Positions 1 to 64,000 of a DNA stretch of 64,000 bases are shown here, in pieces (positions within the stretch are counted from its first letter, which is position 1; each line of letters starts with the position of its first letter). The translations under genes were made by a program, and so were the position numbers. This DNA comes from Shewanella sp. 1CM18E (GTDB lineage Bacteria > Pseudomonadota > Gammaproteobacteria > Enterobacterales > Shewanellaceae), in NCBI RefSeq assembly GCF_023161665.1, contig NZ_JALNTW010000009.1:62001-126000 (forward strand), given 5' to 3'. The notes beneath the pieces were generated by a model. That model did not search any database, was not told the origin of the DNA, and saw only the letters and a list, made by a program, of their open reading frames with translations.

Positions 1-561
1 GAAGGTGTACTGGCCAGACAAAAGCGCGACGAAGCTTTTACTCAGTGGCAAGCGGCTAAATATACCGAACAAGCAGCATTAGCCATGTATCAAATGGCTG
101 ATGAAGGTGCGCGAGTAGAAACCAAAGCTGCGGCTGCGGGTAATGCGCGTATGGCAGAAGGTGCGGTTAATGAAGTCACCGCAATTTTGTCAGACAGCCA
201 AATGCGCTCTCCTAAAACCGGTGAGATCAGTGAAGTGTTACTACAAGCTGGCGAGCTAGCACCAAGTGGTTTCCCTGTGGTGAGCTTGATTGATATGAGC
301 GATGCGTGGGCGGTGTTCCAAGTACGTGAAGATCAGCTTAAACAGTTCAAGCAAGCTGATGTGTTAAAGCTAACAATTCCAGCGCTGGATCAGCAAGTTG
401 AGTTTACTGTTAGCCACATTTCCGTGATGGGCGACTTTGCGACTTGGCGAGCGACTGAAAGTGGTCACGACTTTGATATGCGAACATTCCAAGTGGAACT
501 TCGTCCTAATCAGCCTATTGCCGATCTACGAGTAGGTATGTCGGTGCTATTCACCCTTTAA
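1..561 (+). CDS. HlyD-family membrane fusion (periplasmic adaptor) protein, 5'-truncated by the window edge
   Basis: The frame is open from base 1, so the gene starts before the window and only the last 186 residues are visible. The visible part has an Ala/Glu/Gln-rich helical stretch (residues 1-60), then a lipoyl/barrel-like segment (RSPKTGEISEVLLQAGE) and a beta-rich end with a VGMSVLF motif, as in YhiI/EmrA-type adaptors. The family bridges an inner-membrane transporter to an outer-membrane channel. It ends 17 bases before the first of two ABC-2 permeases, so the three are probably one operon. The substrate cannot be read from the sequence. Confidence 0.85.
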   Translation, partial: EGVLARQKRDEAFTQWQAAKYTEQAALAMYQMADEGARVETKAAAAGNARMAEGAVNEVTAILSDSQMRSPKTGEISEVLLQAGELAPSGFPVVSLIDMSDAWAVFQVREDQLKQFKQADVLKLTIPALDQQVEFTVSHISVMGDFATWRATESGHDFDMRTFQVELRPNQPIADLRVGMSVLFTL

Positions 562-578
562 GGCAAGAGAGGCAGGCT

Positions 579-1760
579 GTGATAAAGGCGCTAAAGCGAG
601 AGTTTACCGCTCTGCAAGACGACCCTTGGCAGTTAGCATTGGTTAGCTATATTCCGCTAATCAGCATTATTGCTCTATGGTTGCTTTTTAGTGCAGGGCT
701 ACCAAGACAGCTCCCTGTAGCTGTCGTTGATTTGGATAATAGCCAAATCAGCCGCGCCTTAGCACGGCAACTGCAAGCTAATCCCGTGACTAAGCCGATT
801 AGTTATACCGGGCTGCCAAGTGCTGAGGCTGCGATGAAGCAAGGTGAAGTCTATGCCTTGCTAGTGTTGCCTTATGGTCTTAAGCGCGATTTACTTACCT
901 CAAAAACACCAACAATCGATATTCGTTATAACAGCCAGTTTTTACTGGTAGGTAAGCTATTGTCGAGCCAGTTACAAGCGAGCATGGCTGATGGCTTAAA
1001 ACCCTTAGGTGAGCTTAAGTTGCTTGCTGCTGGTGTGCCTATGGAGCGCGTTGCAGTTAACTTAAGCCCAGTTAGCAGTCAAACAACCGCGCTGTTTAAC
1101 CGCAACAATAATTATGTCGGCTTTTTAGTACCGCCGGTATTAATTGCTTTGCTGCAGCTGGTGGCCATGATGGTATTTGCCAATAGCCTTAATCGTGAGC
1201 TGCGCTGGAATACCACTAAGCAATGGTATCAATTAGGTGTCGGCAAAGTGATAGCCGCAAAAATAGTCTTCTATACACCGTTAGTCTTGCTGCATGGTGG
1301 CTTTATTCTAGCGCTAATTTACCTGTATTTGGGCTTGCCTATCGCTGGCAGTATTGCTGTGCTGTTAATTGCTCAAACATTGATGTTGCTTGCGGTATGG
1401 CTGATTGTATTGACGATTTTCTTCGTGCTAAAAGACAGTGCGCGAGTGATAAGTTTTTGCACCGCAATGTTTGCCCCTGCTTTTGCATTTATGGGAGTGA
1501 CGTTTCCAACCCATGAAATGCCAGAGCTTGCCCAATGGTGGCGAGTGATTATGCCAACTAGCCATTATATTGAAACCCATATTGCCGTGGTGAGTTACGG
1601 CCAAAGCTTAATTGCCAGTTTGCCGCAAATGCTCAGTTATTGGGGCTTCTTACTATTGCTTATTCCTATCGTTATTTTTGCGAAGAAGGGCTTTGATGAA
1701 GCAGAATTAGAGGCTTCATCAGCGGCTGCAAGTTCTGCTGCTTTGGTAAAGGAGCAATAA
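579..1760 (+). CDS. ABC-2 type transporter permease (YhhJ-like), first of two
   Basis: A 393-aa inner-membrane protein with a GTG start just after the adaptor gene. It has one N-terminal membrane segment (about residues 21-40), a large periplasmic domain (about 45-175, starting with VAVVDLDNSQISR) and a cluster of about five membrane helices in the C-terminal half. This is the layout of ABC-2 membrane proteins of the YhhJ/DUF3533 kind. The C-terminus is Ala/Ser-rich. It lies 3 bases before the second permease, so the two are probably translationally coupled and form a heterodimer. No ATPase gene is visible here; it may lie upstream of the window or be fused elsewhere. Confidence 0.85.
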   Translation: MIKALKREFTALQDDPWQLALVSYIPLISIIALWLLFSAGLPRQLPVAVVDLDNSQISRALARQLQANPVTKPISYTGLPSAEAAMKQGEVYALLVLPYGLKRDLLTSKTPTIDIRYNSQFLLVGKLLSSQLQASMADGLKPLGELKLLAAGVPMERVAVNLSPVSSQTTALFNRNNNYVGFLVPPVLIALLQLVAMMVFANSLNRELRWNTTKQWYQLGVGKVIAAKIVFYTPLVLLHGGFILALIYLYLGLPIAGSIAVLLIAQTLMLLAVWLIVLTIFFVLKDSARVISFCTAMFAPAFAFMGVTFPTHEMPELAQWWRVIMPTSHYIETHIAVVSYGQSLIASLPQMLSYWGFLLLLIPIVIFAKKGFDEAELEASSAAASSAALVKEQ

Positions 1761-1763
1761 TAT

Positions 1764-2900
1764 ATGAGCCTGTTACAGCTAATTTGGGCTGAGCTTAAAG
1801 CGATCCTCGCAGATAAAACCATAGTTATTACCGTGTTTGGTGGCGTGCTATTTTACTCGATTTTGTATCCACTGCCGTATTTGCATCAGGTACCGACTGA
1901 GCAGCAGCTTGTGGTTATTGATCATGATAGATCGTCGCTGAGTCGTCAGTTAGTGCGTCATGCTGATGCCAGCCCCAAAATAGCAGTGATTGCCGAACTA
2001 GGCTCTATTGATGAAGCAAAGCGCTGGATTGAAACTGGGCGTGCGCACGGTTTGTTAGTGATCCCTGCCAACTTCAGACGTGACTTGCTGTTAGGTAAAG
2101 GCGTGACCTTGAGCTATGGCGGCGATGCTAGTTACTTTTTAATTTACTCGGCAGTTGCGGAAGGGCTGATTTCTGCAGGACTCGATGCGGGTAAAAATAT
2201 ACAACGCTTAGGTATGTTAGCCCAAGGCGATAATGCTAAAGCAGTAGAGCAAAGCCTTAATGTCGTTAAGCTTAATAGCATACCTGCGTTTAATCCAAGT
2301 TTAGGTTATACGCCCTATATTGTGCCGGGACTATTTTTACTTATATTGCATCAAACCTTGTTGATTGGCACAGGTATTTTAGGTGCAAGTCAGTGGCGTC
2401 AACGAGGCTATTGGCAGCAAGTGAGTCCACTCAAACTTGTTTGTGGGCGTATCGCTGCGTTTATGTTGATTTACAGCCTGCTAAGCAGTTACTACGTCGG
2501 ATATTGTTACTATTGGTATGACGTTAGCTTACAGGCAAGTATCGGCCGAGTGGCTTTGCTGATGTTGCCATTTTTACTGGCTACAACTGCGGCTGGAGTA
2601 GCATTTAGCAGCTTGTTTACCCGCCGAGATTTACCTACCCAAGTGTTATTGCTGATCTCTATGCCGATTTTGTTTGTGTCGGGTTTTGTGTGGCCTACAG
2701 CGTTAATTCCTGAGCCTGTGGTGGCGGTTTCGCAAATCGTACCAGCGGTGCCAGGCATTATGGCCATGTTAGAGTTAAATCAAATGGGCGCATCGTGGCA
2801 AAGCATTATGCCGCAGTGGCTACAATTATGGGCCATGGTAGTTATATTCTTTGCTTTGGCTTATTGGGGCGTATCTAAGCGTTTAAAAGCCCTTGTATAG
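1764..2900 (+). CDS. ABC-2 type transporter permease, second of two
   Basis: A 378-aa paralogue of the preceding permease with the same plan: an N-terminal membrane segment (about residues 21-38), a periplasmic domain beginning LVVIDHDRSSLSRQLV, then five or so C-terminal helices. The ATG start (1764) follows the upstream stop by 3 bases. It is the last gene of the operon and is followed by a strong terminator. The likely role is export with the HlyD-type adaptor; the cargo is unknown. Confidence 0.85.
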   Translation: MSLLQLIWAELKAILADKTIVITVFGGVLFYSILYPLPYLHQVPTEQQLVVIDHDRSSLSRQLVRHADASPKIAVIAELGSIDEAKRWIETGRAHGLLVIPANFRRDLLLGKGVTLSYGGDASYFLIYSAVAEGLISAGLDAGKNIQRLGMLAQGDNAKAVEQSLNVVKLNSIPAFNPSLGYTPYIVPGLFLLILHQTLLIGTGILGASQWRQRGYWQQVSPLKLVCGRIAAFMLIYSLLSSYYVGYCYYWYDVSLQASIGRVALLMLPFLLATTAAGVAFSSLFTRRDLPTQVLLLISMPILFVSGFVWPTALIPEPVVAVSQIVPAVPGIMAMLELNQMGASWQSIMPQWLQLWAMVVIFFALAYWGVSKRLKALV

Positions 2901-3032
2901 GCGCTTTATTTAATAATCCTTTGATGATTATCGAGAGACGGTTATCGAGAGATGATTTTACAGCTCATGTAGTAGAGCGTTTTTCTAGATACTTGCAATT
3001 GATAGCTGCTCAAGCTGTGATGAATAAAGACT

Positions 3033-3069
3033 AAAAAGCCCGCGTTCATTATGTTGAGCACGGGCTTTT
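3033..3069. terminator. Bidirectional terminator between the ABC-2 operon and the convergent lipoprotein gene
   Basis: Inverted repeat AAAAGCCCG / CGGGCTTTT with an 18-base loop. A-tract and T-tract on opposite sides let it act in both directions between convergent genes. Confidence 0.75.
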
Positions 3070-3104
3070 ACTATTTAGCGACTAAGCTTTTTTAATTTAA
3101 GTCA

Positions 3105-5621
3105 TTAGGGTGTTGGTGCTGATAGCTCAACGCTAAATGAAATACCTGACTTTATCGCTTTAGGTGTTTCTGACTCAATAGATACGAGGCTGACCTTTGT
3201 TGGCTCATCAGTGCTTGTTGGGTCAATATCATTGGTCAACACAAAGCTAGTACTGCTGCCACCATGGCTATTACGGTTGCGTACTTCATAAGGGTCCGCA
3301 TCTAACTCACCTTTGCTAGCCGTCGTTGTGATATTGGTACCTTTCGGTAGGATTTGGTTAGCGCTATCGAAGAAACGTACATTAAATACTGAGAACCCAC
3401 CTGCTGGGATTGCTGCAGTGATAATTTCTGCTGTTTGGCCATCGGTATAGATGAGATTACCGTCTTGGTGGATTTCAAAATGTGCAGTAGAACCTGACAT
3501 CGTCATGATTAATGCTTTACGGATATAAGTTTTATTGGCTTGGCCTTCACCACATAAGTTACCAGTACATTGTGGGCCATTAAACTTGCCGTCTGCGAGT
3601 TCATAACTTGAACTTGATCCTGTATTAAAATAAGGCTCTCCAGGAGTATGTGAGAATGATTCATCATCATCACGGAAGGCGTCACCTAAATCGCTAAAGC
3701 CACCAGCATGGTAGGTTTCGATATCCATACCGTTGCCTGAACATGCAACTGCATTACCATTAGCGTTTAAACAGGCTGCAGCGATTGCGCCGCCATCAGC
3801 ATCATCAAAAATGTTATTACCGTTAGTATCAAAGAAGGTCTCATGGCCTAAGGCATAGGCGAGTACTGTGATGCGATGATTTGGTACTCGTGGGTCTGCA
3901 GCTGTCCATTCAACACTACAAGTACCATTTACAGTGGCACAACTTGGTTGAATTTGCCCGCCTTCAGAGGTGAAGTTAATCGTAGTGTCATCAGGTGCTG
4001 GGTTACCAAAGCTGTCTGATGCATACGCGGTAATTGTGGCTTTTTCGCCGTCGTGTGAATCTGCTTCAGGGTTTAACAAGCTGCTCGATAAGCTAAAACC
4101 TAGTTGCTGAGGTAAACCAGTATTAATAGTGAGTTGCTCTGACTGGGTTGTTACTGACTCGCCATCGCTGTTTGTTGCAGTAGCTAATACGCGCACTGGT
4201 GTTGGCATAGTGCCTGACAATACTGTAGCGCTAACAAGGCCGGCAGAGTTACTGGTGTTGCTGCTATCTGTTAGCGTAATGCCGCCGACGGTAGTATCAA
4301 GCGAGAAATCAACATCTTGCTGCGCAATAGGTTGACCATTGGCATCAGCTACTTTAAAGGTAATAAGTGATGATTCACTTGAGCCTGTGCCACCAGCACC
4401 TTTAATGCGGATTGAAGTAGGTTCTGCTGAGACAAAGCTCAAATTCGCCAGGGTTTGGCTCGCTAGCGAGAAGTCCAAGATTGCCGAGACAGTTTGATTA
4501 CCAGCAATTACCGAAGCAGTAATTTGATCATCACGCTCACTGTTACCGCTACAACTAGTGTTTTGGAAGGTTGAGCTAGCTGTACCTGAAAGGGTGGTGA
4601 CTGGTGAATCAATACTGGCATTATTGCTTAGTACGCAGCTTGAGCTGAATGTCACACTGGTTGGGGTTTGTAGGCGAGTGTAGCTACCATCTTCATTTTT
4701 AGTAGCCACATCTGCGGTGACACCAAAGGTACCGCCTGCACTAACAGTCTTGTCATCAGGCAAGGTGGTTGCTAATAGGTTTTCAGTAAAAGTGCTACCG
4801 TCAGCAGAGAAATGACCGATAACAATCACGCCATCGTCACTAACGGCATCTTTAGCGAGTACTTCATATAAACCTGAGCTTTGATAAGTGACACCGTCGC
4901 TTTCTAATGTGACAGAGAAGTTAGCTGCGCCTAGCTCGCTATCACTTGCGGTATAACTCACTTGAGCAATACCGTTGTCTTTAGTCAGTGCAGAGCTTGG
5001 GTTTAGGCTGGCGTTACCCGCTGTAAAGCTTGCCATCTTGCCTGCTATGCCTTGGCCCTGCTCATCTAAAAACTGCGCTTGTAGCTGCACCGTTTCTTCA
5101 GCTTTAAATTGCGTGACCACTTGAGTGCCATTAATGATTGCACTGTTGAGAGTAAATTTAGGTTCTGATGGGTTAGTACTTGAGGTGAACTCAAAATTGC
5201 GTGTTGCTGTGGCAGTGTTGTCACCTTCGCTAAAATCAGCTGTTAGCGTGCCAGCACCTTCAGCGCCTGCACTGTCACTAACAATGATTTCTGCTTGGCC
5301 ATTATCATTCGTTAACTTGGTGCTTACTGATAATTCACCAAAACTGCTGGAAAAGCTAATCAGTTTACCGCTGCGATTGCTATTATCTTGTTTTAGTTGG
5401 GCTACCGCACAAAAAGCGCCATTAGCGTCAAAACTCAATGAATTGGTTGGTTCAGCACAAGCACCATTAACAACGGTTTTGTAACTTAAAGATAGGCTGT
5501 AGGTGCCGCCGTTGTCGGTATCGCTGCTGCCATCTGATGAGCCATTACAGCCACTGATTAATGATAGGCAAAGAAAAGATAAAGGCAGAGTGGCCAGTGT
5601 GTGGGGCAGACGCATGTGCAT
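3105..5621 (-). CDS. Large surface lipoprotein with bacterial Ig-like (Big-1/invasin-like) domains
   Basis: An 838-aa protein with an N-terminal signal ending in lipobox LISGC (Cys25) followed by Asn, consistent with an outer-membrane lipoprotein. A Ser/Gly/Asp linker follows, then several tandem Thr/Ser/Val-rich beta domains of about 100 residues. These have repeated signatures such as VQLQAQFLDEQGQGIAGK, ITFKVADANGQPIAQQDV and ATITAYASDSFGNPAPDD, typical of Big-1 domains. Around residue 597 a DTNGNNIFDDADGG stretch resembles a calcium-binding loop, and many cysteines occur in pairs. It is monocistronic. A role as a cell-surface adhesin or structural protein is inferred from the fold only. 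Confidence 0.75.
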   Translation of the reverse strand: MHMRLPHTLATLPLSFLCLSLISGCNGSSDGSSDTDNGGTYSLSLSYKTVVNGACAEPTNSLSFDANGAFCAVAQLKQDNSNRSGKLISFSSSFGELSVSTKLTNDNGQAEIIVSDSAGAEGAGTLTADFSEGDNTATATRNFEFTSSTNPSEPKFTLNSAIINGTQVVTQFKAEETVQLQAQFLDEQGQGIAGKMASFTAGNASLNPSSALTKDNGIAQVSYTASDSELGAANFSVTLESDGVTYQSSGLYEVLAKDAVSDDGVIVIGHFSADGSTFTENLLATTLPDDKTVSAGGTFGVTADVATKNEDGSYTRLQTPTSVTFSSSCVLSNNASIDSPVTTLSGTASSTFQNTSCSGNSERDDQITASVIAGNQTVSAILDFSLASQTLANLSFVSAEPTSIRIKGAGGTGSSESSLITFKVADANGQPIAQQDVDFSLDTTVGGITLTDSSNTSNSAGLVSATVLSGTMPTPVRVLATATNSDGESVTTQSEQLTINTGLPQQLGFSLSSSLLNPEADSHDGEKATITAYASDSFGNPAPDDTTINFTSEGGQIQPSCATVNGTCSVEWTAADPRVPNHRITVLAYALGHETFFDTNGNNIFDDADGGAIAAACLNANGNAVACSGNGMDIETYHAGGFSDLGDAFRDDDESFSHTPGEPYFNTGSSSSYELADGKFNGPQCTGNLCGEGQANKTYIRKALIMTMSGSTAHFEIHQDGNLIYTDGQTAEIITAAIPAGGFSVFNVRFFDSANQILPKGTNITTTASKGELDADPYEVRNRNSHGGSSTSFVLTNDIDPTSTDEPTKVSLVSIESETPKAIKSGISFSVELSAPTP

Positions 5622-5680
5622 ATTCCTTGTGCTGCAAATTTGTACTGGATTCTAGGCGGGCTTTATTCGTATAAACAAAT

Positions 5681-5718
5681 AAAAAAGCTCCCTAAGTCAG
5701 TTAAAGACTTAAAGAGCT
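5681..5718 (-). terminator. Terminator downstream of darP/yjgA
   Basis: Imperfect stem AGCTCCCTAAGTC / GACTTAAAGAGCT with a run of six or more T on the minus strand after the stem. Confidence 0.65.
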
Positions 5719-5759
5719 ATTGTGTAGATATATAGCGATGATGTCTATATTTGTAACGA

Positions 5760-6302
5760 TTAATCTTTGATCTCGTTACGTAAATACTTACTTAATTCTT
5801 TGGCTGTCTTCGACGCAGCGATATCTGCGTTTTTAGATAGCTCTTTTTTGGTTTGACGAACTAGCTGACGCAGTTTTTGGCGGTCAAACTCAGGGTGTTG
5901 TTCGACTAAGTCTTGTACTGCTGAGTCACCTTCAGCAATTAGCTGATCGCGAGTCTTGTCAGCAACATTAGTTTTGGCACTTTCGTTGCTGTTTTGGTTC
6001 AGTACGTTCTTCAATGCAACCTCAAGTTCTTCAAGGTCAACATAGCGCATTAGTTTACCAATGTACTGAATGTGGCGACGGTAGGCTTCGGTATTAATTT
6101 TGATTGTTTTAGCTTTCAAAATATTATCAAAAAGCGTTTCATCTAAATCTAGCTTTTGCACTTGGCTTTTACTAAGTGCGACTAGCTTTTTGCCGTATTC
6201 CTGATAAATAGCGATTTCGCGTTTTACGTCCGCTCTACTTTCGTAGTTATCATCTTGGTCATAGGGCTGGTGGAAGTGCTCTGAGTCACCGACAATCTTC
6301 AT
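5760..6302 (-). CDS. darP: Ribosome-associated protein DarP/YjgA (DUF615)
   Basis: A 180-aa, strongly charged, helical protein with the family pattern: SRADVKREIAIYQEYGKKL near the N-terminus, then LDETLFDNILKAKTIK and a RRHIQYIGKLMR helix. The family binds pre-50S particles and helps late large-subunit maturation. Length is normal for the family (about 180 aa). It is divergent from pmbA, the same yjgA-pmbA neighbourhood known in enterobacteria. It has its own terminator downstream. Confidence 0.93.
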   Translation of the reverse strand: MKIVGDSEHFHQPYDQDDNYESRADVKREIAIYQEYGKKLVALSKSQVQKLDLDETLFDNILKAKTIKINTEAYRRHIQYIGKLMRYVDLEELEVALKNVLNQNSNESAKTNVADKTRDQLIAEGDSAVQDLVEQHPEFDRQKLRQLVRQTKKELSKNADIAASKTAKELSKYLRNEIKD

Positions 6303-6528
6303 ATCTAAAAATCTCTTACAAATTCTGTGCTAATAATAACATCTAAACTTGCTTATTTCCTTTCCTATTTTTGTCTGTAATAGCCTTTATGGCGGCTTTT
6401 AGTGGCTGGTTAGCTGATATTTTTTTGCTCAACATAGCGATTGAGCCAGTTGCAGCGGGATTATTTAATGAGATTGGCATTTGGGTTTGTTATGCTAGCG
6501 CCATTGCCGATAAATAAAGAGTAGAACT

Positions 6529-7869
6529 GTGTCTTCACCTAGCATTGATATTGAATTGGATTCCTTGAAAGATGCCGTTTCGATGGCGCTGGAATATGCA
6601 AAAACATTAGGGACTTCAGGTGCTGAAGTTGCGATTAGTAAGCAACAAGGCTTGTCTGTTTCAACCCGCATGAAAGAAGTTGAAACCGTGGAGTTTAATA
6701 AAGATGGTGCCCTAGGGATTACTGTTTTTAGAGATGGCTGTAAAGGTAGCTCATCGACCTCTGATTTAAGCAAGGCTGCCATTGAGCAAGCTGTTAAAGC
6801 TGCTGATGACATTGCTCGTTTTACTTCGGCTGATCCGTTTAATGGTTTGGCTGAAAAGTCGTTAATGGCGACACAGTTTCCAGATCTTGATTTATACCAC
6901 CCTGAAGATATCTCACCTGAAGAGTTAACTCGCCTTGCTGTATTAGCTGAAGAAGCAGCCTTAGATACAGACAAGCGCGTACAAACATCTGACGGCGCAA
7001 GCGCTAACGCGCACTCTAGCGTAAAGGTTTACGGTAACAGCCACGGTTTCTTAAATGGCTTTTGCAGTTCTCGTTATAGCTTAAGTTGTGTGGCTATTGG
7101 TGAGCACGAAGGTGGCATGCAGCGTGATTACGATTACACGGTTGCGCGCAAGTTTAGCGATATGACGGCACCAGAGATTATTGGCCGTAAAGCCGCTGAG
7201 AAAACGGCGGGTCGTTTAGGTGGTCGCAAGATTGCTACTACTCAGTTACCGGTACTGTTTTCGCCTGAAATTGCTACAGGCTTAATGGGGCATTTGGTTG
7301 GCGCGATCAGCGGTGGCAGCTTATACCGTAAGTCGAGCTTTTTACTCGACGCGATTGATACTCAGGTTTTCCCAGACTGGTTTAGCATTCATGAAGATCC
7401 TTTGTTAGTTGGGGCGCTAGCAAGCTCTGCATATGACAGTGAAGGCGTAGCCACCCAAGCACGGGATATTATTGATAACGGCCGTTTAGCGACTTATCTG
7501 CTAACGAGTTACTCTGCGCGCAAGCTTGGACTGACTAACACTGGTCATGCCGGTGGTATTTATAACTGGACACTATCGACAACGGGGCAAACCTTTGATC
7601 AGTTAGTTAAAGAGATGGGTACAGGTTTAATCGTAACCGAGGTGATGGGCCAAGGTGTGAACACTGTTACTGGCGATTACTCTCGTGGTGCAGCTGGTTT
7701 CTATGTCGAAAATGGCGTTATCTTGTATCCAGTTGAAGAGATCACTATTGCAGGTAACCTGAAGGATATGTACCAGAATATCGTTGCAGTGGCTAAAGAC
7801 AGAGATCTGCGTTCATCAATCCGCACAGGCGGCATTTTGATGGATAAGATGAAGATTGCTGGTAACTAA
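6529..7869 (+). CDS. pmbA: Metalloprotease TldE/PmbA
   Basis: A 446-aa TldD/TldE-family protein. Recognisable segments are the N-terminal SGAEVAISKQQGLSVSTR, the central ATTQLPVLFSPEIATGLMGH and the C-terminal NTVTGDYSRGAAGFYVENG. PmbA pairs with TldD, which carries the catalytic zinc site, to form a heterodimeric protease that degrades unfolded peptides and matures microcin B17-type peptides. TldE itself lacks the HExxxH motif, as here. The GTG at 6529 matches the family N-terminus. It is divergent from darP. Confidence 0.95.
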   Translation: MSSPSIDIELDSLKDAVSMALEYAKTLGTSGAEVAISKQQGLSVSTRMKEVETVEFNKDGALGITVFRDGCKGSSSTSDLSKAAIEQAVKAADDIARFTSADPFNGLAEKSLMATQFPDLDLYHPEDISPEELTRLAVLAEEAALDTDKRVQTSDGASANAHSSVKVYGNSHGFLNGFCSSRYSLSCVAIGEHEGGMQRDYDYTVARKFSDMTAPEIIGRKAAEKTAGRLGGRKIATTQLPVLFSPEIATGLMGHLVGAISGGSLYRKSSFLLDAIDTQVFPDWFSIHEDPLLVGALASSAYDSEGVATQARDIIDNGRLATYLLTSYSARKLGLTNTGHAGGIYNWTLSTTGQTFDQLVKEMGTGLIVTEVMGQGVNTVTGDYSRGAAGFYVENGVILYPVEEITIAGNLKDMYQNIVAVAKDRDLRSSIRTGGILMDKMKIAGN

Positions 7870-7911
7870 GCCAAGCGTGATGCAGATTTAATCAGCAAGT
7901 GACAACCAATG

Positions 7912-7936
7912 AGGCTTCCTAAGGGAAGCCTTTTTT
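7912..7936 (+). terminator. Terminator after pmbA
   Basis: Perfect stem AGGCTTCC / GGAAGCCT with a 4-base loop followed by TTTTTT. Confidence 0.85.
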
Positions 7937-7999
7937 ATATCTGTCACACAGCGGCAAACTGAAATTAGCATAAATAAAAATCGAACACTGGCTTGCTTA

Positions 8000-8045
8000 T
8001 ATGAAAAAACGTATATATTATTTGTCGTATATTCGCTTTTTCATA
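8000..8045. promoter_or_regulatory. Candidate ArsR operator/promoter upstream of the arsenic operon
   Basis: Arms TATGAAAAA and TTTTTCATA form a 9-bp inverted repeat spanning 46 bp. The heptamer CGTATAT occurs twice inside (8010-8016 and 8026-8032). It sits about 25 bases before arsR, where autoregulating ArsR repressors bind. Assignment is by position and symmetry only. Confidence 0.5.
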
Positions 8046-8068
8046 CTTAGTTAATTTGTCGAGAATTG

Positions 8069-8416
8069 ATGATGACACCTTTAACCTTTTTTAAAGCACT
8101 AGCAGATGACACCAGAATGCGCAGTTTACTGCTTATTCAAGCTGAGTCTGAACTTTGTGTTTGCGAGTTGATGGCAGCACTTGATGAGATCCAGCCAAAG
8201 GTCTCACGTCATTTAGCCCAGCTTAGAAAGCTTGGGTTATTGGTTGACCGTCGTCAGGGCCAGTGGGTTTTTTATAGCATTAATCCGCAGTTACCCAGTT
8301 GGGCAAATGAAATCTTACAGACTTTGGCTAAGGATGAAGCCGAACTTATTGGTGGCAATTTAACTAATCTTGGACAGATGGGCGATCGTCCTGAAAGAGT
8401 TAAACACTGCTGCTAA
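8069..8416 (+). CDS. arsR: ArsR-family arsenite-responsive repressor
   Basis: A winged-helix repressor of about 115 aa. It starts with the family signature [12 protein letters not shown] and has the metalloid-binding ELCVCEL motif in the DNA-recognition region (two Cys of the CxC type known to bind As(III)). It then has [14 protein letters not shown] and ends HCC. It is expected to repress its own operon until As(III) or Sb(III) binds. A TTG at 8066 and ATGs at 8069 and 8072 compete as start; 8069 has the best spacing from the GAG at 8061. It is the first gene of arsR-acr3-gapdh-arsJ. Confidence 0.93.
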
Positions 8417-8474
8417 CCTTCTAAAGCTAACTCTAGTCGGGTTGGCGAAATTATGTAGTAATAGGCTAAATATC

Positions 8475-9509
8475 ATGGGTATTTTTGAACGTTATTTAAG
8501 TGTTTGGGTAGGTCTAGCAATTTTAGCTGGTGTATTTTTGGGTAACTTAGCACCTGATACATTTGCCGTGGTTGCTGGGCTTGAATATGCCCATGTTAAC
8601 TTTGTAATTGCAGTGCTTATTTGGGTAATGATTTACCCAATGATGGTACAAATCGACTTTTCTGCTGTGAAAGATGTGGGCAAAAGCCCGAAAGGCTTGG
8701 TACTGACATTAGTCATAAACTGGTTGATAAAGCCGTTTACTATGGCTGCACTTGGTTGGTTATTCTTTAAAGTATTCTTTGTTGATTTTGTTGACCCACA
8801 AACAGCGAGCGAATACATAGCAGGTATGATTTTACTGGGCGTTGCGCCTTGTACTGCAATGGTATTTGTGTGGAGCCAGCTAACCAAAGGTGACCCTAAC
8901 TACACGCTAGTTCAAGTGTCAGTAAACGATCTTATTATGGTGGTAGCATTTGCGCCAATCACCGCACTGTTACTCGGTGTTAGTGATATCCAGGTGCCGT
9001 GGGCGACACTGCTTTCATCTGTTGGCCTGTATGTTGTGTTGCCGTTAGTTGCTGGTGTTATCACTCGCTATATGCTGCAGAAAAAAGGTGATGATAGTCA
9101 GGTCAATGCGTTTGTGGCTAAGTTAAAGCCATGGTCGATGGTAGGCTTGCTTGCAACTGTGGTGCTGCTATTTGGTTTTCAGGCTGAAACCATTATTGCT
9201 GAGCCACAAAATATTGCTCTGATTGCGATTCCGTTATTAATCCAAATTTACGGTATCTTCTTCATTGCATTTTATGCGGCGAAAAAAATGAAGCTAACCC
9301 ATAAAGTTGCGGCGCCAGCATGCATGATTGCAACATCAAACTTCTTTGAGCTTGCGGTTGCAGTGGCTATTTCATTATTTGGTTTACACTCAGGTGCAGC
9401 ATTAGCAACAGTGGTTGGTGTGTTAGTTGAGGTTCCGGTGATGTTGTCTTTAGTGGCAATAGCTAACCGCAGTCGCCATATGTTTGCCGAAGAGGAAGTA
9501 AGCAGCTAA
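8475..9509 (+). CDS. acr3: ACR3-family arsenite efflux permease
   Basis: A 344-aa inner-membrane protein with about ten helices. It has the ACR3 landmarks [10 protein letters not shown] in helix 2, [15 protein letters not shown] in helix 4 (the conserved Cys needed for arsenite transport) and [18 protein letters not shown] in helix 9. It exports As(III) using the proton motive force. The frame stays open upstream to 8370, overlapping arsR, but the ATG at 8475 gives the normal ACR3 N-terminus ([15 protein letters not shown]). It lies 58 bases after arsR. Confidence 0.95.
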
Positions 9510-9545
9510 CCCGCTGTAATAAGGCTGGCACTGCAAGTAAAGAGT

Positions 9546-9564
9546 GTAATACTTGAAGTATTAC
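9546..9564. promoter_or_regulatory. Perfect 19-bp palindrome between acr3 and the arsenic GAPDH gene
   Basis: GTAATACTT and AAGTATTAC around a single central G, followed at once by a small CCC/GGG stem (9565-9576). It could be a regulator site or an intra-operon hairpin. No poly-T follows. Confidence 0.4.
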
Positions 9565-9655
9565 CCCTGTAACGGGATGAATGTATTCTTAGTTACACAA
9601 ACTAGATTTAAGCAATAACAGTTAACTTAAACTCAGAACAGATTAAGAGACGACT

Positions 9656-10666
9656 ATGACAATCAAAATTGGTATCAACGGCTTCGGTAGAATGGGGCGT
9701 TTAGCATTAAGATCGGCTTGGCATAATAGCGATGTTGAATTTGTACAGATTAACGACCCAGCGGGTGATGCAACCACATTAGCGCATTTGCTGACATTTG
9801 ACTCTGTACACGGTCGCTGGTCTGAAGAAGCAACAGCTGAAGGCACTGATATTGTTATTGGTAACAAGCGTATTGCTACAACTCGCAATAAAGCGATTGC
9901 CGAAACAGATTGGTCAGCTTGTGACGTAGTGATTGAAGCCTCTGGGGTGATGAAAACTAAAGCCTTATTACAAGCCTATTTAGACCAAGGCGTTAAACGT
10001 GTGGTAGTGACTGCACCTGTGAAAGAAGAAGGCGTGTTGAATATCGTAATGGGAGTTAACCATGACCTTTATGATAAAGATATTCATCCAATCGTGACAG
10101 CAGCTTCTTGCACCACAAACTGTTTAGCGCCAGTGGTTAAAGTGATTCATGAAAAGATTGGTATCAAGCATGGCTCGATGACTACGATTCACGATATTAC
10201 TAATACTCAAACCATCTTAGATGCACCACATAAAGATCTGCGCCGTGCTCGTGCATGTGGATTGAGCTTAATCCCAACAACAACCGGTAGCGCAACTGCA
10301 ATCACTCATATTTTCCCTGAGCTAAAGGGCAAGTTAAATGGTCACGCAGTGCGTATTCCACTTGCAAACGCTTCTATCACTGACTGTGTGTTTGAAGTTG
10401 AGCGTGAAACGACTGAGGCAGAGGTTAACCAGTTGCTGCAACAAGCTGCAGCAGGCGAACTTAAAGATATTTTAGGCTATGAAGAGCGCCCATTAGTATC
10501 GGTTGATTATAAAACTGATCCACGCTCAAGCATTATCGATGCGCCTTCAACCATGGTGGTTAATGGCACTCAAGTTAAGTTGTATGTTTGGTACGACAAT
10601 GAATGGGGCTACGCTAATCGCACTGCAGAGCTGGCAATTATGGTTGGTAAAATGGATCAGGCTTAA
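9656..10666 (+). CDS. ArsJ-associated glyceraldehyde-3-phosphate dehydrogenase
   Basis: A 336-aa GAPDH with the NAD-binding [10 protein letters not shown] at the N-terminus and the active-site [10 protein letters not shown] around residue 155. It has the C-terminal [10 protein letters not shown]. In arsenic operons this enzyme accepts arsenate in place of phosphate and makes 1-arseno-3-phosphoglycerate, which ArsJ exports. The gene sits immediately upstream of arsJ, which identifies it as the arsenic-dedicated copy rather than the glycolytic one. Its [20 protein letters not shown] segment fits that subfamily. The gap to arsJ is unusually long (about 520 bp) because of tandem repeats. Confidence 0.93.
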
Positions 10667-10676
10667 ATATAAGAGC

Positions 10677-10741
10677 TTAGGAAGAGCAGGACGCTTCGCT
10701 TATAGATCCTAGGGCCTCGACCCTAGGTTCTAGGTTCTAGG
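10677..10741. repeat. REP-like intergenic element with CTAGG repeats
   Basis: A hairpin CCTAGGG / CCCTAGG (10709-10728 region) is followed by repeated TTCTAGG units. It is preceded by a GAGCAGGACGCTTCGCTT segment. The layout resembles short dispersed intergenic repeats seen in Shewanella genomes; that link is from memory and would need a genome-wide search. Confidence 0.45.
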
Positions 10742-10785
10742 AAAAGCCAAATTGGAATCGTGCCTGCTTTTTAGGTGGTTTGATC

Positions 10786-11188
10786 GTGCTAACAAAACTT
10801 CGTTCGTTGCCTGATAGCATTAAGCAGTATTTAATCGTTACCGGTGCCCCTATTTGAGAGGGCATTTCGCTCGTTATTTAATTCTTAGAACATGAACTTT
10901 TGCTATATAGAGAGCTAATCGTGCTAAAAAACTTCGTTCATTACCAGATAGCATTAAGCAGTAGTTAACTGTTACTGGAGCCCCTATTTGAGGGGGTATT
11001 ACGCTCGTTATTTAATACTTAGAACATGAACTTTGCCATTATAGAGAGTCAATTGTGCTAACAAAACTTCGTTCATTACCGGATAGCATTAAGCAGTATT
11101 TAATCGTTACTGGAGCCCTTATTTGAGTGGGCATTTCGCTTGTTATTTATTTTTTAGAACATGAACTTTGCCATATAGAGAGTCAATT
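10786..11188 (+). repeat. Three tandem degenerate copies of the arsJ start region
   Basis: Units at 10786-10920, 10921-11054 and 11055-11188 (135, 134, 134 bp) each begin with the same sequence as the first 18 or so codons of arsJ (GTGCTAACAAAACTTCG). Each continues into a diverged tail and ends with the next unit's ribosome-binding region (ATAGAGAG). Units 1 and 3 encode 23-aa mini-ORFs (10786-10857, 11055-11126) identical to ArsJ over about 20 residues and closed by TGA. Unit 2 has lost one base and stops after 15 codons. A short GCCC/GGGC stem spans the mini-ORF stop in units 1 and 3, with a related CCCC/GGGG stem in unit 2. The fourth repeat is the real gene. Confidence 0.9.
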
Positions 11189-12406
11189 GTGCTAACAAAA
11201 CTTCGTTCATTACCGGATAGCATTAAGCAGTATTTAATCGTGACCGGTAACTACTGGGCATTTACGCTTACCGATGGCGCATTGCGTATGTTGGTGGTGC
11301 TGCATTTCTATGACTTAGGTTACACGCCACTAGCGATTGCTATGCTGTTTCTGTTTTACGAAATCTTTGGCGTTATTACTAACCTTGTTGGTGGCTGGTT
11401 AGGCGCAAGGTTAGGGCTTAACCGCACCATGAACATCGGCCTGGGTTTGCAGATTGTGGCGCTTTCTATGCTGTTGTTGCCAACTGCAATGCTGACGGTA
11501 CCTTGGGTGATGGCGGCGCAGGCGATGTCGGGGATCGCCAAAGATCTTAATAAGATGAGCGCTAAGAGTGCCATTAAAACATTGGTGCCTAAAGGCGCAG
11601 AAGATAAGCTCTATCGTTGGGTTGCTATGCTTACCGGCTCTAAGAATGCATTGAAAGGTGCTGGTTTCTTCTTAGGTGGGGTATTGCTATCTACAGCTGG
11701 GTTTAAAGGCGCGATTGCGATTATGGCTGCGGCACTGCTGCTAGTGTGGATCTATAGCATTGTGAGTCTCAAAGCGGATTTAGGCAAAGCCAAATCTAAA
11801 CCAAAGTTTACTCAGATATTTTCCAAAAGTGACAGTGTGAATATTCTGTCGGCGGCGCGATTATTCTTATTTTCCGCTCGCGATGTATGGTTTGTTATTG
11901 CTTTACCTGTGTTCTTGGCCAGTCAGCTTGGTTGGGAGCATAGCAGCGTAGGTACTTTTCTTGCTGCTTGGGTCATTGCCTATGGCATGGTGCAATCTTT
12001 CGCACCAGCATTAACCGCCAGAAAAGGTGCACCAGACGGCAAGGCTGCAACTATATGGGCTGGTGTGCTGACATTAGTGACTAGCATACTTGCAGTCGTC
12101 ATGTTTACAGGTTGGATTGCACCACAGGTTGCGCTGATTGTCGGACTTATGGTGTTTGGTGCGGTATTTGCGATTAACTCGTCATTGCATAGCTATTTAA
12201 TCGTTAGTTATGCGGGCGAAGATGGCGTATCGCTTGATATCGGCTTTTACTATATGGCTAACGCTATGGGCCGTTTACTGGGCACCATTTTGTCTGGCTG
12301 GGTTTATCAAGAAGCGGGCTTATCGGCTTGTTTAATGATTTCTGCAGCTATGTTGCTTACAACGTTTATTATCTCCTTTAAGTTGCCTCGCGCTTCTATG
12401 CGCTAA
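11189..12406 (+). CDS. arsJ: ArsJ, MFS organoarsenical (1-arseno-3-phosphoglycerate) efflux permease
   Basis: A 405-aa major-facilitator protein with about twelve helices. It carries the ArsJ signature GNYWAFTLTDGALRMLVVLH at the N-terminus, GGWLGARLGLNRTMN in the helix 2-3 loop and SGIAKDLNKMSAKSAIK. It exports the unstable arseno-ester made by the neighbouring GAPDH, completing arsenate detoxification. The GTG at 11189 has GAGAG 6 bases upstream and matches the repeated mini-ORF starts. An in-frame TTG at 11168 would add seven residues and lies inside the repeat. It is followed by a hairpin terminator. Confidence 0.93.
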   Translation: MLTKLRSLPDSIKQYLIVTGNYWAFTLTDGALRMLVVLHFYDLGYTPLAIAMLFLFYEIFGVITNLVGGWLGARLGLNRTMNIGLGLQIVALSMLLLPTAMLTVPWVMAAQAMSGIAKDLNKMSAKSAIKTLVPKGAEDKLYRWVAMLTGSKNALKGAGFFLGGVLLSTAGFKGAIAIMAAALLLVWIYSIVSLKADLGKAKSKPKFTQIFSKSDSVNILSAARLFLFSARDVWFVIALPVFLASQLGWEHSSVGTFLAAWVIAYGMVQSFAPALTARKGAPDGKAATIWAGVLTLVTSILAVVMFTGWIAPQVALIVGLMVFGAVFAINSSLHSYLIVSYAGEDGVSLDIGFYYMANAMGRLLGTILSGWVYQEAGLSACLMISAAMLLTTFIISFKLPRASMR

Positions 12407-12439
12407 TAGGTTTCACTGGCCTAATTGATACCACTTATC

Positions 12440-12475
12440 GTTGTCATAGCGTTGCCAAGCGTTATGACAACTTTT
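12440..12475 (+). terminator. Terminator after arsJ
   Basis: Stem GTTGTCATAGCG / CGTTATGACAAC (12 bp, one G-T pair) with an 8-base loop followed by TTTT. Confidence 0.65.
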
Positions 12476-12592
12476 CACCTGACTGCGTTAGTTTATTTTC
12501 TAGTCTTTCCAATCGTTAACAATTCGTTGTAATCTGTTTGCTAAGGTTGAGTGTTTTATCATTTTTGATAGCTAACTCGCTTTATTAGGACC

Positions 12593-12625
12593 TTTTGATC
12601 TTGCTATGCCAATGAAAGATCAAAA
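12593..12625. promoter_or_regulatory. Inverted repeat upstream of the alanine/glycine symporter gene
   Basis: Perfect 10-bp arms TTTTGATCTT / AAGATCAAAA separated by 13 bases, about 80 bases before the start codon. No T-run follows, so a leader hairpin or operator is more likely than a terminator. Function unknown. Confidence 0.35.
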
Positions 12626-12702
12626 AGCCCTAAATACATGATTATAAATATAAGTATAAATATAAATAATAACGATAATTTCTCTGTATCGACGAGGTTT
12701 GA

Positions 12703-14079
12703 ATGGAAGCTATTACGAATTTTGTAAGCATGATCAATTCCGTAGTCTGGGGGACTCCAATGCTGGTGATGATCTTGGGAGTGGGGTTATTCCTTACTGT
12801 CGGATTACGCCTAATGCCTATTTTAAAACTAGGCACTGGCTTCAAGCTGTTGTGGTCAGGTCGAATTCCAGATAAAGACAAAAACAAGAAGGGCGAAATT
12901 AGCCCTTTTAATGCCTTAATGACATCACTGTCGGCCACTATTGGTACCGGTAATATTGCCGGTGTCGCAACGGCTATTTTTATCGGTGGACCTGGTGCAC
13001 TGTTTTGGATGTGGTGCACGGCGCTGGTGGGCATGGCGACTAAATTTGCTGAGGCGGTGCTTGCGGTAAAGTACCGTGAAGTCGACGACAACGGCAACCA
13101 CGTTGGCGGCCCAATGTATTATATCAAAAATGGTTTGGGCTCTAAGTGGGCGTGGCTAGGTACAGCTTTTGCGCTATTTGGTTCGTTAGCTGGTTTTGGT
13201 ATTGGTAATACAGTGCAGGCGAACTCGGTTGCTGACGCATTAGGCAGTAACTTTGGCGTACCAAACTGGGTAACTGGTGTGGTGCTAATGGTACTTGTTG
13301 GTGCAGTGCTTATGGGCGGTATTAAGCGTATAGCCGACGTGGCGGGCAAGCTTGTACCTATGATGACAGTTTTCTACCTTGCAGCAGGTGTAGCAGTGCT
13401 TATTGTTTACGCTGCGGAGATCCCTGCGGCAATAGAGCTTATTTTGCATAGCGCATTTAATCCCGTTGCGGCACAAGGAGGCTTTGCTGGAGCTGCTGTG
13501 TGGGCGGCGATTCGCTTTGGTGTGGCCCGTGGTGTGTTCTCTAATGAAGCGGGCCTTGGTAGTGCGCCTATTGCCCATGCCGCTGCGCAAACTAATAACC
13601 CTGTGGCGCAAGGCTTAGTGGCAATGTTAGGTACATTTATCGATACCTTAATTGTTTGTAGCATTACTGGTTTAGCCATTATTGTTTCAGGGGCTTGGAC
13701 TTCTGGTGAAAATGGTGCTGCGCTAACTTCATTTGCGTTCTCGCATGCGTTCCCAATGGGCAATTATGTGGTGGCAATCGCGCTGACTATTTTTGCATTC
13801 ACAACGATTCTAGGTTGGAGCTTTTACTGCGAGAAGTGCGTGCAGTTCCTGTTTGGTGTCAAAGCCATCAAGCCGTTTAGAATTATCTGGACGCTAGTTG
13901 TGCCGCTTGGTGCAGTTAGCTCGCTGGAGTTTATTTGGCTATTGGCGGATACGCTCAATGCGATGATGGCTATTCCGAACCTAATTGCATTGGCACTGTT
14001 AAGCCCTGTGGTGTTTGCGCTTACGCGAGAATATTTCTTGAAAAAGCGTGAAACCGATGCGGCAACGCAAAAAAGCTAA
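12703..14079 (+). CDS. Sodium:alanine/glycine symporter (AGCS family)
   Basis: A 458-aa inner-membrane protein of about 10-11 helices. It has the AGCS signature around LSATIGTGNIAGVATAI and GGPGALFWMW, then FGVARGVFSNEAGLGSAPIA in the central region. The family couples uptake of alanine or glycine to Na+ (or H+). It is monocistronic, with its own leader hairpin and a strong terminator. Confidence 0.93.
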   Translation: MEAITNFVSMINSVVWGTPMLVMILGVGLFLTVGLRLMPILKLGTGFKLLWSGRIPDKDKNKKGEISPFNALMTSLSATIGTGNIAGVATAIFIGGPGALFWMWCTALVGMATKFAEAVLAVKYREVDDNGNHVGGPMYYIKNGLGSKWAWLGTAFALFGSLAGFGIGNTVQANSVADALGSNFGVPNWVTGVVLMVLVGAVLMGGIKRIADVAGKLVPMMTVFYLAAGVAVLIVYAAEIPAAIELILHSAFNPVAAQGGFAGAAVWAAIRFGVARGVFSNEAGLGSAPIAHAAAQTNNPVAQGLVAMLGTFIDTLIVCSITGLAIIVSGAWTSGENGAALTSFAFSHAFPMGNYVVAIALTIFAFTTILGWSFYCEKCVQFLFGVKAIKPFRIIWTLVVPLGAVSSLEFIWLLADTLNAMMAIPNLIALALLSPVVFALTREYFLKKRETDAATQKS

Positions 14080-14093
14080 ATAGTGATAAAACT

Positions 14094-14130
14094 AAAAAAG
14101 CTCCTGCATATTATGTCAGGAGCTTTTTTT
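14094..14130 (+). terminator. Terminator after the AGCS symporter gene
   Basis: Stem AAAAAAGCTCCTG / CAGGAGCTTTTTTT around a 10-base loop, followed by a T-run. It may also serve the convergent small gene. Confidence 0.85.
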
Positions 14131-14183
14131 ATATATCTGAGTAAGTCGATGCTTCTCAAATATGGCTTAGCACGTACTTTGGG

Positions 14184-14363
14184 TTATGCCCAAAAATCAT
14201 CTTCACTTAAATCGCGCTTCAATTGCGCTTGTTCAAGGTAGTCTTCAAGACGTTTTTTAACGGCTTTCTTACGGGCTAACTCGTCAGCACTTTGCTGATC
14301 TTTAGGCGTTGTGTACGCCTCCATTTCTGCGTCGTTGGGCACCAACTCAAAAGTCTGAGCCAT
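14184..14363 (-). CDS. Small charged protein resembling the PA3496 family
   Basis: A 59-aa hydrophilic protein with no signal or membrane segment. The C-terminal half (KKAVKKRLEDYLEQAQLKR, then EDDFW) resembles the short basic helix plus acidic tail of PA3496-type putative envelope-integrity proteins. That assignment is tentative. ATG at 14363 is chosen (AAGAGG 8 bases upstream); a GTG one codon earlier is also possible. It stands alone, in a region of otherwise non-coding DNA. Confidence 0.55.
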   Translation of the reverse strand: MAQTFELVPNDAEMEAYTTPKDQQSADELARKKAVKKRLEDYLEQAQLKRDLSEDDFWA

Positions 14364-14366
14364 CAC

Positions 14367-14643
14367 GAATTCCTCTTAGCTAGGTATCCATGTTCCGAAT
14401 CGCTTACTTAGCGTTAAAAGGGAATACTTTGATACCATCGGTTAATAACTAAACAATGTGTGCACTCTTTGGCTTACTTAATTAAACCCATCAGTGAGTG
14501 CTTAATTTGGAATTTAGCAGGAAGTGATTTAAAAATATGCGATCAATGTAACAAAATTACATTTATCGTTCGTTTTTTATTAATGTGGATGTTTTTTAGT
14601 GATTTAGTGAAATTAAATAACTAACCTGGCTTATTTTATAACT
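14367..14643. other. AT-rich non-coding gap
   Basis: Lies between the small PA3496-like gene and the TorF-like gene. It is strongly AT-rich with long T and A runs and no plausible ORF. It should hold the promoter of the small minus-strand gene, but I see no convincing -35/-10 pair. Confidence 0.4.
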
Positions 14644-14676
14644 GGCCATTTGTACTTAAAAATAGCATAAATGGCC
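14644..14676 (-). terminator. Hairpin downstream of the TorF-like gene
   Basis: Perfect 8-bp arms GGCCATTT / AAATGGCC with a 17-base loop just past the stop codon. The T-tract on the minus strand is weak, so termination is probable but not certain. Confidence 0.45.
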
Positions 14677-14690
14677 TTATTTACAGGATC

Positions 14691-15383
14691 TTATAGAGTA
14701 AAGCTGTAGCTATAGCCGAGTAAAAACTTGGCATCATCGTTTTTAAGATCTGTATCACTGACAGTAAAAGATACAGTACCGAGGTCGGTATCTTTACTCA
14801 GTGCCAGTGAGTAATCAGAATAACTGTCGGTATTGTACCAAGCAGTGATTACATCGCCAGTTGAATAACCATAATGGGCGCCAATAGAGAGTGTATCTGA
14901 CAATGGATAACTAAAATTAGCTTGGGCATAACCCATATCGCTATTATCAAGGGGCTCGCTAGCGACATCATCGCCTGCATGGACAACATGAGAGTAGCTT
15001 ACGCTGAGCCATTTCCAACTTAGTGCTGCAGTTACCTCTGAGAAATCAATACTGCCGTCAGCATCAGGGTAGGCGTAATACAGATAGTTAATATCGTAGC
15101 CAAAGTCGTCAGTAAAGTTACCTGCAAAACCGGCGTAGAAATCTACCTCGTAACTCGTATCATCGCCAAAATCGACATTTGACGCCCAGGTGCCCGCATA
15201 AAAGCCCGATTCATGACTGTAATCGATGCCGCCTTGTACAGCTACAGCGTCATCAGTTTGGGTTACACCACGCCATAAGTAATTTGAAGTTGCACCAATG
15301 TTGGCTTCTACGGCTGCATGAGCCGATGTCGCGATAAGTGAGCTTAAAAGTACTGCACTAGTATTGATTAGTAGCTTGTTCAT
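14691..15383 (-). CDS. TorF-family putative outer-membrane porin (Gcw_chp domain)
   Basis: A 230-aa secreted beta-barrel candidate: signal peptide ending SAHAA (about residue 24), then the family opening VEANIGATSNYLWRGVTQT. Alternating aromatic/Gly/Asp strands follow, and the C-terminus ends in a barrel-type strand (LLGYSYSFTL). Length matches TorF-type proteins (about 220-240 aa). The transported substrate is unknown. It is monocistronic. Confidence 0.85.
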   Translation of the reverse strand: MNKLLINTSAVLLSSLIATSAHAAVEANIGATSNYLWRGVTQTDDAVAVQGGIDYSHESGFYAGTWASNVDFGDDTSYEVDFYAGFAGNFTDDFGYDINYLYYAYPDADGSIDFSEVTAALSWKWLSVSYSHVVHAGDDVASEPLDNSDMGYAQANFSYPLSDTLSIGAHYGYSTGDVITAWYNTDSYSDYSLALSKDTDLGTVSFTVSDTDLKNDDAKFLLGYSYSFTL

Positions 15384-15552
15384 AGTATTCCCCTTTGGTG
15401 AAACATTATTGTTTTTGAAGGTCAGAAGTTATTTAGCAAGCTCTAAGCCAGAATAAACATCTCATTAAAACAGTTGTTTACATGTTTCAAGGAATAACAG
15501 TTGTTCAATAATGATACAATTTAGGGCGGGAAGCACCGAGATGGGGCAGGCA

Positions 15553-15580
15553 TAAAAAAACCTCCGAAGGGGAGGTTTAG
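15553..15580 (-). terminator. Terminator after the HU gene
   Basis: Stem AAACCTCC / GGAGGTTT closed by a small CG-rich loop, with seven T on the minus strand after the stem. Confidence 0.85.
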
Positions 15581-15603
15581 TTATTAACTGCGGAAACAGT
15601 GAT

Positions 15604-15876
15604 TTAGTTAACGCTATCTTTAAGCGTTTTACCTGCTTTGAACTTAGGTACTGTAGCCGCAGGGATCTGGATTTCTTTACCAGTCTGTGGGTTACGACCT
15701 GTACGAGCTGCGCGTTGAGTTGTTTCAAAAGAACCAAAACCAACGATAGAGATCTTGTCTCCATTCTTCATTGCTTCTGCAACAGTTTCTTCAAAAGATT
15801 TTAATGCACGCGCGGCTTCAGCTTTAGTTAGTTCTGCAGATTCAGCCATTTTTGCAACAAGTTCAGTCTTATTCAT
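15604..15876 (-). CDS. DNA-binding protein HU
   Basis: A 90-aa HU/IHF-family protein, the standard length. It begins MNKTELVAKMAE and has the family signature GFGSFETTQRAARTGRNPQT, including the beta-arm with RNPQTG that inserts into the DNA minor groove. It compacts the nucleoid and assists replication and transcription. It is monocistronic with a tight terminator. Whether it is the alpha or beta subunit is not settled by the sequence alone. Confidence 0.95.
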   Translation of the reverse strand: MNKTELVAKMAESAELTKAEAARALKSFEETVAEAMKNGDKISIVGFGSFETTQRAARTGRNPQTGKEIQIPAATVPKFKAGKTLKDSVN

Positions 15877-16011
15877 TTGAATAGTCTCTTCTTTCCGTAG
15901 ATTTAATTGTTAGTAGCGTTATGTAACATGCCATAAGCTTTTGCATTTGAAAAGTGCTTTAGCCTTATGACATGGGCATTAAAGTCAAAAATAGGGGCGA
16001 ATTCTCAATTT

Positions 16012-16818
16012 TTACTCTTCTAATAGCTGATATAAGATCTGTTTCACAACATTGGGCTCAAAAGGCTTGTCACACAAGGCATTAACTCCTGCTTGTGAAA
16101 CATTGCTCAAATGGGTTTCATTGGCCTCAGAAGACACCATTAAAATCGGAATATGTGACTGCTGGCTATCGTTACGAATAAACTGGGTAAGCGCGAGGCC
16201 ATCTACACTAGGCATGTTGTAGTCGGTGATCACTAGGTCAAACATTTGTTGCTGCATTAGCTCAATTGCTTGTTGGCCATCTTCAGCTTCGGTGATCATC
16301 CTTAGGCCTAAATTGGTGATGGTTCGCTTAATAATGTTACGCGCCATCTTGCTATCATCGACCACTAACACGCGTAAATCTTGCACATCAAAGTGGGTTA
16401 GATCTAATTCATCATTGCTAAGTAGATCTATGGTGGCATTTATTGCTTTACCTAAATGCTCTGCACTAAATGGTTTAGGTAAAATAGCAACTACGCCCGA
16501 TTGTCTAAATTGCTCTAATTGCTCGCGGCGACACTCACTAGAAACCAGCATAAACTGAATATCACTAAAGTGAGCTGATGATTTTATTTGCTGTAAAAGC
16601 TCTAGCGCCGTGCCATCGGCATAGTGCATGGCACTTGCAACTAAATCTGGTTGATGGCGATTGATGATCTGCATGGCTTCAGCAAGACTAGTTGCTGTTT
16701 GGATTAGCTTCACACCTTCTTGCTCTAAACGCTGACAAATGATTTTTCTCTGCGTATCTGAAGGCTCTACAAGCAAGATAGAAAGTTCGCTGGGCTGTAA
16801 ATGGCTCATAAGTGTCAT
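16012..16818 (-). CDS. Tandem-receiver response regulator with a degenerate first receiver
   Basis: A 268-aa protein of two CheY-like domains and no output domain. The second receiver (about 148-268) is complete: acidic pair D154/D155, phospho-acceptor D199 in VITDYNMPSVDG, and K251 in DKPF. The first (about 12-130) keeps K115 in LPKPF. It has Ala63 where the acceptor Asp should be and Glu-Pro in place of the acidic pair, so it should not be phosphorylated. The likely role is a phospho-relay or protein-interaction module. No partner kinase is adjacent. An ATG at 16809 is an alternative start. Confidence 0.88.
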   Translation of the reverse strand: MTLMSHLQPSELSILLVEPSDTQRKIICQRLEQEGVKLIQTATSLAEAMQIINRHQPDLVASAMHYADGTALELLQQIKSSAHFSDIQFMLVSSECRREQLEQFRQSGVVAILPKPFSAEHLGKAINATIDLLSNDELDLTHFDVQDLRVLVVDDSKMARNIIKRTITNLGLRMITEAEDGQQAIELMQQQMFDLVITDYNMPSVDGLALTQFIRNDSQQSHIPILMVSSEANETHLSNVSQAGVNALCDKPFEPNVVKQILYQLLEE

Positions 16819-16891
16819 TACCGTTTTTATTTATTTTATTATGGCGCTGAGCTATGCGTAAATCAGCGCGTAGCTATGCAGCGACCTTGGT

Positions 16892-17284
16892 TTAACTGTT
16901 GTTGCCAGAGGCGAGATAAAGGCGTGTCTTGTTGCTAAAGGCTACCCAAAACTGAAAGCTCATTACCACTATGGCGAGAACGACTAGGCCGCTAATAGGA
17001 ATGTTTTGACCTTGATAGACAACTTTTACATCTTCAGGAGTAATTTTATAAGCAATTACTGCGGCAGTCGTTAAGGCGAGCAAGGCGACAGTTTGAATTG
17101 CAAGATAGATTTTAAATACCACTCCAGCCCAAAACTGGCGGGTATATAAGCCGTATAGTACAGGCAAAACACCTAAAGTTAGCAGATCAAAAGTTTGCAT
17201 CGTAAAAGTGCGCCATAGTGCCGCGACGGCTAAAACAGCGTAGATAAGCATCAAAAAGGCTAACAGTGGATGTGGTTTGGTCAT
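16892..17284 (-). CDS. Small integral membrane protein, unknown function
   Basis: A 130-aa protein with about four hydrophobic segments (roughly residues 8-26, 32-48, 52-80 and 98-115). A short polar loop between the last two contains KVVYQGQNIPISG. I do not recognise a family. It lies 73 bases downstream of the tandem-receiver gene on the same strand in reverse order (its own start is at 17284), so the two are probably transcribed separately or with this gene first. Confidence 0.65.
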   Translation of the reverse strand: MTKPHPLLAFLMLIYAVLAVAALWRTFTMQTFDLLTLGVLPVLYGLYTRQFWAGVVFKIYLAIQTVALLALTTAAVIAYKITPEDVKVVYQGQNIPISGLVVLAIVVMSFQFWVAFSNKTRLYLASGNNS

Positions 17285-17456
17285 TATCTGCTAAAGGCCA
17301 TCATATTGAATAAATGTGCATTGAAGTGTAAAAAAATCTCATAGGTACGTCTATACCCGTATGATTTACGTTATAACGTGATGGATGTTGTTATACCAAT
17401 CAATCTGAGTAATGCGCTAGAATAGCGGCAATTAAACCGTATGATTAGAGAATCCG

Positions 17457-17966
17457 ATGACTGAATCTGAGTTTTGGGCGTTAGTAACCCGAACATCGCC
17501 ACAACAAGATCAAACTGAGCTAGCTGAAGCCTTAAAGCAAAAGCTTAGCCCGTTAAGCAATGATGAGTTGCGAGATTTTGACAAGATATTTGGTCAGCAG
17601 ATGCGTCGAACCTATTCTTGGTCAGTGTGGGGCGCTGCATATATTATTACAGGCTGTGACTCTGAATATGCATTCGCAGAGTTTCGTTGTTTCTTAATTT
17701 CTCTAGGTCAGGAATGGTACGACAAAGTAGTTGAATCAGCTGATGAGCTGGGCAAGCTTGAGTTGTGGCCTGAAAAAGACGGTTATGCTTACCCATTTCT
17801 TGATGAATATGATCTTATTGCTGGTCAGCTTTATGAAGAGCGTAGCGATGATGAACTTCCTTATGTACCGTCTGGGCAGGCAACACCTGCGGGCAAAAAG
17901 TTCTCGCATAAGAAAAAGCAGTTAAAGGCGACTTATCCGCTATTGAGCGCTGCATTTCCTTTTTAA
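17457..17966 (+). CDS. DUF4240 domain protein
   Basis: A 169-aa soluble protein. Residues 1-115 match the DUF4240 pattern: MTESEFWALV at the start, then SWSVWGAAYIITGCDSEYAFAEFRCFLISLG. The function of the family is unknown; it is common in small immunity-like or accessory proteins. A basic tail (KKFSHKKKQ) follows. It is monocistronic, with a promoter region shared divergently with the small membrane protein. Confidence 0.85.
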   Translation: MTESEFWALVTRTSPQQDQTELAEALKQKLSPLSNDELRDFDKIFGQQMRRTYSWSVWGAAYIITGCDSEYAFAEFRCFLISLGQEWYDKVVESADELGKLELWPEKDGYAYPFLDEYDLIAGQLYEERSDDELPYVPSGQATPAGKKFSHKKKQLKATYPLLSAAFPF

Positions 17967-17989
17967 TTGTAATTCTGATTACAGTTAGA

Positions 17990-18022
17990 AATCAAAAACG
18001 AGGCTAACGCCTCGTTTTTGAT
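17990..18022. terminator. Strong bidirectional terminator
   Basis: Long near-perfect stem AATCAAAAACGAGG / CCTCGTTTTTGATT with a 5-6-base loop, between convergent genes. Confidence 0.85.
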
Positions 18023-18062
18023 TCTAAATTGCTTACTTAAACCGATGCTTAGTCTGTTTAAG

Positions 18063-18368
18063 TTATTCGAAGCAAACTCCAATGCTATTGTCGAAATCTA
18101 GTCCATGGGCTGTACAAGCAAGCTGCATAAACTCTTGCTCAGAATCTTTAACTTGAGCATCAAACTCTGATTGCAGAGTCGCTTCGAGTTCATTCTCAGT
18201 TTTAGCCATTTGGTTTTCTATAATTTGGTGGTGTTCAGCGATTGCCGCTTTTTCTTTAGCGGTAAACTCTTCAGCATTGGCTTGGCCTACAAAAGCGAAC
18301 GCGCTCAAAATGATTGCCAATAGTGCCATACGGCCAGAAAAAGCGATTTTAGTGGTTGAATAGTTCAT
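18063..18368 (-). CDS. Small secreted helical protein, unknown
   Basis: A 101-aa protein with a signal peptide (basic start, hydrophobic core LLAIILSAFAFVG, cleavage near QANAEE). A charged helix rich in Glu, Ala and Lys follows. The C-terminus holds two cysteines (LACTAHGLDF, GVCFE) that could form a disulfide. ATG at 18368 is preferred because GGAG lies 6 bases upstream; the open frame extends ten codons further. Family not recognised. Confidence 0.7.
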   Translation of the reverse strand: MNYSTTKIAFSGRMALLAIILSAFAFVGQANAEEFTAKEKAAIAEHHQIIENQMAKTENELEATLQSEFDAQVKDSEQEFMQLACTAHGLDFDNSIGVCFE

Positions 18369-18624
18369 ATTGGGCTCCAAACAATTGCGTAAATGCATGT
18401 GCTAAGAAACTCTTGGCTCAATTAACCAGCTTGCTCAAGATGATTTCTGTACGTTAGATACATTGCACTCATTTAGCGCTGTGTATCTGACGTTGCGTGT
18501 TAACTTGAGACCTATATTATCCGATACAACTTGTATCAAAGCTGAACAAAAACTAGTCAGCTACTTTTTAGGATGGGAAGGTGATTGATAGCTTGATTGG
18601 TAACAAAAAAATCCAAGATTAGCG

Positions 18625-18930
18625 TTATTCATTCTTCATGGCTTCACAATGAAACCCTTGGCGCATGGAGTCAAATCGGCAGTTTAGCCCACATTCCCAA
18701 GCAACATCATTCAGTTTTGAAGATTCATTTTCCGCATAGATCTTGCAGCTTGGATAGTCATCAAAGTCATCTTGCTTATGGTAGTTTCCAGAGTTGTAAC
18801 CACCTTTATAGATAAAGGCCGACCATGACTCGAGATGAGAGGATACTTCAGTTTGATTGATATGATAAATCGCCGCGCCTAAACCGATAAACAGTAAAAC
18901 AACAAATAAAATGGGCGCCAGCTTTTGCAT
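18625..18930 (-). CDS. Small signal-anchored protein with four cysteines, unknown
   Basis: A 101-aa protein with one N-terminal hydrophobic segment (residues 6-23) and a polar periplasmic part rich in Tyr, Asn and Asp. Cysteines occur at DYPSCKIY, WECGLNCRF and FHCEAM, which suggests two disulfides. Not recognised. It is monocistronic. The opposite-strand reading here is a shadow. Confidence 0.6.
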   Translation of the reverse strand: MQKLAPILFVVLLFIGLGAAIYHINQTEVSSHLESWSAFIYKGGYNSGNYHKQDDFDDYPSCKIYAENESSKLNDVAWECGLNCRFDSMRQGFHCEAMKNE

Positions 18931-19227
18931 GGTAATAATCTCTTGAGTACAGCTTATAACTCAAGCTTAAAGGCTGGAAGAGATAATGCAAACACTATAA
19001 CGCTGACAATTATCTGCTTGTAAATGAATATAACTGGCTAGGGTTTGCAATCGGCCTGCGCTTACTGATGCAACTTGATGCAACTAATTTGTTTATACTA
19101 TGGTCTACTAATATGCTTATAAAACACACTTTATCAGTATTCAAATTTGGATTAAGCAATTATACAGGTTTAATATTGTACAGTTGAGCAAGTTAAGATC
19201 CAGTCACGTATAGCGGTGGAGGCTAAT

Positions 19228-19752
19228 ATGAAAGCAAAACATATACTTGTTGCGAGTTTACTCGTATCTAGTTCAGTGTGGGCGGCAGATGAAGCCGTTG
19301 AAAACCCAGTAACTGAAAATGGCGTGGTTAAAGTTGAATGGCAAGATCCGAGTAGCTTCCGTGATATTCGCTCTAGTGGTGAAATTCAATCACGCTATGA
19401 GAACCGTACTTTCGAGCAGTTAACTAAAAACCTCAACAAAGAAGCGAGTAAAATTCTTAAGCCAGAACAAAAGCTTGAAATGGTAGTTACCGACTTAGAC
19501 TTAGCTGGTGATGTTAGACCAACCTTTGGCGCAACAACCAATGATATTCGGGTAGTAAAAGATATTTACCCGCCACGTATTACCTTTAGCTATAAAATTG
19601 TAGAAGGCGATAAAGTGGTGATGGCCGGTGATGAAAAGCTGACAGATATGGGCTTCATGTATTCCATTAATAAAATGAACGACAAGCCTTACCGCTATGA
19701 AAATGCATTACTCACTTCATGGTTGAAGGATACTGTTAAACCTAAGCTGTAA
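19228..19752 (+). CDS. DUF3016 periplasmic protein
   Basis: A 174-aa protein with a signal peptide (cleavage after VWA). It has the DUF3016 pattern: VKVEWQDPSSFRDIRSSGE near the N-terminus, then LEMVVTDLDLAGDV and PPRITFSYKI. Function unknown. The ATG at 19228 has GGAGG 6 bases upstream; the longer reading from 19216 lacks one. A TGATGCAACT-type direct repeat lies about 150 bases upstream (19067-19086). Confidence 0.85.
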   Translation: MKAKHILVASLLVSSSVWAADEAVENPVTENGVVKVEWQDPSSFRDIRSSGEIQSRYENRTFEQLTKNLNKEASKILKPEQKLEMVVTDLDLAGDVRPTFGATTNDIRVVKDIYPPRITFSYKIVEGDKVVMAGDEKLTDMGFMYSINKMNDKPYRYENALLTSWLKDTVKPKL

Positions 19753-19779
19753 ACTCAGCTTTAGTTACAGCACATAAGG

Positions 19780-21522
19780 TTACAAACCCACCGCCATATC
19801 TAGCTTAAATAGGCTAAGTGAGCTTTGTGCTTGCTTAGCCTGTTTTTTTGCCTGAGCGCTATAGATAGACAATTGATGCTCATTACAATTTAGAGTCACA
19901 CTAGGCGGTAAAATTCCTGCGCTTAGTGAAATAAGCTCGTGATAGCATTTAACACCTTTGCGATCTTCCGCCAGCATCTGTTTTGCCTGCCAGTGCTTTT
20001 TAGAATAAAACAATGACTTGCTAGCTTCAAAATCAGCGATAACTCGTTGCGCTTGTAACTCGATCTCAGCAGCGGTACTGATAATGACAAAATCATCGCC
20101 GCCCACATGACCGATAAAGTTATTGCTGTCTTGCTGTTGCAGCAAAAGCCGTGAAACCTCACGGATCACCTCATCGCCACGACAGAAGCCGTAAATATCG
20201 TTGTAAGGTTTAAAGTTTGATAAATCGAAATAGGCTAAATAGAAGGCTTTTTTCTGTAAGCGTAATCGCTGTAGCTCTTCTTGAATGGGAATATTGCCAG
20301 GTAAGCCTGTTAATGGATTCGCGTGGCGAGCGACCGCAATCTTCTGCTCAGTAATTTTTGCCAGTAGATCTTTTGTGTGGCCAACTCCCAGTAGTTTGCC
20401 TTGTTTGAGAATAATAAACTGCTGCACAACTAAGTCGGTAGACTCGTTGGTTAAGCGTTGGCTTACCTGAGAAATAGGCATATCAGCTTCAATGCGAATA
20501 AGCTCTGCTGTTAGCACTTCTTCAACGGTTTTATGCTCATGCAGTGCACGACCATAAGGCGTGCTAAATAACTCGATAACCTGACTTCTCAGTACCATGC
20601 CAATCACTTCATCAGCTCGCATAACAACAATGGCTTGCAGGTGTTGATACTGGTTAAAAGTCTCGCCTATTTTTTTGAGCTTGCTGTTGAACTGGCATGT
20701 GGTTGCCTTGCTACATAAGCTCTCAGCTGATTCGGCAAAGCGAACTCGTGGAGTTACAGGTTCAATCATCGGACTGAACGGAATATCACGATTCGGCTCT
20801 GCGGTAGGGCGGCCAAGTAAAAAACCCTGACAATAAATAATGCCGAGTTGCTTTAGAATGGCCAGTTCTGCATGGGTTTCAATACCTTCAGCGATGACCT
20901 TGCAACTTAGATTTTGGCAAAGCGCAATGATGGAGCGTACAAATTCCTGCTTAACTGATGAAGTGTCAATTGAATCAATAAAGTGTCGGTCAATTTTTAC
21001 GTAGTCAGGGGCAAGCTCTGACCATAAGCGTAAACCTGAATAGCCTGCACCCAAGTCATCAATTGCAGTTAAAAAGCCTTGGCTGCGATAATGGTTTAAA
21101 CAGGATTTAAGCAGATCGATATCATCGGCCGGATACTGCTCTGACAGCTCAATAACCACTTGTGACGGCTCTAATTCCAGTTCTTGTACCAGACTGAGAG
21201 TTAAGCCTTTAGCGTGGTTAGGTTCGAGTAATGCCTTGGGGGAAATATTAAGAAATAGCTTGCCTTGTAATTTGGAGTATTTAAATTGTTGAATCGAAAT
21301 TCGACGACATAAACTCTCTAATTCAGATAAGCGTCCTTCGTAAGCTGCTGTTTTAAATAACGGCACCGGCGAGAATAATGGACTATGCTCTGGCCCTCGG
21401 CTTAATGCTTCAAAGCCATGGATCTGGTGAGTAGATATATTGCAAATTGGTTGGAACACCGCTTTAATTTTTTCTTTGCTGATAATTTTATCGAGTTCAA
21501 ATTTTAGATCGATAGCGGACAT
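19780..21522 (-). CDS. EAL-CBS-GGDEF cyclic-di-GMP protein
   Basis: A 580-aa cytoplasmic protein with no membrane segment. The EAL domain (about 15-255) keeps its catalytic set: E38 in FEALSRG, Asn in LFLNISP, Glu in VIELSE, the DD of AIDDLGAGYSGL, Lys in VKIDRHF and Glu in AEGIET. It should therefore be an active phosphodiesterase. A CBS pair (about 265-395) probably senses adenine nucleotides. The GGDEF domain (about 405-560) has GGDDF near residue 472 instead of GGDEF, with Asp for the metal-binding Glu. The cyclase is therefore probably weak, or serves as a GTP sensor. Confidence 0.92.
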   Translation of the reverse strand: MSAIDLKFELDKIISKEKIKAVFQPICNISTHQIHGFEALSRGPEHSPLFSPVPLFKTAAYEGRLSELESLCRRISIQQFKYSKLQGKLFLNISPKALLEPNHAKGLTLSLVQELELEPSQVVIELSEQYPADDIDLLKSCLNHYRSQGFLTAIDDLGAGYSGLRLWSELAPDYVKIDRHFIDSIDTSSVKQEFVRSIIALCQNLSCKVIAEGIETHAELAILKQLGIIYCQGFLLGRPTAEPNRDIPFSPMIEPVTPRVRFAESAESLCSKATTCQFNSKLKKIGETFNQYQHLQAIVVMRADEVIGMVLRSQVIELFSTPYGRALHEHKTVEEVLTAELIRIEADMPISQVSQRLTNESTDLVVQQFIILKQGKLLGVGHTKDLLAKITEQKIAVARHANPLTGLPGNIPIQEELQRLRLQKKAFYLAYFDLSNFKPYNDIYGFCRGDEVIREVSRLLLQQQDSNNFIGHVGGDDFVIISTAAEIELQAQRVIADFEASKSLFYSKKHWQAKQMLAEDRKGVKCYHELISLSAGILPPSVTLNCNEHQLSIYSAQAKKQAKQAQSSLSLFKLDMAVGL

Positions 21523-21722
21523 TATTTCCTACCAAGTATTAATGAGGTAGAAAATTCTATGACACAGGTGTGACAATTCAATGACAGAAACTTGGGGGTT
21601 ATTGATATAAATTATGGAGTTTTTTATCTCATTCACAGTGCATATGTGAGTGAACAGTGGCGCGAGAGTGGTTTAATTGCAGTGAGATAAATGGCTAATC
21701 AGGCGTACTTAGCGGAAAAGCC

Positions 21723-21757
21723 TAAAAAGCACTAAACATTTACTGATATTTAGTGCT
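21723..21757 (-). terminator. Terminator after the PriC-like small gene
   Basis: Perfect 9-bp stem AGCACTAAA / TTTAGTGCT with an 11-base loop and a T-run on the minus strand. Confidence 0.7.
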
Positions 21758-21782
21758 GATAAACTTTTAAAGGCTAACTGAA

Positions 21783-22094
21783 TTACTTAGTGTTAGATTT
21801 AAAGGCCTGCATGGTTTGCAGCAGTAATCCAAGCTTAGGCACGTAGCTTTCCAGTGCTGGTGCAAGTGATTCTGGGTTTTGAATCATGGCTTCCATATCG
21901 GCCGCTAATTCTTGCACATATGGCGTGAAGCGATTGCTCTTAGTGGTAAAGCCTTCAGATGCAGAGAAAATAGCGTCAAACTTTACGTGACCCGCTTTTT
22001 TCAGCTCATCGAGACGGTTGTCTGCATCAATCGCTTGGCGGTAGGCGGTTTGCAAACTGGCTTTAAGTTGCTCAATAACCTGTGTGTGTGGCAT
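21783..22094 (-). CDS. Small helical protein, possibly PriC-like
   Basis: A 103-aa soluble helical protein. The segment HVKFDAIFSASEG, followed by TPYVQELAADMEAM, is weakly reminiscent of the N-terminal part of short primosomal protein N''/PriC homologues. This is a guess from pattern memory, not a firm match. It is divergent from the TraB/GumN gene with only 45 bases between starts, so the two share a promoter region. Confidence 0.5.
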   Translation of the reverse strand: MPHTQVIEQLKASLQTAYRQAIDADNRLDELKKAGHVKFDAIFSASEGFTTKSNRFTPYVQELAADMEAMIQNPESLAPALESYVPKLGLLLQTMQAFKSNTK

Positions 22095-22139
22095 AACAGC
22101 CTCTCAAATAGAAATTTGGCTGAATTATAAGGGGCAAGG

Positions 22140-23024
22140 ATGATAGCAACAAGTGGCGTAAGGCGTTTATTCAAATTAGTTGGCCTAAGCTTAGGTCTGG
22201 TTTCCGCGGCGGTAAGCGCTGAGCAAATCGACAAACCACCTTTTTATCAAATCACTTATCAAGGCCAAACCGCTTATTTATTGGGCTCGATTCATGTCGG
22301 AAGCGCTGAGTTTTATCCGTTAGCTGCGCAAATCGAACAGGCTTTTGAACGATCTGCAGCATTGGTTGTAGAGGCGGATGTAAGAGGCGCTAATGTACCC
22401 GCTTTACTGGCTAAATATGGCGCTGACAAAGTTCCGATGGATAGTGAGACAAAGTCTGTTATGACTGCGTATTGTCAGCATCAGCAGCGAGTATGTGCAG
22501 CACTTGAAAATTTCGCGCCTTGGCTACAATCAATGCAGCTAAGTATAGGGCGCTACGCAGCTCTGGGTTATAGCGGCATATATGGGGTAGATGCGGTACT
22601 GGTTAGCCAAGCAGGGGCTAAACCTGTGTACGAGCTTGAAAGTACAGAGTTTCAATTTAAGTTGTTGTCATCTTTTGATGCAGATACCCAGTGGAGTATG
22701 GTGAAAGAAGCCATTGAAGCGCCTGATAGCGATATGCTGGAACTTATTTCAGCGTGGCGTAGCGGTAATGAAGCGGAGCTGGCTGACTTGATGGAAGGGG
22801 AGATGTTACGTGATGGCGAAACCGAAATGGTGGAAAAAATGCTCTGGGGCCGCAATAAAACGATGGCGCAGCGTATTGTTGAGCTGATGCAGTCTCCAAA
22901 TACTAAGCAGCCTTTATTTGTGGTTATAGGGGCAGGGCATTTAGTGGGGCAAAAGAGTGTGCAGTCTTATTTGCAGCCCCTCGGTGTCGCGGCAAAAAAT
23001 TGTTGGCAGCAAGAATGTGGTTAA
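22140..23024 (+). CDS. TraB/GumN family protein
   Basis: A 294-aa protein with an N-terminal signal (hydrophobic core about residues 12-26). The family motifs are present: TAYLLGSIHVGS near residue 45 and VVIGAGHLVGQKSV near the C-terminus. The family shares the Tiki/EreA-like fold with two GxxH motifs, and some members are metalloproteases. Substrate unknown. It is divergent from the PriC-like gene. Confidence 0.88.
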   Translation: MIATSGVRRLFKLVGLSLGLVSAAVSAEQIDKPPFYQITYQGQTAYLLGSIHVGSAEFYPLAAQIEQAFERSAALVVEADVRGANVPALLAKYGADKVPMDSETKSVMTAYCQHQQRVCAALENFAPWLQSMQLSIGRYAALGYSGIYGVDAVLVSQAGAKPVYELESTEFQFKLLSSFDADTQWSMVKEAIEAPDSDMLELISAWRSGNEAELADLMEGEMLRDGETEMVEKMLWGRNKTMAQRIVELMQSPNTKQPLFVVIGAGHLVGQKSVQSYLQPLGVAAKNCWQQECG

Positions 23025-23131
23025 CTTACAGCTAGCTTGATGTTGTTGGCAATTATCAGGTTTGTTGCTTTTGGTGTATAATGCGCCGCTCGATTTTGGT
23101 TTCCCGTGTCATTTTGAAGGGTTTTATTGGT

Positions 23132-23998
23132 TTGAATAAAGAATACAGCATCGATTTAAAGGCGTTACCATCGCTATTTACGCTTTATCGCAAAATATTT
23201 TTTGGTCGTAAGCCTGGTTGGGATGAGCAACCGCTGCCAGTAATTAATATCTCTAGCCCTAACGTGACCTTGTCGCAAGACAAAGTGGCACAATACGCCA
23301 AAGTCTGTGGCTTTGAGTTCGACGGTAAAACCCTACCACCGACATATCTATATGTGATGGCATTTAGGCTACATGCGGTTATTTTTACCCATGAAGGTAT
23401 TACGTTCCCGTTGTTGGGAATGATTCACCTGAAAAACAGCATCACAATGCATCGCGCAGCCAAAGTTGATGAAACATTCGATATCCAATGTGTATTAACG
23501 ACCAGTCGCATGACTGACTCGGGCCTTGAGTTCGAGCTAGTGTCAAAAGCATTTGTGGCAGGCGAGTTGGTTTGGGAGTCTCTCTCTACATACTTGTACC
23601 GCATTGAAGGTAAAGCGAAGCGGGTGCGTCCACCTAAGGCGAATGCAATGGTGTGGCAAGATCCGATTAGCTGGACACTTGCTGAAGATCTCGGTCGTCG
23701 TTATGCTAAAGCATCGGGTGACTATAACCTCATCCATTTACATCCTGTTATGTCAAAGCGCTTTGGTTTTGATCGCGTACTCGCTCATGGTATGTGGTCT
23801 AAGGGGCGCTGTGTTGCCCAGTTAATGCCAAATATTAGCGATAAGCCATGCAAGATTGACGTGGCCTTTAAGTTGCCGCTATTTATGCCAAATAGCGTTA
23901 GCTTTGCTGTTGAGCATCTTGAAGATAAAACAGTATTTGAGCTTCGCGATCAAAAGGGTCGTCGCCCACATTTAAGCGGTGAGATCACTTTCTTATAA
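23132..23998 (+). CDS. MaoC-like (R)-specific acyl-CoA dehydratase family protein
   Basis: The frame is open from 23081. The segment 23077-23082 reads TATAAT, so an ATG at 23081 would overlap a promoter -10 box. The TTG at 23132 (GAAGGG 10 bases upstream) is chosen with reserve. The C-terminal half has the hydratase-2 motif YAKASGDYNLIHLH with its Asp/His pair, then FGFDRVLAHGMW. The N-terminal half is a second, catalytically empty hot-dog domain. It probably acts on 2-enoyl or 3-hydroxyacyl thioesters; substrate unknown. Confidence 0.82.
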   Translation: MNKEYSIDLKALPSLFTLYRKIFFGRKPGWDEQPLPVINISSPNVTLSQDKVAQYAKVCGFEFDGKTLPPTYLYVMAFRLHAVIFTHEGITFPLLGMIHLKNSITMHRAAKVDETFDIQCVLTTSRMTDSGLEFELVSKAFVAGELVWESLSTYLYRIEGKAKRVRPPKANAMVWQDPISWTLAEDLGRRYAKASGDYNLIHLHPVMSKRFGFDRVLAHGMWSKGRCVAQLMPNISDKPCKIDVAFKLPLFMPNSVSFAVEHLEDKTVFELRDQKGRRPHLSGEITFL

Positions 23999-24034
23999 GC
24001 GCGAGACAATAAAGTTAGTGCGTGTAAGATTACG

Positions 24035-24059
24035 AAAAGGCGCAATTAGCGCCTTTTTT
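24035..24059. terminator. Terminator between MaoC-like and aldo/keto reductase genes
   Basis: Stem AAAAGGCGC / GCGCCTTTT with a 5-base loop and six T. Works toward the convergent gene too. Confidence 0.8.
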
Positions 24060-24081
24060 GATCTTAATTTTTGGCGCCAGT

Positions 24082-24972
24082 TTAAGGCACACCATGGCCT
24101 GTTGATGCTTGCCAAATATTAAACCATTGTTGGCGAGTTAGCCTGAGTTTACTGGAGTTGATCGCTGACGTGATCCGTTCAATATTACCGCTGCCAATGA
24201 TTGGCTGTGGTTTGCTTGGCAAGGCGAGTACCCAAGCGTAAATCACCTGACTAATATTTTCTGCACCAATCTCATCAGCAATGCTTGTTAGGGTTGCACG
24301 TAATCTAATTGATTGCGGATCCTGCGCTGAAAATATATTGCCGCCGCCAAGGCAAGACCAAGCCATTGGGATCAGTTTGTGCTGTTGGCAATGATCGAGC
24401 GTACCATCGTGTAATGTGCTCATATTACTTGGTGAGATCTCCACTTGATTGCAGAGCAGTTTCTGATCACAGCGCGATTGCAGTAGATCGAATTGCTGCG
24501 GACTAAAGTTCGATGTACCGAAGTGACGCACTTTACCCTCGCGCTTAAGTTGCTCAAAAGCATTGGCAACGTCATCAGCATCCATTAATGGATCTGGTCT
24601 GTGGATCAGTAACAGATCTAAGTAGTCAGTCTTTAACCGAGTTAATGAGTTTTCGACGCTAGCAATGATGTGCTCCGCCGTGGTGTTATAGTGGTTGAGA
24701 TACACATCTGGATTATGATCGTTAACTAAGCGAATGCCGCATTTACTGATGAGCTGCATTTTATCTCTGAGTGCGGGAGCTAATGCGAGGGCTTCGCCAA
24801 ATAATTGTTCACACTGGTAACCACCATAAATGTCGGCGTGATCCATGCTGTAAACACCAAGATCTAAATAACCTTGGATTAATGCTAAACGTTGCTGTGT
24901 ATTTGTATTCCAGTCGGCGGTTCGCCAAAATCCGGCGATAAATTGTGATAGCTGCAATGCAGGCTCTTGCAT
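24082..24972 (-). CDS. Aldo/keto reductase (YdhF-like)
   Basis: A 296-aa NADPH-dependent oxidoreductase. The catalytic tetrad is visible: Asp and Tyr in MDHADIYGGY, Lys in LISKCGIR and His in LLLIHRPDP. It also has FGTSNFSPQQFDLL and the C-terminal IIGSGNIERI cofactor motif. Length is normal for the family. Substrate unknown. It is monocistronic and divergent from fhs. Confidence 0.9.
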   Translation of the reverse strand: MQEPALQLSQFIAGFWRTADWNTNTQQRLALIQGYLDLGVYSMDHADIYGGYQCEQLFGEALALAPALRDKMQLISKCGIRLVNDHNPDVYLNHYNTTAEHIIASVENSLTRLKTDYLDLLLIHRPDPLMDADDVANAFEQLKREGKVRHFGTSNFSPQQFDLLQSRCDQKLLCNQVEISPSNMSTLHDGTLDHCQQHKLIPMAWSCLGGGNIFSAQDPQSIRLRATLTSIADEIGAENISQVIYAWVLALPSKPQPIIGSGNIERITSAINSSKLRLTRQQWFNIWQASTGHGVP

Positions 24973-25122
24973 GTTGTTTCCCTACTTAACGGTGCGACTT
25001 TGTTGACGTAGATTGCAAAACGCTAAAATAGCGTTCGCTGACTATTTAACCTGTGACAGAGATCATCTATATTCCCCGTCGAAAGCCTACCCTACATAAA
25101 AATACATCGTGGAACCATTCGA

Positions 25123-26835
25123 ATGCTGTCAGATATTGAAATTTCGCGTCAACATATTTGCCAACCTATTAGCCAAATAGCCAGTAAACTCGGGATTAAT
25201 CCTGATGAACTGTCATTGCATGGTGCTAACAAGGCCAAAGTTTCTTTAGCGGTTACCAATCGACTTGCCAATAATAAAAATGCCAAGCTAGTCATTGTTA
25301 CTGCAGTAACGCCTACGCCTTTTGGTGAGGGCAAAACGGTCACAACCATAGGATTAACTCAAGCACTCAATCATAACGGCCATAAAACATGTGCCTGTAT
25401 TCGTCAGCCAAGCATGGGACCAGTATTTGGTACCAAAGGCGGCGCTGCCGGCGGTGGTTATGCACAGGTGGTGCCTATGGAAGAGCTCAACTTGCACTTA
25501 ACTGGCGACATACATGCAGTAAGTAGCGCGCATAATTTAGCGGCTGCAGCGCTTGATGCGCGTTTGTTCCATGAAACTCGATTAGGCGCTGCGGCGTTTA
25601 CCGAACAGTCGGGTTTAGCAGCACTCAATATCGATGCTGACAAGATATTGTGGCGCCGCGTTGTTGATCATAATGAGCGTAGCTTAAGGCAGATCAATGT
25701 GGGTTACGGATCGTTTAACGGTCCGGTACATGAGTCTGGCTTTGATATTACTGCTGCATCAGAACTAATGGCTATCTTGGCGTTAAGCCGAGACTTAAAA
25801 GATCTGCGATCGCGTATTGGCCGCTTAGTATTAGCGCTTAACTATCAAGGTGAGCCGATTACCGCTGAAGATCTTGGGGTTGCTGGCGCAATGACTGTGA
25901 TAATGGTTGATGCTATTGAGCCAACATTGATGCAAACGCTATCGGGCGATCCTTGCTTAATTCACGCTGGTCCATTTGCTAATATCGCTCACGGTAACTC
26001 ATCAATTATTGCTGACTCTATTGCAGCGAAACTTGCAGACTTTGTGGTAACTGAAGCTGGCTTTGGCTCTGACATGGGCTTTGAAAAGTTTAGCAATATT
26101 AAAGTAAGAGAGTCAGGTTACGCACCGAGTGCATCGGTTGTGGTTGTTACTCTTAAAGCATTGAAAGCCAACAGTGGTATTCAGTCTGACCAAGATATTA
26201 ACCAACCAGATAGTGAAAGATTAACCGCAGGTTTTGCCAATTTAGAGTGGCACATTAATAATGTTAGCCAATATGGTGTACCTGTTGTGGTAGCAATTAA
26301 CCGCTTCCCAACAGATACCGATGCTGAGTTAGAGTGGCTTATTGAGCGCATTGGCCAAACTAAGGCGTTTGGTTGTGAAATCAGTGAAGCCTTTGCCAAG
26401 GGCGCTGAGGGCGCAGCTAAGCTGGCTGAAATGGTTTACCGTGCGACTGAAACAGAATCAGAGTTTAAGCAGCTTTATGAAACTGAAGCGAGCCTAGAAT
26501 CTAAGTTGATGACACTAGCGGAAGTGGGCTATGGCGCCGCGAGCGTGAGCCTATCTGATAAAGCTAAATCACAGTTAGCATGGCTGACTGAGCATCACTA
26601 CAGTGGTTTACCAATATGTGTGGCTAAAACGCCGATGTCGATTAGCCATGATCCAGATATTAAAGGGATCCCAACCGGCTTTGATTTACCTATCACTGAG
26701 TTGAGATTAAATGCTGGTGCAGGTTTTGTCACTGCACTTGTGGGGCAGGTGATGACTATGCCAGGCTTAGGTTTAACACCGGGTTACCTTAATATTGATG
26801 TTAACGATGATGGTGAGATCATCGGCTTAGCCTAG
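25123..26835 (+). CDS. fhs: Formate-tetrahydrofolate ligase
   Basis: A 570-aa enzyme that makes 10-formyl-THF from formate, THF and ATP for one-carbon metabolism. It has the ATP-binding loop [16 protein letters not shown], then [20 protein letters not shown] and the C-terminal [15 protein letters not shown]. Length is close to the usual 555-570. It is monocistronic, with a strong terminator shared with the MscS gene. Confidence 0.96.
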
Positions 26836-26858
26836 TTTTTGCTATTGTTGATAGAGAC

Positions 26859-26896
26859 AAAAAAGCCCCAGCAACTTGCGTTGTTGGGGCTTTTTA
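26859..26896. terminator. Bidirectional terminator between fhs and the MscS gene
   Basis: Stem AAAAAGCCCCAGCAA / TTGTTGGGGCTTTTT (one G-T pair) around a 5-base loop. Confidence 0.85.
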
Positions 26897-26913
26897 TTTA
26901 CCGAAACACTTAG

Positions 26914-28530
26914 TTATTTTTCAACTGCAGTTTGGTAGATATGTACATCGCGTTGCGGGAACGGAATGCTAATACCTTCAGCGTCAAAGCGCATTTTAAC
27001 GGTACGAGTAATATCCCAGTATACATCCCAGTAATCTTCAGGCTTAGCCCAAGGACGTACAATAAAGTCTACTGACGACTCACCAAGCGTATGCAGCTTG
27101 ATAGTTGGCTCAGGATCTTTAAGTACTAATGGGTGCGCCATAACGATGTCACGTAGCACCTGCTCTGCCTGCTCTATGTTATCGGCGTAACCAATGCCAA
27201 ATGTCATATCAACGCGGCGTTGGTGTTCAACAGTAATGTTGTTGATGGTATCGCCCCAAATCTTGTTGTTTGGCACAATCAGTCTTTGGTTATCTAAGGT
27301 CTTAATTGTGGTTGATACTAAGCTCATGTGGCTTACACGACCCGTTACACCGCCAGCGTTAATTAAGTCACCCACATCGAATGGACGATAAACCAAGATC
27401 ATCATGCCTGAAGCGAAGTTTGATAGCGTGTCTTGCAAAGCAAAACCGATAATCACACCGGCAATACCGAAACCAGCTAGTAGTGGCGCAAGTTCAAAGC
27501 CAAGCTGAGACAGCGCAATCAATAGACCTAGTGCAAATACCACTTTACCTGATAGTGAGATAAAGAAGTCTTGCAGCAGCATGCTGAATTTAAGCTTTGA
27601 ATTACTTACCGCTGTTTGTACTACACGTTTAGCAATCTTACCGATCAAGCTAAATACGAATAGGATCAAGCAGAAAATAATCAGCTTGAACATGATGCCA
27701 GCACCGTTTTCCATCGCTTGTGTTTTAGCAATGGTTAACCATTCGGTTAGTAAGCTACTTGCTACATCAAAGTTCAATACATCTTGAGTGATATCACCTG
27801 AAACACTAAACAGTGTTTGCTTATAAAGCGCAGTGTTTTGCCCGAGAGAGTCAAGAATCGCAATCGTTGTAGATAAGCTGCTTGAGCTTTGATCTAAGCG
27901 CTCTTTTAACTCGACAACCAGTGCTTTTTGCTCGGCACTTACGTCTGCACCAGCAATTTGTACGTCAGCAATAGCTTGGCTTAAACGCTCTTGGTTGTAG
28001 TAAACAAAGCTATTCAAGTCATCAGCACGTGAAGTTAACGCTGAGATAAAATCAGCGGTTTTTGCTTCAACATCGATACCAGCAGCTTTTCCCCAAACTA
28101 ACAACTCTTGTTCTGAGGTGAATAGTTTGTCTTGTTCACGTTGGATCTGCATCAGGCCCAGCATGATCTTACGATCGCCATCAGCACCGACTTCACTCAT
28201 TAGTGTGGTTTTTTGCTTATTAAAGTAAGCTTCAACGCTATCAGTAAAAGCGAGTTGTTTAGCAATATATGGCTTCAAAAAAGCAAGATCTGGGTTTGAA
28301 CCGTCCATCTGCTCTTTTAAGGTTTCTTGTAGTAACGCGGCATTACGGCCAATACGATATTCAAGAAAGTTCTTAATTTCGCCTTTGGTGTGAGGTAATG
28401 CTTTTACATCGCTATCGATTAAGCTCTGTATTTTATTAAGATTATTAGTTAACTCTGTATTTTCTGCATTTGCTACAAATGAGCAAAGGCACAAAATCAT
28501 TATCAAGATTTTGGGCAGCATTTTATGCAT
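26914..28530 (-). CDS. MscS-family mechanosensitive channel with a long periplasmic N-terminal region
   Basis: A 538-aa protein with a signal peptide (cleavage near VANAE) and an extended helical periplasmic domain (about 25-260). Membrane helices follow (about 275-295, 325-345, 355-375). The pore/beta junction GFALQDTLSNFASGMMILVYRPF precedes the cytoplasmic MscS domain, which contains VGDLI. It releases solutes on hypo-osmotic shock. The periplasmic domain makes it a larger member than E. coli MscS (286 aa). It is monocistronic. Confidence 0.93.
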   Translation of the reverse strand: MHKMLPKILIMILCLCSFVANAENTELTNNLNKIQSLIDSDVKALPHTKGEIKNFLEYRIGRNAALLQETLKEQMDGSNPDLAFLKPYIAKQLAFTDSVEAYFNKQKTTLMSEVGADGDRKIMLGLMQIQREQDKLFTSEQELLVWGKAAGIDVEAKTADFISALTSRADDLNSFVYYNQERLSQAIADVQIAGADVSAEQKALVVELKERLDQSSSSLSTTIAILDSLGQNTALYKQTLFSVSGDITQDVLNFDVASSLLTEWLTIAKTQAMENGAGIMFKLIIFCLILFVFSLIGKIAKRVVQTAVSNSKLKFSMLLQDFFISLSGKVVFALGLLIALSQLGFELAPLLAGFGIAGVIIGFALQDTLSNFASGMMILVYRPFDVGDLINAGGVTGRVSHMSLVSTTIKTLDNQRLIVPNNKIWGDTINNITVEHQRRVDMTFGIGYADNIEQAEQVLRDIVMAHPLVLKDPEPTIKLHTLGESSVDFIVRPWAKPEDYWDVYWDITRTVKMRFDAEGISIPFPQRDVHIYQTAVEK

Positions 28531-28709
28531 TTGGTGTGTCCGTTAGTTCCCAGGATTTAGTAATAATATTACGGCTTAGGAAAACTGTCGATTTGTTATT
28601 GCTAAAGCAGCAAACAAAGTGAGGATTAAAGGTGGAAATCTGCTAAACTTTTGCTCCCCAAAATAGGGGCTAATTGAAGCTGCAAAACCTTTAAAGAGAG
28701 ATAACGCGA

Positions 28710-29045
28710 GTGATATGTAGTCATTGTTCTAAGCAGATAGCGATAGATAAAATTGAAAACATCAGAGGCAATGGACTAAGAAGTGAGATCCAATGTCCTT
28801 CTTGCCAGGCTTGGCTTGGTAAAAATGTCATGTTGTCTTGGATTAAAATTATCGGCTTTTACAGTGGTGTAGGTTTATTTGTATTGAGCTACTTTGATGC
28901 AGAAGCACGTTCACTGGCTATGCCTATTGCGATTGTGTGCATCATGGTGATGTTTATCACTCATTTGATGGATAGCTTAAAAGTGATAGAAGCACCTATT
29001 GAAGAGATTGTTGATAATAGTGAGCACCTGAAAAAGTATCGCTAA
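28710..29045 (+). CDS. Zinc-ribbon plus two-helix membrane protein, unknown
   Basis: A 111-aa protein. The N-terminus has two CxxC pairs (CSHCSK, CPSCQ) forming a probable zinc ribbon. Two membrane segments follow (about residues 45-62 and 69-88), with a charged C-terminal tail. The GTG at 28710 is the only start before the first CxxC. Function not recognised; such proteins often sense redox or zinc at the membrane. Confidence 0.7.
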   Translation: MICSHCSKQIAIDKIENIRGNGLRSEIQCPSCQAWLGKNVMLSWIKIIGFYSGVGLFVLSYFDAEARSLAMPIAIVCIMVMFITHLMDSLKVIEAPIEEIVDNSEHLKKYR

Positions 29046-29282
29046 TATCTTTGAGCTCGCAGCCTCAAAGTGAGTGTTTGCGGGCTTAAGTTACAGTCGG
29101 ATTGATACTGATATTTAGATTGATTATTTAAAGTAGAAGTTCAACAGCTAGAGGCTGCTTCAGGTGTGATAATTAGCTAAATGCTATCGGGGATGTCAGA
29201 TAAGCCGAAATAAATGTTTGGCTATATTTAATCGCTAAATTGCATAGTTAGCAATTAACTCGCTGACTAGCTAAACAAATAA
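29046..29282. other. Non-coding gap
   Basis: AT-rich stretch with no plausible ORF or clear promoter elements, between the zinc-ribbon gene and the convergent small membrane gene. Confidence 0.4.
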
Positions 29283-29310
29283 CCGATTAGCTAGAGCGGA
29301 AGCTAATCGG
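29283..29310 (-). terminator. Hairpin after the 41-aa membrane protein gene
   Basis: Perfect 10-bp stem CCGATTAGCT / AGCTAATCGG with an 8-base loop and a T-rich minus-strand tail. Confidence 0.6.
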
Positions 29311-29320
29311 TATTGTCTGT

Positions 29321-29446
29321 CTAATCGATAACTTGAACCTGTGCTTCAAGTGCCGCTTCGACGTAATAAATCCCGCCAAGAATTGCGACAAAAAACAGCG
29401 TAGTCATGATGATAAGCTTTAGGTTTGAGCGAAGAAATTCAAGCAT
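29321..29446 (-). CDS. 41-aa single-span membrane protein
   Basis: Too short for usual ORF cut-offs. ATG at 29446 has AAAGG 10 bases upstream and the stop is at 29321. It has a short basic start (LEFLRSNLK), one hydrophobic segment (LIIMTTLFFVAILGGIYY, about residues 11-28) and an acidic tail ending VQVID. A perfect terminator hairpin follows the stop. Together these suggest a real small inner-membrane protein. No family is recognised. Confidence 0.6.
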   Translation of the reverse strand: MLEFLRSNLKLIIMTTLFFVAILGGIYYVEAALEAQVQVID

Positions 29447-29791
29447 GATAATTGCGCCTTTCGTTAGATAAACTCTTGTCTAATATCACTATAGATATTA
29501 TTTCATGCTAGCAATATTAGTTGTTACAGCTTAAGTCAGTATTAATTAGCCTTCAAGTTTTGGTGACTTAGTTCACACTATCTTTGGCTATTAAACTGGC
29601 GGCTGGCGCGCCTTTAATTCTGGTTATTAATCGCAAGCCGGCTTATTTGTTGTTGCAATTTACTTGCGGTGAACATGAGTTAATAAGGCTGTCGGTAGAT
29701 AAAAACTTTGTAACGCTTTGGCAGGATTAAGGCTTGACTTAAATAATCAGAAACATAAACTTGTCACGTTTTAACACACAAGGTTAACACT
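29447..29791. other. Non-coding region upstream of the zinc locus
   Basis: A 345-base divergent gap. It should carry the promoter of the small membrane gene (minus) and the zinc locus (plus). A TTGACT near 29735 could be a -35 box, but I see no clear -10 and no classic Zur palindrome. Confidence 0.35.
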
Positions 29792-30082
29792 GTGATTCGA
29801 ATGAGTAGCGTGAAACAGAAACTGGTAATGGGGCTTTTAGCCGTATTCCTGTGTCTGTCTTTTGCAGCGTCAGCTCATAGTCTGAGTCATTTAGACGATG
29901 GCGCTACAAACCATTGTACTCTGTGTTATCACCAACACCAGGTCAATAACCTGCTGCCAAGTTGTGAACTTAAAATAACGATTGAGCGACAGGGAGTTGA
30001 GAGCCAAGAGTACATTCTTCCAGTCTCCACCTCACGTCATGTGAGCTTCTTCAATAGCCGCGCCCCTCCAGTAACAGCGTAA
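29792..30082 (+). CDS. Small secreted His/Cys protein, probable zinc-chaperone-like
   Basis: A 96-aa protein with a signal peptide (hydrophobic core about residues 12-25, cleavage near ASAHS). A compact metal-ligand motif HCTLCYHQHQ follows, with more His upstream (SHLDDG region). Similar short proteins sit at the head of zinc-uptake loci and are annotated as zinc chaperones. That name rests on motif and context. GTG at 29792 (AAGG 8 bases upstream) is the start. It is first in a four-gene cluster. Confidence 0.65.
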   Translation: MIRMSSVKQKLVMGLLAVFLCLSFAASAHSLSHLDDGATNHCTLCYHQHQVNNLLPSCELKITIERQGVESQEYILPVSTSRHVSFFNSRAPPVTA

Positions 30083-30165
30083 TTCTTCATTTTATAAAAC
30101 AACTAATTAATAAGAATTTTTTGAGTATTCCCACGGGGAAGGCTTAGCTGTATTTCGGAGTAAAT

Positions 30166-31389
30166 ATGACTGTTTCAACTATGCGCCTTACAGGTGTAGC
30201 AGCGGCGTGCGCACTAATTTCAACTCAAGCTTTGGCAAATGATCCAACTTTAACTAACCCAGCAATTAGTGCAGTGCTTGACGGATATTATCAAAGTGCA
30301 GAGCGCCCTATGGCAGAGCGTGTTGAAGGCTTTGGTCTAGGCCACACTGAGCTTGCTATGAGCGCCAATATCGACGATATGTTTTACGGTAAATTAACCG
30401 CAATTGTTGAAATCCATGACGGTGAAACTGAACTTGGTTTAGAAGAAGCTTTCATTCAAACACTGGCAATGCCTGGCGGTTTCTCTATTCGTGCCGGTCG
30501 TTTCTTATCTGATATTGGTTACCTTAATAACCAACATGTACACACAGACTCGTTTTCAGACCGTCCTGCTGCATACCGCGCATTCTTAGGTAGCCACTAC
30601 TTTGATGATGGTGTGCGTTTAAGCTACGTTGCGCCAACAGATCTATATTGGACTATGGGCGTTGAAGCATTTAAAGGCGACAGCATGCGCGCCGAAGATG
30701 AGCATGGTGAGCGTAATTTTGAGGACTTAGGTGTTTACACAGCCTTTACTAAGTTTGGCGGCGATATTGGCGACAACAGCTCATGGCAAGCTGGTTTAAG
30801 CTATTTACGTAATGAAAATGGTCGTATGACAGCTGCTGAAGAGCACGATCATGCAGAGCCGGAAGCTAATGAAGATCACGGGCATGACCATAGCCATAGC
30901 GCACAATACACAGGTGAAAATACTTATGTAGCTGACTTTGTCTACAAGTGGGCACCAAGCGGCAATTATAAGTACCAACACCTTACTGTAAGTGGTGAGT
31001 ACTTTAGAGTCACAGACTTTAAACCTTTTGAAGAACACCATGAGGACCACGATGGTCACGAAGAGCATGAAGAACATGGTCATGGTGAAGGCGGTAAAGA
31101 TTATCAAGAAGGTTGGTATCTAAGCAGTGTTTACCAATTCTCACCAAACTGGTCAGCAGGTTTACGCTATGGTGAGGTGGATACTCAGATGATGCACGGC
31201 GATCATTTTGACCCACAAAAACTGAAAGAAACTGAAGTTAGTCTAGCTTGGCACCACAGCCACTTCTCAACTGTACGTTTACAATATACTAATCAGAAAG
31301 GGACTAACTTTGATGGTATAGAAGACGATAATGTAATTACATTGCAATATGTAATGACTCTGGGGGCTCATGGTGCGCATCAATTCTAA
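30166..31389 (+). CDS. Outer-membrane porin-like protein with two His-rich loops
   Basis: A 407-aa protein with a signal peptide (cleavage near ALANDP) and beta-barrel-type strands throughout, ending in an aromatic residue. Two long loops are packed with His, Asp and Glu: about residues 224-245 (HDHAEPEANEDHGHDHSHS) and 288-310 (EEHHEDHDGHEEHEEHGH). They look like metal-capturing surface loops. It is followed by and overlaps a ZnuA-like gene, so zinc passage across the outer membrane is the likely role (inference). Homologues without the His loops are generic porins. Confidence 0.75.
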   Translation: MTVSTMRLTGVAAACALISTQALANDPTLTNPAISAVLDGYYQSAERPMAERVEGFGLGHTELAMSANIDDMFYGKLTAIVEIHDGETELGLEEAFIQTLAMPGGFSIRAGRFLSDIGYLNNQHVHTDSFSDRPAAYRAFLGSHYFDDGVRLSYVAPTDLYWTMGVEAFKGDSMRAEDEHGERNFEDLGVYTAFTKFGGDIGDNSSWQAGLSYLRNENGRMTAAEEHDHAEPEANEDHGHDHSHSAQYTGENTYVADFVYKWAPSGNYKYQHLTVSGEYFRVTDFKPFEEHHEDHDGHEEHEEHGHGEGGKDYQEGWYLSSVYQFSPNWSAGLRYGEVDTQMMHGDHFDPQKLKETEVSLAWHHSHFSTVRLQYTNQKGTNFDGIEDDNVITLQYVMTLGAHGAHQF

Positions 31390-32299
31390 GTTGTCTTTAT
31401 CAAAAGGCCTAAAGGCGCTGACTCTAGCGCTAACATTGGGTGTTGCTAATAATGCGGTTGCCGGGCTAAATATTTTTGCCTGTGAGCCTGAGTATGCAGC
31501 ATTGGCTAAAGAGCTAGCGCCAGACGCTAAGATCTACTCTGCCACCACAGCATTGCAAGATCCGCATCAGGTACAGGCTCGTCCAAGCTTAATCGCTAAA
31601 ATGCGTCAAGCTGACCTTGCGATTTGCGCTGGTGCAGATCTTGAGGTGGGCTGGCTACCAATGTTGCAAATGAAGTCTGCCAACGCCAAAGTTCGCTCTA
31701 CCGATCAAGGGTTATTTTTTGCTGCAGAGCAGATCGAAACACTTGATCAATTAGATTCGGTGGACCGTTCAATGGGCGATGTGCACGCTAAAGGTAATCC
31801 GCATTTGCACTTTGATCCTGAGCGCATGTTAGATGTTGCTAAGGCATTAACTGCTAAGATGATCCTGCTCGATCCTGAAGCTAAGTCTGATTATGACGCA
31901 GCCCTCGCAAGTTTTAGCAAGCGTTGGCAAGCGGCAATCCCAAACTGGGAAGCTAAAGCTAAGCCCTTACAAGGCGGTAAAGTGATAGCTTATCACTCTA
32001 GCTTTAAGTACTTGTTTAACTGGCTAGGTATGGAGCAAGTTGCTGATCTCGAGCCAAAGCCGGGGATCCCACCTAGCAGCTCACACTTAGCGAGCTTGCT
32101 AAATCGCGCTAAGCAAGGGGACGTGTTGGCGATCATCATTGCTTCTTATCAAAGTGAGCGCGGTGCAGACTGGCTGGCAGAGCGTTCAGAACTGCCGGTA
32201 TTGGTTCTGCCGATGTCGGTAGGTGGAAATGATCAGAGTGTTGATCTGTTTAGCTTATATGACAGTGCGATCGATTTACTGTTAAGTGCCAAGCAGTAA
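31370..32299 (+). CDS. ZnuA-like metal ABC transporter substrate-binding protein
   Basis: A 309-aa periplasmic binding protein with a signal peptide (cleavage near NAVAG). The three conserved metal-binding His lie in DPHQVQARPS, NPHLHFDPERM and YHSSFKYLFNWLG. It lacks the His-rich mobile loop of classical ZnuA. The start overlaps the porin gene by 20 bases, so translation is coupled. The best-spaced RBS (GGGGG) favours the ATG at 31370 or the GTG three bases later. Zinc (or manganese) is inferred. Confidence 0.88.
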   Translation: MVRINSKLSLSKGLKALTLALTLGVANNAVAGLNIFACEPEYAALAKELAPDAKIYSATTALQDPHQVQARPSLIAKMRQADLAICAGADLEVGWLPMLQMKSANAKVRSTDQGLFFAAEQIETLDQLDSVDRSMGDVHAKGNPHLHFDPERMLDVAKALTAKMILLDPEAKSDYDAALASFSKRWQAAIPNWEAKAKPLQGGKVIAYHSSFKYLFNWLGMEQVADLEPKPGIPPSSSHLASLLNRAKQGDVLAIIIASYQSERGADWLAERSELPVLVLPMSVGGNDQSVDLFSLYDSAIDLLLSAKQ

Positions 32300-32310
32300 C
32301 TTAACCTGCA

Positions 32311-32379
32311 GCGCTATCTGACTTAACAGGCAGATAGCGCACATACTAGGATGGAGCATCTTGTTAGGCTCCATCCTAG
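32311..32379 (+). promoter_or_regulatory. Two consecutive strong hairpins between the SBP and permease genes
   Basis: Stem 1 is GCGCTATCTG / CAGATAGCGC (32311-32340; 10 bp, 10-base loop). Stem 2 is CTAGGATGGAGC / GCTCCATCCTAG (32346-32379; 12 bp, 10-base loop), followed by a T-rich stretch. Both are perfect. They could form a partial terminator, an mRNA-stabilising element or a processing site that sets binding protein above permease level. Confidence 0.7.
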
Positions 32380-32407
32380 CTTTCCTTATTTTGATAAGAG
32401 TTTAGTT

Positions 32408-33217
32408 ATGTTTGATCTCGATCTTCTATCTATTCTACTGCCTGCTTTTGTTGCAGGAGTTTTAGTGTTATCTACCCATGTGGTACTTGGTCAGCAAGTG
32501 CTTAAGCGCGGTATTATTTTCATCGATCTCGCGATTGCCCAGGTTGCTGCTTTAGGTGCGATCGTTGGGCATATGAATCATGACATCGAAGCGCTGCCTT
32601 TCTCCCATGTTTGGATGCCTGCTATTTTTGCCATCGGCGGAGCAGGGTTTATCGCTTGGTTATCTAAGCGTATGGCAGATGAGTTAGAAGCAATTATTGG
32701 TTGTTTCTATGTACTTGCTGCTGTAGCGGCGATGCTGTTGCTATCGAATGATCCCCACGGCGCTGAGATGCTTAAAGAGCTAATGTCAGGGCAAATATTA
32801 TGGGTAAGCTGGAGCCAGTTAATCTTGCCTGCTTGTCTTTATATCTCTATTTTAGCGGCGCTAATTTATAAGCCTGAATTATTAAGTGGACGCGCGTTTT
32901 ACTTAATTTTTGCCATAGTGATTACGCTATCGGTTGAACTGGTTGGGGTTTACTTGGTATTTAGTAGCTTGATTTTACCTGCGCTCGCAGTGAACCATTA
33001 CTATGGCCGTTATAAGCTATTTTGGGCTTATGTTGTTGGCCTTGTTGGCTACGTTGCCGGTTTAGTGTTATCTGCAAGCTTAGATCTACCTAGTGGTGCA
33101 GCTATAGTGTCCACTCTAGCGGTAAGCGCGGTGATCTTTAGGTTAATATTGAGTCTAAATAGCAAAACAACTGCGGTTAATGGCGCAGTAAATGCCCAAG
33201 ATTCGACGCAGGTCTGA
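32408..33217 (+). CDS. ZnuB-like metal ABC transporter permease
   Basis: A 269-aa ABC-3 type inner-membrane protein with about eight helices. It has VLGQQVLKRGIIFIDLAIAQ near the N-terminus and ELVGVYLVFSSLILPALAV in the C-terminal half, both family landmarks. An ATG at 32408 with AAGAG about 7 bases upstream is used; the frame is open for 19 codons before it. No ATPase gene follows or precedes it, so the partner must be encoded elsewhere or shared. Confidence 0.9.
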   Translation: MFDLDLLSILLPAFVAGVLVLSTHVVLGQQVLKRGIIFIDLAIAQVAALGAIVGHMNHDIEALPFSHVWMPAIFAIGGAGFIAWLSKRMADELEAIIGCFYVLAAVAAMLLLSNDPHGAEMLKELMSGQILWVSWSQLILPACLYISILAALIYKPELLSGRAFYLIFAIVITLSVELVGVYLVFSSLILPALAVNHYYGRYKLFWAYVVGLVGYVAGLVLSASLDLPSGAAIVSTLAVSAVIFRLILSLNSKTTAVNGAVNAQDSTQV

Positions 33218-33434
33218 CCTTACCAATATTGGAACTAAGCTAAAATCTCCCAAAAATTCAACGCGATTAAAGTTCAGTTAAGTCATTTACATTAAAGTTG
33301 CGTTGTTTTTCTCTGGTTTAGCCTGTATTCAGGCTACACGTGTAAACTATTGTTCATTGACATAAGTCGTATTTATATTGAGTCGCACTTAGTTGGTGGC
33401 TATACTGGCGCCAATTAAATCGCGGGAGATTATC

Positions 33435-34163
33435 GTGCTGTTAATCCTTAGATGTTTGATCTTATCAGTCATGCTGATATTAGCTTTTGTTATCGGTGGT
33501 TTAGCTTGTATTTTACGTCCTCGTCACCGAGACAACGTACATATGTTCGCCAAAGTGTTTTCTTGGGCGGCACCGGTATTAGGTATTAAAGTGATTGTGC
33601 GTAACTCAGAAAAACAAAGCCAAAAGCCTTGTATTTTTCTTGCTAATCATCAAAACAACTTCGATATGTTTACCCATACTGCGGTTGTGCCAAAAGGTAC
33701 CGTGAGCTTAGGTAAAAAAAGCTTAGCTTGGATGCCTTTATTTGGGCAAATTTACTGGCTATCAGGCAACATTTTGATCGACCGTAAAAACCGTAGTAAA
33801 GCTTTCGATACTATGGCGGCAACTGCTCGTAAGATAAAAGAGAAATGTTTGTCGGTATGGATTTTTCCAGAAGGCACACGTTCACGTGGTAAAGGTTTGC
33901 TGCCGTTTAAAGCGGGCGCATTCTATACTGCGATAGCTGCTGGTGTACCTATGGTGCCAGTATTGGCGTCTAATCAAGGTCATATTAAGCTAAACCGCTG
34001 GAATAACGGCGTGGTGATTATTGAAATGATGGATCCGATTGAAACAACGGGTATTGATAAAACCCAAGTGAAAGAGCTTTCAAAGCGCATTCACACTATG
34101 ATGTCGGAAAAATTATCTCAGTTGAACCAAGAAGCTTCTGCATTAATGGCCAAAGCGGTATAA
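33435..34163 (+). CDS. 1-acyl-sn-glycerol-3-phosphate acyltransferase (PlsC type)
   Basis: A 242-aa membrane-bound enzyme that makes phosphatidic acid from lysophosphatidic acid and acyl-ACP/CoA. It has one N-terminal membrane segment (about residues 8-28), the catalytic NHQNNFD (HX4D) and the glycerolphosphate-binding [19 protein letters not shown] at 33435 has GGAG 7 bases upstream; upstream in-frame codons from 33393 lack an RBS. It is followed 29 bases later by rraB, so the two may be cotranscribed. Confidence 0.92.
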
Positions 34164-34192
34164 TCGGTCGCGAAATTTTTGAGGAGTCATCA

Positions 34193-34603
34193 ATGTCTAT
34201 TGAACGTCAGTTAAAAGAACAGAAACAAGAAAACAAAGAAATCGTTGAGGCTATCCTTGCTGATGGTTCAATGCCAGATGTTGAGTATACGATTGAGCAT
34301 CACTTCTCATCGACCAACTTTGATCGCTTAGAAAAAGCGGCAGTTGATGCATTTAAGCTAGGCTATGAAGTGAATGATGCAGAAGAGATGGAGCTTGAAG
34401 ACGGCTCTGTGATCTATTGTTTTGATGCTGTTGCAAGTCAGATGCTTGATACCGATCTGCTTGATGAAGCATGTGAGAAAATGCTTACTATCGCGGCTAA
34501 ACACAAGATTGATTATGACGGTTGGGGCACCTATTTTATCGACGAAAATGGCGAAGAAGTCAGAGACGAAGATGAATATGATGACGAAGAACCGCTACAC
34601 TAA
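34193..34603 (+). CDS. rraB: Ribonuclease E regulator RraB
   Basis: A 136-aa acidic protein. It has the family stretch [21 protein letters not shown] and the C-terminal [12 protein letters not shown], ending in a very acidic tail ([10 protein letters not shown]). RraB binds the scaffold region of RNase E and changes degradosome activity. GAGGAG-like RBS upstream. It lies just after plsC and before a strong terminator. Confidence 0.94.
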
Positions 34604-34624
34604 TTTTTAGCGTTTGAGATTATT

Positions 34625-34654
34625 AAAAATGCCCATCATATGATGGGCATTTTT
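34625..34654. terminator. Bidirectional terminator after rraB
   Basis: Perfect 14-bp stem AAAAATGCCCATCA / TGATGGGCATTTTT with a 2-base loop. Confidence 0.88.
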
Positions 34655-34661
34655 GTTTGTA

Positions 34662-35645
34662 TTACTGCTGGGTGATGCTGCAGTTACGTCCAGCTTCTTT
34701 AGCTTGATAAAGCGCTTGGTCTGCTTGAGACAGCCAAATATCACAATCGGTCATGTCGGCTTTTATATCGCAAATGCCTAAGCTGATAGTGACCTTGATA
34801 AGTTGCTCTTCATACATTATTTCTGATTGTTCTATCTTCTTACGTAAACGCTCGGCAAAAAATAGTGCATTGGCTGCTGGGGTATTCGCTAAAATAACAC
34901 CAAATTCTTCACCGCCATATCGGCCAGCGCAGTCAGTTTCACGCAGTGACTTGTTGATGATATGCGACACATTCTGAATCACTCTATCACCCGCTTGATG
35001 GCCGTAGGTGTCGTTTATCGCTTTAAAGTGGTCAATATCAAGCATGACTAAGCTAGTTTCATTGCCATATCGAGCATAGCGATCAAATTCTCTTTGTAAG
35101 CAGATCTCCCAATAGCGGCGGTTATATAATTGGGTTAGCCCATCAATTTGGCTTAAATACTCGAGGCGCTCATTTGCCGATTTAAGCTGTAGCTTATTGA
35201 TTGCAACGTCAGTTACATCGTAGACAATCATGCTGATATGAGTGATCTCACCGGTTAATGATGATAGCGGTAGCAGCGTGACATTCTGGTACATGAAGTC
35301 GGCTCTACCTGTAATAGGACGGTAGTTTTTAAACTCAAAAATAAACGGTCTTTGTTCCCAGCTAATAAAGGCGCGGTTTTGAAGTAGATATACCGACTCC
35401 ATTTTTTGCTTTAACCATTTAGTAGGCAGATACTCAAATTGCTCAAATAGATTCTTACCTTTGATCGAATTTGGACTTACACCACTGTGGTTCTCCATAA
35501 AACCATTCCACAGTTGGATGTTGTAATCGCGATCGAGCACAACCAAGCCTACCTCTATGGTTTGCACCATATCGATGAGCCAGTGGAGTTCGTTCATTGC
35601 GCTGTTGTCGAGCGCTTGTTGATCTGTTGCCATCCTAATGTCCAT
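34662..35645 (-). CDS. PAS-GGDEF diguanylate cyclase
   Basis: A 327-aa soluble protein. A PAS domain (about 20-150; starts with VQTIEVGLVVLDRD) precedes a GGDEF domain (about 160-325). The active site reads GGEEF. A complete RxxD inhibitory site (RETD) lies exactly five residues before it, so the enzyme should make c-di-GMP and be product-inhibited. The start ATG is one base after the stop of the upstream receiver/CheC-like gene, so translation is almost certainly coupled and the receiver may control it. Confidence 0.93.
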   Translation of the reverse strand: MDIRMATDQQALDNSAMNELHWLIDMVQTIEVGLVVLDRDYNIQLWNGFMENHSGVSPNSIKGKNLFEQFEYLPTKWLKQKMESVYLLQNRAFISWEQRPFIFEFKNYRPITGRADFMYQNVTLLPLSSLTGEITHISMIVYDVTDVAINKLQLKSANERLEYLSQIDGLTQLYNRRYWEICLQREFDRYARYGNETSLVMLDIDHFKAINDTYGHQAGDRVIQNVSHIINKSLRETDCAGRYGGEEFGVILANTPAANALFFAERLRKKIEQSEIMYEEQLIKVTISLGICDIKADMTDCDIWLSQADQALYQAKEAGRNCSITQQ

Positions 35646-35646
35646 T

Positions 35647-36642
35647 TTAATCTAGCAAATAGCCGAGTTTGTAGTTGAGCGTTGGTAGAGAATCTTCGGT
35701 AAATAGCAGCAATAGATCACATTGAATATCGTGATCTTCAATGCTGTAGTTGATTTCCATTGCTAAAGTGCGGCTCCATTTATCGGAGTTTTCGCTGATA
35801 AGCTGATTGACGCTGCAATGCCTGCCGAGTATCACAGGGTGACTCTGGCTAAACTTCATATGCAGTTGCTCAGAGATGCCATTGAGAAACGCACCAATCA
35901 GCACATTGGCGGTATCAATCATGACTTCAAGTTCTGTTTCTTCATCTTCCGGGTTTTCAAGCCGCATGAGCTTTGCCATGTCTTGAAAAGAAGAGTCATG
36001 GAACAGCAATAATGCTTCACCAGCAACACCAGCGCCGATAAAGCCTTGGCATAATGCTGATACCGTGCCGTACTCTTCGGTGGCCTTTAAGGTCATTGTC
36101 AGTTCACTGACCTCAAGCACATTTACGTTAGGGATCGGCAGTTTTACGAATACATTAAGCAGTTTTGCGAGTAGATCTGCGGCGCGTCCCATAGCGACGT
36201 TAGCCACTTCTTGGCAGGCGTCACGCAGATCGACTTGGATCATTGGCGGCTCATTATCTAAGCCACCTAATGCTAATTCTAAAATACCGTATTCTTGTAG
36301 AATATGGCTAATGGCGTCGGCACTCACTGGCTTTTGGATAAAGTCGAGCGCACCTAAGCTTTTAACTCGCTCATGGGCTTTAATTTGGATGTCACCTGAC
36401 ACCACAATAACCAGCGCAGGAAGATCTTCGCGTTGAATGGCTTCTAATACTTGGTAACCATCCATGACTGGCATATTCAAGTCGAGAAAAACTACCTCGC
36501 CTTTGCCTTCACGAATAGCCTCTATGCCTTCTAATCCGTTAGTCGCGTAGGTGATTTCCACATCCCAATCTTTAGGGAGTGTGCGCGCCATCTGCTTTCT
36601 GGCTAATGCAGAGTCGTCACAAATTAATATAGGGAGCGCCAT
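35647..36642 (-). CDS. Receiver domain fused to a CheC/CheX-like phosphatase domain
   Basis: A 331-aa protein. The receiver (1-120) is complete: DD at 9-10, acceptor D54 in VVFLDLNMPVMDG, and K104 in IQKPVS. The C-terminal region (about 135-330) looks like a CheC/CheX-type CheY-phosphatase: DACQEVANVAMGRAADLLAKL has the EXXN-type helix and a second such helix lies at DTANVLIGAFLNG. It probably dephosphorylates other receivers under control of its own phosphorylation. It is coupled to the diguanylate cyclase downstream. Confidence 0.85.
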   Translation of the reverse strand: MALPILICDDSALARKQMARTLPKDWDVEITYATNGLEGIEAIREGKGEVVFLDLNMPVMDGYQVLEAIQREDLPALVIVVSGDIQIKAHERVKSLGALDFIQKPVSADAISHILQEYGILELALGGLDNEPPMIQVDLRDACQEVANVAMGRAADLLAKLLNVFVKLPIPNVNVLEVSELTMTLKATEEYGTVSALCQGFIGAGVAGEALLLFHDSSFQDMAKLMRLENPEDEETELEVMIDTANVLIGAFLNGISEQLHMKFSQSHPVILGRHCSVNQLISENSDKWSRTLAMEINYSIEDHDIQCDLLLLFTEDSLPTLNYKLGYLLD

Positions 36643-37029
36643 TGTTATTATTATTTCCTATTATCCATCTACTACTTTTTGCTTGTCGTTCTATTTGGTT
36701 GAGACTCTTCACCTGAGAACGGCATGTCACTTTTTAAAGCCAATAGCGCGTCAACGTAATACTTTAATATGTAATACGTTTTTATGTCCTTGGCATCTTG
36801 CCTACGAAATGAAATCGCTCGGGGTAGCTTCCATAACACCGCCCTTATTGGGAAGAGGGTGCGCCACGGCCCGATTATCAAATATCAACCTATCAATAGA
36901 AAGGCTTATTTTGTGACAATAAAATGACGAACGTCATAATCCCCACACATGGTATAGGTATTAACCAAATAATCCAAATGTGTTAACTTGATGATCTGGA
37001 CAGACCACTTAGCAAGGAAAGTTGAAAAT
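36643..37029. other. Intergenic region with a palindrome before the crotonase gene
   Basis: A 387-base divergent gap. At 36924-36937 is ATGACG-AA-CGTCAT, a 6-bp inverted repeat that could be an operator for the enoyl-CoA hydratase gene. A 69-codon minus-strand frame (36672-36881) with a hydrophilic C-terminus lies just upstream of the receiver gene but has no convincing start. I see no RNA motif I can name. Confidence 0.4.
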
Positions 37030-37836
37030 ATGGCTCATCATTTACTTAGTGTTAGCAAGCGCAATGGTATTGCTTATGTGGGTTTGAATCGCCCAGATAA
37101 ATATAATGCATTGAATTTTAAGCTTTTTAAAGAAATAGACTCATGCATTAAAAGCTTGGCCAAAGATAAAACGCTAACAGCAGTTGTTCTTTTTGGTGAA
37201 GGCGGTAATTTTAGCTCAGGCTTGGACGTAAAAAGTGTGATGAGCTCGCCATTCGATGCAGTTCGATTGTTATTTAAGTGGTTACCAGGTAACGCAAATC
37301 TTGCTCAAAGAGTGTCGATAGGCTGGCGACGTTTACCAGTGCCAGTTATCGCTGTAATGGAAGGCATTTGCTATGGTGGCGGCATGCAAATCGTTTTAGG
37401 GGCAGACATTCGAATCGCTGCACCAGATTGCAAAATGTCAATCATGGAAGCCAAATGGGGTTTAGTGCCTGATATGGCAGGTCTTGCTGGACTTAGAGAG
37501 TTAATGCCTAAAGATCAGGCTGTTATGCTTACTATGTCGGCGGATATCTTATCTGCAGAACAAGCTAAATCCCTTAATTTGATAACTGCTATTGAAGCTG
37601 AACCTATGGCTGCTGCAACGGCATTAGCCGCTAAATTATCTAACACTTCACCCGATGCTAATGCGGCAATTAAATCCAGTATTAACCGTAATTGGTCTGC
37701 TTCAATTAGGCAATTACTAAGCCGTGAGTCGTGGTACCAAGTTCGCTTATTGCTAGGTAAAAATCGAGTTATTGCAGCAAAGCGTCAAGGCAAAGATCCA
37801 CAAAAATCTTACAGCAATCGACAAGCGGGTTGGTAA
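37030..37836 (+). CDS. Enoyl-CoA hydratase/isomerase (crotonase) family protein
   Basis: A 268-aa crotonase-fold protein. It has the oxyanion-hole segments NFSSGLDVKS (about residue 60) and MEGICYGGGMQ, plus the later MEAKWGLVPDMAG where the catalytic Glu of the family sits. It probably hydrates or isomerises an enoyl-CoA; substrate unknown. ATG at 37030 starts a typical family N-terminus (HHLLSVSKRNGIAYV). In-frame starts at 36988-36991 would add 13-14 residues. Confidence 0.9.
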   Translation: MAHHLLSVSKRNGIAYVGLNRPDKYNALNFKLFKEIDSCIKSLAKDKTLTAVVLFGEGGNFSSGLDVKSVMSSPFDAVRLLFKWLPGNANLAQRVSIGWRRLPVPVIAVMEGICYGGGMQIVLGADIRIAAPDCKMSIMEAKWGLVPDMAGLAGLRELMPKDQAVMLTMSADILSAEQAKSLNLITAIEAEPMAAATALAAKLSNTSPDANAAIKSSINRNWSASIRQLLSRESWYQVRLLLGKNRVIAAKRQGKDPQKSYSNRQAGW

Positions 37837-38002
37837 AGTTACACGAAAGTTAAAAGTGTGATCAGCTTCACGAAATTTCATGTTTTATGTGTGTCGTCGC
37901 CATGCTTCTTTTAAACTCCCGCTCCATCTGATAGCAGAGTATTGATTCTGCTAATGTTTATCATAAATGCATTAACTTTAATCAATGGAGAGTTAAATAC
38001 TC

Positions 38003-38494
38003 ATGCGTGAACTTTTTGAACGTTTTCTGTGGAGCAGCCGCCTATCGGTAATGTTCGGCGTGTTATCTTGTATCGTGGCAGCTTTTGTTGTGTTCGCTAT
38101 GGGGCTTAGAGACGTTGTGCACATGATTGAGTTGATTATGGGGTATGTATTCAGCGGCAGTCATGCGGTACGTAACGACCTAGTTATGGTTGTGGTTGAG
38201 ATCTTAGATACCTTTTTACTAGGCGCGGTATTACTGATTTTTGCTTTTGGTCTGTATGAGTTATTTATCAATAATTTAAATGCAGCGAGTAAGAGTGAAG
38301 CCGGCGGCAAGATCCTTATTATCAGCAGCATAGACTCACTAAAGAGCAAGCTAGGCAAAGTGATCTTAATGATGCTTATTATTAAAGTGTTCTCTTTCTT
38401 TACTGAAATGAAGCCGGCATCTATGTTGGATCTACTTTACATGGGTATTACCGTAGTCTTAATTGCTGGCGCATTAAAGCTAAGCAAAGACTAA
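38003..38494 (+). CDS. UPF0114 (YqhA-like) membrane protein
   Basis: A 163-aa inner-membrane protein with about four helices. It has the family patterns FERFLWSSRLSVMFGVL at the start, VVEILDTFLLGAVLLIFAFGLYELF in the middle and LGKVILMMLIIKVFSFF later. Function unknown. It is monocistronic with a terminator shared with the convergent DUF3530 gene. Confidence 0.92.
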   Translation: MRELFERFLWSSRLSVMFGVLSCIVAAFVVFAMGLRDVVHMIELIMGYVFSGSHAVRNDLVMVVVEILDTFLLGAVLLIFAFGLYELFINNLNAASKSEAGGKILIISSIDSLKSKLGKVILMMLIIKVFSFFTEMKPASMLDLLYMGITVVLIAGALKLSKD

Positions 38495-38552
38495 CAGCCC
38501 CAGTTTGAATAAGTACTAATTAAGCACTAAAAAGTACCAAGCAAATACTGAT

Positions 38553-38578
38553 AAAGCCTATCCATTTGGATAGGCTTT
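38553..38578. terminator. Bidirectional terminator overlapping the end of the DUF3530 gene
   Basis: Perfect 11-bp stem AAAGCCTATCC / GGATAGGCTTT. The last codons and stop of the minus-strand gene lie inside the stem. Confidence 0.75.
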
Positions 38579-39499
38579 ATTGATCCGCTGAGCAAAACCT
38601 GCAATCAGCTTTAAGGTGTTATCCCAAGTTACCTTTAATGATAGATCCAGCGCTAATACTTGCTGACTATAGCGAGTTGGTGCATTGGCTGGCGCTAAAG
38701 TTAATCTTTGGCTTTGAGTTGCAATTGAAGCAGCGCTGCCATCTTTCGATTGCAGATCTAATATTGGCATTGGCAGCTGTGCAAGCTTTGGCGCGAGCTG
38801 CGCGTTAACGCTATCAATATCGCTATAAGGGTTTATCACCACTAAGATATCGGGTGCTGGCAAACCTTGCTTATCTAATAATTCAATTACCAGGTTAGCG
38901 CTTTCACCAAAGGCGATAAGCATTCGTTTACCGCTAAATTCTTTGCCTAAGCTATCTAACTGGGTCATTGATGTTTGCAAAAACGTTTGCTGTTGTTGCT
39001 GAATATCGGCTAGTTGCTGCGCACTAAAATCTGGCGTTTCTTGGTTTGCTAATTGCGAATTATTTTGCTCACCTGCTTGATTAATATCATCGGCTCTAGT
39101 GGCAAAATAAGGTGGAGTTTCAAGACTCGGTGGCGTTATTGCTAATGTCGCCCAGCCCAACTGATTGAGTTGCAGCCTAAGGTAATTCGTCACACCAGCT
39201 GCATCGGCACGGGCAGATAAGTCAGGTACGATTATCGCAAGCCCGTACTGTTTTTTACCCAGCCAAGGTCTAAGCAATGCAGGCACTTGCTTGCCATCAA
39301 CTTGCAGCTGTTTGACTTCATTTGCTGGCAAGTAGCGATAATCGGCTATTGAAAGCATTTTCTGCTCAGCTGCAAATAGATGATGTGGGCCCAAAAGGGT
39401 ATAAGCAAAACAGCTAAACACAACTAGCTGAGAGAGAAACGCTGAAAACTTCATCTTGGTAAACAACCTTTGTACCGACAACATAGATGATAAGCGCAT
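38558..39499 (-). CDS. DUF3530 family protein (alpha/beta-hydrolase-like)
   Basis: Up to 313 aa, with a signal peptide (core FLSQLVVFSCFAYTLL). The central RMLIAFGESANLVIELLDKQ resembles an alpha/beta-hydrolase nucleophile elbow (GES). A Gln-rich linker (AQQLADIQQQQQ) precedes it. ATG at 39499 lies only a few bases after a TATACT-like -10 box, so an internal Met (residue 6 or 16) may be the real start. Function unknown. Confidence 0.8.
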   Translation of the reverse strand: MRLSSMLSVQRLFTKMKFSAFLSQLVVFSCFAYTLLGPHHLFAAEQKMLSIADYRYLPANEVKQLQVDGKQVPALLRPWLGKKQYGLAIIVPDLSARADAAGVTNYLRLQLNQLGWATLAITPPSLETPPYFATRADDINQAGEQNNSQLANQETPDFSAQQLADIQQQQQTFLQTSMTQLDSLGKEFSGKRMLIAFGESANLVIELLDKQGLPAPDILVVINPYSDIDSVNAQLAPKLAQLPMPILDLQSKDGSAASIATQSQRLTLAPANAPTRYSQQVLALDLSLKVTWDNTLKLIAGFAQRINKAYPNG

Positions 39500-39522
39500 C
39501 AGTATAGTATATTCGCGCCCAT

Positions 39523-39550
39523 AAAAAAGCCCTGAATATTCAGGGCTTTT
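39523..39550 (-). terminator. Terminator after rapA
   Basis: Perfect 12-bp stem AAAAGCCCTGAA / TTCAGGGCTTTT with a 2-base loop and six T on the minus strand. Confidence 0.85.
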
Positions 39551-39568
39551 CGATTTCTATTTAATGAC

Positions 39569-42475
39569 TTAGGCGTGGCTAACTAATACCAGTCTAATTG
39601 CATCAAGCTGTAGCTTGCTGCTGTCTAGGTAACGGTTTAGTTCGCTCATCTGCTCACTAAGGTGAGTTAGCTCTTCGTCACGAATGTTCGGGTTAACCGC
39701 TTTAAGTGCCTTTAAGCGCTCAAGCTCACCTGATAGCTGGCTAGTCATCTTCTCACGCGCACACTCTGTCAGTGTGTTTAGCTCTGCGTTTGCAAATGTT
39801 TCTGCTTTAGCGAATAGCGGGTGCAAAATTGCTTGCGATGCATTAACTAACTTGCTGGCAATGTGACGGTTTACTGCACTTAACTGCTTGTTAAAGCTTT
39901 CGTAAGTCACGTTGTCTGACAGGTTGTTACCGTTCTTATCTAGCAACACGCGAATAGGTGTTGGTGGTAAGTAACGGTATAGCTGGCTCGACTTAGGGGC
40001 AGACGCATCAGCTAAGTAGATAAGCTCTAAGAACACAGTACCTGCTGGTAATGCCTTATTCTTGAGTACTGCAACGCTTGTCGTACCTGTTTCTGATGAG
40101 GTAATTAAGTCTAGACCCGTTTGCACTAATGGGTGCTCTTGGGTGATCAGCGCGATATCATCACGGGACAATGCCATTTCACGATCAAAAGTAACAGTAA
40201 TACCGTCTTCTGGTAAGCCAGGGTATGTCGGGAACATCATGTGCTCACTTGGGTGCAAGACTATCGCATTTTCGCCGCTATCTTCTTGCTCAACGCCAAT
40301 AATGTCCCATAGACGAATCACCGAGCCAATTAGCTGAGTATCTTCATCTTTTTCCGCTAGGCTTTGTACTAGCTTGTTAGCACGCTCACCACCGTGAGAG
40401 TTGATCTCAAGCAGTTTATCGCGGCCTTGCTCCATCGCTAGCTTAAGTTCTTGATAACGTGTCTTAGTGTTATCAAGTAAGCTGGCCAAGGTCTCTTGGT
40501 CGTTATTCAACAAGGTTTCTAGTAATTCAGCAGAGAACTCGTTAAATAGAATGTGACCACTTGGACAAGTGCATTCAAAGGCATTCAAACCTTGGTGATA
40601 CCACTCAGTTAGTCTTTCTTGCGCCGTGTTGGCCAAGTAAGGCAGGTGGATCTCAACATCGTTCTTCTGACCGATACGATCTAAACGACCAATACGCTGC
40701 TCTAGTAGATCTGGGTTTAATGGCAGATCAAACAATACTAGGTTGCTGGCAAACTGGAAGTTACGACCTTCAGAGCCGATTTCACTACAAATAAGCGCTT
40801 GTGCACCGCCAGTTTCTTGGGCGAAGTAAGCACCTGCTTTATCGCGTTCAATAATTGACATGCCTTCATGGAAGACGGTCGCTTGAATACCTTCACGGGT
40901 ACGCAATGCTTCTTCTAGGCTTAGAGCGGTTTCAGCTTGGCTAGCAATAATCAGTACTTTCTTGCTGCGATTGTTCTTTAGAAAATCAATCAACCAATCT
41001 ACACGTGGATCGAACTTCCACCATGCCGCACTGCCACTATCGAAATCTTGGTAGATCTTTTCAGGGCTTAGCACTTGGCGAACTTTAGCATTAGTATCTA
41101 AATGCTTGTTCATCATTGAGCTAACGCGGTAAGCAGTGACATACTGCTCAGGCATTTTTTGCGGGTGAGTGTGCAAAATACGCTGCGGGAAGCCTTTTAC
41201 TGATGCGCGGCTATTACGGTAAAGCACGCGGCCAGTACCGTGACGATCAAGTAAGTCTTGTAGTAAACCATCGCGCGCTTGGAAACGGCTATCAACATCA
41301 GCAGATTCATCTTGGATCAATGCGATGTTAGTGCTGATATCTTTTTCTGATAGCAGGCCAGTTAAGCTAGTAATCGCTTCAGCAGATAGTAACTCGCCAG
41401 AAGCCAGGGCATCGGCTGCAGTTGCCACGTCTTTGTAGCTATCTTCTTCTTTTAAGAAAGCTTCGTAGTCGTAGAAACGATCTGGATCCAGTAGACGCAG
41501 ACGCGCGAAGTGGCTCTGGTGACCGAGTTGATCTGGGGTTGCTGTCAATAACAGTACGCCTGGGATCTCTTCACTCAAAGCTTCAACAATCTGGTAAGCA
41601 CGGCTTGGCGCTTCTTCAGACCATTCTAAGTGGTGCGCTTCATCGACAACCATTAGATCCCAATCGGCATCTAAGGCTTGTTCTAGGCGACGTTTCTTGC
41701 GCAATAGGTCAAGCGAACAGATCACTAGCTGCTCAGTGTAGAATGGGTTGTCATGATCGGCATAAGCTTCAACACAGCGGTCTTCGTCGAATACCGAGAA
41801 GCGCAGGTTAAAGCGGCGCAGCATTTCAACTAACCACTGGTGGCGTAATGTGTCTGGCACGATAACCAAAATACGCTCAGCGCGACCTGTTAGCAGCTGT
41901 TGATGGATAATCAAACCTGCTTCAATGGTCTTACCTAAACCTACTTCATCGGCAAGTAATACGCGGGGCGCAAAGCGCTGGCCTACTTCGTGTGCAATCC
42001 ACTGCTGATGTGGGATCAATCCAACTCGTGGCCCTTGCAGTCCTAACAAGTCAGAAGTAGCTAGCTTGTTGCGTAGCAACTGGCATTGGTAACGCACATT
42101 AAATCTATCTAGACGATCAATTTGGCCGGCAAATAGTCGGTCTTGTGGCTTATTAAAACGAATATTGTGATTAAGCAAAGTTTCACGCAGGCTAACTTGC
42201 TCACCGGTTTCGTTATGAGTGCCGTGGTAAATAATCAGTGAATCTTTTTCTTCAACTTCGGTAACGGTAAGACTCCACTCTTCGTGGCTCTCAACGCTAT
42301 CGCCTGGGTTGTAGATAACACGTGTTAGCGGGGCTTCGGTGCGAGAAAACAATCTATTTTCACCAGTGGCTGGGAAAAGCACGGTCACCATGCGACCTTC
42401 TACTCCAACAACGGTACCTAAACCTAATTCTGATTCGGTGTCACTGATCCAACGTTGACCTAAGGAAAACGGCAT
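39569..42475 (-). CDS. rapA: RNA polymerase-associated SWI2/SNF2 ATPase RapA (HepA)
   Basis: A 968-aa protein, the normal RapA length. It begins [14 protein letters not shown] and has the N-terminal Tudor-like domains, Walker A in [16 protein letters not shown] and DEAH in [11 protein letters not shown]. The second RecA lobe has [17 protein letters not shown] and [12 protein letters not shown], followed by a long C-terminal region. RapA recycles RNA polymerase after termination. It is monocistronic and transcribed leftward from a 330-base gap shared with the phoH gene. Confidence 0.97.
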
Positions 42476-42806
42476 TTAAAACTCTCATATACTGGGTGAA
42501 TCACAAGGGGCGCGTATGTTATACCAATCGCGAGCATATTGAAAATTGAACCCGCTAATATTCGCCTTAATCTGAAATAATAGTGTACTAAATAATCAGT
42601 TGCACTGAAGTATTTTTTTGTGTCATGCCACTGTCATACAGACTCGATATCAATGATTAATCTATTAAGCATTCGCAAAAATTTAGTCAGAACATTGAAG
42701 CCGATGGTTATTGGTGGCAGTATGATAATTAGCGTTAACAAACCTGTAACCATTAAAGGAGCTGAACCTATCTTGTAATTGATACTAATGCACAATTGGA
42801 GGCGCC
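42476..42806. other. Divergent promoter region between rapA and phoH-like gene
   Basis: A 331-base AT-rich gap with no credible ORF. Minus-strand ORFs here overlap the phoH start and are shadows. A GGAGG lies 6-7 bases before the phoH ATG. No clear sigma-70 pair stands out. Confidence 0.4.
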
Positions 42807-44201
42807 ATGGAACAAGACGACAGAAAGTTGTTTGTACTGGATACCAACGTATTACTGCATGAACCTTTAGCGATATATTCATTTAAGGAACATGACGTAG
42901 TCGTACCAATGACAGTTCTGGAAGAGCTGGACCTGATTAAGGATAGAAAACGAGACGTCAGCCGTGATGCTCGAGTTGCGATTAGAGCATTAGAAGATAT
43001 ATTGGGCGGAACAACTACGCCTGAACAAATTGTCCAAGGGGTTCCACTGCCCATTCGTGAAGACCACGGAGATGTATCGGGCACACTGTCTATATTTCCA
43101 GACCATCAAATCGAATTCACCATTGGCAGCATGCCAGGTGATAACAACGATAACCGCATTATCAACACCGCACTGCATCTACAACAATTGCACCAACCTA
43201 GAAAAGTGGTATTAGTTACCAAAGACATCAATATGCGCTTAAAAGCTAAGGGCGCGGGCATTCAACATGTTGAAGACTACCGCACCGACCAGCTTATTGA
43301 TGATATTCGCTTTTTAACCAAAGGATTTCATCGTTTTGATGGTGACTTTTGGGCACACACCGATGATGTCACCACCGAGAGTAATGGCCGCCACACAGTG
43401 CATAGCGTGCCGCTTGATAAACTCGGTGACGATATGTTTTACACCAATCAATACCTGTTAGATGAAGGTCGTGATTTCTGTGGCCGTATTATTGAAAAAA
43501 CACCAACCGAGCTTAAATTTTTAGATTTAGGCCAAGAGCGACTACTTAACCTTGAGGCATGGGGAATACGACCCAAGAATATTTATCAAGGTATGGCGAT
43601 GCAGGCGCTGCTCGATCCAGACATTGATCTGGTGATCTTAACCGGCCCTGCTGGCTGTGGTAAAACACTGTTAGCGATGGCCGCTGCGCTAGAGCTGGTG
43701 GTTGAACGTGGCAAATACGAGAAAGTCATCGTGACCCGTAATACGCCAGAAATTGCCGAGTCTATTGGTTTCCTACCGGGCACAGAGGAAGAGAAAATGG
43801 CACCTTGGTTGGCGGCGATTACCGATACCCTTGAAGTGCTACACAAAAACGATGTGAACCCAAGCGGCAGCATGAACTACATTATGGATAAAGCTAATAT
43901 CCAGTTTAAATCGATTAACTTCATGCGCGGTCGTTCAATTCAAAACTCGGTAGTGCTGCTTGATGAGTGTCAGAATTTAACTGCATCGCAGATTAAAACC
44001 ATGATCACACGTATGGGTGAGGGTACTAAGTTAATTTGTAGCGGTAACCTAGCGCAAATTGACTCCAATTATCTTACCGCAGTTACCTCTGGATTAACTT
44101 ATATTGTCGAGCGTTTTAAAGACTTTGATGGTAGTGCAAACGTCTATCTAAATGGCGTTGTGCGTTCACGTCTCGCTGAGTTTGCTGAAGAAAACCTATA
44201 G
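42807..44201 (+). CDS. PIN-PhoH fusion protein (YlaK/PhoH2-like)
   Basis: A 464-aa protein. The N-terminal PIN RNase domain (about 7-140) has LFVLDTNVLLHEP and VLEELDLIK acidic residues. The C-terminal PhoH ATPase domain (about 245-460) has Walker A GPAGCGKTLLAMA and Walker B VVLLDECQN. The family is an ATP-dependent RNA helicase/RNase; PhoH2 of mycobacteria is the studied case. GGAGG precedes the ATG. It is monocistronic with a terminator. Confidence 0.95.
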   Translation: MEQDDRKLFVLDTNVLLHEPLAIYSFKEHDVVVPMTVLEELDLIKDRKRDVSRDARVAIRALEDILGGTTTPEQIVQGVPLPIREDHGDVSGTLSIFPDHQIEFTIGSMPGDNNDNRIINTALHLQQLHQPRKVVLVTKDINMRLKAKGAGIQHVEDYRTDQLIDDIRFLTKGFHRFDGDFWAHTDDVTTESNGRHTVHSVPLDKLGDDMFYTNQYLLDEGRDFCGRIIEKTPTELKFLDLGQERLLNLEAWGIRPKNIYQGMAMQALLDPDIDLVILTGPAGCGKTLLAMAAALELVVERGKYEKVIVTRNTPEIAESIGFLPGTEEEKMAPWLAAITDTLEVLHKNDVNPSGSMNYIMDKANIQFKSINFMRGRSIQNSVVLLDECQNLTASQIKTMITRMGEGTKLICSGNLAQIDSNYLTAVTSGLTYIVERFKDFDGSANVYLNGVVRSRLAEFAEENL

Positions 44202-44229
44202 CCCATTCTGTTTTTGCTTAACCACAAAT

Positions 44230-44258
44230 AAGGTCTCACATTCGTTGAGGCCTTTTTT
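44230..44258 (+). terminator. Terminator after the PIN-PhoH gene
   Basis: Stem AAGGTCTCA / TGAGGCCTT (one mismatch) with a 7-base loop and six T. Confidence 0.75.
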
Positions 44259-44381
44259 AACTTTTAAGTTACATTTTTAAGCTATTATTGAAAGCTATCT
44301 TACTGATATTATTAACTCAGAACTCCTGTATTAGGGTGGCGCATTATGATTAATCTCGAAAGAGTATACCAAGGGTTGTAA

Positions 44382-47300
44382 ATGAAACGGATTGAACCGG
44401 CTCTTCAGCTGAAGTCAACAATTCTAAAAAACTATAATAGAGCGGTTTTTTACACCTATATTGGCGTAATCATCATGGCTTGCTTAACTGCCTGGATGTC
44501 ATTCGACAGGCAGAAAGCGCAGCTTATTCAGCAAACTGAAGAGCTAGTCGAGCGTCACGTATTACAAGTCGATTTATTACTTGAATCCAGTATTCGTGCG
44601 GTGCAGAGCCTACGTAATGTTGCTGTCGACCATTTACGCTTAGGCGAGCTGGTGCGTAAAGACCGTTTACCGCAATATGAAAAGTTTAACGAAAGTGGCC
44701 AGTTTTTTACCCTAGAGCCGAGTTACGCTAAAAGTGGCGAGCCGTTTACCAATATGGGTCGCATCACTGGTGCAGGATCGCTCAATGGCCGTAGTGACAA
44801 GTTCTATCAAGAACTTGAGATGCTGTTTGAGCTGTCGTTATCATTTCCTGTGGCTAATGAAGCAGCACCAAAAGCGTCATCTATTTACTATATTTCTAAA
44901 CGCCGCATCATGTCTTATTTCCCGTGGCCATCTGACGAGCAACGCTTTCGCGATGAGCTGCTTAATAAGAAACAGTTTCAGTTAGTCACGCCCTCGAATA
45001 ACCCACAGCGCAGTGTCGCCTGGAGTCCTGCTTATGTAGAGGCTACAGGTAAAGGCTTGTTGACAACATTAGGTGTGCCTATCTATTTAGAAAATGAGTT
45101 TATTGGCTCTATCAATCTAGACATGACACTGGCATCACTGCGTAAGCAAATCCGTTTATATTTTAAAATGCCGGGCACGGTAATTTTATTGGATCAAAAT
45201 AACAATATTTTGACCCACAGCGATATCGACACCTCAGACGTTAATCGGGTTTACCACATTAGTCAGAAGATCCCATCTGAGCTGCATTCGATCCCTGAGT
45301 CAGAACTGTTTGATGCCCATGAAGGCATTATCCGCAATGGCTACTATATCCATTCTGTAGCATTACATAACGCGCCCTGGCGTTTGTTGTACCTACAAGA
45401 TGTTGATGAGTTATTTAAAGACTCGTGGGAAAAACTAGAACTGACGTTTTTGCTGGTGGTATTAGCCCTGTCGCTGTTGGTCACCATTGTGCATTGGCAA
45501 ACTCGTCGCTCGTTTGTAAATCCTGCATCGCGTCTACTGACTCACCTTGAAGAGTGTTCGGCAGAGCCAATTAAGCCGCCGGAGAAAATTACCGTTGGCT
45601 GGGCGCCATGGTTCCAGTTAGTCAGTCGGATTTTTGAAGAGAACCAGCAATACACTCGCCATCTAGCTGAGCAAAATCGCCGTCTGGATAAGTTAGTTGC
45701 GCAAAGAACCGAGCGCTTGAAAGAGACGACTGAGCGTCGTGAGCAAGAGTACGCTTTACTGCGTTCGCTCTTGGACTCAATCCCTGAAGCGATTGTGTTT
45801 AAAGATAAAGATGGCCGCTATTTAGGCTGTAACAAATCTGCAGAACGTATGCTGGGTTTCAGTGAAGGCGAGATGATAGGCCAATATTCAGATGCCCTAA
45901 CGCCAGATGAGCAAGCTACGCGGATCCGTGCTGAAGACGAGCGCGTACTCAACGATAGGGTGCCGCTGCGTTATCAAGAAAAGGTCGAGATCGCAGATAA
46001 ACCAGTCTTGCTTGATGTATTGAAAATACCTTTCTATAACAGCCGCCATGAGTTGCTGGGTTTGATCGCTGTTTGGCGTGATGTTACCCGCGAGTACGAG
46101 TCTGCTGAGCAGCTGCGCTTATCGGAAGAGCGTTATCACTTAGCGATGGACGCGGTAGAAGATGGCTTGTGGGATTGGTATTTAGATTCAGAGCAGATCA
46201 TCTGTAATCCAGCTTACTATTCAATGCTTGGCTATAAGGTTAATGAGTTCCCGGCACTCGTATCGACAATCGATGAGTTAGTGCATCCGGACGATCTTAT
46301 TCGCGTACAAGAATATCGTGAACAATACCTAAGCGATCCAGTCGGTGCTTATGACATTGAATTCAGGATGTTAGGTAAGAGCGGTGAGTATCACTGGCTA
46401 CTGTCTCGTGGGCGAATGGTTGAGTTTACGCTCAACGGTACACCTAAGCGTATGGTTGGTACCCATAAGGACATTACTCGCCATAAGCGCAATGAAGTGG
46501 CCATGCTAGAAGCTAAGCAAGACGCTGAAATGGCAAACTTATATAAGAGTGAATTCTTGGCCAACATGAGCCATGAGATCCGCACCCCAATGAATGCGAT
46601 CATTGGTATGTTACAGCTGGCCCAGCGCACCTCATTAACCGCACAGCAAAAGGATTACCTTGAAAAGGCTGGCTTCTCGGCGCATTCGTTGCTGCGGATC
46701 ATTAACGATATTTTGGACTTCTCAAAGATTGAAGCGGGTAAGCTTGAGCTTGAGCGGGTGGCATTCCCACTGGATAAAGTACTTGAGCACGCACTGGATC
46801 TAAATGCCCTTAAAGCACAGGAAAAAGGCGTTGAGTTACTGCTTTATGCACCAGTTACCGCAGGACTTATTTTAGAAGGCGACCCACTGCGTTTAGGCCA
46901 AGTGCTAATTAACTTACTATCAAACGCGGTTAAGTTTACTCAGTCCGGTGAAATTGAGCTTGGTTGTGAAGATGTCGGCGAGCGCGATCACCGCATCACT
47001 CTTAAGTTCTGGATCCGCGATACCGGGATCGGGATCAGCAAAGAGCAACAAGCAACCTTGTTTGACGCATTTGCTCAAGCCGATGGTTCAACCACCCGTA
47101 AATATGGTGGTACGGGTCTTGGCCTGTCTATCAGTAAGCACTTAGTGTCTATGATGGGCGGTACCATGCAGGTTGAAAGTGAAATGGGCGCCGGTAGTAC
47201 CTTTAGCTTTACCATCAGTTTTGAGATCGCCGAAGAAGCCGAAGTTTTACCGTTAGTGGTGCCTGAAACGCTCGGTAATCTAAAGACCTTAGTGATTGAT

Positions 47301-48092
47301 GACAATCCAACAGCATTACAGATCTACTCCAATGTGATGCGTGATTTCCACTTCCATGTTGATACCGCGGCAAGTGGCCCTGAAGGCTTGTATAAGCTTG
47401 AAAATAATCCAGTGGATCTGTTATTGCTCGACTGGATGATGCCAGAAATGGACGGTATCGAGGTGATCAAAAAGATCGACGCTATGGTGGCGGATGGCCG
47501 CTTAGACAAGCGACCGGTTATTATGATGATGACGGCCTATTCGGCAGAGCCGATGCAAAAAGATGTTGCTGACGCTAACGTATACGCCTTGCTGCAAAAG
47601 CCATTTAAGGCGTCATCGTTATTTGATGAAATCATTTCAGCCTTTGCCGATGAGCCACGCCTTAACCCAACGCCAGAGGTTAATGAAGAAGTCGTAGATC
47701 AAGATGCTGGTTATGTTTTACTAGTTGAAGATAACTTCATTAACCAACAAGTTGCCACTGAGCTACTTAAGAGCGCAGGCTATGTGGTCGATGTGGCTGA
47801 AAATGGCCAAATCGCCTTAGACATGATTGATAAAGCTAACTATGACGCGGTATTGATGGATATTCAGATGCCAGTGATGGACGGCTTAACAGCGACTAAA
47901 GAGCTGCGTAAGCGCTATTCGAGTGAAGAGCTGCCTGTGATTGCAATGACGGCGCACGCTATGTCTGGTGACAGAGAGAAAAGCTTAGCGGCTGGTATGA
48001 ACGCCCATATTACTAAGCCAATTGTACTTACTGAGTTGTTTGAAACCTTAAGTCACTGGATTGGAGAGTGCGGTAGAAAATCCAAACCATAA
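44382..48092 (+). CDS. Hybrid sensor histidine kinase: dCache-like sensor, two PAS, kinase, two receivers
   Basis: A 1236-aa inner-membrane kinase. TM1 is about 25-43 and TM2 about 350-370, flanking a periplasmic double-Cache-like domain. Two PAS domains follow (about 455-565 and 585-705). HisKA has the autophosphorylation His731 in FLANMSHEIRTPMN, and the HATPase (about 840-955) has GTGLGLSISKHL. Two receivers follow, with acceptors D1017 (LLLLDWMMPEMDG) and D1160 (VLMDIQMPVMDG). There is no HPt domain, so a separate HPt or final regulator is needed. No response regulator is adjacent; the ligand is unknown. Confidence 0.93.
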   Translation: MKRIEPALQLKSTILKNYNRAVFYTYIGVIIMACLTAWMSFDRQKAQLIQQTEELVERHVLQVDLLLESSIRAVQSLRNVAVDHLRLGELVRKDRLPQYEKFNESGQFFTLEPSYAKSGEPFTNMGRITGAGSLNGRSDKFYQELEMLFELSLSFPVANEAAPKASSIYYISKRRIMSYFPWPSDEQRFRDELLNKKQFQLVTPSNNPQRSVAWSPAYVEATGKGLLTTLGVPIYLENEFIGSINLDMTLASLRKQIRLYFKMPGTVILLDQNNNILTHSDIDTSDVNRVYHISQKIPSELHSIPESELFDAHEGIIRNGYYIHSVALHNAPWRLLYLQDVDELFKDSWEKLELTFLLVVLALSLLVTIVHWQTRRSFVNPASRLLTHLEECSAEPIKPPEKITVGWAPWFQLVSRIFEENQQYTRHLAEQNRRLDKLVAQRTERLKETTERREQEYALLRSLLDSIPEAIVFKDKDGRYLGCNKSAERMLGFSEGEMIGQYSDALTPDEQATRIRAEDERVLNDRVPLRYQEKVEIADKPVLLDVLKIPFYNSRHELLGLIAVWRDVTREYESAEQLRLSEERYHLAMDAVEDGLWDWYLDSEQIICNPAYYSMLGYKVNEFPALVSTIDELVHPDDLIRVQEYREQYLSDPVGAYDIEFRMLGKSGEYHWLLSRGRMVEFTLNGTPKRMVGTHKDITRHKRNEVAMLEAKQDAEMANLYKSEFLANMSHEIRTPMNAIIGMLQLAQRTSLTAQQKDYLEKAGFSAHSLLRIINDILDFSKIEAGKLELERVAFPLDKVLEHALDLNALKAQEKGVELLLYAPVTAGLILEGDPLRLGQVLINLLSNAVKFTQSGEIELGCEDVGERDHRITLKFWIRDTGIGISKEQQATLFDAFAQADGSTTRKYGGTGLGLSISKHLVSMMGGTMQVESEMGAGSTFSFTISFEIAEEAEVLPLVVPETLGNLKTLVIDDNPTALQIYSNVMRDFHFHVDTAASGPEGLYKLENNPVDLLLLDWMMPEMDGIEVIKKIDAMVADGRLDKRPVIMMMTAYSAEPMQKDVADANVYALLQKPFKASSLFDEIISAFADEPRLNPTPEVNEEVVDQDAGYVLLVEDNFINQQVATELLKSAGYVVDVAENGQIALDMIDKANYDAVLMDIQMPVMDGLTATKELRKRYSSEELPVIAMTAHAMSGDREKSLAAGMNAHITKPIVLTELFETLSHWIGECGRKSKP

Positions 48093-48126
48093 GCTGGCTA
48101 AGTGATAGTTATTCAAATAGATCAAG

Positions 48127-48156
48127 ATAGGCTTGCTAAGCGGCAAGCCTATTTAT
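48127..48156 (+). terminator. Terminator after the hybrid kinase gene
   Basis: Perfect 10-bp stem ATAGGCTTGC / GCAAGCCTAT with a 6-base loop, then T-rich. Confidence 0.75.
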
Positions 48157-48246
48157 TAAGCTAAATGGCTAAAGCTCCTAACTAAAAATAAAGACTGCCG
48201 ACACCCAGTGAACACGGTAGCGACCAACAAAGATCAAGGAGATCGA

Positions 48247-50652
48247 ATGAGACCCTACAAGCTCGCTTTGGCTATCGCCCTCGCTGTTGCACCGGTAACC
48301 AGTGCAGTGGCTGCCACCACAAATACCGCAACATTGATTAAAAAGAGTCAGGCTGCAACTGGCTTCGTTAATCTATTTTATGAGCAAGCCTCTGGCGATC
48401 TCTACCTTGAAGCCAATAAACTCAATGAGCCATTTTTACTGCTAACCAGCTTACCTCATGGAGTGGGATCAAATGATATTGGTTTAGATCGTGGTCAGCT
48501 TGGTCGCACTCGTATGGTGCAGTTTGAGCGCCACGGGCCATATTTGATCTTAAAGCAACTCAATACAGATTATCGTGCCAATACTGACAACGCCGCCGAG
48601 CAGCGTGCAGTTAAAGAGGCTTTTGCTGAGTCAGTATTGTGGCGTGGCAAACTGGTTACTGGTAAACGTAACTTAGTGGCAATTAACGATCTTGTGGTGA
48701 ACGATCTGCACGGGATCAGCGACTCGCTTGAGCGCTCTAAACAAGGCAGCTATCGCTTAGATGCTAGCAAGTCACTTATTTTGCCTGAAGGGGTCAAATC
48801 ATTTGAGCGTAATAGCGATATTGATGTGCTACTTACCTTCGATTCGGCCAAAAAAGGTAACTATGTTGCCCAAGTGACTCCAGACGCCAAACACCTGTCA
48901 GTGCGCATGCGTTACTCTTTTATCGCCTTACCTGAAGAGGGTTATCAAGCGCGAGCTTATCATCCGTTAAGTGGTTACTTATCTGATGAATACCTTGATT
49001 ACGGCACCCGCGTTGATGAAGATATTCGCCAACGCTTTTTACTGCGCCATCGTTTAGAAAAGGTGACCCCAGGTAGCGCACCAAGCCAAGTGGTTAAACC
49101 TATAACTTATTACCTCGATCCGGGTGTGCCAGAGCCGATCCGCTCAGCATTACTAGATGGTGCTCGCTGGTGGGAAGATGCCTTTACCGAGGCTGGATTT
49201 ATCAACGGCTTTAAGGTTGAACTACTGCCAGAAGATGCCGATCCACAAGATGTACGTTACAACGTGATCCAGTGGGTACATCGTGCAACACGCGGTTGGT
49301 CTTATGGTGCAGCGGTTACCGATCCACGTACTGGCGAGATCATTAAAGGCCATGTGACGCTAGGTAGTCAGCGAGTGCGCCAAGATAATTTGATCGCCCG
49401 AGGTTTAACCGCAGGTTGGCAAGATCGTGAGGCCGCAGATGAAGCATCAATGCAACTGGCATTAGCGCGTATTCGTCAGCTATCGGCGCATGAAGTTGGC
49501 CATACTCTAGGGCTAGATCATAACTTTGCCGCATCGAGTAATAATAATGCCTCGGTGATGGATTATCCACACCCTAAAGTTACTCTTAATGGCGATAAAA
49601 TTGATATTAGCCAGCCTTATGACGAAGGGATCGGAGTTTGGGACAAATACACAGTAGCCTATGGTTACAGTGAATATGCGGATCCGCAAGCAGAGGCGAC
49701 AGGCTTAGCTAGCTTGCGTGACGATGTGGCAAAACAAGGCCTGCGTTATATCGGTGAGGCTGATTCTAGATCGGCTGCTGCCAGTAATGCTTACGCCAGT
49801 CTTTGGGATAACGGCAACGATCCGGTTGCTGAGCTTAATAGACTCGGTGAAGTGCGCGCTAAAGCGATCGCAGATTTTTCAGTTGAAGCCTTGCTTGCTG
49901 AGCAGCCACAAGGCGAGTTGCAAGATGCGTTTGTGCCAATTTATTTACTCACTCGTTTTCAGATCGCCGCTGCGGCTAAAATGATTGGTGGTAGCACCTA
50001 TAGCTACAGCGATAGCGTTGACGGTAAGACTTGGCACTATGTTGCGCCATCGATTCAGCAACAAGCGCTAGAGTCGTTACTGTTGACCCTGTCACCTGAG
50101 CAGTTAACTGTATCTGAAAGCCTGCAAGAGATCTTAGTGCCAAAGGCTGGTAACTATTATAAAACCCGTGAAAGCTTTGACTCAGCACTCGGTGTGATTA
50201 TCGATCCTTTAGGAATGGCAGAGGCACTAAGTCGACTTACGCTAACGCAAATTTATGCGCCAGCGCGGATTAACCGAATCAACCAAGCCTACCTAAGTGA
50301 CAAAGAGCAGCTTTCAATCGCTAAGCTTACCGATAAGGTATTTGCTGCCACTGTATTTAGCGATATCCCTACAGGACCTGAGCTTGGCGTGTGGATGCGA
50401 GTAAACGCGGTCATGGTTGATAGCGTGTTAGCAAGCTACCATGACGATAACACTCGACCAGAAGTTAAAGCTCAATTAGCAGAACGCTTAACCTATTTGA
50501 CTAAGCAGCTAAAACGCAAAGTGAAGCGGGTAAGTGCCTATGAAGCAGCTCATTACGCGTGGTTATTGCAAGGTGTACAAAAAGGCTTAACAGATAATGA
50601 GTTTAAACTGATTGTTAAACCGTTAGCGATCCCACCGGGCTCTCCAATCTAA
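48247..50652 (+). CDS. Secreted zinc-dependent metalloprotease (DUF5117/DUF4953 type)
   Basis: An 801-aa protein with a signal peptide (cleavage near AVAATT). The zinc site is HEVGHTLGLDH (residues 415-425), the HExxHxxGxxH of metzincin-like proteases, with a downstream Met in ASVMDYPHP. The N-terminal region (PFLLLTSLPHGVGSNDIGLD) is typical of DUF5117. ATG at 48247 is chosen because AGGAG lies 6 bases upstream; the frame runs 13 codons further. It is probably periplasmic or secreted. Substrate unknown. Confidence 0.92.
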   Translation: MRPYKLALAIALAVAPVTSAVAATTNTATLIKKSQAATGFVNLFYEQASGDLYLEANKLNEPFLLLTSLPHGVGSNDIGLDRGQLGRTRMVQFERHGPYLILKQLNTDYRANTDNAAEQRAVKEAFAESVLWRGKLVTGKRNLVAINDLVVNDLHGISDSLERSKQGSYRLDASKSLILPEGVKSFERNSDIDVLLTFDSAKKGNYVAQVTPDAKHLSVRMRYSFIALPEEGYQARAYHPLSGYLSDEYLDYGTRVDEDIRQRFLLRHRLEKVTPGSAPSQVVKPITYYLDPGVPEPIRSALLDGARWWEDAFTEAGFINGFKVELLPEDADPQDVRYNVIQWVHRATRGWSYGAAVTDPRTGEIIKGHVTLGSQRVRQDNLIARGLTAGWQDREAADEASMQLALARIRQLSAHEVGHTLGLDHNFAASSNNNASVMDYPHPKVTLNGDKIDISQPYDEGIGVWDKYTVAYGYSEYADPQAEATGLASLRDDVAKQGLRYIGEADSRSAAASNAYASLWDNGNDPVAELNRLGEVRAKAIADFSVEALLAEQPQGELQDAFVPIYLLTRFQIAAAAKMIGGSTYSYSDSVDGKTWHYVAPSIQQQALESLLLTLSPEQLTVSESLQEILVPKAGNYYKTRESFDSALGVIIDPLGMAEALSRLTLTQIYAPARINRINQAYLSDKEQLSIAKLTDKVFAATVFSDIPTGPELGVWMRVNAVMVDSVLASYHDDNTRPEVKAQLAERLTYLTKQLKRKVKRVSAYEAAHYAWLLQGVQKGLTDNEFKLIVKPLAIPPGSPI

Positions 50653-50705
50653 TCCACTAAAATATTAGCTAAACCTGGCTAATATTGGCTAAGACTTCAC
50701 TCTAG

Positions 50706-50732
50706 AAAAGCGCGAATTATCGCGCTTTTTTT
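50706..50732 (+). terminator. Terminator after the metalloprotease gene
   Basis: Stem AAAAGCGCG / CGCGCTTTT with a 6-base loop and seven T or more. Confidence 0.85.
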
Positions 50733-51099
50733 ATGGCTGACTTTGTGATTGGTATAAGTTGAGTCCATATCAATACTTATCAGAGCTGTTGGCTTAAAAA
50801 TAGCAATTAACCATAATTAAAATATGGTTAATTAAGCATTGTTCTGATTTTAGGTGTCATTATTTCGTTACAGCGTAGTATTTTTGTAACGCTATTAGGC
50901 GAGCTAAAAGAATTACAAAAATCACAACACTTCATATGCTTATGCATAAATACCCTTTATAAATTCAGTCACTCCTAGGCCTGCCGTGGATCGGGTTTGT
51001 ATCAAAATGCAAAACTTGGTTCATTTTTGTTCTCTAAAATGAACAAATAACATAGACTTGTTGTTAGGCGAATGTAGGCAAATAAGATTGGAGTTGTAA
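50733..51099. promoter_or_regulatory. Leader region of the DFSK-repeat gene with several inverted repeats
   Basis: A 367-base non-coding stretch. It contains a perfect 11-bp inverted repeat AATTAACCATA / TATGGTTAATT (50805-50833) and a 7-bp CGTTACA / TGTAACG (50866-50891). A 9-bp GTTCATTTT / AAAATGAAC (51019-51044) lies about 55 bases before the gene and is well placed as an operator. No ORF. Confidence 0.45.
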
Positions 51100-51417
51100 A
51101 TGAAAAAGTTAACCAGCGTAGCCTTAACACTAGCGATTGGCTGTATTTCTACCTCAGCAATGGCAGAACGACCAGATTTTTCAAAAACCGCAGCAGCACG
51201 TGCTGACTACGATTTTTCAAAAAATATCACTGTAGCTAAGCAATCTAATGAGATTCAACGAGGGTCGACTCGCCATGACTTCTCAAAGCCTCTAGCAGCG
51301 ACCAGTGAATATGATTTTTCGAAAAACCCTCAGGCAAAAGTGCGCAGCTACACTAAGCCGACTACCCAACATGATTTCTCTAAAACAGACGCGTTTATTC
51401 GCGATGTGTGTATCTAG
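51100..51417 (+). CDS. Small secreted protein with five DFSK repeats
   Basis: A 105-aa protein with a signal peptide (cleavage after AMA, residue 22). The mature part is basic and carries the tetrapeptide DFSK five times, at residues 26, 38, 60, 72 and 92. The spacing alternates short and long (12, 22, 12, 20), and the residue before DFSK alternates: Pro, Tyr, His, Tyr, His. One cysteine near the C-terminus. GGAG precedes the ATG. I do not recognise the family. Confidence 0.8.
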   Translation: MKKLTSVALTLAIGCISTSAMAERPDFSKTAAARADYDFSKNITVAKQSNEIQRGSTRHDFSKPLAATSEYDFSKNPQAKVRSYTKPTTQHDFSKTDAFIRDVCI

Positions 51418-51445
51418 CAAGTCTGCTAAATCGCAACTGAGAAGC

Positions 51446-51475
51446 AAAGGGCTACTGACGAGTAGCCCTTTTTTA
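51446..51475 (+). terminator. Terminator after the DFSK-repeat gene
   Basis: Perfect 10-bp stem AAGGGCTACT / AGTAGCCCTT with a 4-base loop and six T. Confidence 0.88.
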
Positions 51476-51482
51476 TGTCTGG

Positions 51483-51833
51483 TTATTTTGCTCGCTCATC
51501 GACTTGCTTACCTAGGCGGTAGGCATCGAGAGCTGCAATAGCCCATGCTAAAACAAAGCCGGCTGTGGCAAGGTTGACATAAAGCGCCTCATTGCCAACA
51601 GGTGCTTGAGTCACTGCGCTGTAGATCGCATTGAGCTCTAACGGGATCTCGCCATTCAATATTTGCTGTGAAATAAGCTGCGCACGTTCATACGCATGCC
51701 ATATAAGGTAAGACAGTGCGGCGAATGAGCTGAGGATAAACACACTGCCTATCATAGGCTTTTTTAAATAAAAGTGACCAGCACCAGGGCAAGCAAGGGC
51801 TGATAGCAATACGGCTTTAACGGATGTCTTCAT
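51483..51833 (-). CDS. Small TM2-like membrane protein
   Basis: A 116-aa protein with hydrophobic segments about 5-20, 27-46 and 85-103. The N-terminal CPGAGHFYLKKP resembles the PG-x-G-x-F-Y turn of TM2-type domains. Function unknown. It starts 30 bases downstream of the stop of the next minus-strand gene, so the two small envelope genes are probably cotranscribed (51864-52217 first). Confidence 0.7.
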   Translation of the reverse strand: MKTSVKAVLLSALACPGAGHFYLKKPMIGSVFILSSFAALSYLIWHAYERAQLISQQILNGEIPLELNAIYSAVTQAPVGNEALYVNLATAGFVLAWAIAALDAYRLGKQVDERAK

Positions 51834-51863
51834 GGTGTGCTGCTATGTCTTTAAATTAAGTGA

Positions 51864-52217
51864 TCATTCAAGATCGATACGGCGGATCGCTTGCTTTAGA
51901 AAGTCGACTTTATGTTGTAGGCGTGTTTTGTTCTCATCGTCTTGGCGATAAGCACTCAATTGGCTTTCTACGCCTTGCAACTCTTGCACTAACCAGCCTC
52001 GGATCATTACATAGTAACGTGAATCAGTGCCGTAGTGGCTAATGGTATTGAGCGAGGCTTCTGACGGCAGCGCAATCGCAGCGTCAAGTGACTTTACCAT
52101 AACGCCAATGGCATATTCTTCAGATTGCTCTTTGGCTGCGGCTTGCACTGGCAGGGTAAGGATTACGCTGAGTAACACAGTGCTAATAACCCGCTTATTC
52201 GAAGCACAATAAATCAT
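51864..52217 (-). CDS. Small secreted helical protein, unknown
   Basis: A 117-aa protein with a signal peptide (core STVLLSVILTLPV, cleavage near VQAAA) and a helical, charged mature part ending KQAIRRIDLE. Start ATG at 52217 (GAGG 6 bases upstream) is preferred over an upstream TTG. Family not recognised. It is probably in an operon with the TM2-like gene. Confidence 0.68.
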   Translation of the reverse strand: MIYCASNKRVISTVLLSVILTLPVQAAAKEQSEEYAIGVMVKSLDAAIALPSEASLNTISHYGTDSRYYVMIRGWLVQELQGVESQLSAYRQDDENKTRLQHKVDFLKQAIRRIDLE

Positions 52218-52313
52218 GCTGTTCCTCGTCTGCAATAGTTTGCCAACTACAGTAGCAGCCGCATAGCTTAAATACTCTTAAATTTTTGTTTATCTAAATA
52301 TTGGATCTATGAA

Positions 52314-52348
52314 AATGAAAAACCCTGATTAAGCGAACTTAATCAGGG
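52314..52348 (-). terminator. Terminator of the RND operon
   Basis: Perfect 11-bp stem CCCTGATTAAG / CTTAATCAGGG with a 4-base loop and TTTTTC on the minus strand. Confidence 0.8.
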
Positions 52349-52452
52349 GCGCCGGGAAGCAAATTTTCGGGGTTGACGATTACTTGAGTGTTGACCTCCT
52401 TATTGAGAACTCATACTCAGCGTCCTTATCAGGCTTACAGATTGAGATCCGC

Positions 52453-55400
52453 CTAGGCGGCCTGCTTGCGTGGATAAGGAATTCTGAATGCTAAGGTGTA
52501 GGTCACCGGCAAAACGATTAATGTCAGTACTGACGCAAAACCAAGGCCGAAGATAATCGTGATAGCCATCGAGCCAAAGAAGGCATCAGACAATAACGGG
52601 ATCATACCGAGCATGGTGGTAATGGCAGCCATCAATACCGGGCGCACACGGCTCACCGCCGAGTCAACCACGGCTTGATAAGCTTGTTTTCCTTGAGATA
52701 ACTCAAGGTTAATTTGATCAACCAATACAATGCCATTCTTAATGATCATGCCGGTTAAGCTCAGTAACCCCAGCAGCGCCATAAAGCTAAACGGTGCATC
52801 AAATAGTAATAAGCCTGAAACCACACCAATAAGCGACAGCGGCACAGTAAACCAAATTACTAACGGTTGTCTGACTGAGTTAAACAGCAACACGGTAATT
52901 AAAAACATCGCCAAATAACCTAGCGGGATAGAGCTAAATACTGATTCCTGCGCTTCAAGCGAGGTTTCATATTCGCCGCCCCATTCAAGCTCATAGCCAG
53001 CCGGTAATGAGATCGCCTCAATATCAGCTTTGATCTTTCTAAATACCGAGTCGGCGGTTTCATCTGTGCCATTAATTGGATCGGCCAGCACTGAAATCAC
53101 TCGCTTACGATCGCGGCGCATGATCAGCGGATCTTCCCACTCAGTGGTAAAGTCAGATACAACCTGAGTGACAGGTACAAAGGTGTTGTTTTCACTGCTC
53201 CAAATTTGCAGCTTCCAAATACTTTGCGCGTCCAGACGTTCTTCTGCTGGTGCGCGGGCAATAATTGGCAATAGATGGCTGTTTTCACGGTAGGTGCCCA
53301 CTTGCTGGCCACTAAAGTTAGTTAATAGCGCATTATCAAGATCTTGCTTACTAATACCGGTTTCACGGGCCTGTGCTAATGCTAGCTGTGGACGCACTAA
53401 GGTTACTTGGTTGCGCCAGTTGTGGCGCACGCCAACTGCAGTTGGTTCAGCCTTTAATACAGCTTCAGCTTGGGCGGCAAGTTGGCGTAAAACTTGTGGA
53501 TCTTCACCATAAAAGCGCGCTTCAATTTTTGCCGCAGGGCTAGGGCCATTTTCCATATACTTAAAGCGATATTGCGCTTCTGGATATTTCAGGCTCAGCT
53601 CACGCTCAAGCACGCGCATGTACTTATTAAGTGTTTGCAGATCTGTCATTTCTAGTAGCAGCTGACCATAAGCCTTGTAGCCCTTTTCTGGTACGTACGA
53701 CAATACAAAGCGCTGTGCACCTTGGCCAACAACTGTGGTCAGGTTAACAAGACCAATATCTTCAGCTTGTTGCTGCGCCATTAAATCGGTTTCAATACGG
53801 CTTAATAAGCGTTCTGTAGCTTTAATATCAGAGCCTTCTGGCATCCACACATCAACAAAAAACATTGGCGTGTTAGAAGCTGGAAAGAACACGTTTTTCA
53901 CATGAGCAAAGCCAAATACTGATGAGATCAATGCTGAAATAACCAGTAGCAAAGTCACCACTCTAAAGCGCATCGCTAGGTTTAAGGTTTGGCGGTATAA
54001 ACCAAATAACCAACCTTTGTACGGATCGTCATTTTCTTCTTCGCTAACCACGCCGTCTTTAAACATCAGGTTGCAGAAAAACGGTGTTAGCGTCATGGCA
54101 GTGATCCAACTGATAAACAGCGAGATCAACAAGACTTGGAACAGTGATGCACAAAACTCACCGGTAGAGTTATCTGACAAACCAATCGGCGCAAATGCAA
54201 TAATCGCAATAATGGTGGCACCAAGTAGCGGCCACTGAGTTTGTGAAATCACTTGCTTAGCGGTTTCTAGTCGAGTTTGACCACGCTTAATTCCAATCAA
54301 TATGCCTTCGGTAACCACAATCGCGTTATCAACTAACATACCTAGGGCGATAATCAGTGCCCCCAGCGAGATGATCTGCAGCTCAATATTGAGCACATTC
54401 ATCACCACAAAGGTACCTAAAATGGTCAGCAGCAGTACTAAGCCCATTAATAGGCCAGAACGAACACCCATAAAGATAAGTAGTACGCCAATAACGATCG
54501 CAATTGACTCGGCCAAGTTAACGAGAAAGCCATTGACCGTCTGGTCCACCATCTTGCTTTGGTCATAAACTGTATCGAGTGACATACCAATAGGCAGTTC
54601 GCTATTTAGCTCAGCCATACGTGCGTTTACCGCTTCACCAACATTTACAACGTTAACGCCGCTAGAAAATGCGATACCAATTGATAAGGCTTGCTTGCCA
54701 TCTGCATGGTAAATGCTCTCTGGTGACTCTTCGGTGTCTTTGTAGATCTTGGCAATATCACCCAAATAGATAAGTTTGGCACTGCCAGGTGGGCTAATGA
54801 CCAAGCGCTCCATTTGGCTAACCTTATTAAATTCGCCAGTCGGGTGAATACGAATACGGTTATCGCCAACGAGCATGCTGCCGGCGTTAGAGACCACGTT
54901 TTGGCTGTTGATAAGGCCATAGATATAGTTTTGATCTAGGCCTAAGGCGTTAAGCTTTTGCTGAGAGATCTCAACCACCACTTGCTCGTTAACAATACCG
55001 GCAATGGTGACTTTTTTAATGCCTTTGACGAGCACTAGCTCACGGCGTAAAAAGTCGGCATAGTTTTGCAGCTCGCGGTCGCTGTAACCTTCACCACTGA
55101 CGTTAAGCAATATGCCGTAAACGTCGCCAAAATCGTCAATCACTTTAGGCGCCATCACACCAGGCGGCAGTTCAATTGCTTTATCGTTGATTTTACGGCG
55201 TACTTCATCCCACACCTGTGGCAATTCTTCAGCGCCATAGTTGTCTTTGATTTCGATTTCAATCTGCGACAGGCCAGCACTGTTGACAGAGGTAATGTGT
55301 TTAATGCCATCAAGTTGCTGCAGTGCATCTTCCAGCGGCAAGGTCACTTCTTCTTCAACCTGTTCAGGTGAAGCGCCCGGATAAGCGGTCACCACCATAG

Positions 55401-55533
55401 CTTGTTTGATAGTAAATTCAGGGAACTCTAGCTGACCTAAGCTAAAGAATGAGATGGTGCCACCAACCAGTAGTAGCAGGGCAAACATCCAGCTAATGAC
55501 TTTATGGGTAATCGAGTATTCAGCAAAATTCAT
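52453..55533 (-). CDS. RND-family efflux pump inner-membrane permease
   Basis: A 1026-aa AcrB-like protein of about twelve helices and two large periplasmic loops. Helix 4 reads ALGMLVDNAIVVTEG, with one Asp of the proton-relay pair and Asn at the second place. It is paired with a lipoprotein adaptor; no TolC-type gene is near, so it presumably uses a shared outer-membrane channel. Substrates unknown. The operon is divergent from a LysR regulator. Confidence 0.93.
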   Translation of the reverse strand: MNFAEYSITHKVISWMFALLLLVGGTISFFSLGQLEFPEFTIKQAMVVTAYPGASPEQVEEEVTLPLEDALQQLDGIKHITSVNSAGLSQIEIEIKDNYGAEELPQVWDEVRRKINDKAIELPPGVMAPKVIDDFGDVYGILLNVSGEGYSDRELQNYADFLRRELVLVKGIKKVTIAGIVNEQVVVEISQQKLNALGLDQNYIYGLINSQNVVSNAGSMLVGDNRIRIHPTGEFNKVSQMERLVISPPGSAKLIYLGDIAKIYKDTEESPESIYHADGKQALSIGIAFSSGVNVVNVGEAVNARMAELNSELPIGMSLDTVYDQSKMVDQTVNGFLVNLAESIAIVIGVLLIFMGVRSGLLMGLVLLLTILGTFVVMNVLNIELQIISLGALIIALGMLVDNAIVVTEGILIGIKRGQTRLETAKQVISQTQWPLLGATIIAIIAFAPIGLSDNSTGEFCASLFQVLLISLFISWITAMTLTPFFCNLMFKDGVVSEEENDDPYKGWLFGLYRQTLNLAMRFRVVTLLLVISALISSVFGFAHVKNVFFPASNTPMFFVDVWMPEGSDIKATERLLSRIETDLMAQQQAEDIGLVNLTTVVGQGAQRFVLSYVPEKGYKAYGQLLLEMTDLQTLNKYMRVLERELSLKYPEAQYRFKYMENGPSPAAKIEARFYGEDPQVLRQLAAQAEAVLKAEPTAVGVRHNWRNQVTLVRPQLALAQARETGISKQDLDNALLTNFSGQQVGTYRENSHLLPIIARAPAEERLDAQSIWKLQIWSSENNTFVPVTQVVSDFTTEWEDPLIMRRDRKRVISVLADPINGTDETADSVFRKIKADIEAISLPAGYELEWGGEYETSLEAQESVFSSIPLGYLAMFLITVLLFNSVRQPLVIWFTVPLSLIGVVSGLLLFDAPFSFMALLGLLSLTGMIIKNGIVLVDQINLELSQGKQAYQAVVDSAVSRVRPVLMAAITTMLGMIPLLSDAFFGSMAITIIFGLGFASVLTLIVLPVTYTLAFRIPYPRKQAA

Positions 55534-55641
55534 TGGTCAATCTCTTGTAAAGCAAGGCCAAAGCGCGCAGGCGCTTTGACACTATTAAGGCGATTAAAGC
55601 AGGCGATTAAAGCAGGGGGTTACGATAGCGTTGGCGCAAGC

Positions 55642-56724
55642 TTATACGCCGCGCTGCCAGCGCAGCGGCTTAACTTGGAGGTCTTCTGATAGATACTGCA
55701 CACCAGCCACAACCACTTGATCACCAACATTGATACCGTTAACAATTTCAATGCCATCGGTGGTCACTTTACCTAAGGTCACTTGGTGTTGATTGACCTT
55801 GCCAAGCTCTGGGTTATACGCCCATACAACATGTTGGCCGTCGCTATCACGCTTAGTAATGGCACTGGCTGGCAATACTGCTGTAATGCTGCGTAGTTGG
55901 CTTTGTGCTATATCCATAGTTAGCTCAGCGCTCATGCCCGGTAGTACCGTCATGTTATTCGGACGCGGCAGAGTAAATACCACTTCATAGCTTTGAGTAC
56001 CCGGAGTCACTTGGGTGGCGTGTTCTTTAAGCTTAGCGCTGTAAGCCATGCTTGGGTTATTTGCAAAATGCACAACAGGCTGAATGCTGGCGTTGGGATT
56101 AAATTGGGTCACGTTACCAGCCAATGATTCAGGCACTTGGATCACCACATCAATATTACTGTCTTTTTGCAGCACCAATACTGACTGGTTTGCTTGCACC
56201 ATCTGATAGTTATCAATCGCGATTTTAGCCACAGTGCCATCGTAAGGTGCCGTAAGCTCGGTGTAGCTTAGTTGGTCTTGCGCGCTAGCAAGATTGGCTT
56301 TGGCTGACTTTAATTGTGCGCTAGCAAGATCATAGTCAGATTGCGAAATAAGCTCGCGGCGTAACAGCTCACCTTTACGTTTGAAATCAGCCTTGGCTAA
56401 TTCAAAGTCGGCCTCACGATTAAGCAAAGTATTACGGGAATCACGGCTATCTAAACGAGCCAGTAGTTGGCCTTTTTTTACCTGCTGACCTTCGACTAAA
56501 TCGAATTCAACTAAGTGGCCAGACAGTCTAAATGACAATTCAGCTTGCTTGGTTGCAGCCACTTTAGCGGGGAAAGTACGTAATGAACCGGCATTAACGT
56601 CAGTAACCTGTAAAAGTTTGACTGGTCGAATGCTGGTTGGCGCGACTTCAGTAGACTCTGCGCTGCAACCACTAATGATGGCAGTTAAAATAAGGAGTGA
56701 AAGTGAAGTCGTTAGTTTAGTCAT
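55642..56724 (-). CDS. RND periplasmic adaptor lipoprotein
   Basis: A 360-aa membrane fusion protein. A lipobox IISGC puts the acylated Cys at residue 20. Then come barrel and lipoyl segments (GHLVEFDLVEGQQVKKGQLLA), a helical hairpin (about 95-150), the second lipoyl half (TAPYDGTVAKIAIDNYQ) and the C-terminal barrel. It connects the adjacent RND pump to an outer-membrane channel. First gene of the two-gene operon. The 108-base gap to the pump gene contains a tandem 13-bp repeat (55589-55614). Confidence 0.93.
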   Translation of the reverse strand: MTKLTTSLSLLILTAIISGCSAESTEVAPTSIRPVKLLQVTDVNAGSLRTFPAKVAATKQAELSFRLSGHLVEFDLVEGQQVKKGQLLARLDSRDSRNTLLNREADFELAKADFKRKGELLRRELISQSDYDLASAQLKSAKANLASAQDQLSYTELTAPYDGTVAKIAIDNYQMVQANQSVLVLQKDSNIDVVIQVPESLAGNVTQFNPNASIQPVVHFANNPSMAYSAKLKEHATQVTPGTQSYEVVFTLPRPNNMTVLPGMSAELTMDIAQSQLRSITAVLPASAITKRDSDGQHVVWAYNPELGKVNQHQVTLGKVTTDGIEIVNGINVGDQVVVAGVQYLSEDLQVKPLRWQRGV

Positions 56725-56809
56725 AACGCAATTTCCATTTGTTAAGGCAAGGTTTCAAATTAAGTTGGCTAAGATAACAGGGCTTTTTGTTGAATAAAAT
56801 GGAATTATA

Positions 56810-56826
56810 TGGAACCATGAGTTCCG
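56810..56826. promoter_or_regulatory. Candidate LysR-type operator between the RND operon and its regulator
   Basis: GGAAC-CATGA-GTTCC inverted repeat (56811-56825) inside a T-N11-A frame. It lies in the divergent gap, about 85 bases from the RND start and 118 from the regulator start. Confidence 0.5.
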
Positions 56827-56943
56827 AAAAATGAAACTACTTTTGCTTGATTTGACGCAATTAGTGTGAGCAAACTATTAATGGATAACTGTCATTTGCT
56901 GTGTTAGAGCAGCAAAAAAGTCTATTTGAATTGAGATGTTGTA

Positions 56944-57891
56944 ATGAAAACCGAAGATATCGCTTTGTTCCACCGTATTGTTGAAACCGGCAGTTTAGTC
57001 GAAGCGGCAGATATACTTAATCTACCCAAATCAACTCTGAGCCGACGTTTACATGCCCTTGAAGAAGAGCTTAATGTTAAGCTGTTTCATCGTCAAAGTA
57101 GGGCAATGACACTCACTGCATCGGGGAGTCATTTTTATGATAAAACCAGCGGTATATTGGCTACGCTTGAACAAACCTTATCTGAGTTAAATGGTCAAGA
57201 CTCGGCAGTATCAGGCCATTTGCGGATCTTGATCTTTCCGATCCCTGAGCTATTGATGATCACCCGTGCGATCTTCGGCTTTATGGATCTGCATCCTGAG
57301 CTGACGGTTGAGCTCATCGTGAGTAGTGAGCCGCAGGATATGATCCGCAACAACATAGACTTGGCTTTTATGCTCGAAGATTCATTTAATGAAAACGAGA
57401 TGGTGGCGCGGCATCTATTTAGCGAAACCGTACACTTTTATGCCAGTCCAAGTTATTTAGCACGTGCAGGTCGGCCACAAGATCCAGATGATTTGCCACA
57501 GCATAATTCGATCTTATTTCGCTACCCTAACGGACGTATCTTTAACGATGTGCCGTTTGGCAAAGATAGAACCATTACCGTGAAAGGTAATTTGTGTGTT
57601 AATGCGCTAGACACTTGCCTAGAGGCGACCATTCAAGGGCGGGGGATCTCCATGATGCCACTACCTTTTGCTCAGCCTCATGTTGATAGTGGTGAGTTAG
57701 AAATGCTGTTTCCTAATGTGGAGCCATACGATGGCAAATGCTTTTTAGTTTACCCTTCAAGGCGTTTTATCAGCATGGCCAGTCAGCGCTTTATTGATCA
57801 TATTATGCAGGCGATTGAGCAGTGTGAACAAACACAGCTTTGTTGCGCAGAAGCCTATTTAGGCGGCTCAATTAAACCATATTCTCGTTAG
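56944..57891 (+). CDS. LysR-family transcriptional regulator
   Basis: A 315-aa regulator. The N-terminal HTH has MKTEDIALFHRIVETGSLVEAADILNLP-like features (only the family pattern is meant), with the recognition segment PKSTLSRRLHALEEEL. The effector domain follows (about 90-295). It is divergent from the RND adaptor, the usual arrangement for a pump regulator, so it probably controls 52453-56724. The inducer is unknown. Confidence 0.92.
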   Translation: MKTEDIALFHRIVETGSLVEAADILNLPKSTLSRRLHALEEELNVKLFHRQSRAMTLTASGSHFYDKTSGILATLEQTLSELNGQDSAVSGHLRILIFPIPELLMITRAIFGFMDLHPELTVELIVSSEPQDMIRNNIDLAFMLEDSFNENEMVARHLFSETVHFYASPSYLARAGRPQDPDDLPQHNSILFRYPNGRIFNDVPFGKDRTITVKGNLCVNALDTCLEATIQGRGISMMPLPFAQPHVDSGELEMLFPNVEPYDGKCFLVYPSRRFISMASQRFIDHIMQAIEQCEQTQLCCAEAYLGGSIKPYSR

Positions 57892-57914
57892 TTAATTGCC
57901 CGCCAGTAAAGCAG

Positions 57915-58568
57915 CTATTCAACCACCACAATCCCTAGTGGTGCGAGTAGTTGCTCTTGTTGCCATTGATTAATCATCACGCCTTTTAGATCCACAACTC
58001 GTGGATCTAAACCATCAAGCTCGATGCGAGTGAGGTTAGCCCCTTGCAACGCAAAACTGCCCCATTGATCTTGTGAAAACTCACCGCCGCTTAAGTCGCT
58101 ACCTTTCATTGAGCTGCCGGTTAAATTTGCCCCACGCCAGCGGTTATCAAACAGTTCACACTCTTCAAGTAATAGGTCGCCTAAGTCGGCATAAGCCAAG
58201 TTACAACCTGTGATATAGGCCGAGCAAAAATAGCTTTTAGGGGTAATGTAATTGGCAAAGCTGGCGCGGCTAAAGTCGCTTCCTTGCAGGTTGGTTTCAC
58301 GCAGTTCAAGGCTATAGCAGCGGGCGCCCTTAAACAATGCCATGCTCAGGTTGCAGCGCTTAAAGCTGGCGCTGGTGAGCGTGGCGTAACTAAAGTCACA
58401 GCCTATGTCGTCACCGGCAGCCATAAACTTACAGTTAATAAATTCGGCGTCAGTTAAGTCACTATGGTTAAAGCGACATTGGTAAAAACTGCAGTTCTCG
58501 AAGCGGGCGTCTTGCAAGTCTTGATCGCTAAAGTCTTCATGATTAAAGATCTGGTCAATGGCATGCAT
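57915..58568 (-). CDS. qnr: Qnr-family pentapeptide-repeat protein (chromosomal)
   Basis: A 217-aa right-handed beta-helix protein; Qnr proteins are 214-219 aa. It has the repeated A/C-D/N-L-x-x pattern and very recognisable Qnr segments: YFCSAYITGCNLAY, CELFDNRWRGANL, LDGLDPRVVDLKGV and the C-terminal WQQEQLLAPLGI. Qnr binds DNA gyrase and topoisomerase IV and protects them from quinolones; chromosomal qnrA of Shewanella algae is the known source of the plasmid gene. ATG at 58568 has AGGAG about 8 bases upstream. It lies 35 bases after a MATE pump gene. No SOS box seen. Confidence 0.9.
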   Translation of the reverse strand: MHAIDQIFNHEDFSDQDLQDARFENCSFYQCRFNHSDLTDAEFINCKFMAAGDDIGCDFSYATLTSASFKRCNLSMALFKGARCYSLELRETNLQGSDFSRASFANYITPKSYFCSAYITGCNLAYADLGDLLLEECELFDNRWRGANLTGSSMKGSDLSGGEFSQDQWGSFALQGANLTRIELDGLDPRVVDLKGVMINQWQQEQLLAPLGIVVVE

Positions 58569-58603
58569 AGTGCCGCTCCTTGGCATAACGTGGTTGAAAA
58601 TGA

Positions 58604-59965
58604 TTAAGCTTGGCTGACAACAATAGCGGTTTTATCAGGCTCTGAGATCCGGGTAGCCAAAATATAACAAGCAACGCCCATAATCGCATTGGTAATAGGT
58701 AATGCCAGCAGTAAGCCTTTGACACCACCCAAATATGAGCCGAGTGCGGCAAGCGGCAACATGATTAAAAACAAGCGACACACATTTAAGATAAGTGAGC
58801 TCATCGGTCTGTGATAAGCATTGAGTGAGGTGGCCACCAAAATTACAATCCCCAGCGGACCATAAGCTGCAGGCAGCACCAAAATATAAAAGGTTAACCA
58901 CTCAATCACTTGTGGGTCGCTACTAAATAGCTCGGCTAACGGCTGGGCTACAAACAGCAGCGGCAAGTACAACAAGGTTTGAAACACCAGCACAAATCTA
59001 AGCGATAACATCAGTGCGCTACGGGCACGTTTAGTTTGGCCTGCACCGAGGTTTTGCGCCACAAACGGCACTAAGCTTGATGACAATGCCATCACTACAA
59101 TCAACATCACTGATTCAAGTCGGGTGCCAGCACCAAAGGCTGCCACAGCGCTGTGATCAATGCGCGCCAACATGGCCATAATAATTGCATTCGCCAATGG
59201 GTTAAGCAGGTTCATTACTGCAGCTGGCTGGGCAATGTGGGCCAATTGCTTCCAGTTGCATTTGAGTCGCTCAACATTAGGCGCAACAAAGCCGACCAAG
59301 TGGCGTTTAAAAATCAATAAATGGCTAGAAAGTGATAGCGCTACCACCCAAGAAATTACAGTCGCAATAGCTGCGCCCTCAATCTCTAGGCGCGGAAATG
59401 GCCCAATACCAAAGATAAGCAGCGGGTCGAGAATAAGATTAATCAGTGCGGCTAACATCATGATTTTGGCTGGAGATTTCGTATCGCCCGTGGCGCGTAG
59501 CCCTTGGTTGCCGACCATTAATAGTACTAGCAGCGGCGCGCCTAAATACCAGATAAACATGTACTCATGGATTAGCGGTAGGCTAGAGTCATTCGCCCCA
59601 AGCAGGCTAAACAGCGGGTCAATACACAGGCTGCCGAGCACGCCGATAAAGGCAATCAGCAAGAAGGTCAGCATTAAGGCGTCGTGTAAAAACACTTTAG
59701 CTTTGTCGGCGTGGCCAGCACCAATTAAACGACCTAGATTGGTTGACACCCCAGCGCCAATACCGATGGCAATGCTAGAGATAATCAGGGTAACCGGAAA
59801 GGTAAAACTAATCGCAGCAAGGGATTCAGTCCCTAACTGACTGATAAAAAAAGTGTCAACGAGGCTGAACCCGAGAATGGTTAAAATACCAATCAGGTTT
59901 GGAAGACTCATATTTAGCAGTACACGACCAATTGGCTGAGTGAGCAGCCCGTGTCTGTCTCGCAT
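58604..59965 (-). CDS. MATE-family multidrug efflux transporter
   Basis: A 453-aa inner-membrane protein with twelve helices. It opens with IGRVLLNMSLPNLIGIL and has GIGAGVSTNLGRLIGAG and NQGLRATGDTKSPAKIMML, all MATE landmarks. It expels cationic drugs, often fluoroquinolones, with Na+ or H+. It is the first gene of a probable two-gene operon with the Qnr homologue. It is divergent from groES. Confidence 0.93.
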   Translation of the reverse strand: MRDRHGLLTQPIGRVLLNMSLPNLIGILTILGFSLVDTFFISQLGTESLAAISFTFPVTLIISSIAIGIGAGVSTNLGRLIGAGHADKAKVFLHDALMLTFLLIAFIGVLGSLCIDPLFSLLGANDSSLPLIHEYMFIWYLGAPLLVLLMVGNQGLRATGDTKSPAKIMMLAALINLILDPLLIFGIGPFPRLEIEGAAIATVISWVVALSLSSHLLIFKRHLVGFVAPNVERLKCNWKQLAHIAQPAAVMNLLNPLANAIIMAMLARIDHSAVAAFGAGTRLESVMLIVVMALSSSLVPFVAQNLGAGQTKRARSALMLSLRFVLVFQTLLYLPLLFVAQPLAELFSSDPQVIEWLTFYILVLPAAYGPLGIVILVATSLNAYHRPMSSLILNVCRLFLIMLPLAALGSYLGGVKGLLLALPITNAIMGVACYILATRISEPDKTAIVVSQA

Positions 59966-60068
59966 AAGGAAGTATTGCCTCGTCTTTACTCGGAGGGCGA
60001 TTCTAGCAGGAAAGCCATTATTTTTACCCGCGTGAGTTAAAAAAAATGGATTTATTTTGTAAATAGGG

Positions 60069-60098
60069 CTTGGAACTGACTAGATTCACCCCCATGTA
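60069..60098 (+). promoter_or_regulatory. Sigma-32 heat-shock promoter of groESL
   Basis: CTTGGAA (60069-60075), 14-base spacer, then CCCCATGTA (60090-60098). This is close to the RpoH consensus CTTGAA-N13-17-CCCCATnT and about 115 bases before groES. No CIRCE element is seen. Confidence 0.85.
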
Positions 60099-60211
60099 TC
60101 GAACATCACGCGGCAGTTCTGGCTTCACTAAAGTGAAATTCAGCAAAGTCGTTACTATCTTTAAAAGCCTGCAGATAAGTTTAGGCATAATTACAATTGG
60201 AGCATCCATCG

Positions 60212-60502
60212 ATGAATATTCGTCCATTACATGATCGTGTCATTGTTAAGCGTTCAGAAGTTGAATCAAAGTCAGCTGGTGGCATCGTGCTAACAGGTAG
60301 TGCTGCTGAGCAGTCAAGCCGCGGTGAAGTTCTTGCTGTAGGCAACGGACGTATTCTTGAAAACGGTACTGTACAGCCACTAGACGTTAAAGTTGGCGAC
60401 ATCGTAATTTTCAACGAAGGTTACGGCGTAAAGAAAGAAAAAATCGATGGTGAAGAAGTACTAATCCTTTCTGAATCAGATCTAATGGCTGTAGTGAGCT
60501 AA
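60212..60502 (+). CDS. groES: Co-chaperonin GroES
   Basis: A 96-aa protein, the usual length. It begins [14 protein letters not shown] and has the mobile-loop segment SAGGIVLTG and the C-terminal [15 protein letters not shown]. It caps the GroEL ring during ATP-driven folding. ATG at 60212 (GGAG 9 bases upstream) is used rather than the in-frame TTG at 60197. It is the first gene of groES-groEL. Confidence 0.98.
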
Positions 60503-60577
60503 TCACTCCATTTAGACATTTTCAATACTGGCAAGTGCGCAAAAACGCGGCTTGTCAGGCATTTCAAAAGAATTTAA

Positions 60578-62236
<1,659 letters not shown>

Positions 62237-62247
62237 TCTAACTGGTT

Positions 62248-62330
62248 AAAATCGCCTATAGCTGCGTTACCTTGCCACTCGTTTAAGAAAGCTAAACGTC
62301 GTGGCAAGAAGCCTTGCTCTAGAACGATTT
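62248..62330. repeat. Nested inverted-repeat element downstream of groEL
   Basis: Inner hairpin CTTGCCAC-GTTTA / TAAAC-GTGGCAAG (62271-62308) is enclosed by outer arms AAAATCG (62248) and CGATTTT (about 62323). CTGCGTTA occurs on both sides. It looks like a REP/MITE-type intergenic element. Confidence 0.45.
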
Positions 62331-62410
62331 TTCCTGCGTTAGACGTCAAATGTTCAATCCTCATAGGCTTTAGCTCTTGGTTTAATTGCTAAGAGCAACA
62401 CCTAAAAAGA

Positions 62411-62443
62411 AAACCCGAGACTGGAAACAGTGTCGGGTTTTTT
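62411..62443 (+). terminator. Terminator of groESL
   Basis: Stem CCCGA-ACTG / CAGT-TCGGG closed by a GAAA tetraloop, followed by six T. Confidence 0.8.
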
Positions 62444-62475
62444 GATCTTACATAAATTTAATACTTTAAATCTAA

Positions 62476-62745
62476 ATGAAAAAAATATTGATTGTTCTAT
62501 GTCTTGTTACTTCGTCAGCAAATGCAGATATGTTTACCCCATCCCACTCTTGCTCTAAGCCAATAAAACCTTATGAGTTTACTTCTGAATGGCAGTTAGA
62601 CAACTTTAAACGGGATGTGGATTATTACAGAGAATGTATCAATCGGTTTGTCGAAGAGCAAAATGATGCAGTAAATACTCATCAGAATGCAGCTCAAGAT
62701 GCAATTCAAGACTGGAATGACTTTGTCAGTTGGGAACTGAACTAA
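62476..62745 (+). CDS. Small secreted protein with paired cysteines, unknown
   Basis: An 89-aa protein with a signal peptide (cleavage after SANA). The mature part is aromatic and acidic, with cysteines at SHSCSKP and YRECINR that could pair. The C-terminus is helical and ends WELN. Not recognised. It begins 30 bases after the groESL terminator, so it is expressed separately. Confidence 0.65.
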   Translation: MKKILIVLCLVTSSANADMFTPSHSCSKPIKPYEFTSEWQLDNFKRDVDYYRECINRFVEEQNDAVNTHQNAAQDAIQDWNDFVSWELN

Positions 62746-62811
62746 ATATGCCTTCAAAATTTGCTTCAGTTTGATTCGTGTTTAGTGTGTAACGGGGTGA
62801 GAAGTTTAGTG

Positions 62812-62843
62812 GGTATGGCCTTACAATTTTGTAAGGCCATACC
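62812..62843. terminator. Long perfect hairpin in the post-groEL region
   Basis: GGTATGGCCTTAC / GTAAGGCCATACC, 13 bp perfect plus two A-T pairs, loop TT. No T-run on either side. A terminator without a tail, or an mRNA-end element. Confidence 0.45.
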
Positions 62844-62847
62844 ATTA

Positions 62848-63000
62848 TCACAATGGGATATAATTGCAGATAAAATCGACTATCTGTATCAATATTATGA
62901 TGCTAGATAGGCGGCTAGCACTGAAGAATCTAATTGAAAATTCGTGATGGTGTTTGTGATAAATAACCAACTGAGTTTTCTCATTATTATTTTTCTTCAT
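62848..63000 (-). CDS. Small 50-aa ORF with a strong RBS, possibly sequestered
   Basis: ATG at 63000 with GGAGGAAAC immediately upstream. The 50-aa product is basic at the start (KKNNNEKTQ), has a His cluster (YHKHHHE) and a hydrophobic end (SSIIILIQIVDFICNYI) that could insert in the membrane. The RBS lies in a short inverted repeat TCCTCC / GGAGGA (63003-63022). No homologue known to me. It may be a small membrane peptide. Confidence 0.45.
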   Translation of the reverse strand: MKKNNNEKTQLVIYHKHHHEFSIRFFSASRLSSIIILIQIVDFICNYIPL

Positions 63001-63505
63001 GTTTCCTCCTAATACTTGGAGGAGCAAAAAATACTTTACTTCGGAAGTCACTCTATACTAAAGTTCCTTTAACGGTTTACCGTTTATCAGTGAAAAAGTA
63101 AGTTAGCTCCTGAGTTAATTTACATGTGGTTGGTTGCCGTTGCAGCGGTGACCAAACCACCCTCTTTTCGATATCCATATCTTTACTTCTAAATCTGATT
63201 TTTATTCAGATTTAAGAATCAACAAACACAAGATGTTGTATTGTTCAATGTTTCTAACATCAAGATAGTGAGGTTAGTGCTTTTTTGCAAGTGGGAATTT
63301 AGGGGACAAGTTGTGGATATCTTGAGGATAATCTAGCCTGTTAGTAATGGCTAACCGTTAAAGCTTGTTTCGGTTTGATTTCCTTTTATAAGGTTAACAA
63401 ATAAACAAATAAAAATGATCTTTAGATCGCCTCTTACTTGCGCGATCTTAGCCGTCCCTTTAGAGAAGTAAGAGAGGGGGGCTCTGAATAAACCTTATCT
63501 AACCC
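63001..63505. other. AT-rich non-coding stretch rich in inverted repeats
   Basis: About 500 bases with no credible ORF. It holds AACGGT / ACCGTT (63071-63084), GTGGTT-GGT / ACC-AACCAC (about 63125-63161), AAATCTGA / TCAGATTT (63191-63213), and two overlapping pairs near 63424-63474 (AGATCGC / GCGATCT and CTCTTACTT / AAGTAAGAG). The last may terminate the minus-strand zinc-ribbon gene. Confidence 0.4.
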
Positions 63506-64000
63506 CTAAACCACCCGCTGGCCACAACCACACTCTTGGCAGTTTAGGGTGTAAGTCTCTTTGCTTTTCTTCACTCTTGTATTCTTGCTGCTGCACTGTG
63601 GGCAGGCTTGTTTCATTGGCGTGTTTTTAGTGCATTGTTTGCAATGTATGTAATAGCCGAATTTGCCATACATTGGCGTGTAATTTGTTGATTCTCCGCA
63701 ATGTTTACAGCGTAAAACTATCTGAATTGTTTGGCTTTTCTCTGTTTCTGTATGTAATGCGGGTTCTGCTGCTATTGCTTGAGCGGGCATGCGTTGAACC
63801 GGCGCTGTGATAGCTGCTGGTATTGGTGTGCTGCCTTGTTCAGTGGCAGTTTGGCTTATTGCTTTTGTTATTTCTGTGTCTGCAGCCGTATTAGGTGCGA
63901 TATGTTGCTTGATAAGAAATGAAGCGACAGACTCTAACTCTTGTTGATTGAAAGCTGGTCGGGTATCGCTGGTATTTATAAATCTGGCGAACTTACTTTT
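63506..64000 (-). CDS. C-terminus of a zinc-ribbon protein, possibly a NERD-domain nuclease-related protein (partial)
   Basis: The frame is open to the window edge, so the start lies beyond 64000; 164 residues are visible. A Pro/Ala/Thr-rich linker precedes two zinc ribbons with paired cysteines (CKHCGES, CKQC, CPQCSS, CQECGCG). The N-terminal visible part (FARFINTSDTRPAFNQQELESV) faintly resembles the segment after a NERD domain. The NERD call is a guess; only the zinc ribbons are firm. Confidence 0.6.
   Translation of the reverse strand, partial: KSKFARFINTSDTRPAFNQQELESVASFLIKQHIAPNTAADTEITKAISQTATEQGSTPIPAAITAPVQRMPAQAIAAEPALHTETEKSQTIQIVLRCKHCGESTNYTPMYGKFGYYIHCKQCTKNTPMKQACPQCSSKNTRVKKSKETYTLNCQECGCGQRVV

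Follow-up and report, generated by a model that had tools for sequence, protein, structure and literature searches.

Tandem copies of the arsJ start region upstream of arsJ in Shewanella: an old, recombining array with a possible effect in cis

The spacer upstream of arsJ, an arsenic-export gene, in Shewanella sp. 1CM18E contains three truncated tandem copies of the ribosome-binding and start region of that gene (hereafter, decoys), and similar arrays that differ in copy number are found at arsJ in other Shewanella genomes. Such arrays are more widespread than the window alone could show and are, as judged from the sequences, an old and actively reshuffled repeat. The explanation preferred here, to which we give an even chance, is an old short tandem duplication that has been kept alive and homogenized by recombination and that would have a modest effect in cis on arsJ. 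The term "window" refers to the entire 64,000-nucleotide stretch of DNA that was analyzed; all window features given below are on its forward strand.

The ars cluster opens with arsR (8072–8416), which encodes an ArsR/SmtB regulator and was matched by the NCBIfam subfamily model PRK10141 at 117 bits, above the cut-off. The ATG at 8072 is its probable start; an arsR ATG is found at the equivalent place in 19 of 19 loci. The gene of the arsenite efflux transporter, acr3 (8475–9509), was matched by TIGR00832 (432 bits) from residue 36 of an ORF at 8370, and its probable start is the ATG at 8475. It is followed by gap, the gene of an ArsJ-associated GAPDH (9656–10666; NF033735, 580 bits), the 522-bp gap-arsJ spacer (10667–11188), and arsJ (11189–12406; NF033734, 619 bits), which encodes 405 amino acids from a real GTG start that is aligned in relatives. 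An amino-acid carrier gene (NCBIfam naming) follows arsJ, and the order arsR-acr3-gap-arsJ is kept in all 19 loci examined. Upstream of arsR, at 7990–8070, there is an AT-rich inverted sequence (ATATGAAAAAACGTATATATTATTTG...CGTATATTCG) that appears similar in the 19 loci by eye and that is probably the ArsR operator. Between gap and the first decoy, a CTAGG-rich repetitive stretch (10679–10747) features CTAGGTTCTAGG, which recurs in the gap-arsJ spacers of relatives. This sequence is frequent in several of them (the L008, L012, L194, and L195 spacers carry CTAGG-type repeats) and was found once, in L203, in 800 kb of stretches of the same genome outside the window.

All three decoys lie inside the gap-arsJ spacer. 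Their GTG codons are at 10786, 10921, and 11055, and that of the real arsJ is at 11189, for spacings of 135, 134, and 134. Unit 1 (core, 10773–10869) has a strong SD-like sequence, AGGTGG, at 10773–10778; by eye, that of the real arsJ (TAGAGAG) looks weaker. The GTG of unit 1 opens a 23-codon ORF that ends in the TGA at 10855–10857. Unit 2 (core, 10921–11003) carries a one-base frameshift, and its ORF runs for 15 codons to 10968. Unit 3 (core, 11055–11138) again has a 23-codon ORF, closed by the TGA at 11124–11126. A tail sequence, treated below, is located at 10851–10863, 10985–10997 (with one mismatch), and 11120–11132 in the respective units. A repeat search without gaps returned three 134-nt copies that are 100, 86, and 76% identical to the first; with gaps allowed, the identity among the three units is 86–90% (differences of 10–14%). 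A four-copy, 74-nt repeat family takes in the real arsJ start, to which unit 3 is 97% identical. When the real start was locally aligned with its own upstream region, the score was 116; the best of 50 shuffles scored 34. Thus, the three tandem start-region copies at intervals of 134–135 bp that the original prediction had described were borne out by the positions, the repeat search, and the shuffle-tested alignment, and its account of the ORFs (TGA-closed in units 1 and 3, frameshifted in unit 2) was also accurate. The stems that it had placed at the mini-ORF stops can be drawn, but they are not clearly better than chance (z-scores of -1.57, -0.81, and -0.03). As head-to-tail part-gene copies beside an intact arsJ, the units constitute a tandem partial gene duplication.

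A sequence model built from 19 decoys of nine species was used to search 129 Shewanella genomes with strict filters (E <= 0.01); given its origin and these filters, very different decoys could be missed. The model matched 28 of the 129 genomes, always at arsJ. Full decoys were present in nine of them (G000, G088, G077, G032, G004, G072, G019, G069, and G021), again always at arsJ; a tenth genome (G091) has a decoy relic, and in each of the remaining 18 (17 genomes plus G014) the only match falls on the real arsJ start. Three decoys were counted in the window, L004, and L036; two in L007, L037, L017, and L019; and one in L033 and L035. These counts exclude the chimeric units of L037 and an incomplete copy in L004 (1424–1462), which has a tail but no start codon and is upstream of the three counted decoys. 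No decoys were found in S. fidelis (L034), L008, L011, L012, L013, L014, L018, L020, L022, or L023. When 80 arsJ loci drawn from a collection of genome contigs were each compared to themselves, a clear upstream copy was evident in four (L033, L035, L036, and L037), all from Shewanella; L084 was marginal (35 against 31), and no start copy was found in the other 75.

Copy number therefore ranges from 0 to about 4 among relatives. The nearest named record is from S. pneumatophori (ArsJ, 99%), and this closest pair already differs, with three decoys in the window, as assembled, and one in S. pneumatophori. The comparison of copy number in relatives thus supports the repeated unequal duplication that had been proposed from the window's sequence. 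Several near relatives lack decoys, and the array is therefore dispensable. A DNA search of the whole 41-contig draft found the array nowhere else in its own genome, where the exact tail motif also was found at this locus only. In 12 genomes, the exact motif was found away from the arsJ locus in three, fewer than matches to a control pattern. A plasmid search gave 37 records, and the best 20 of the 37 all match from query position 623 on, i.e. in arsJ and not in the decoys. A dispersed repeat or mobile element was rejected because the genome has the array at arsJ only and the model matches of the 28 genomes are all at arsJ.

The decoys are set apart from arsJ by a 16-nt tail (TATTTGAGNGGGCNTT, with few variants) that is common to all of them at the point where arsJ reads on. 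After codon 20, the AACTACTGGGC of arsJ is replaced in every decoy by a TATTTGAGNGGGC-like sequence. The variants are TAATTTGAG in L007, TTTGTG in the first decoy of L019, a final T in unit 2 of the window, one base less in the second decoy of L004, and GGGGGAC in the second decoy of L017. Among the 19 decoys, 6 of the 16 tail columns are identical in all and 13 in at least 17; the respective numbers for the next 19 columns are 0 and 1. Between the decoys of the abyssi clade and the others, the tail is identical at 15/16 positions, compared to 6/21 in the leader, 1/5 at positions 97–102, and 8/19 after the tail. Fourfold-degenerate columns that are invariant across the nine species number 6/129 in arsJ and 3/135 in gap. 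Taken by species, with ties counted as not invariant, 8/16 tail columns are invariant (P = 2e-7 against the fourfold sites of the same species), in a stretch that was chosen after inspection and that is partly (GGGC.TT) shared with arsJ; by simple majority, with ties given to the first listed, the count is 12/16. It remains 8/16 if L035 is left out (P = 6e-7), and L007 and L037 alone agree at 14/16 (P = 1.5e-5). The non-shared part is only ATTTGAG, of whose seven columns three are invariant in nine species (ties out, P = 3e-3) and all seven in four lineage representatives (P = 2e-8). Conservation of the tail while synonymous sites are near saturation and the decoy-only neighbors have diverged suggests constraint. 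The evidence for this constraint is moderate; an older transfer between lineages could mimic it. By eye, the tail was rejected as an ArsR operator: the sequence common to the 19 arsR upstream regions is of the ATATATGAAAAA-CATATATA type and lacks the GGGC tail.

The divergence of the host genes bears on the age of the array. At the fourfold sites of arsJ, the window differs from the decoy-bearing species by 0.58–0.70 (0.21 for S. pneumatophori), and those of gap and acr3 differ by 0.52–0.68 in the same comparisons. Because the same decoy-only tail is present in lineages with near-saturated synonymous sites, arrays of this kind are old. The original prediction had treated the units as decaying relics, the last of them recently duplicated. 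This description holds only in part: the units are more than decaying remnants of recent events, and gene conversion would account just as well for the close match between unit 3 and arsJ.

The start blocks were compared by distance. Their mean distance is 0.101 from a decoy to its own arsJ and 0.245 to arsJ starts of other clades (16 of the 19 decoys), and decoys differ from one another by 0.066 within a species vs. 0.229 between clades. Copies from one genome thus resemble each other more closely than copies from different species do, with the single decoy of L035 as a clear exception and an overlap between the window and marinintestina clades; the values support concerted evolution, in which the start blocks would be homogenized with the host arsJ. 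The real start closest to each of the 16 decoys is its own in eight cases, that of another species in six (the first decoys of the window, L033, and L035 and all three of L004), and tied in two (the second of the window and the third of L036). Five of the six other-species cases belong to the window and marinintestina clades, whose starts are mutually close and whose decoys share 15/21 leader positions. The sixth, from L035, lies at 0.259 from its own arsJ start vs. 0.121 from that of L036, a pattern that suggests transfer. The acr3-gap spacer of L186 (G069) is close to those of the window and S. pneumatophori and unlike that of L007, hinting at transfer or at shared ancestral variants within the ars cluster. 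The invariant columns of the start block follow a two-of-three-bases pattern, which fits arsJ coding constraint passed on by recombination and not constraint on the decoys themselves; conservation of a decoy peptide was rejected, as the frames are broken. Unusual conservation of the real arsJ start was rejected as well, the third-position values being 0.44 vs. 0.47 in decoy-bearing pairs and 0.44 vs. 0.48 in pairs without decoys.

Duplication across the spacer is also recorded in S. abyssi (L037, 2301–2780), where tandem units join arsJ codons 9–20 to the 3' end of gap at a GGGGAA-like junction; in these fusions, GTGACGGGG is the point where the arsJ start is joined to the end of gap. They are direct evidence of tandem duplication across the spacer and indicate that it keeps generating duplications. 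The arsJ leader of S. fidelis, which has no decoys, resembles the leader of first decoys elsewhere. This likeness fits decoy loss, but it also fits an ancestral state.

The history that we prefer can be outlined as follows. Slippage or short-junction recombination would probably have produced, in an ancestor of one Shewanella clade, a tandem duplication of the segment from the arsJ leader to about codon 27, and a small insertion in the copy would have created the tail, TATTTGAGNGGGC. Unequal exchange may then have expanded, contracted, and sometimes erased the array, while recombination would keep most decoy start blocks similar to that of arsJ in their own or a sister species and the decoy-only tail was retained across lineages. 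Arrays missing from sister species may have been lost by recombination between direct repeats; if it took place between two starts, the decoys would vanish without a trace.

The array probably has a modest effect in cis on arsJ. The V. cholerae arsR-varG-varH-arsJ operon is described as having a single promoter upstream of arsR (PMC9601151), so arsJ expression there would depend on reading through the upstream genes. If this arrangement holds here, arsJ needs transcription through the long spacer. The most plausible effect is that ribosomes load on some of the decoy starts in this part of the ArsR-controlled transcript; they could shield the spacer from Rho termination or RNase attack, or otherwise tune the output of ArsJ, for which decoy copy number would be an easily changed knob. 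In bacteria, each start is bound by ribosomes without regard to the others; the effect could therefore go in either direction, and a lowering of arsJ expression by the decoys, as originally expected, is not favored over the opposite.

A neutral hypervariable repeat has a good, if less than even, chance of accounting for the same observations. According to this alternative, the spacer is duplication-prone and its repeats are homogenized by recombination but functionless, and the likeness of the tails is due to descent plus transfer between Shewanella lineages. The patchy presence of decoys (with only a relic in L016), the transfer-like signals for L035, spacers full of other repeats, and ORFs that are closed elsewhere or lack a GTG in 15/19 decoys are in keeping with it. 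It accords less well with the tail, in which the decoys of the abyssi clade match the others at 15/16 positions, whereas neighboring decoy-only stretches have diverged and the fourfold sites of arsJ and gap are nearly saturated in the same genomes. A fully regulatory array, in which the gene keeps recombinationally refreshed copies of its start, each closed by the conserved 16-nt element, and in which copy number tunes the distal gene of the operon, is considered unlikely.

More specific functions fare worse. The tail could be a promoter, with TTGAG(A/G/T) as the -35 hexamer and a TTTAAT-like -10 hexamer 17–18 nt downstream, so that each unit would add an arsJ promoter. With a relaxed score (from an approximate matrix), each of the six non-abyssi loci has a tail site within its top six promoter-like sites, and in L033, L007, L035, and the window such a site ranks first. 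Nonetheless, the tails do not reach the best score of 100 shuffles at any locus, most of the -10 hexamers lack A at position 2, and a strict scan of the window's spacer found no promoter. L037, L017, and L019 have no good -10 despite their conserved tail; a sigma-70 pair with 16–18 nt spacing was not found in every copy, being weak in six loci and poor in the three of the abyssi clade. The promoter is therefore improbable. Attenuation of arsJ by a leader peptide or an RNA hairpin, with the mini-ORFs and the GC-rich stem as the leader, had been offered in the original prediction and is consistent with the 23-codon ORFs that close at a drawable stem in units 1 and 3. Neither the ORF nor its stop is conserved, given that a GTG ORF ends at the tail TGA in 4/19 decoys, 11 end elsewhere, and 4/19 have no GTG start (by eye, in one of the latter, the second decoy of L017, an ATG in another frame runs to the same TGA). 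The hairpin is neither conserved (the common fold has -1.1 kcal/mol and 4 pairs) nor unusually stable, the 19 decoy-to-next-start folds being generally no more stable than shuffles (z-scores of -1.6 to 2.1). The window's spacer contains no terminator-like site, there was no Rfam match, and no alternative RNA structure that is conserved or unusually stable was found. Attenuation is thus unsupported and very improbable. That the array is an artefact of assembly is hardly conceivable: the window's genome is a 41-contig draft, but the units differ from one another by 10–14% with gaps, and like arrays are present in the assemblies of nine species, one of them (G019) in a contig of 5,306,509 bp.

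A survey of direct repeats covered 864 kb of this genome, made up of the window and 40 further stretches of 20 kb each. Ten pairs of at least 40 nt and at least 75% identity were found, three of which are the arsJ array. Of the other seven, three are within ORFs, one overlaps tRNA-Val (L200), two (L202 and L218) touch no ORF of at least 100 amino acids, and one (L234) covers the 3' end of a gene. The last is a ca. 218-bp tandem duplication (L234, 13232–13690) over the 3' end of a transporter gene that, by eye, is EamA-like. None of these last four extends over the start of an ORF of at least 100 amino acids, so that among the pairs inspected (these four and the arsJ array) a protein-gene start is included in the array only.

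In bacteria, a short tandem duplication is commonly regarded as transient. The one described here is carried by nine species, in most of which its copies still follow the start of the parent gene, and its short element diverges far less than its decoy-only neighbors. Should this element work, it would show that a bacterium can retain truncated gene starts for regulation and that the number of such starts can adjust the output of a gene in an operon; otherwise, the array offers a clean natural example of a gene and its fragments evolving in concert.

The decoys share with leader-peptide attenuators and bacterial uORFs that short ORFs, each with a ribosome-binding site, precede a regulated gene; they differ in having no conserved frame, stop, or alternative hairpins. 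Among the matches listed, the titles and abstract beginnings of open-licence PMC literature on Shewanella arsJ, ArsJ operons, partial start-codon duplications, and concerted intergenic repeats described no such array, and phrases for duplicated or decoy ribosome-binding sites had no match in that literature. As described in PMC9601151, the V. cholerae var operon likewise groups the genes of ArsR, ArsJ, and an arsenate-linked GAPDH; here, acr3 is present and the gap-arsJ spacer is long and contains decoys. The TAACTGA arrays of Beggiatoaceae, for which post-transcriptional action is proposed in PMC4679880, are also tandem repeats just upstream of start codons, but those are heptamers at many genes, whereas the present 134-bp unit derives from one gene and is confined to one locus. 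In the account given in PMC3486894, the S. aureus sigH duplication is, like ours, tandem; it ends inside the coding sequence, is formed at short direct repeats, and is lost more often than formed. In rare cells, that short-junction duplication gives rise to a chimeric gene that is expressed, whereas in Shewanella short truncated starts have been retained across species beside a real gene that is intact.
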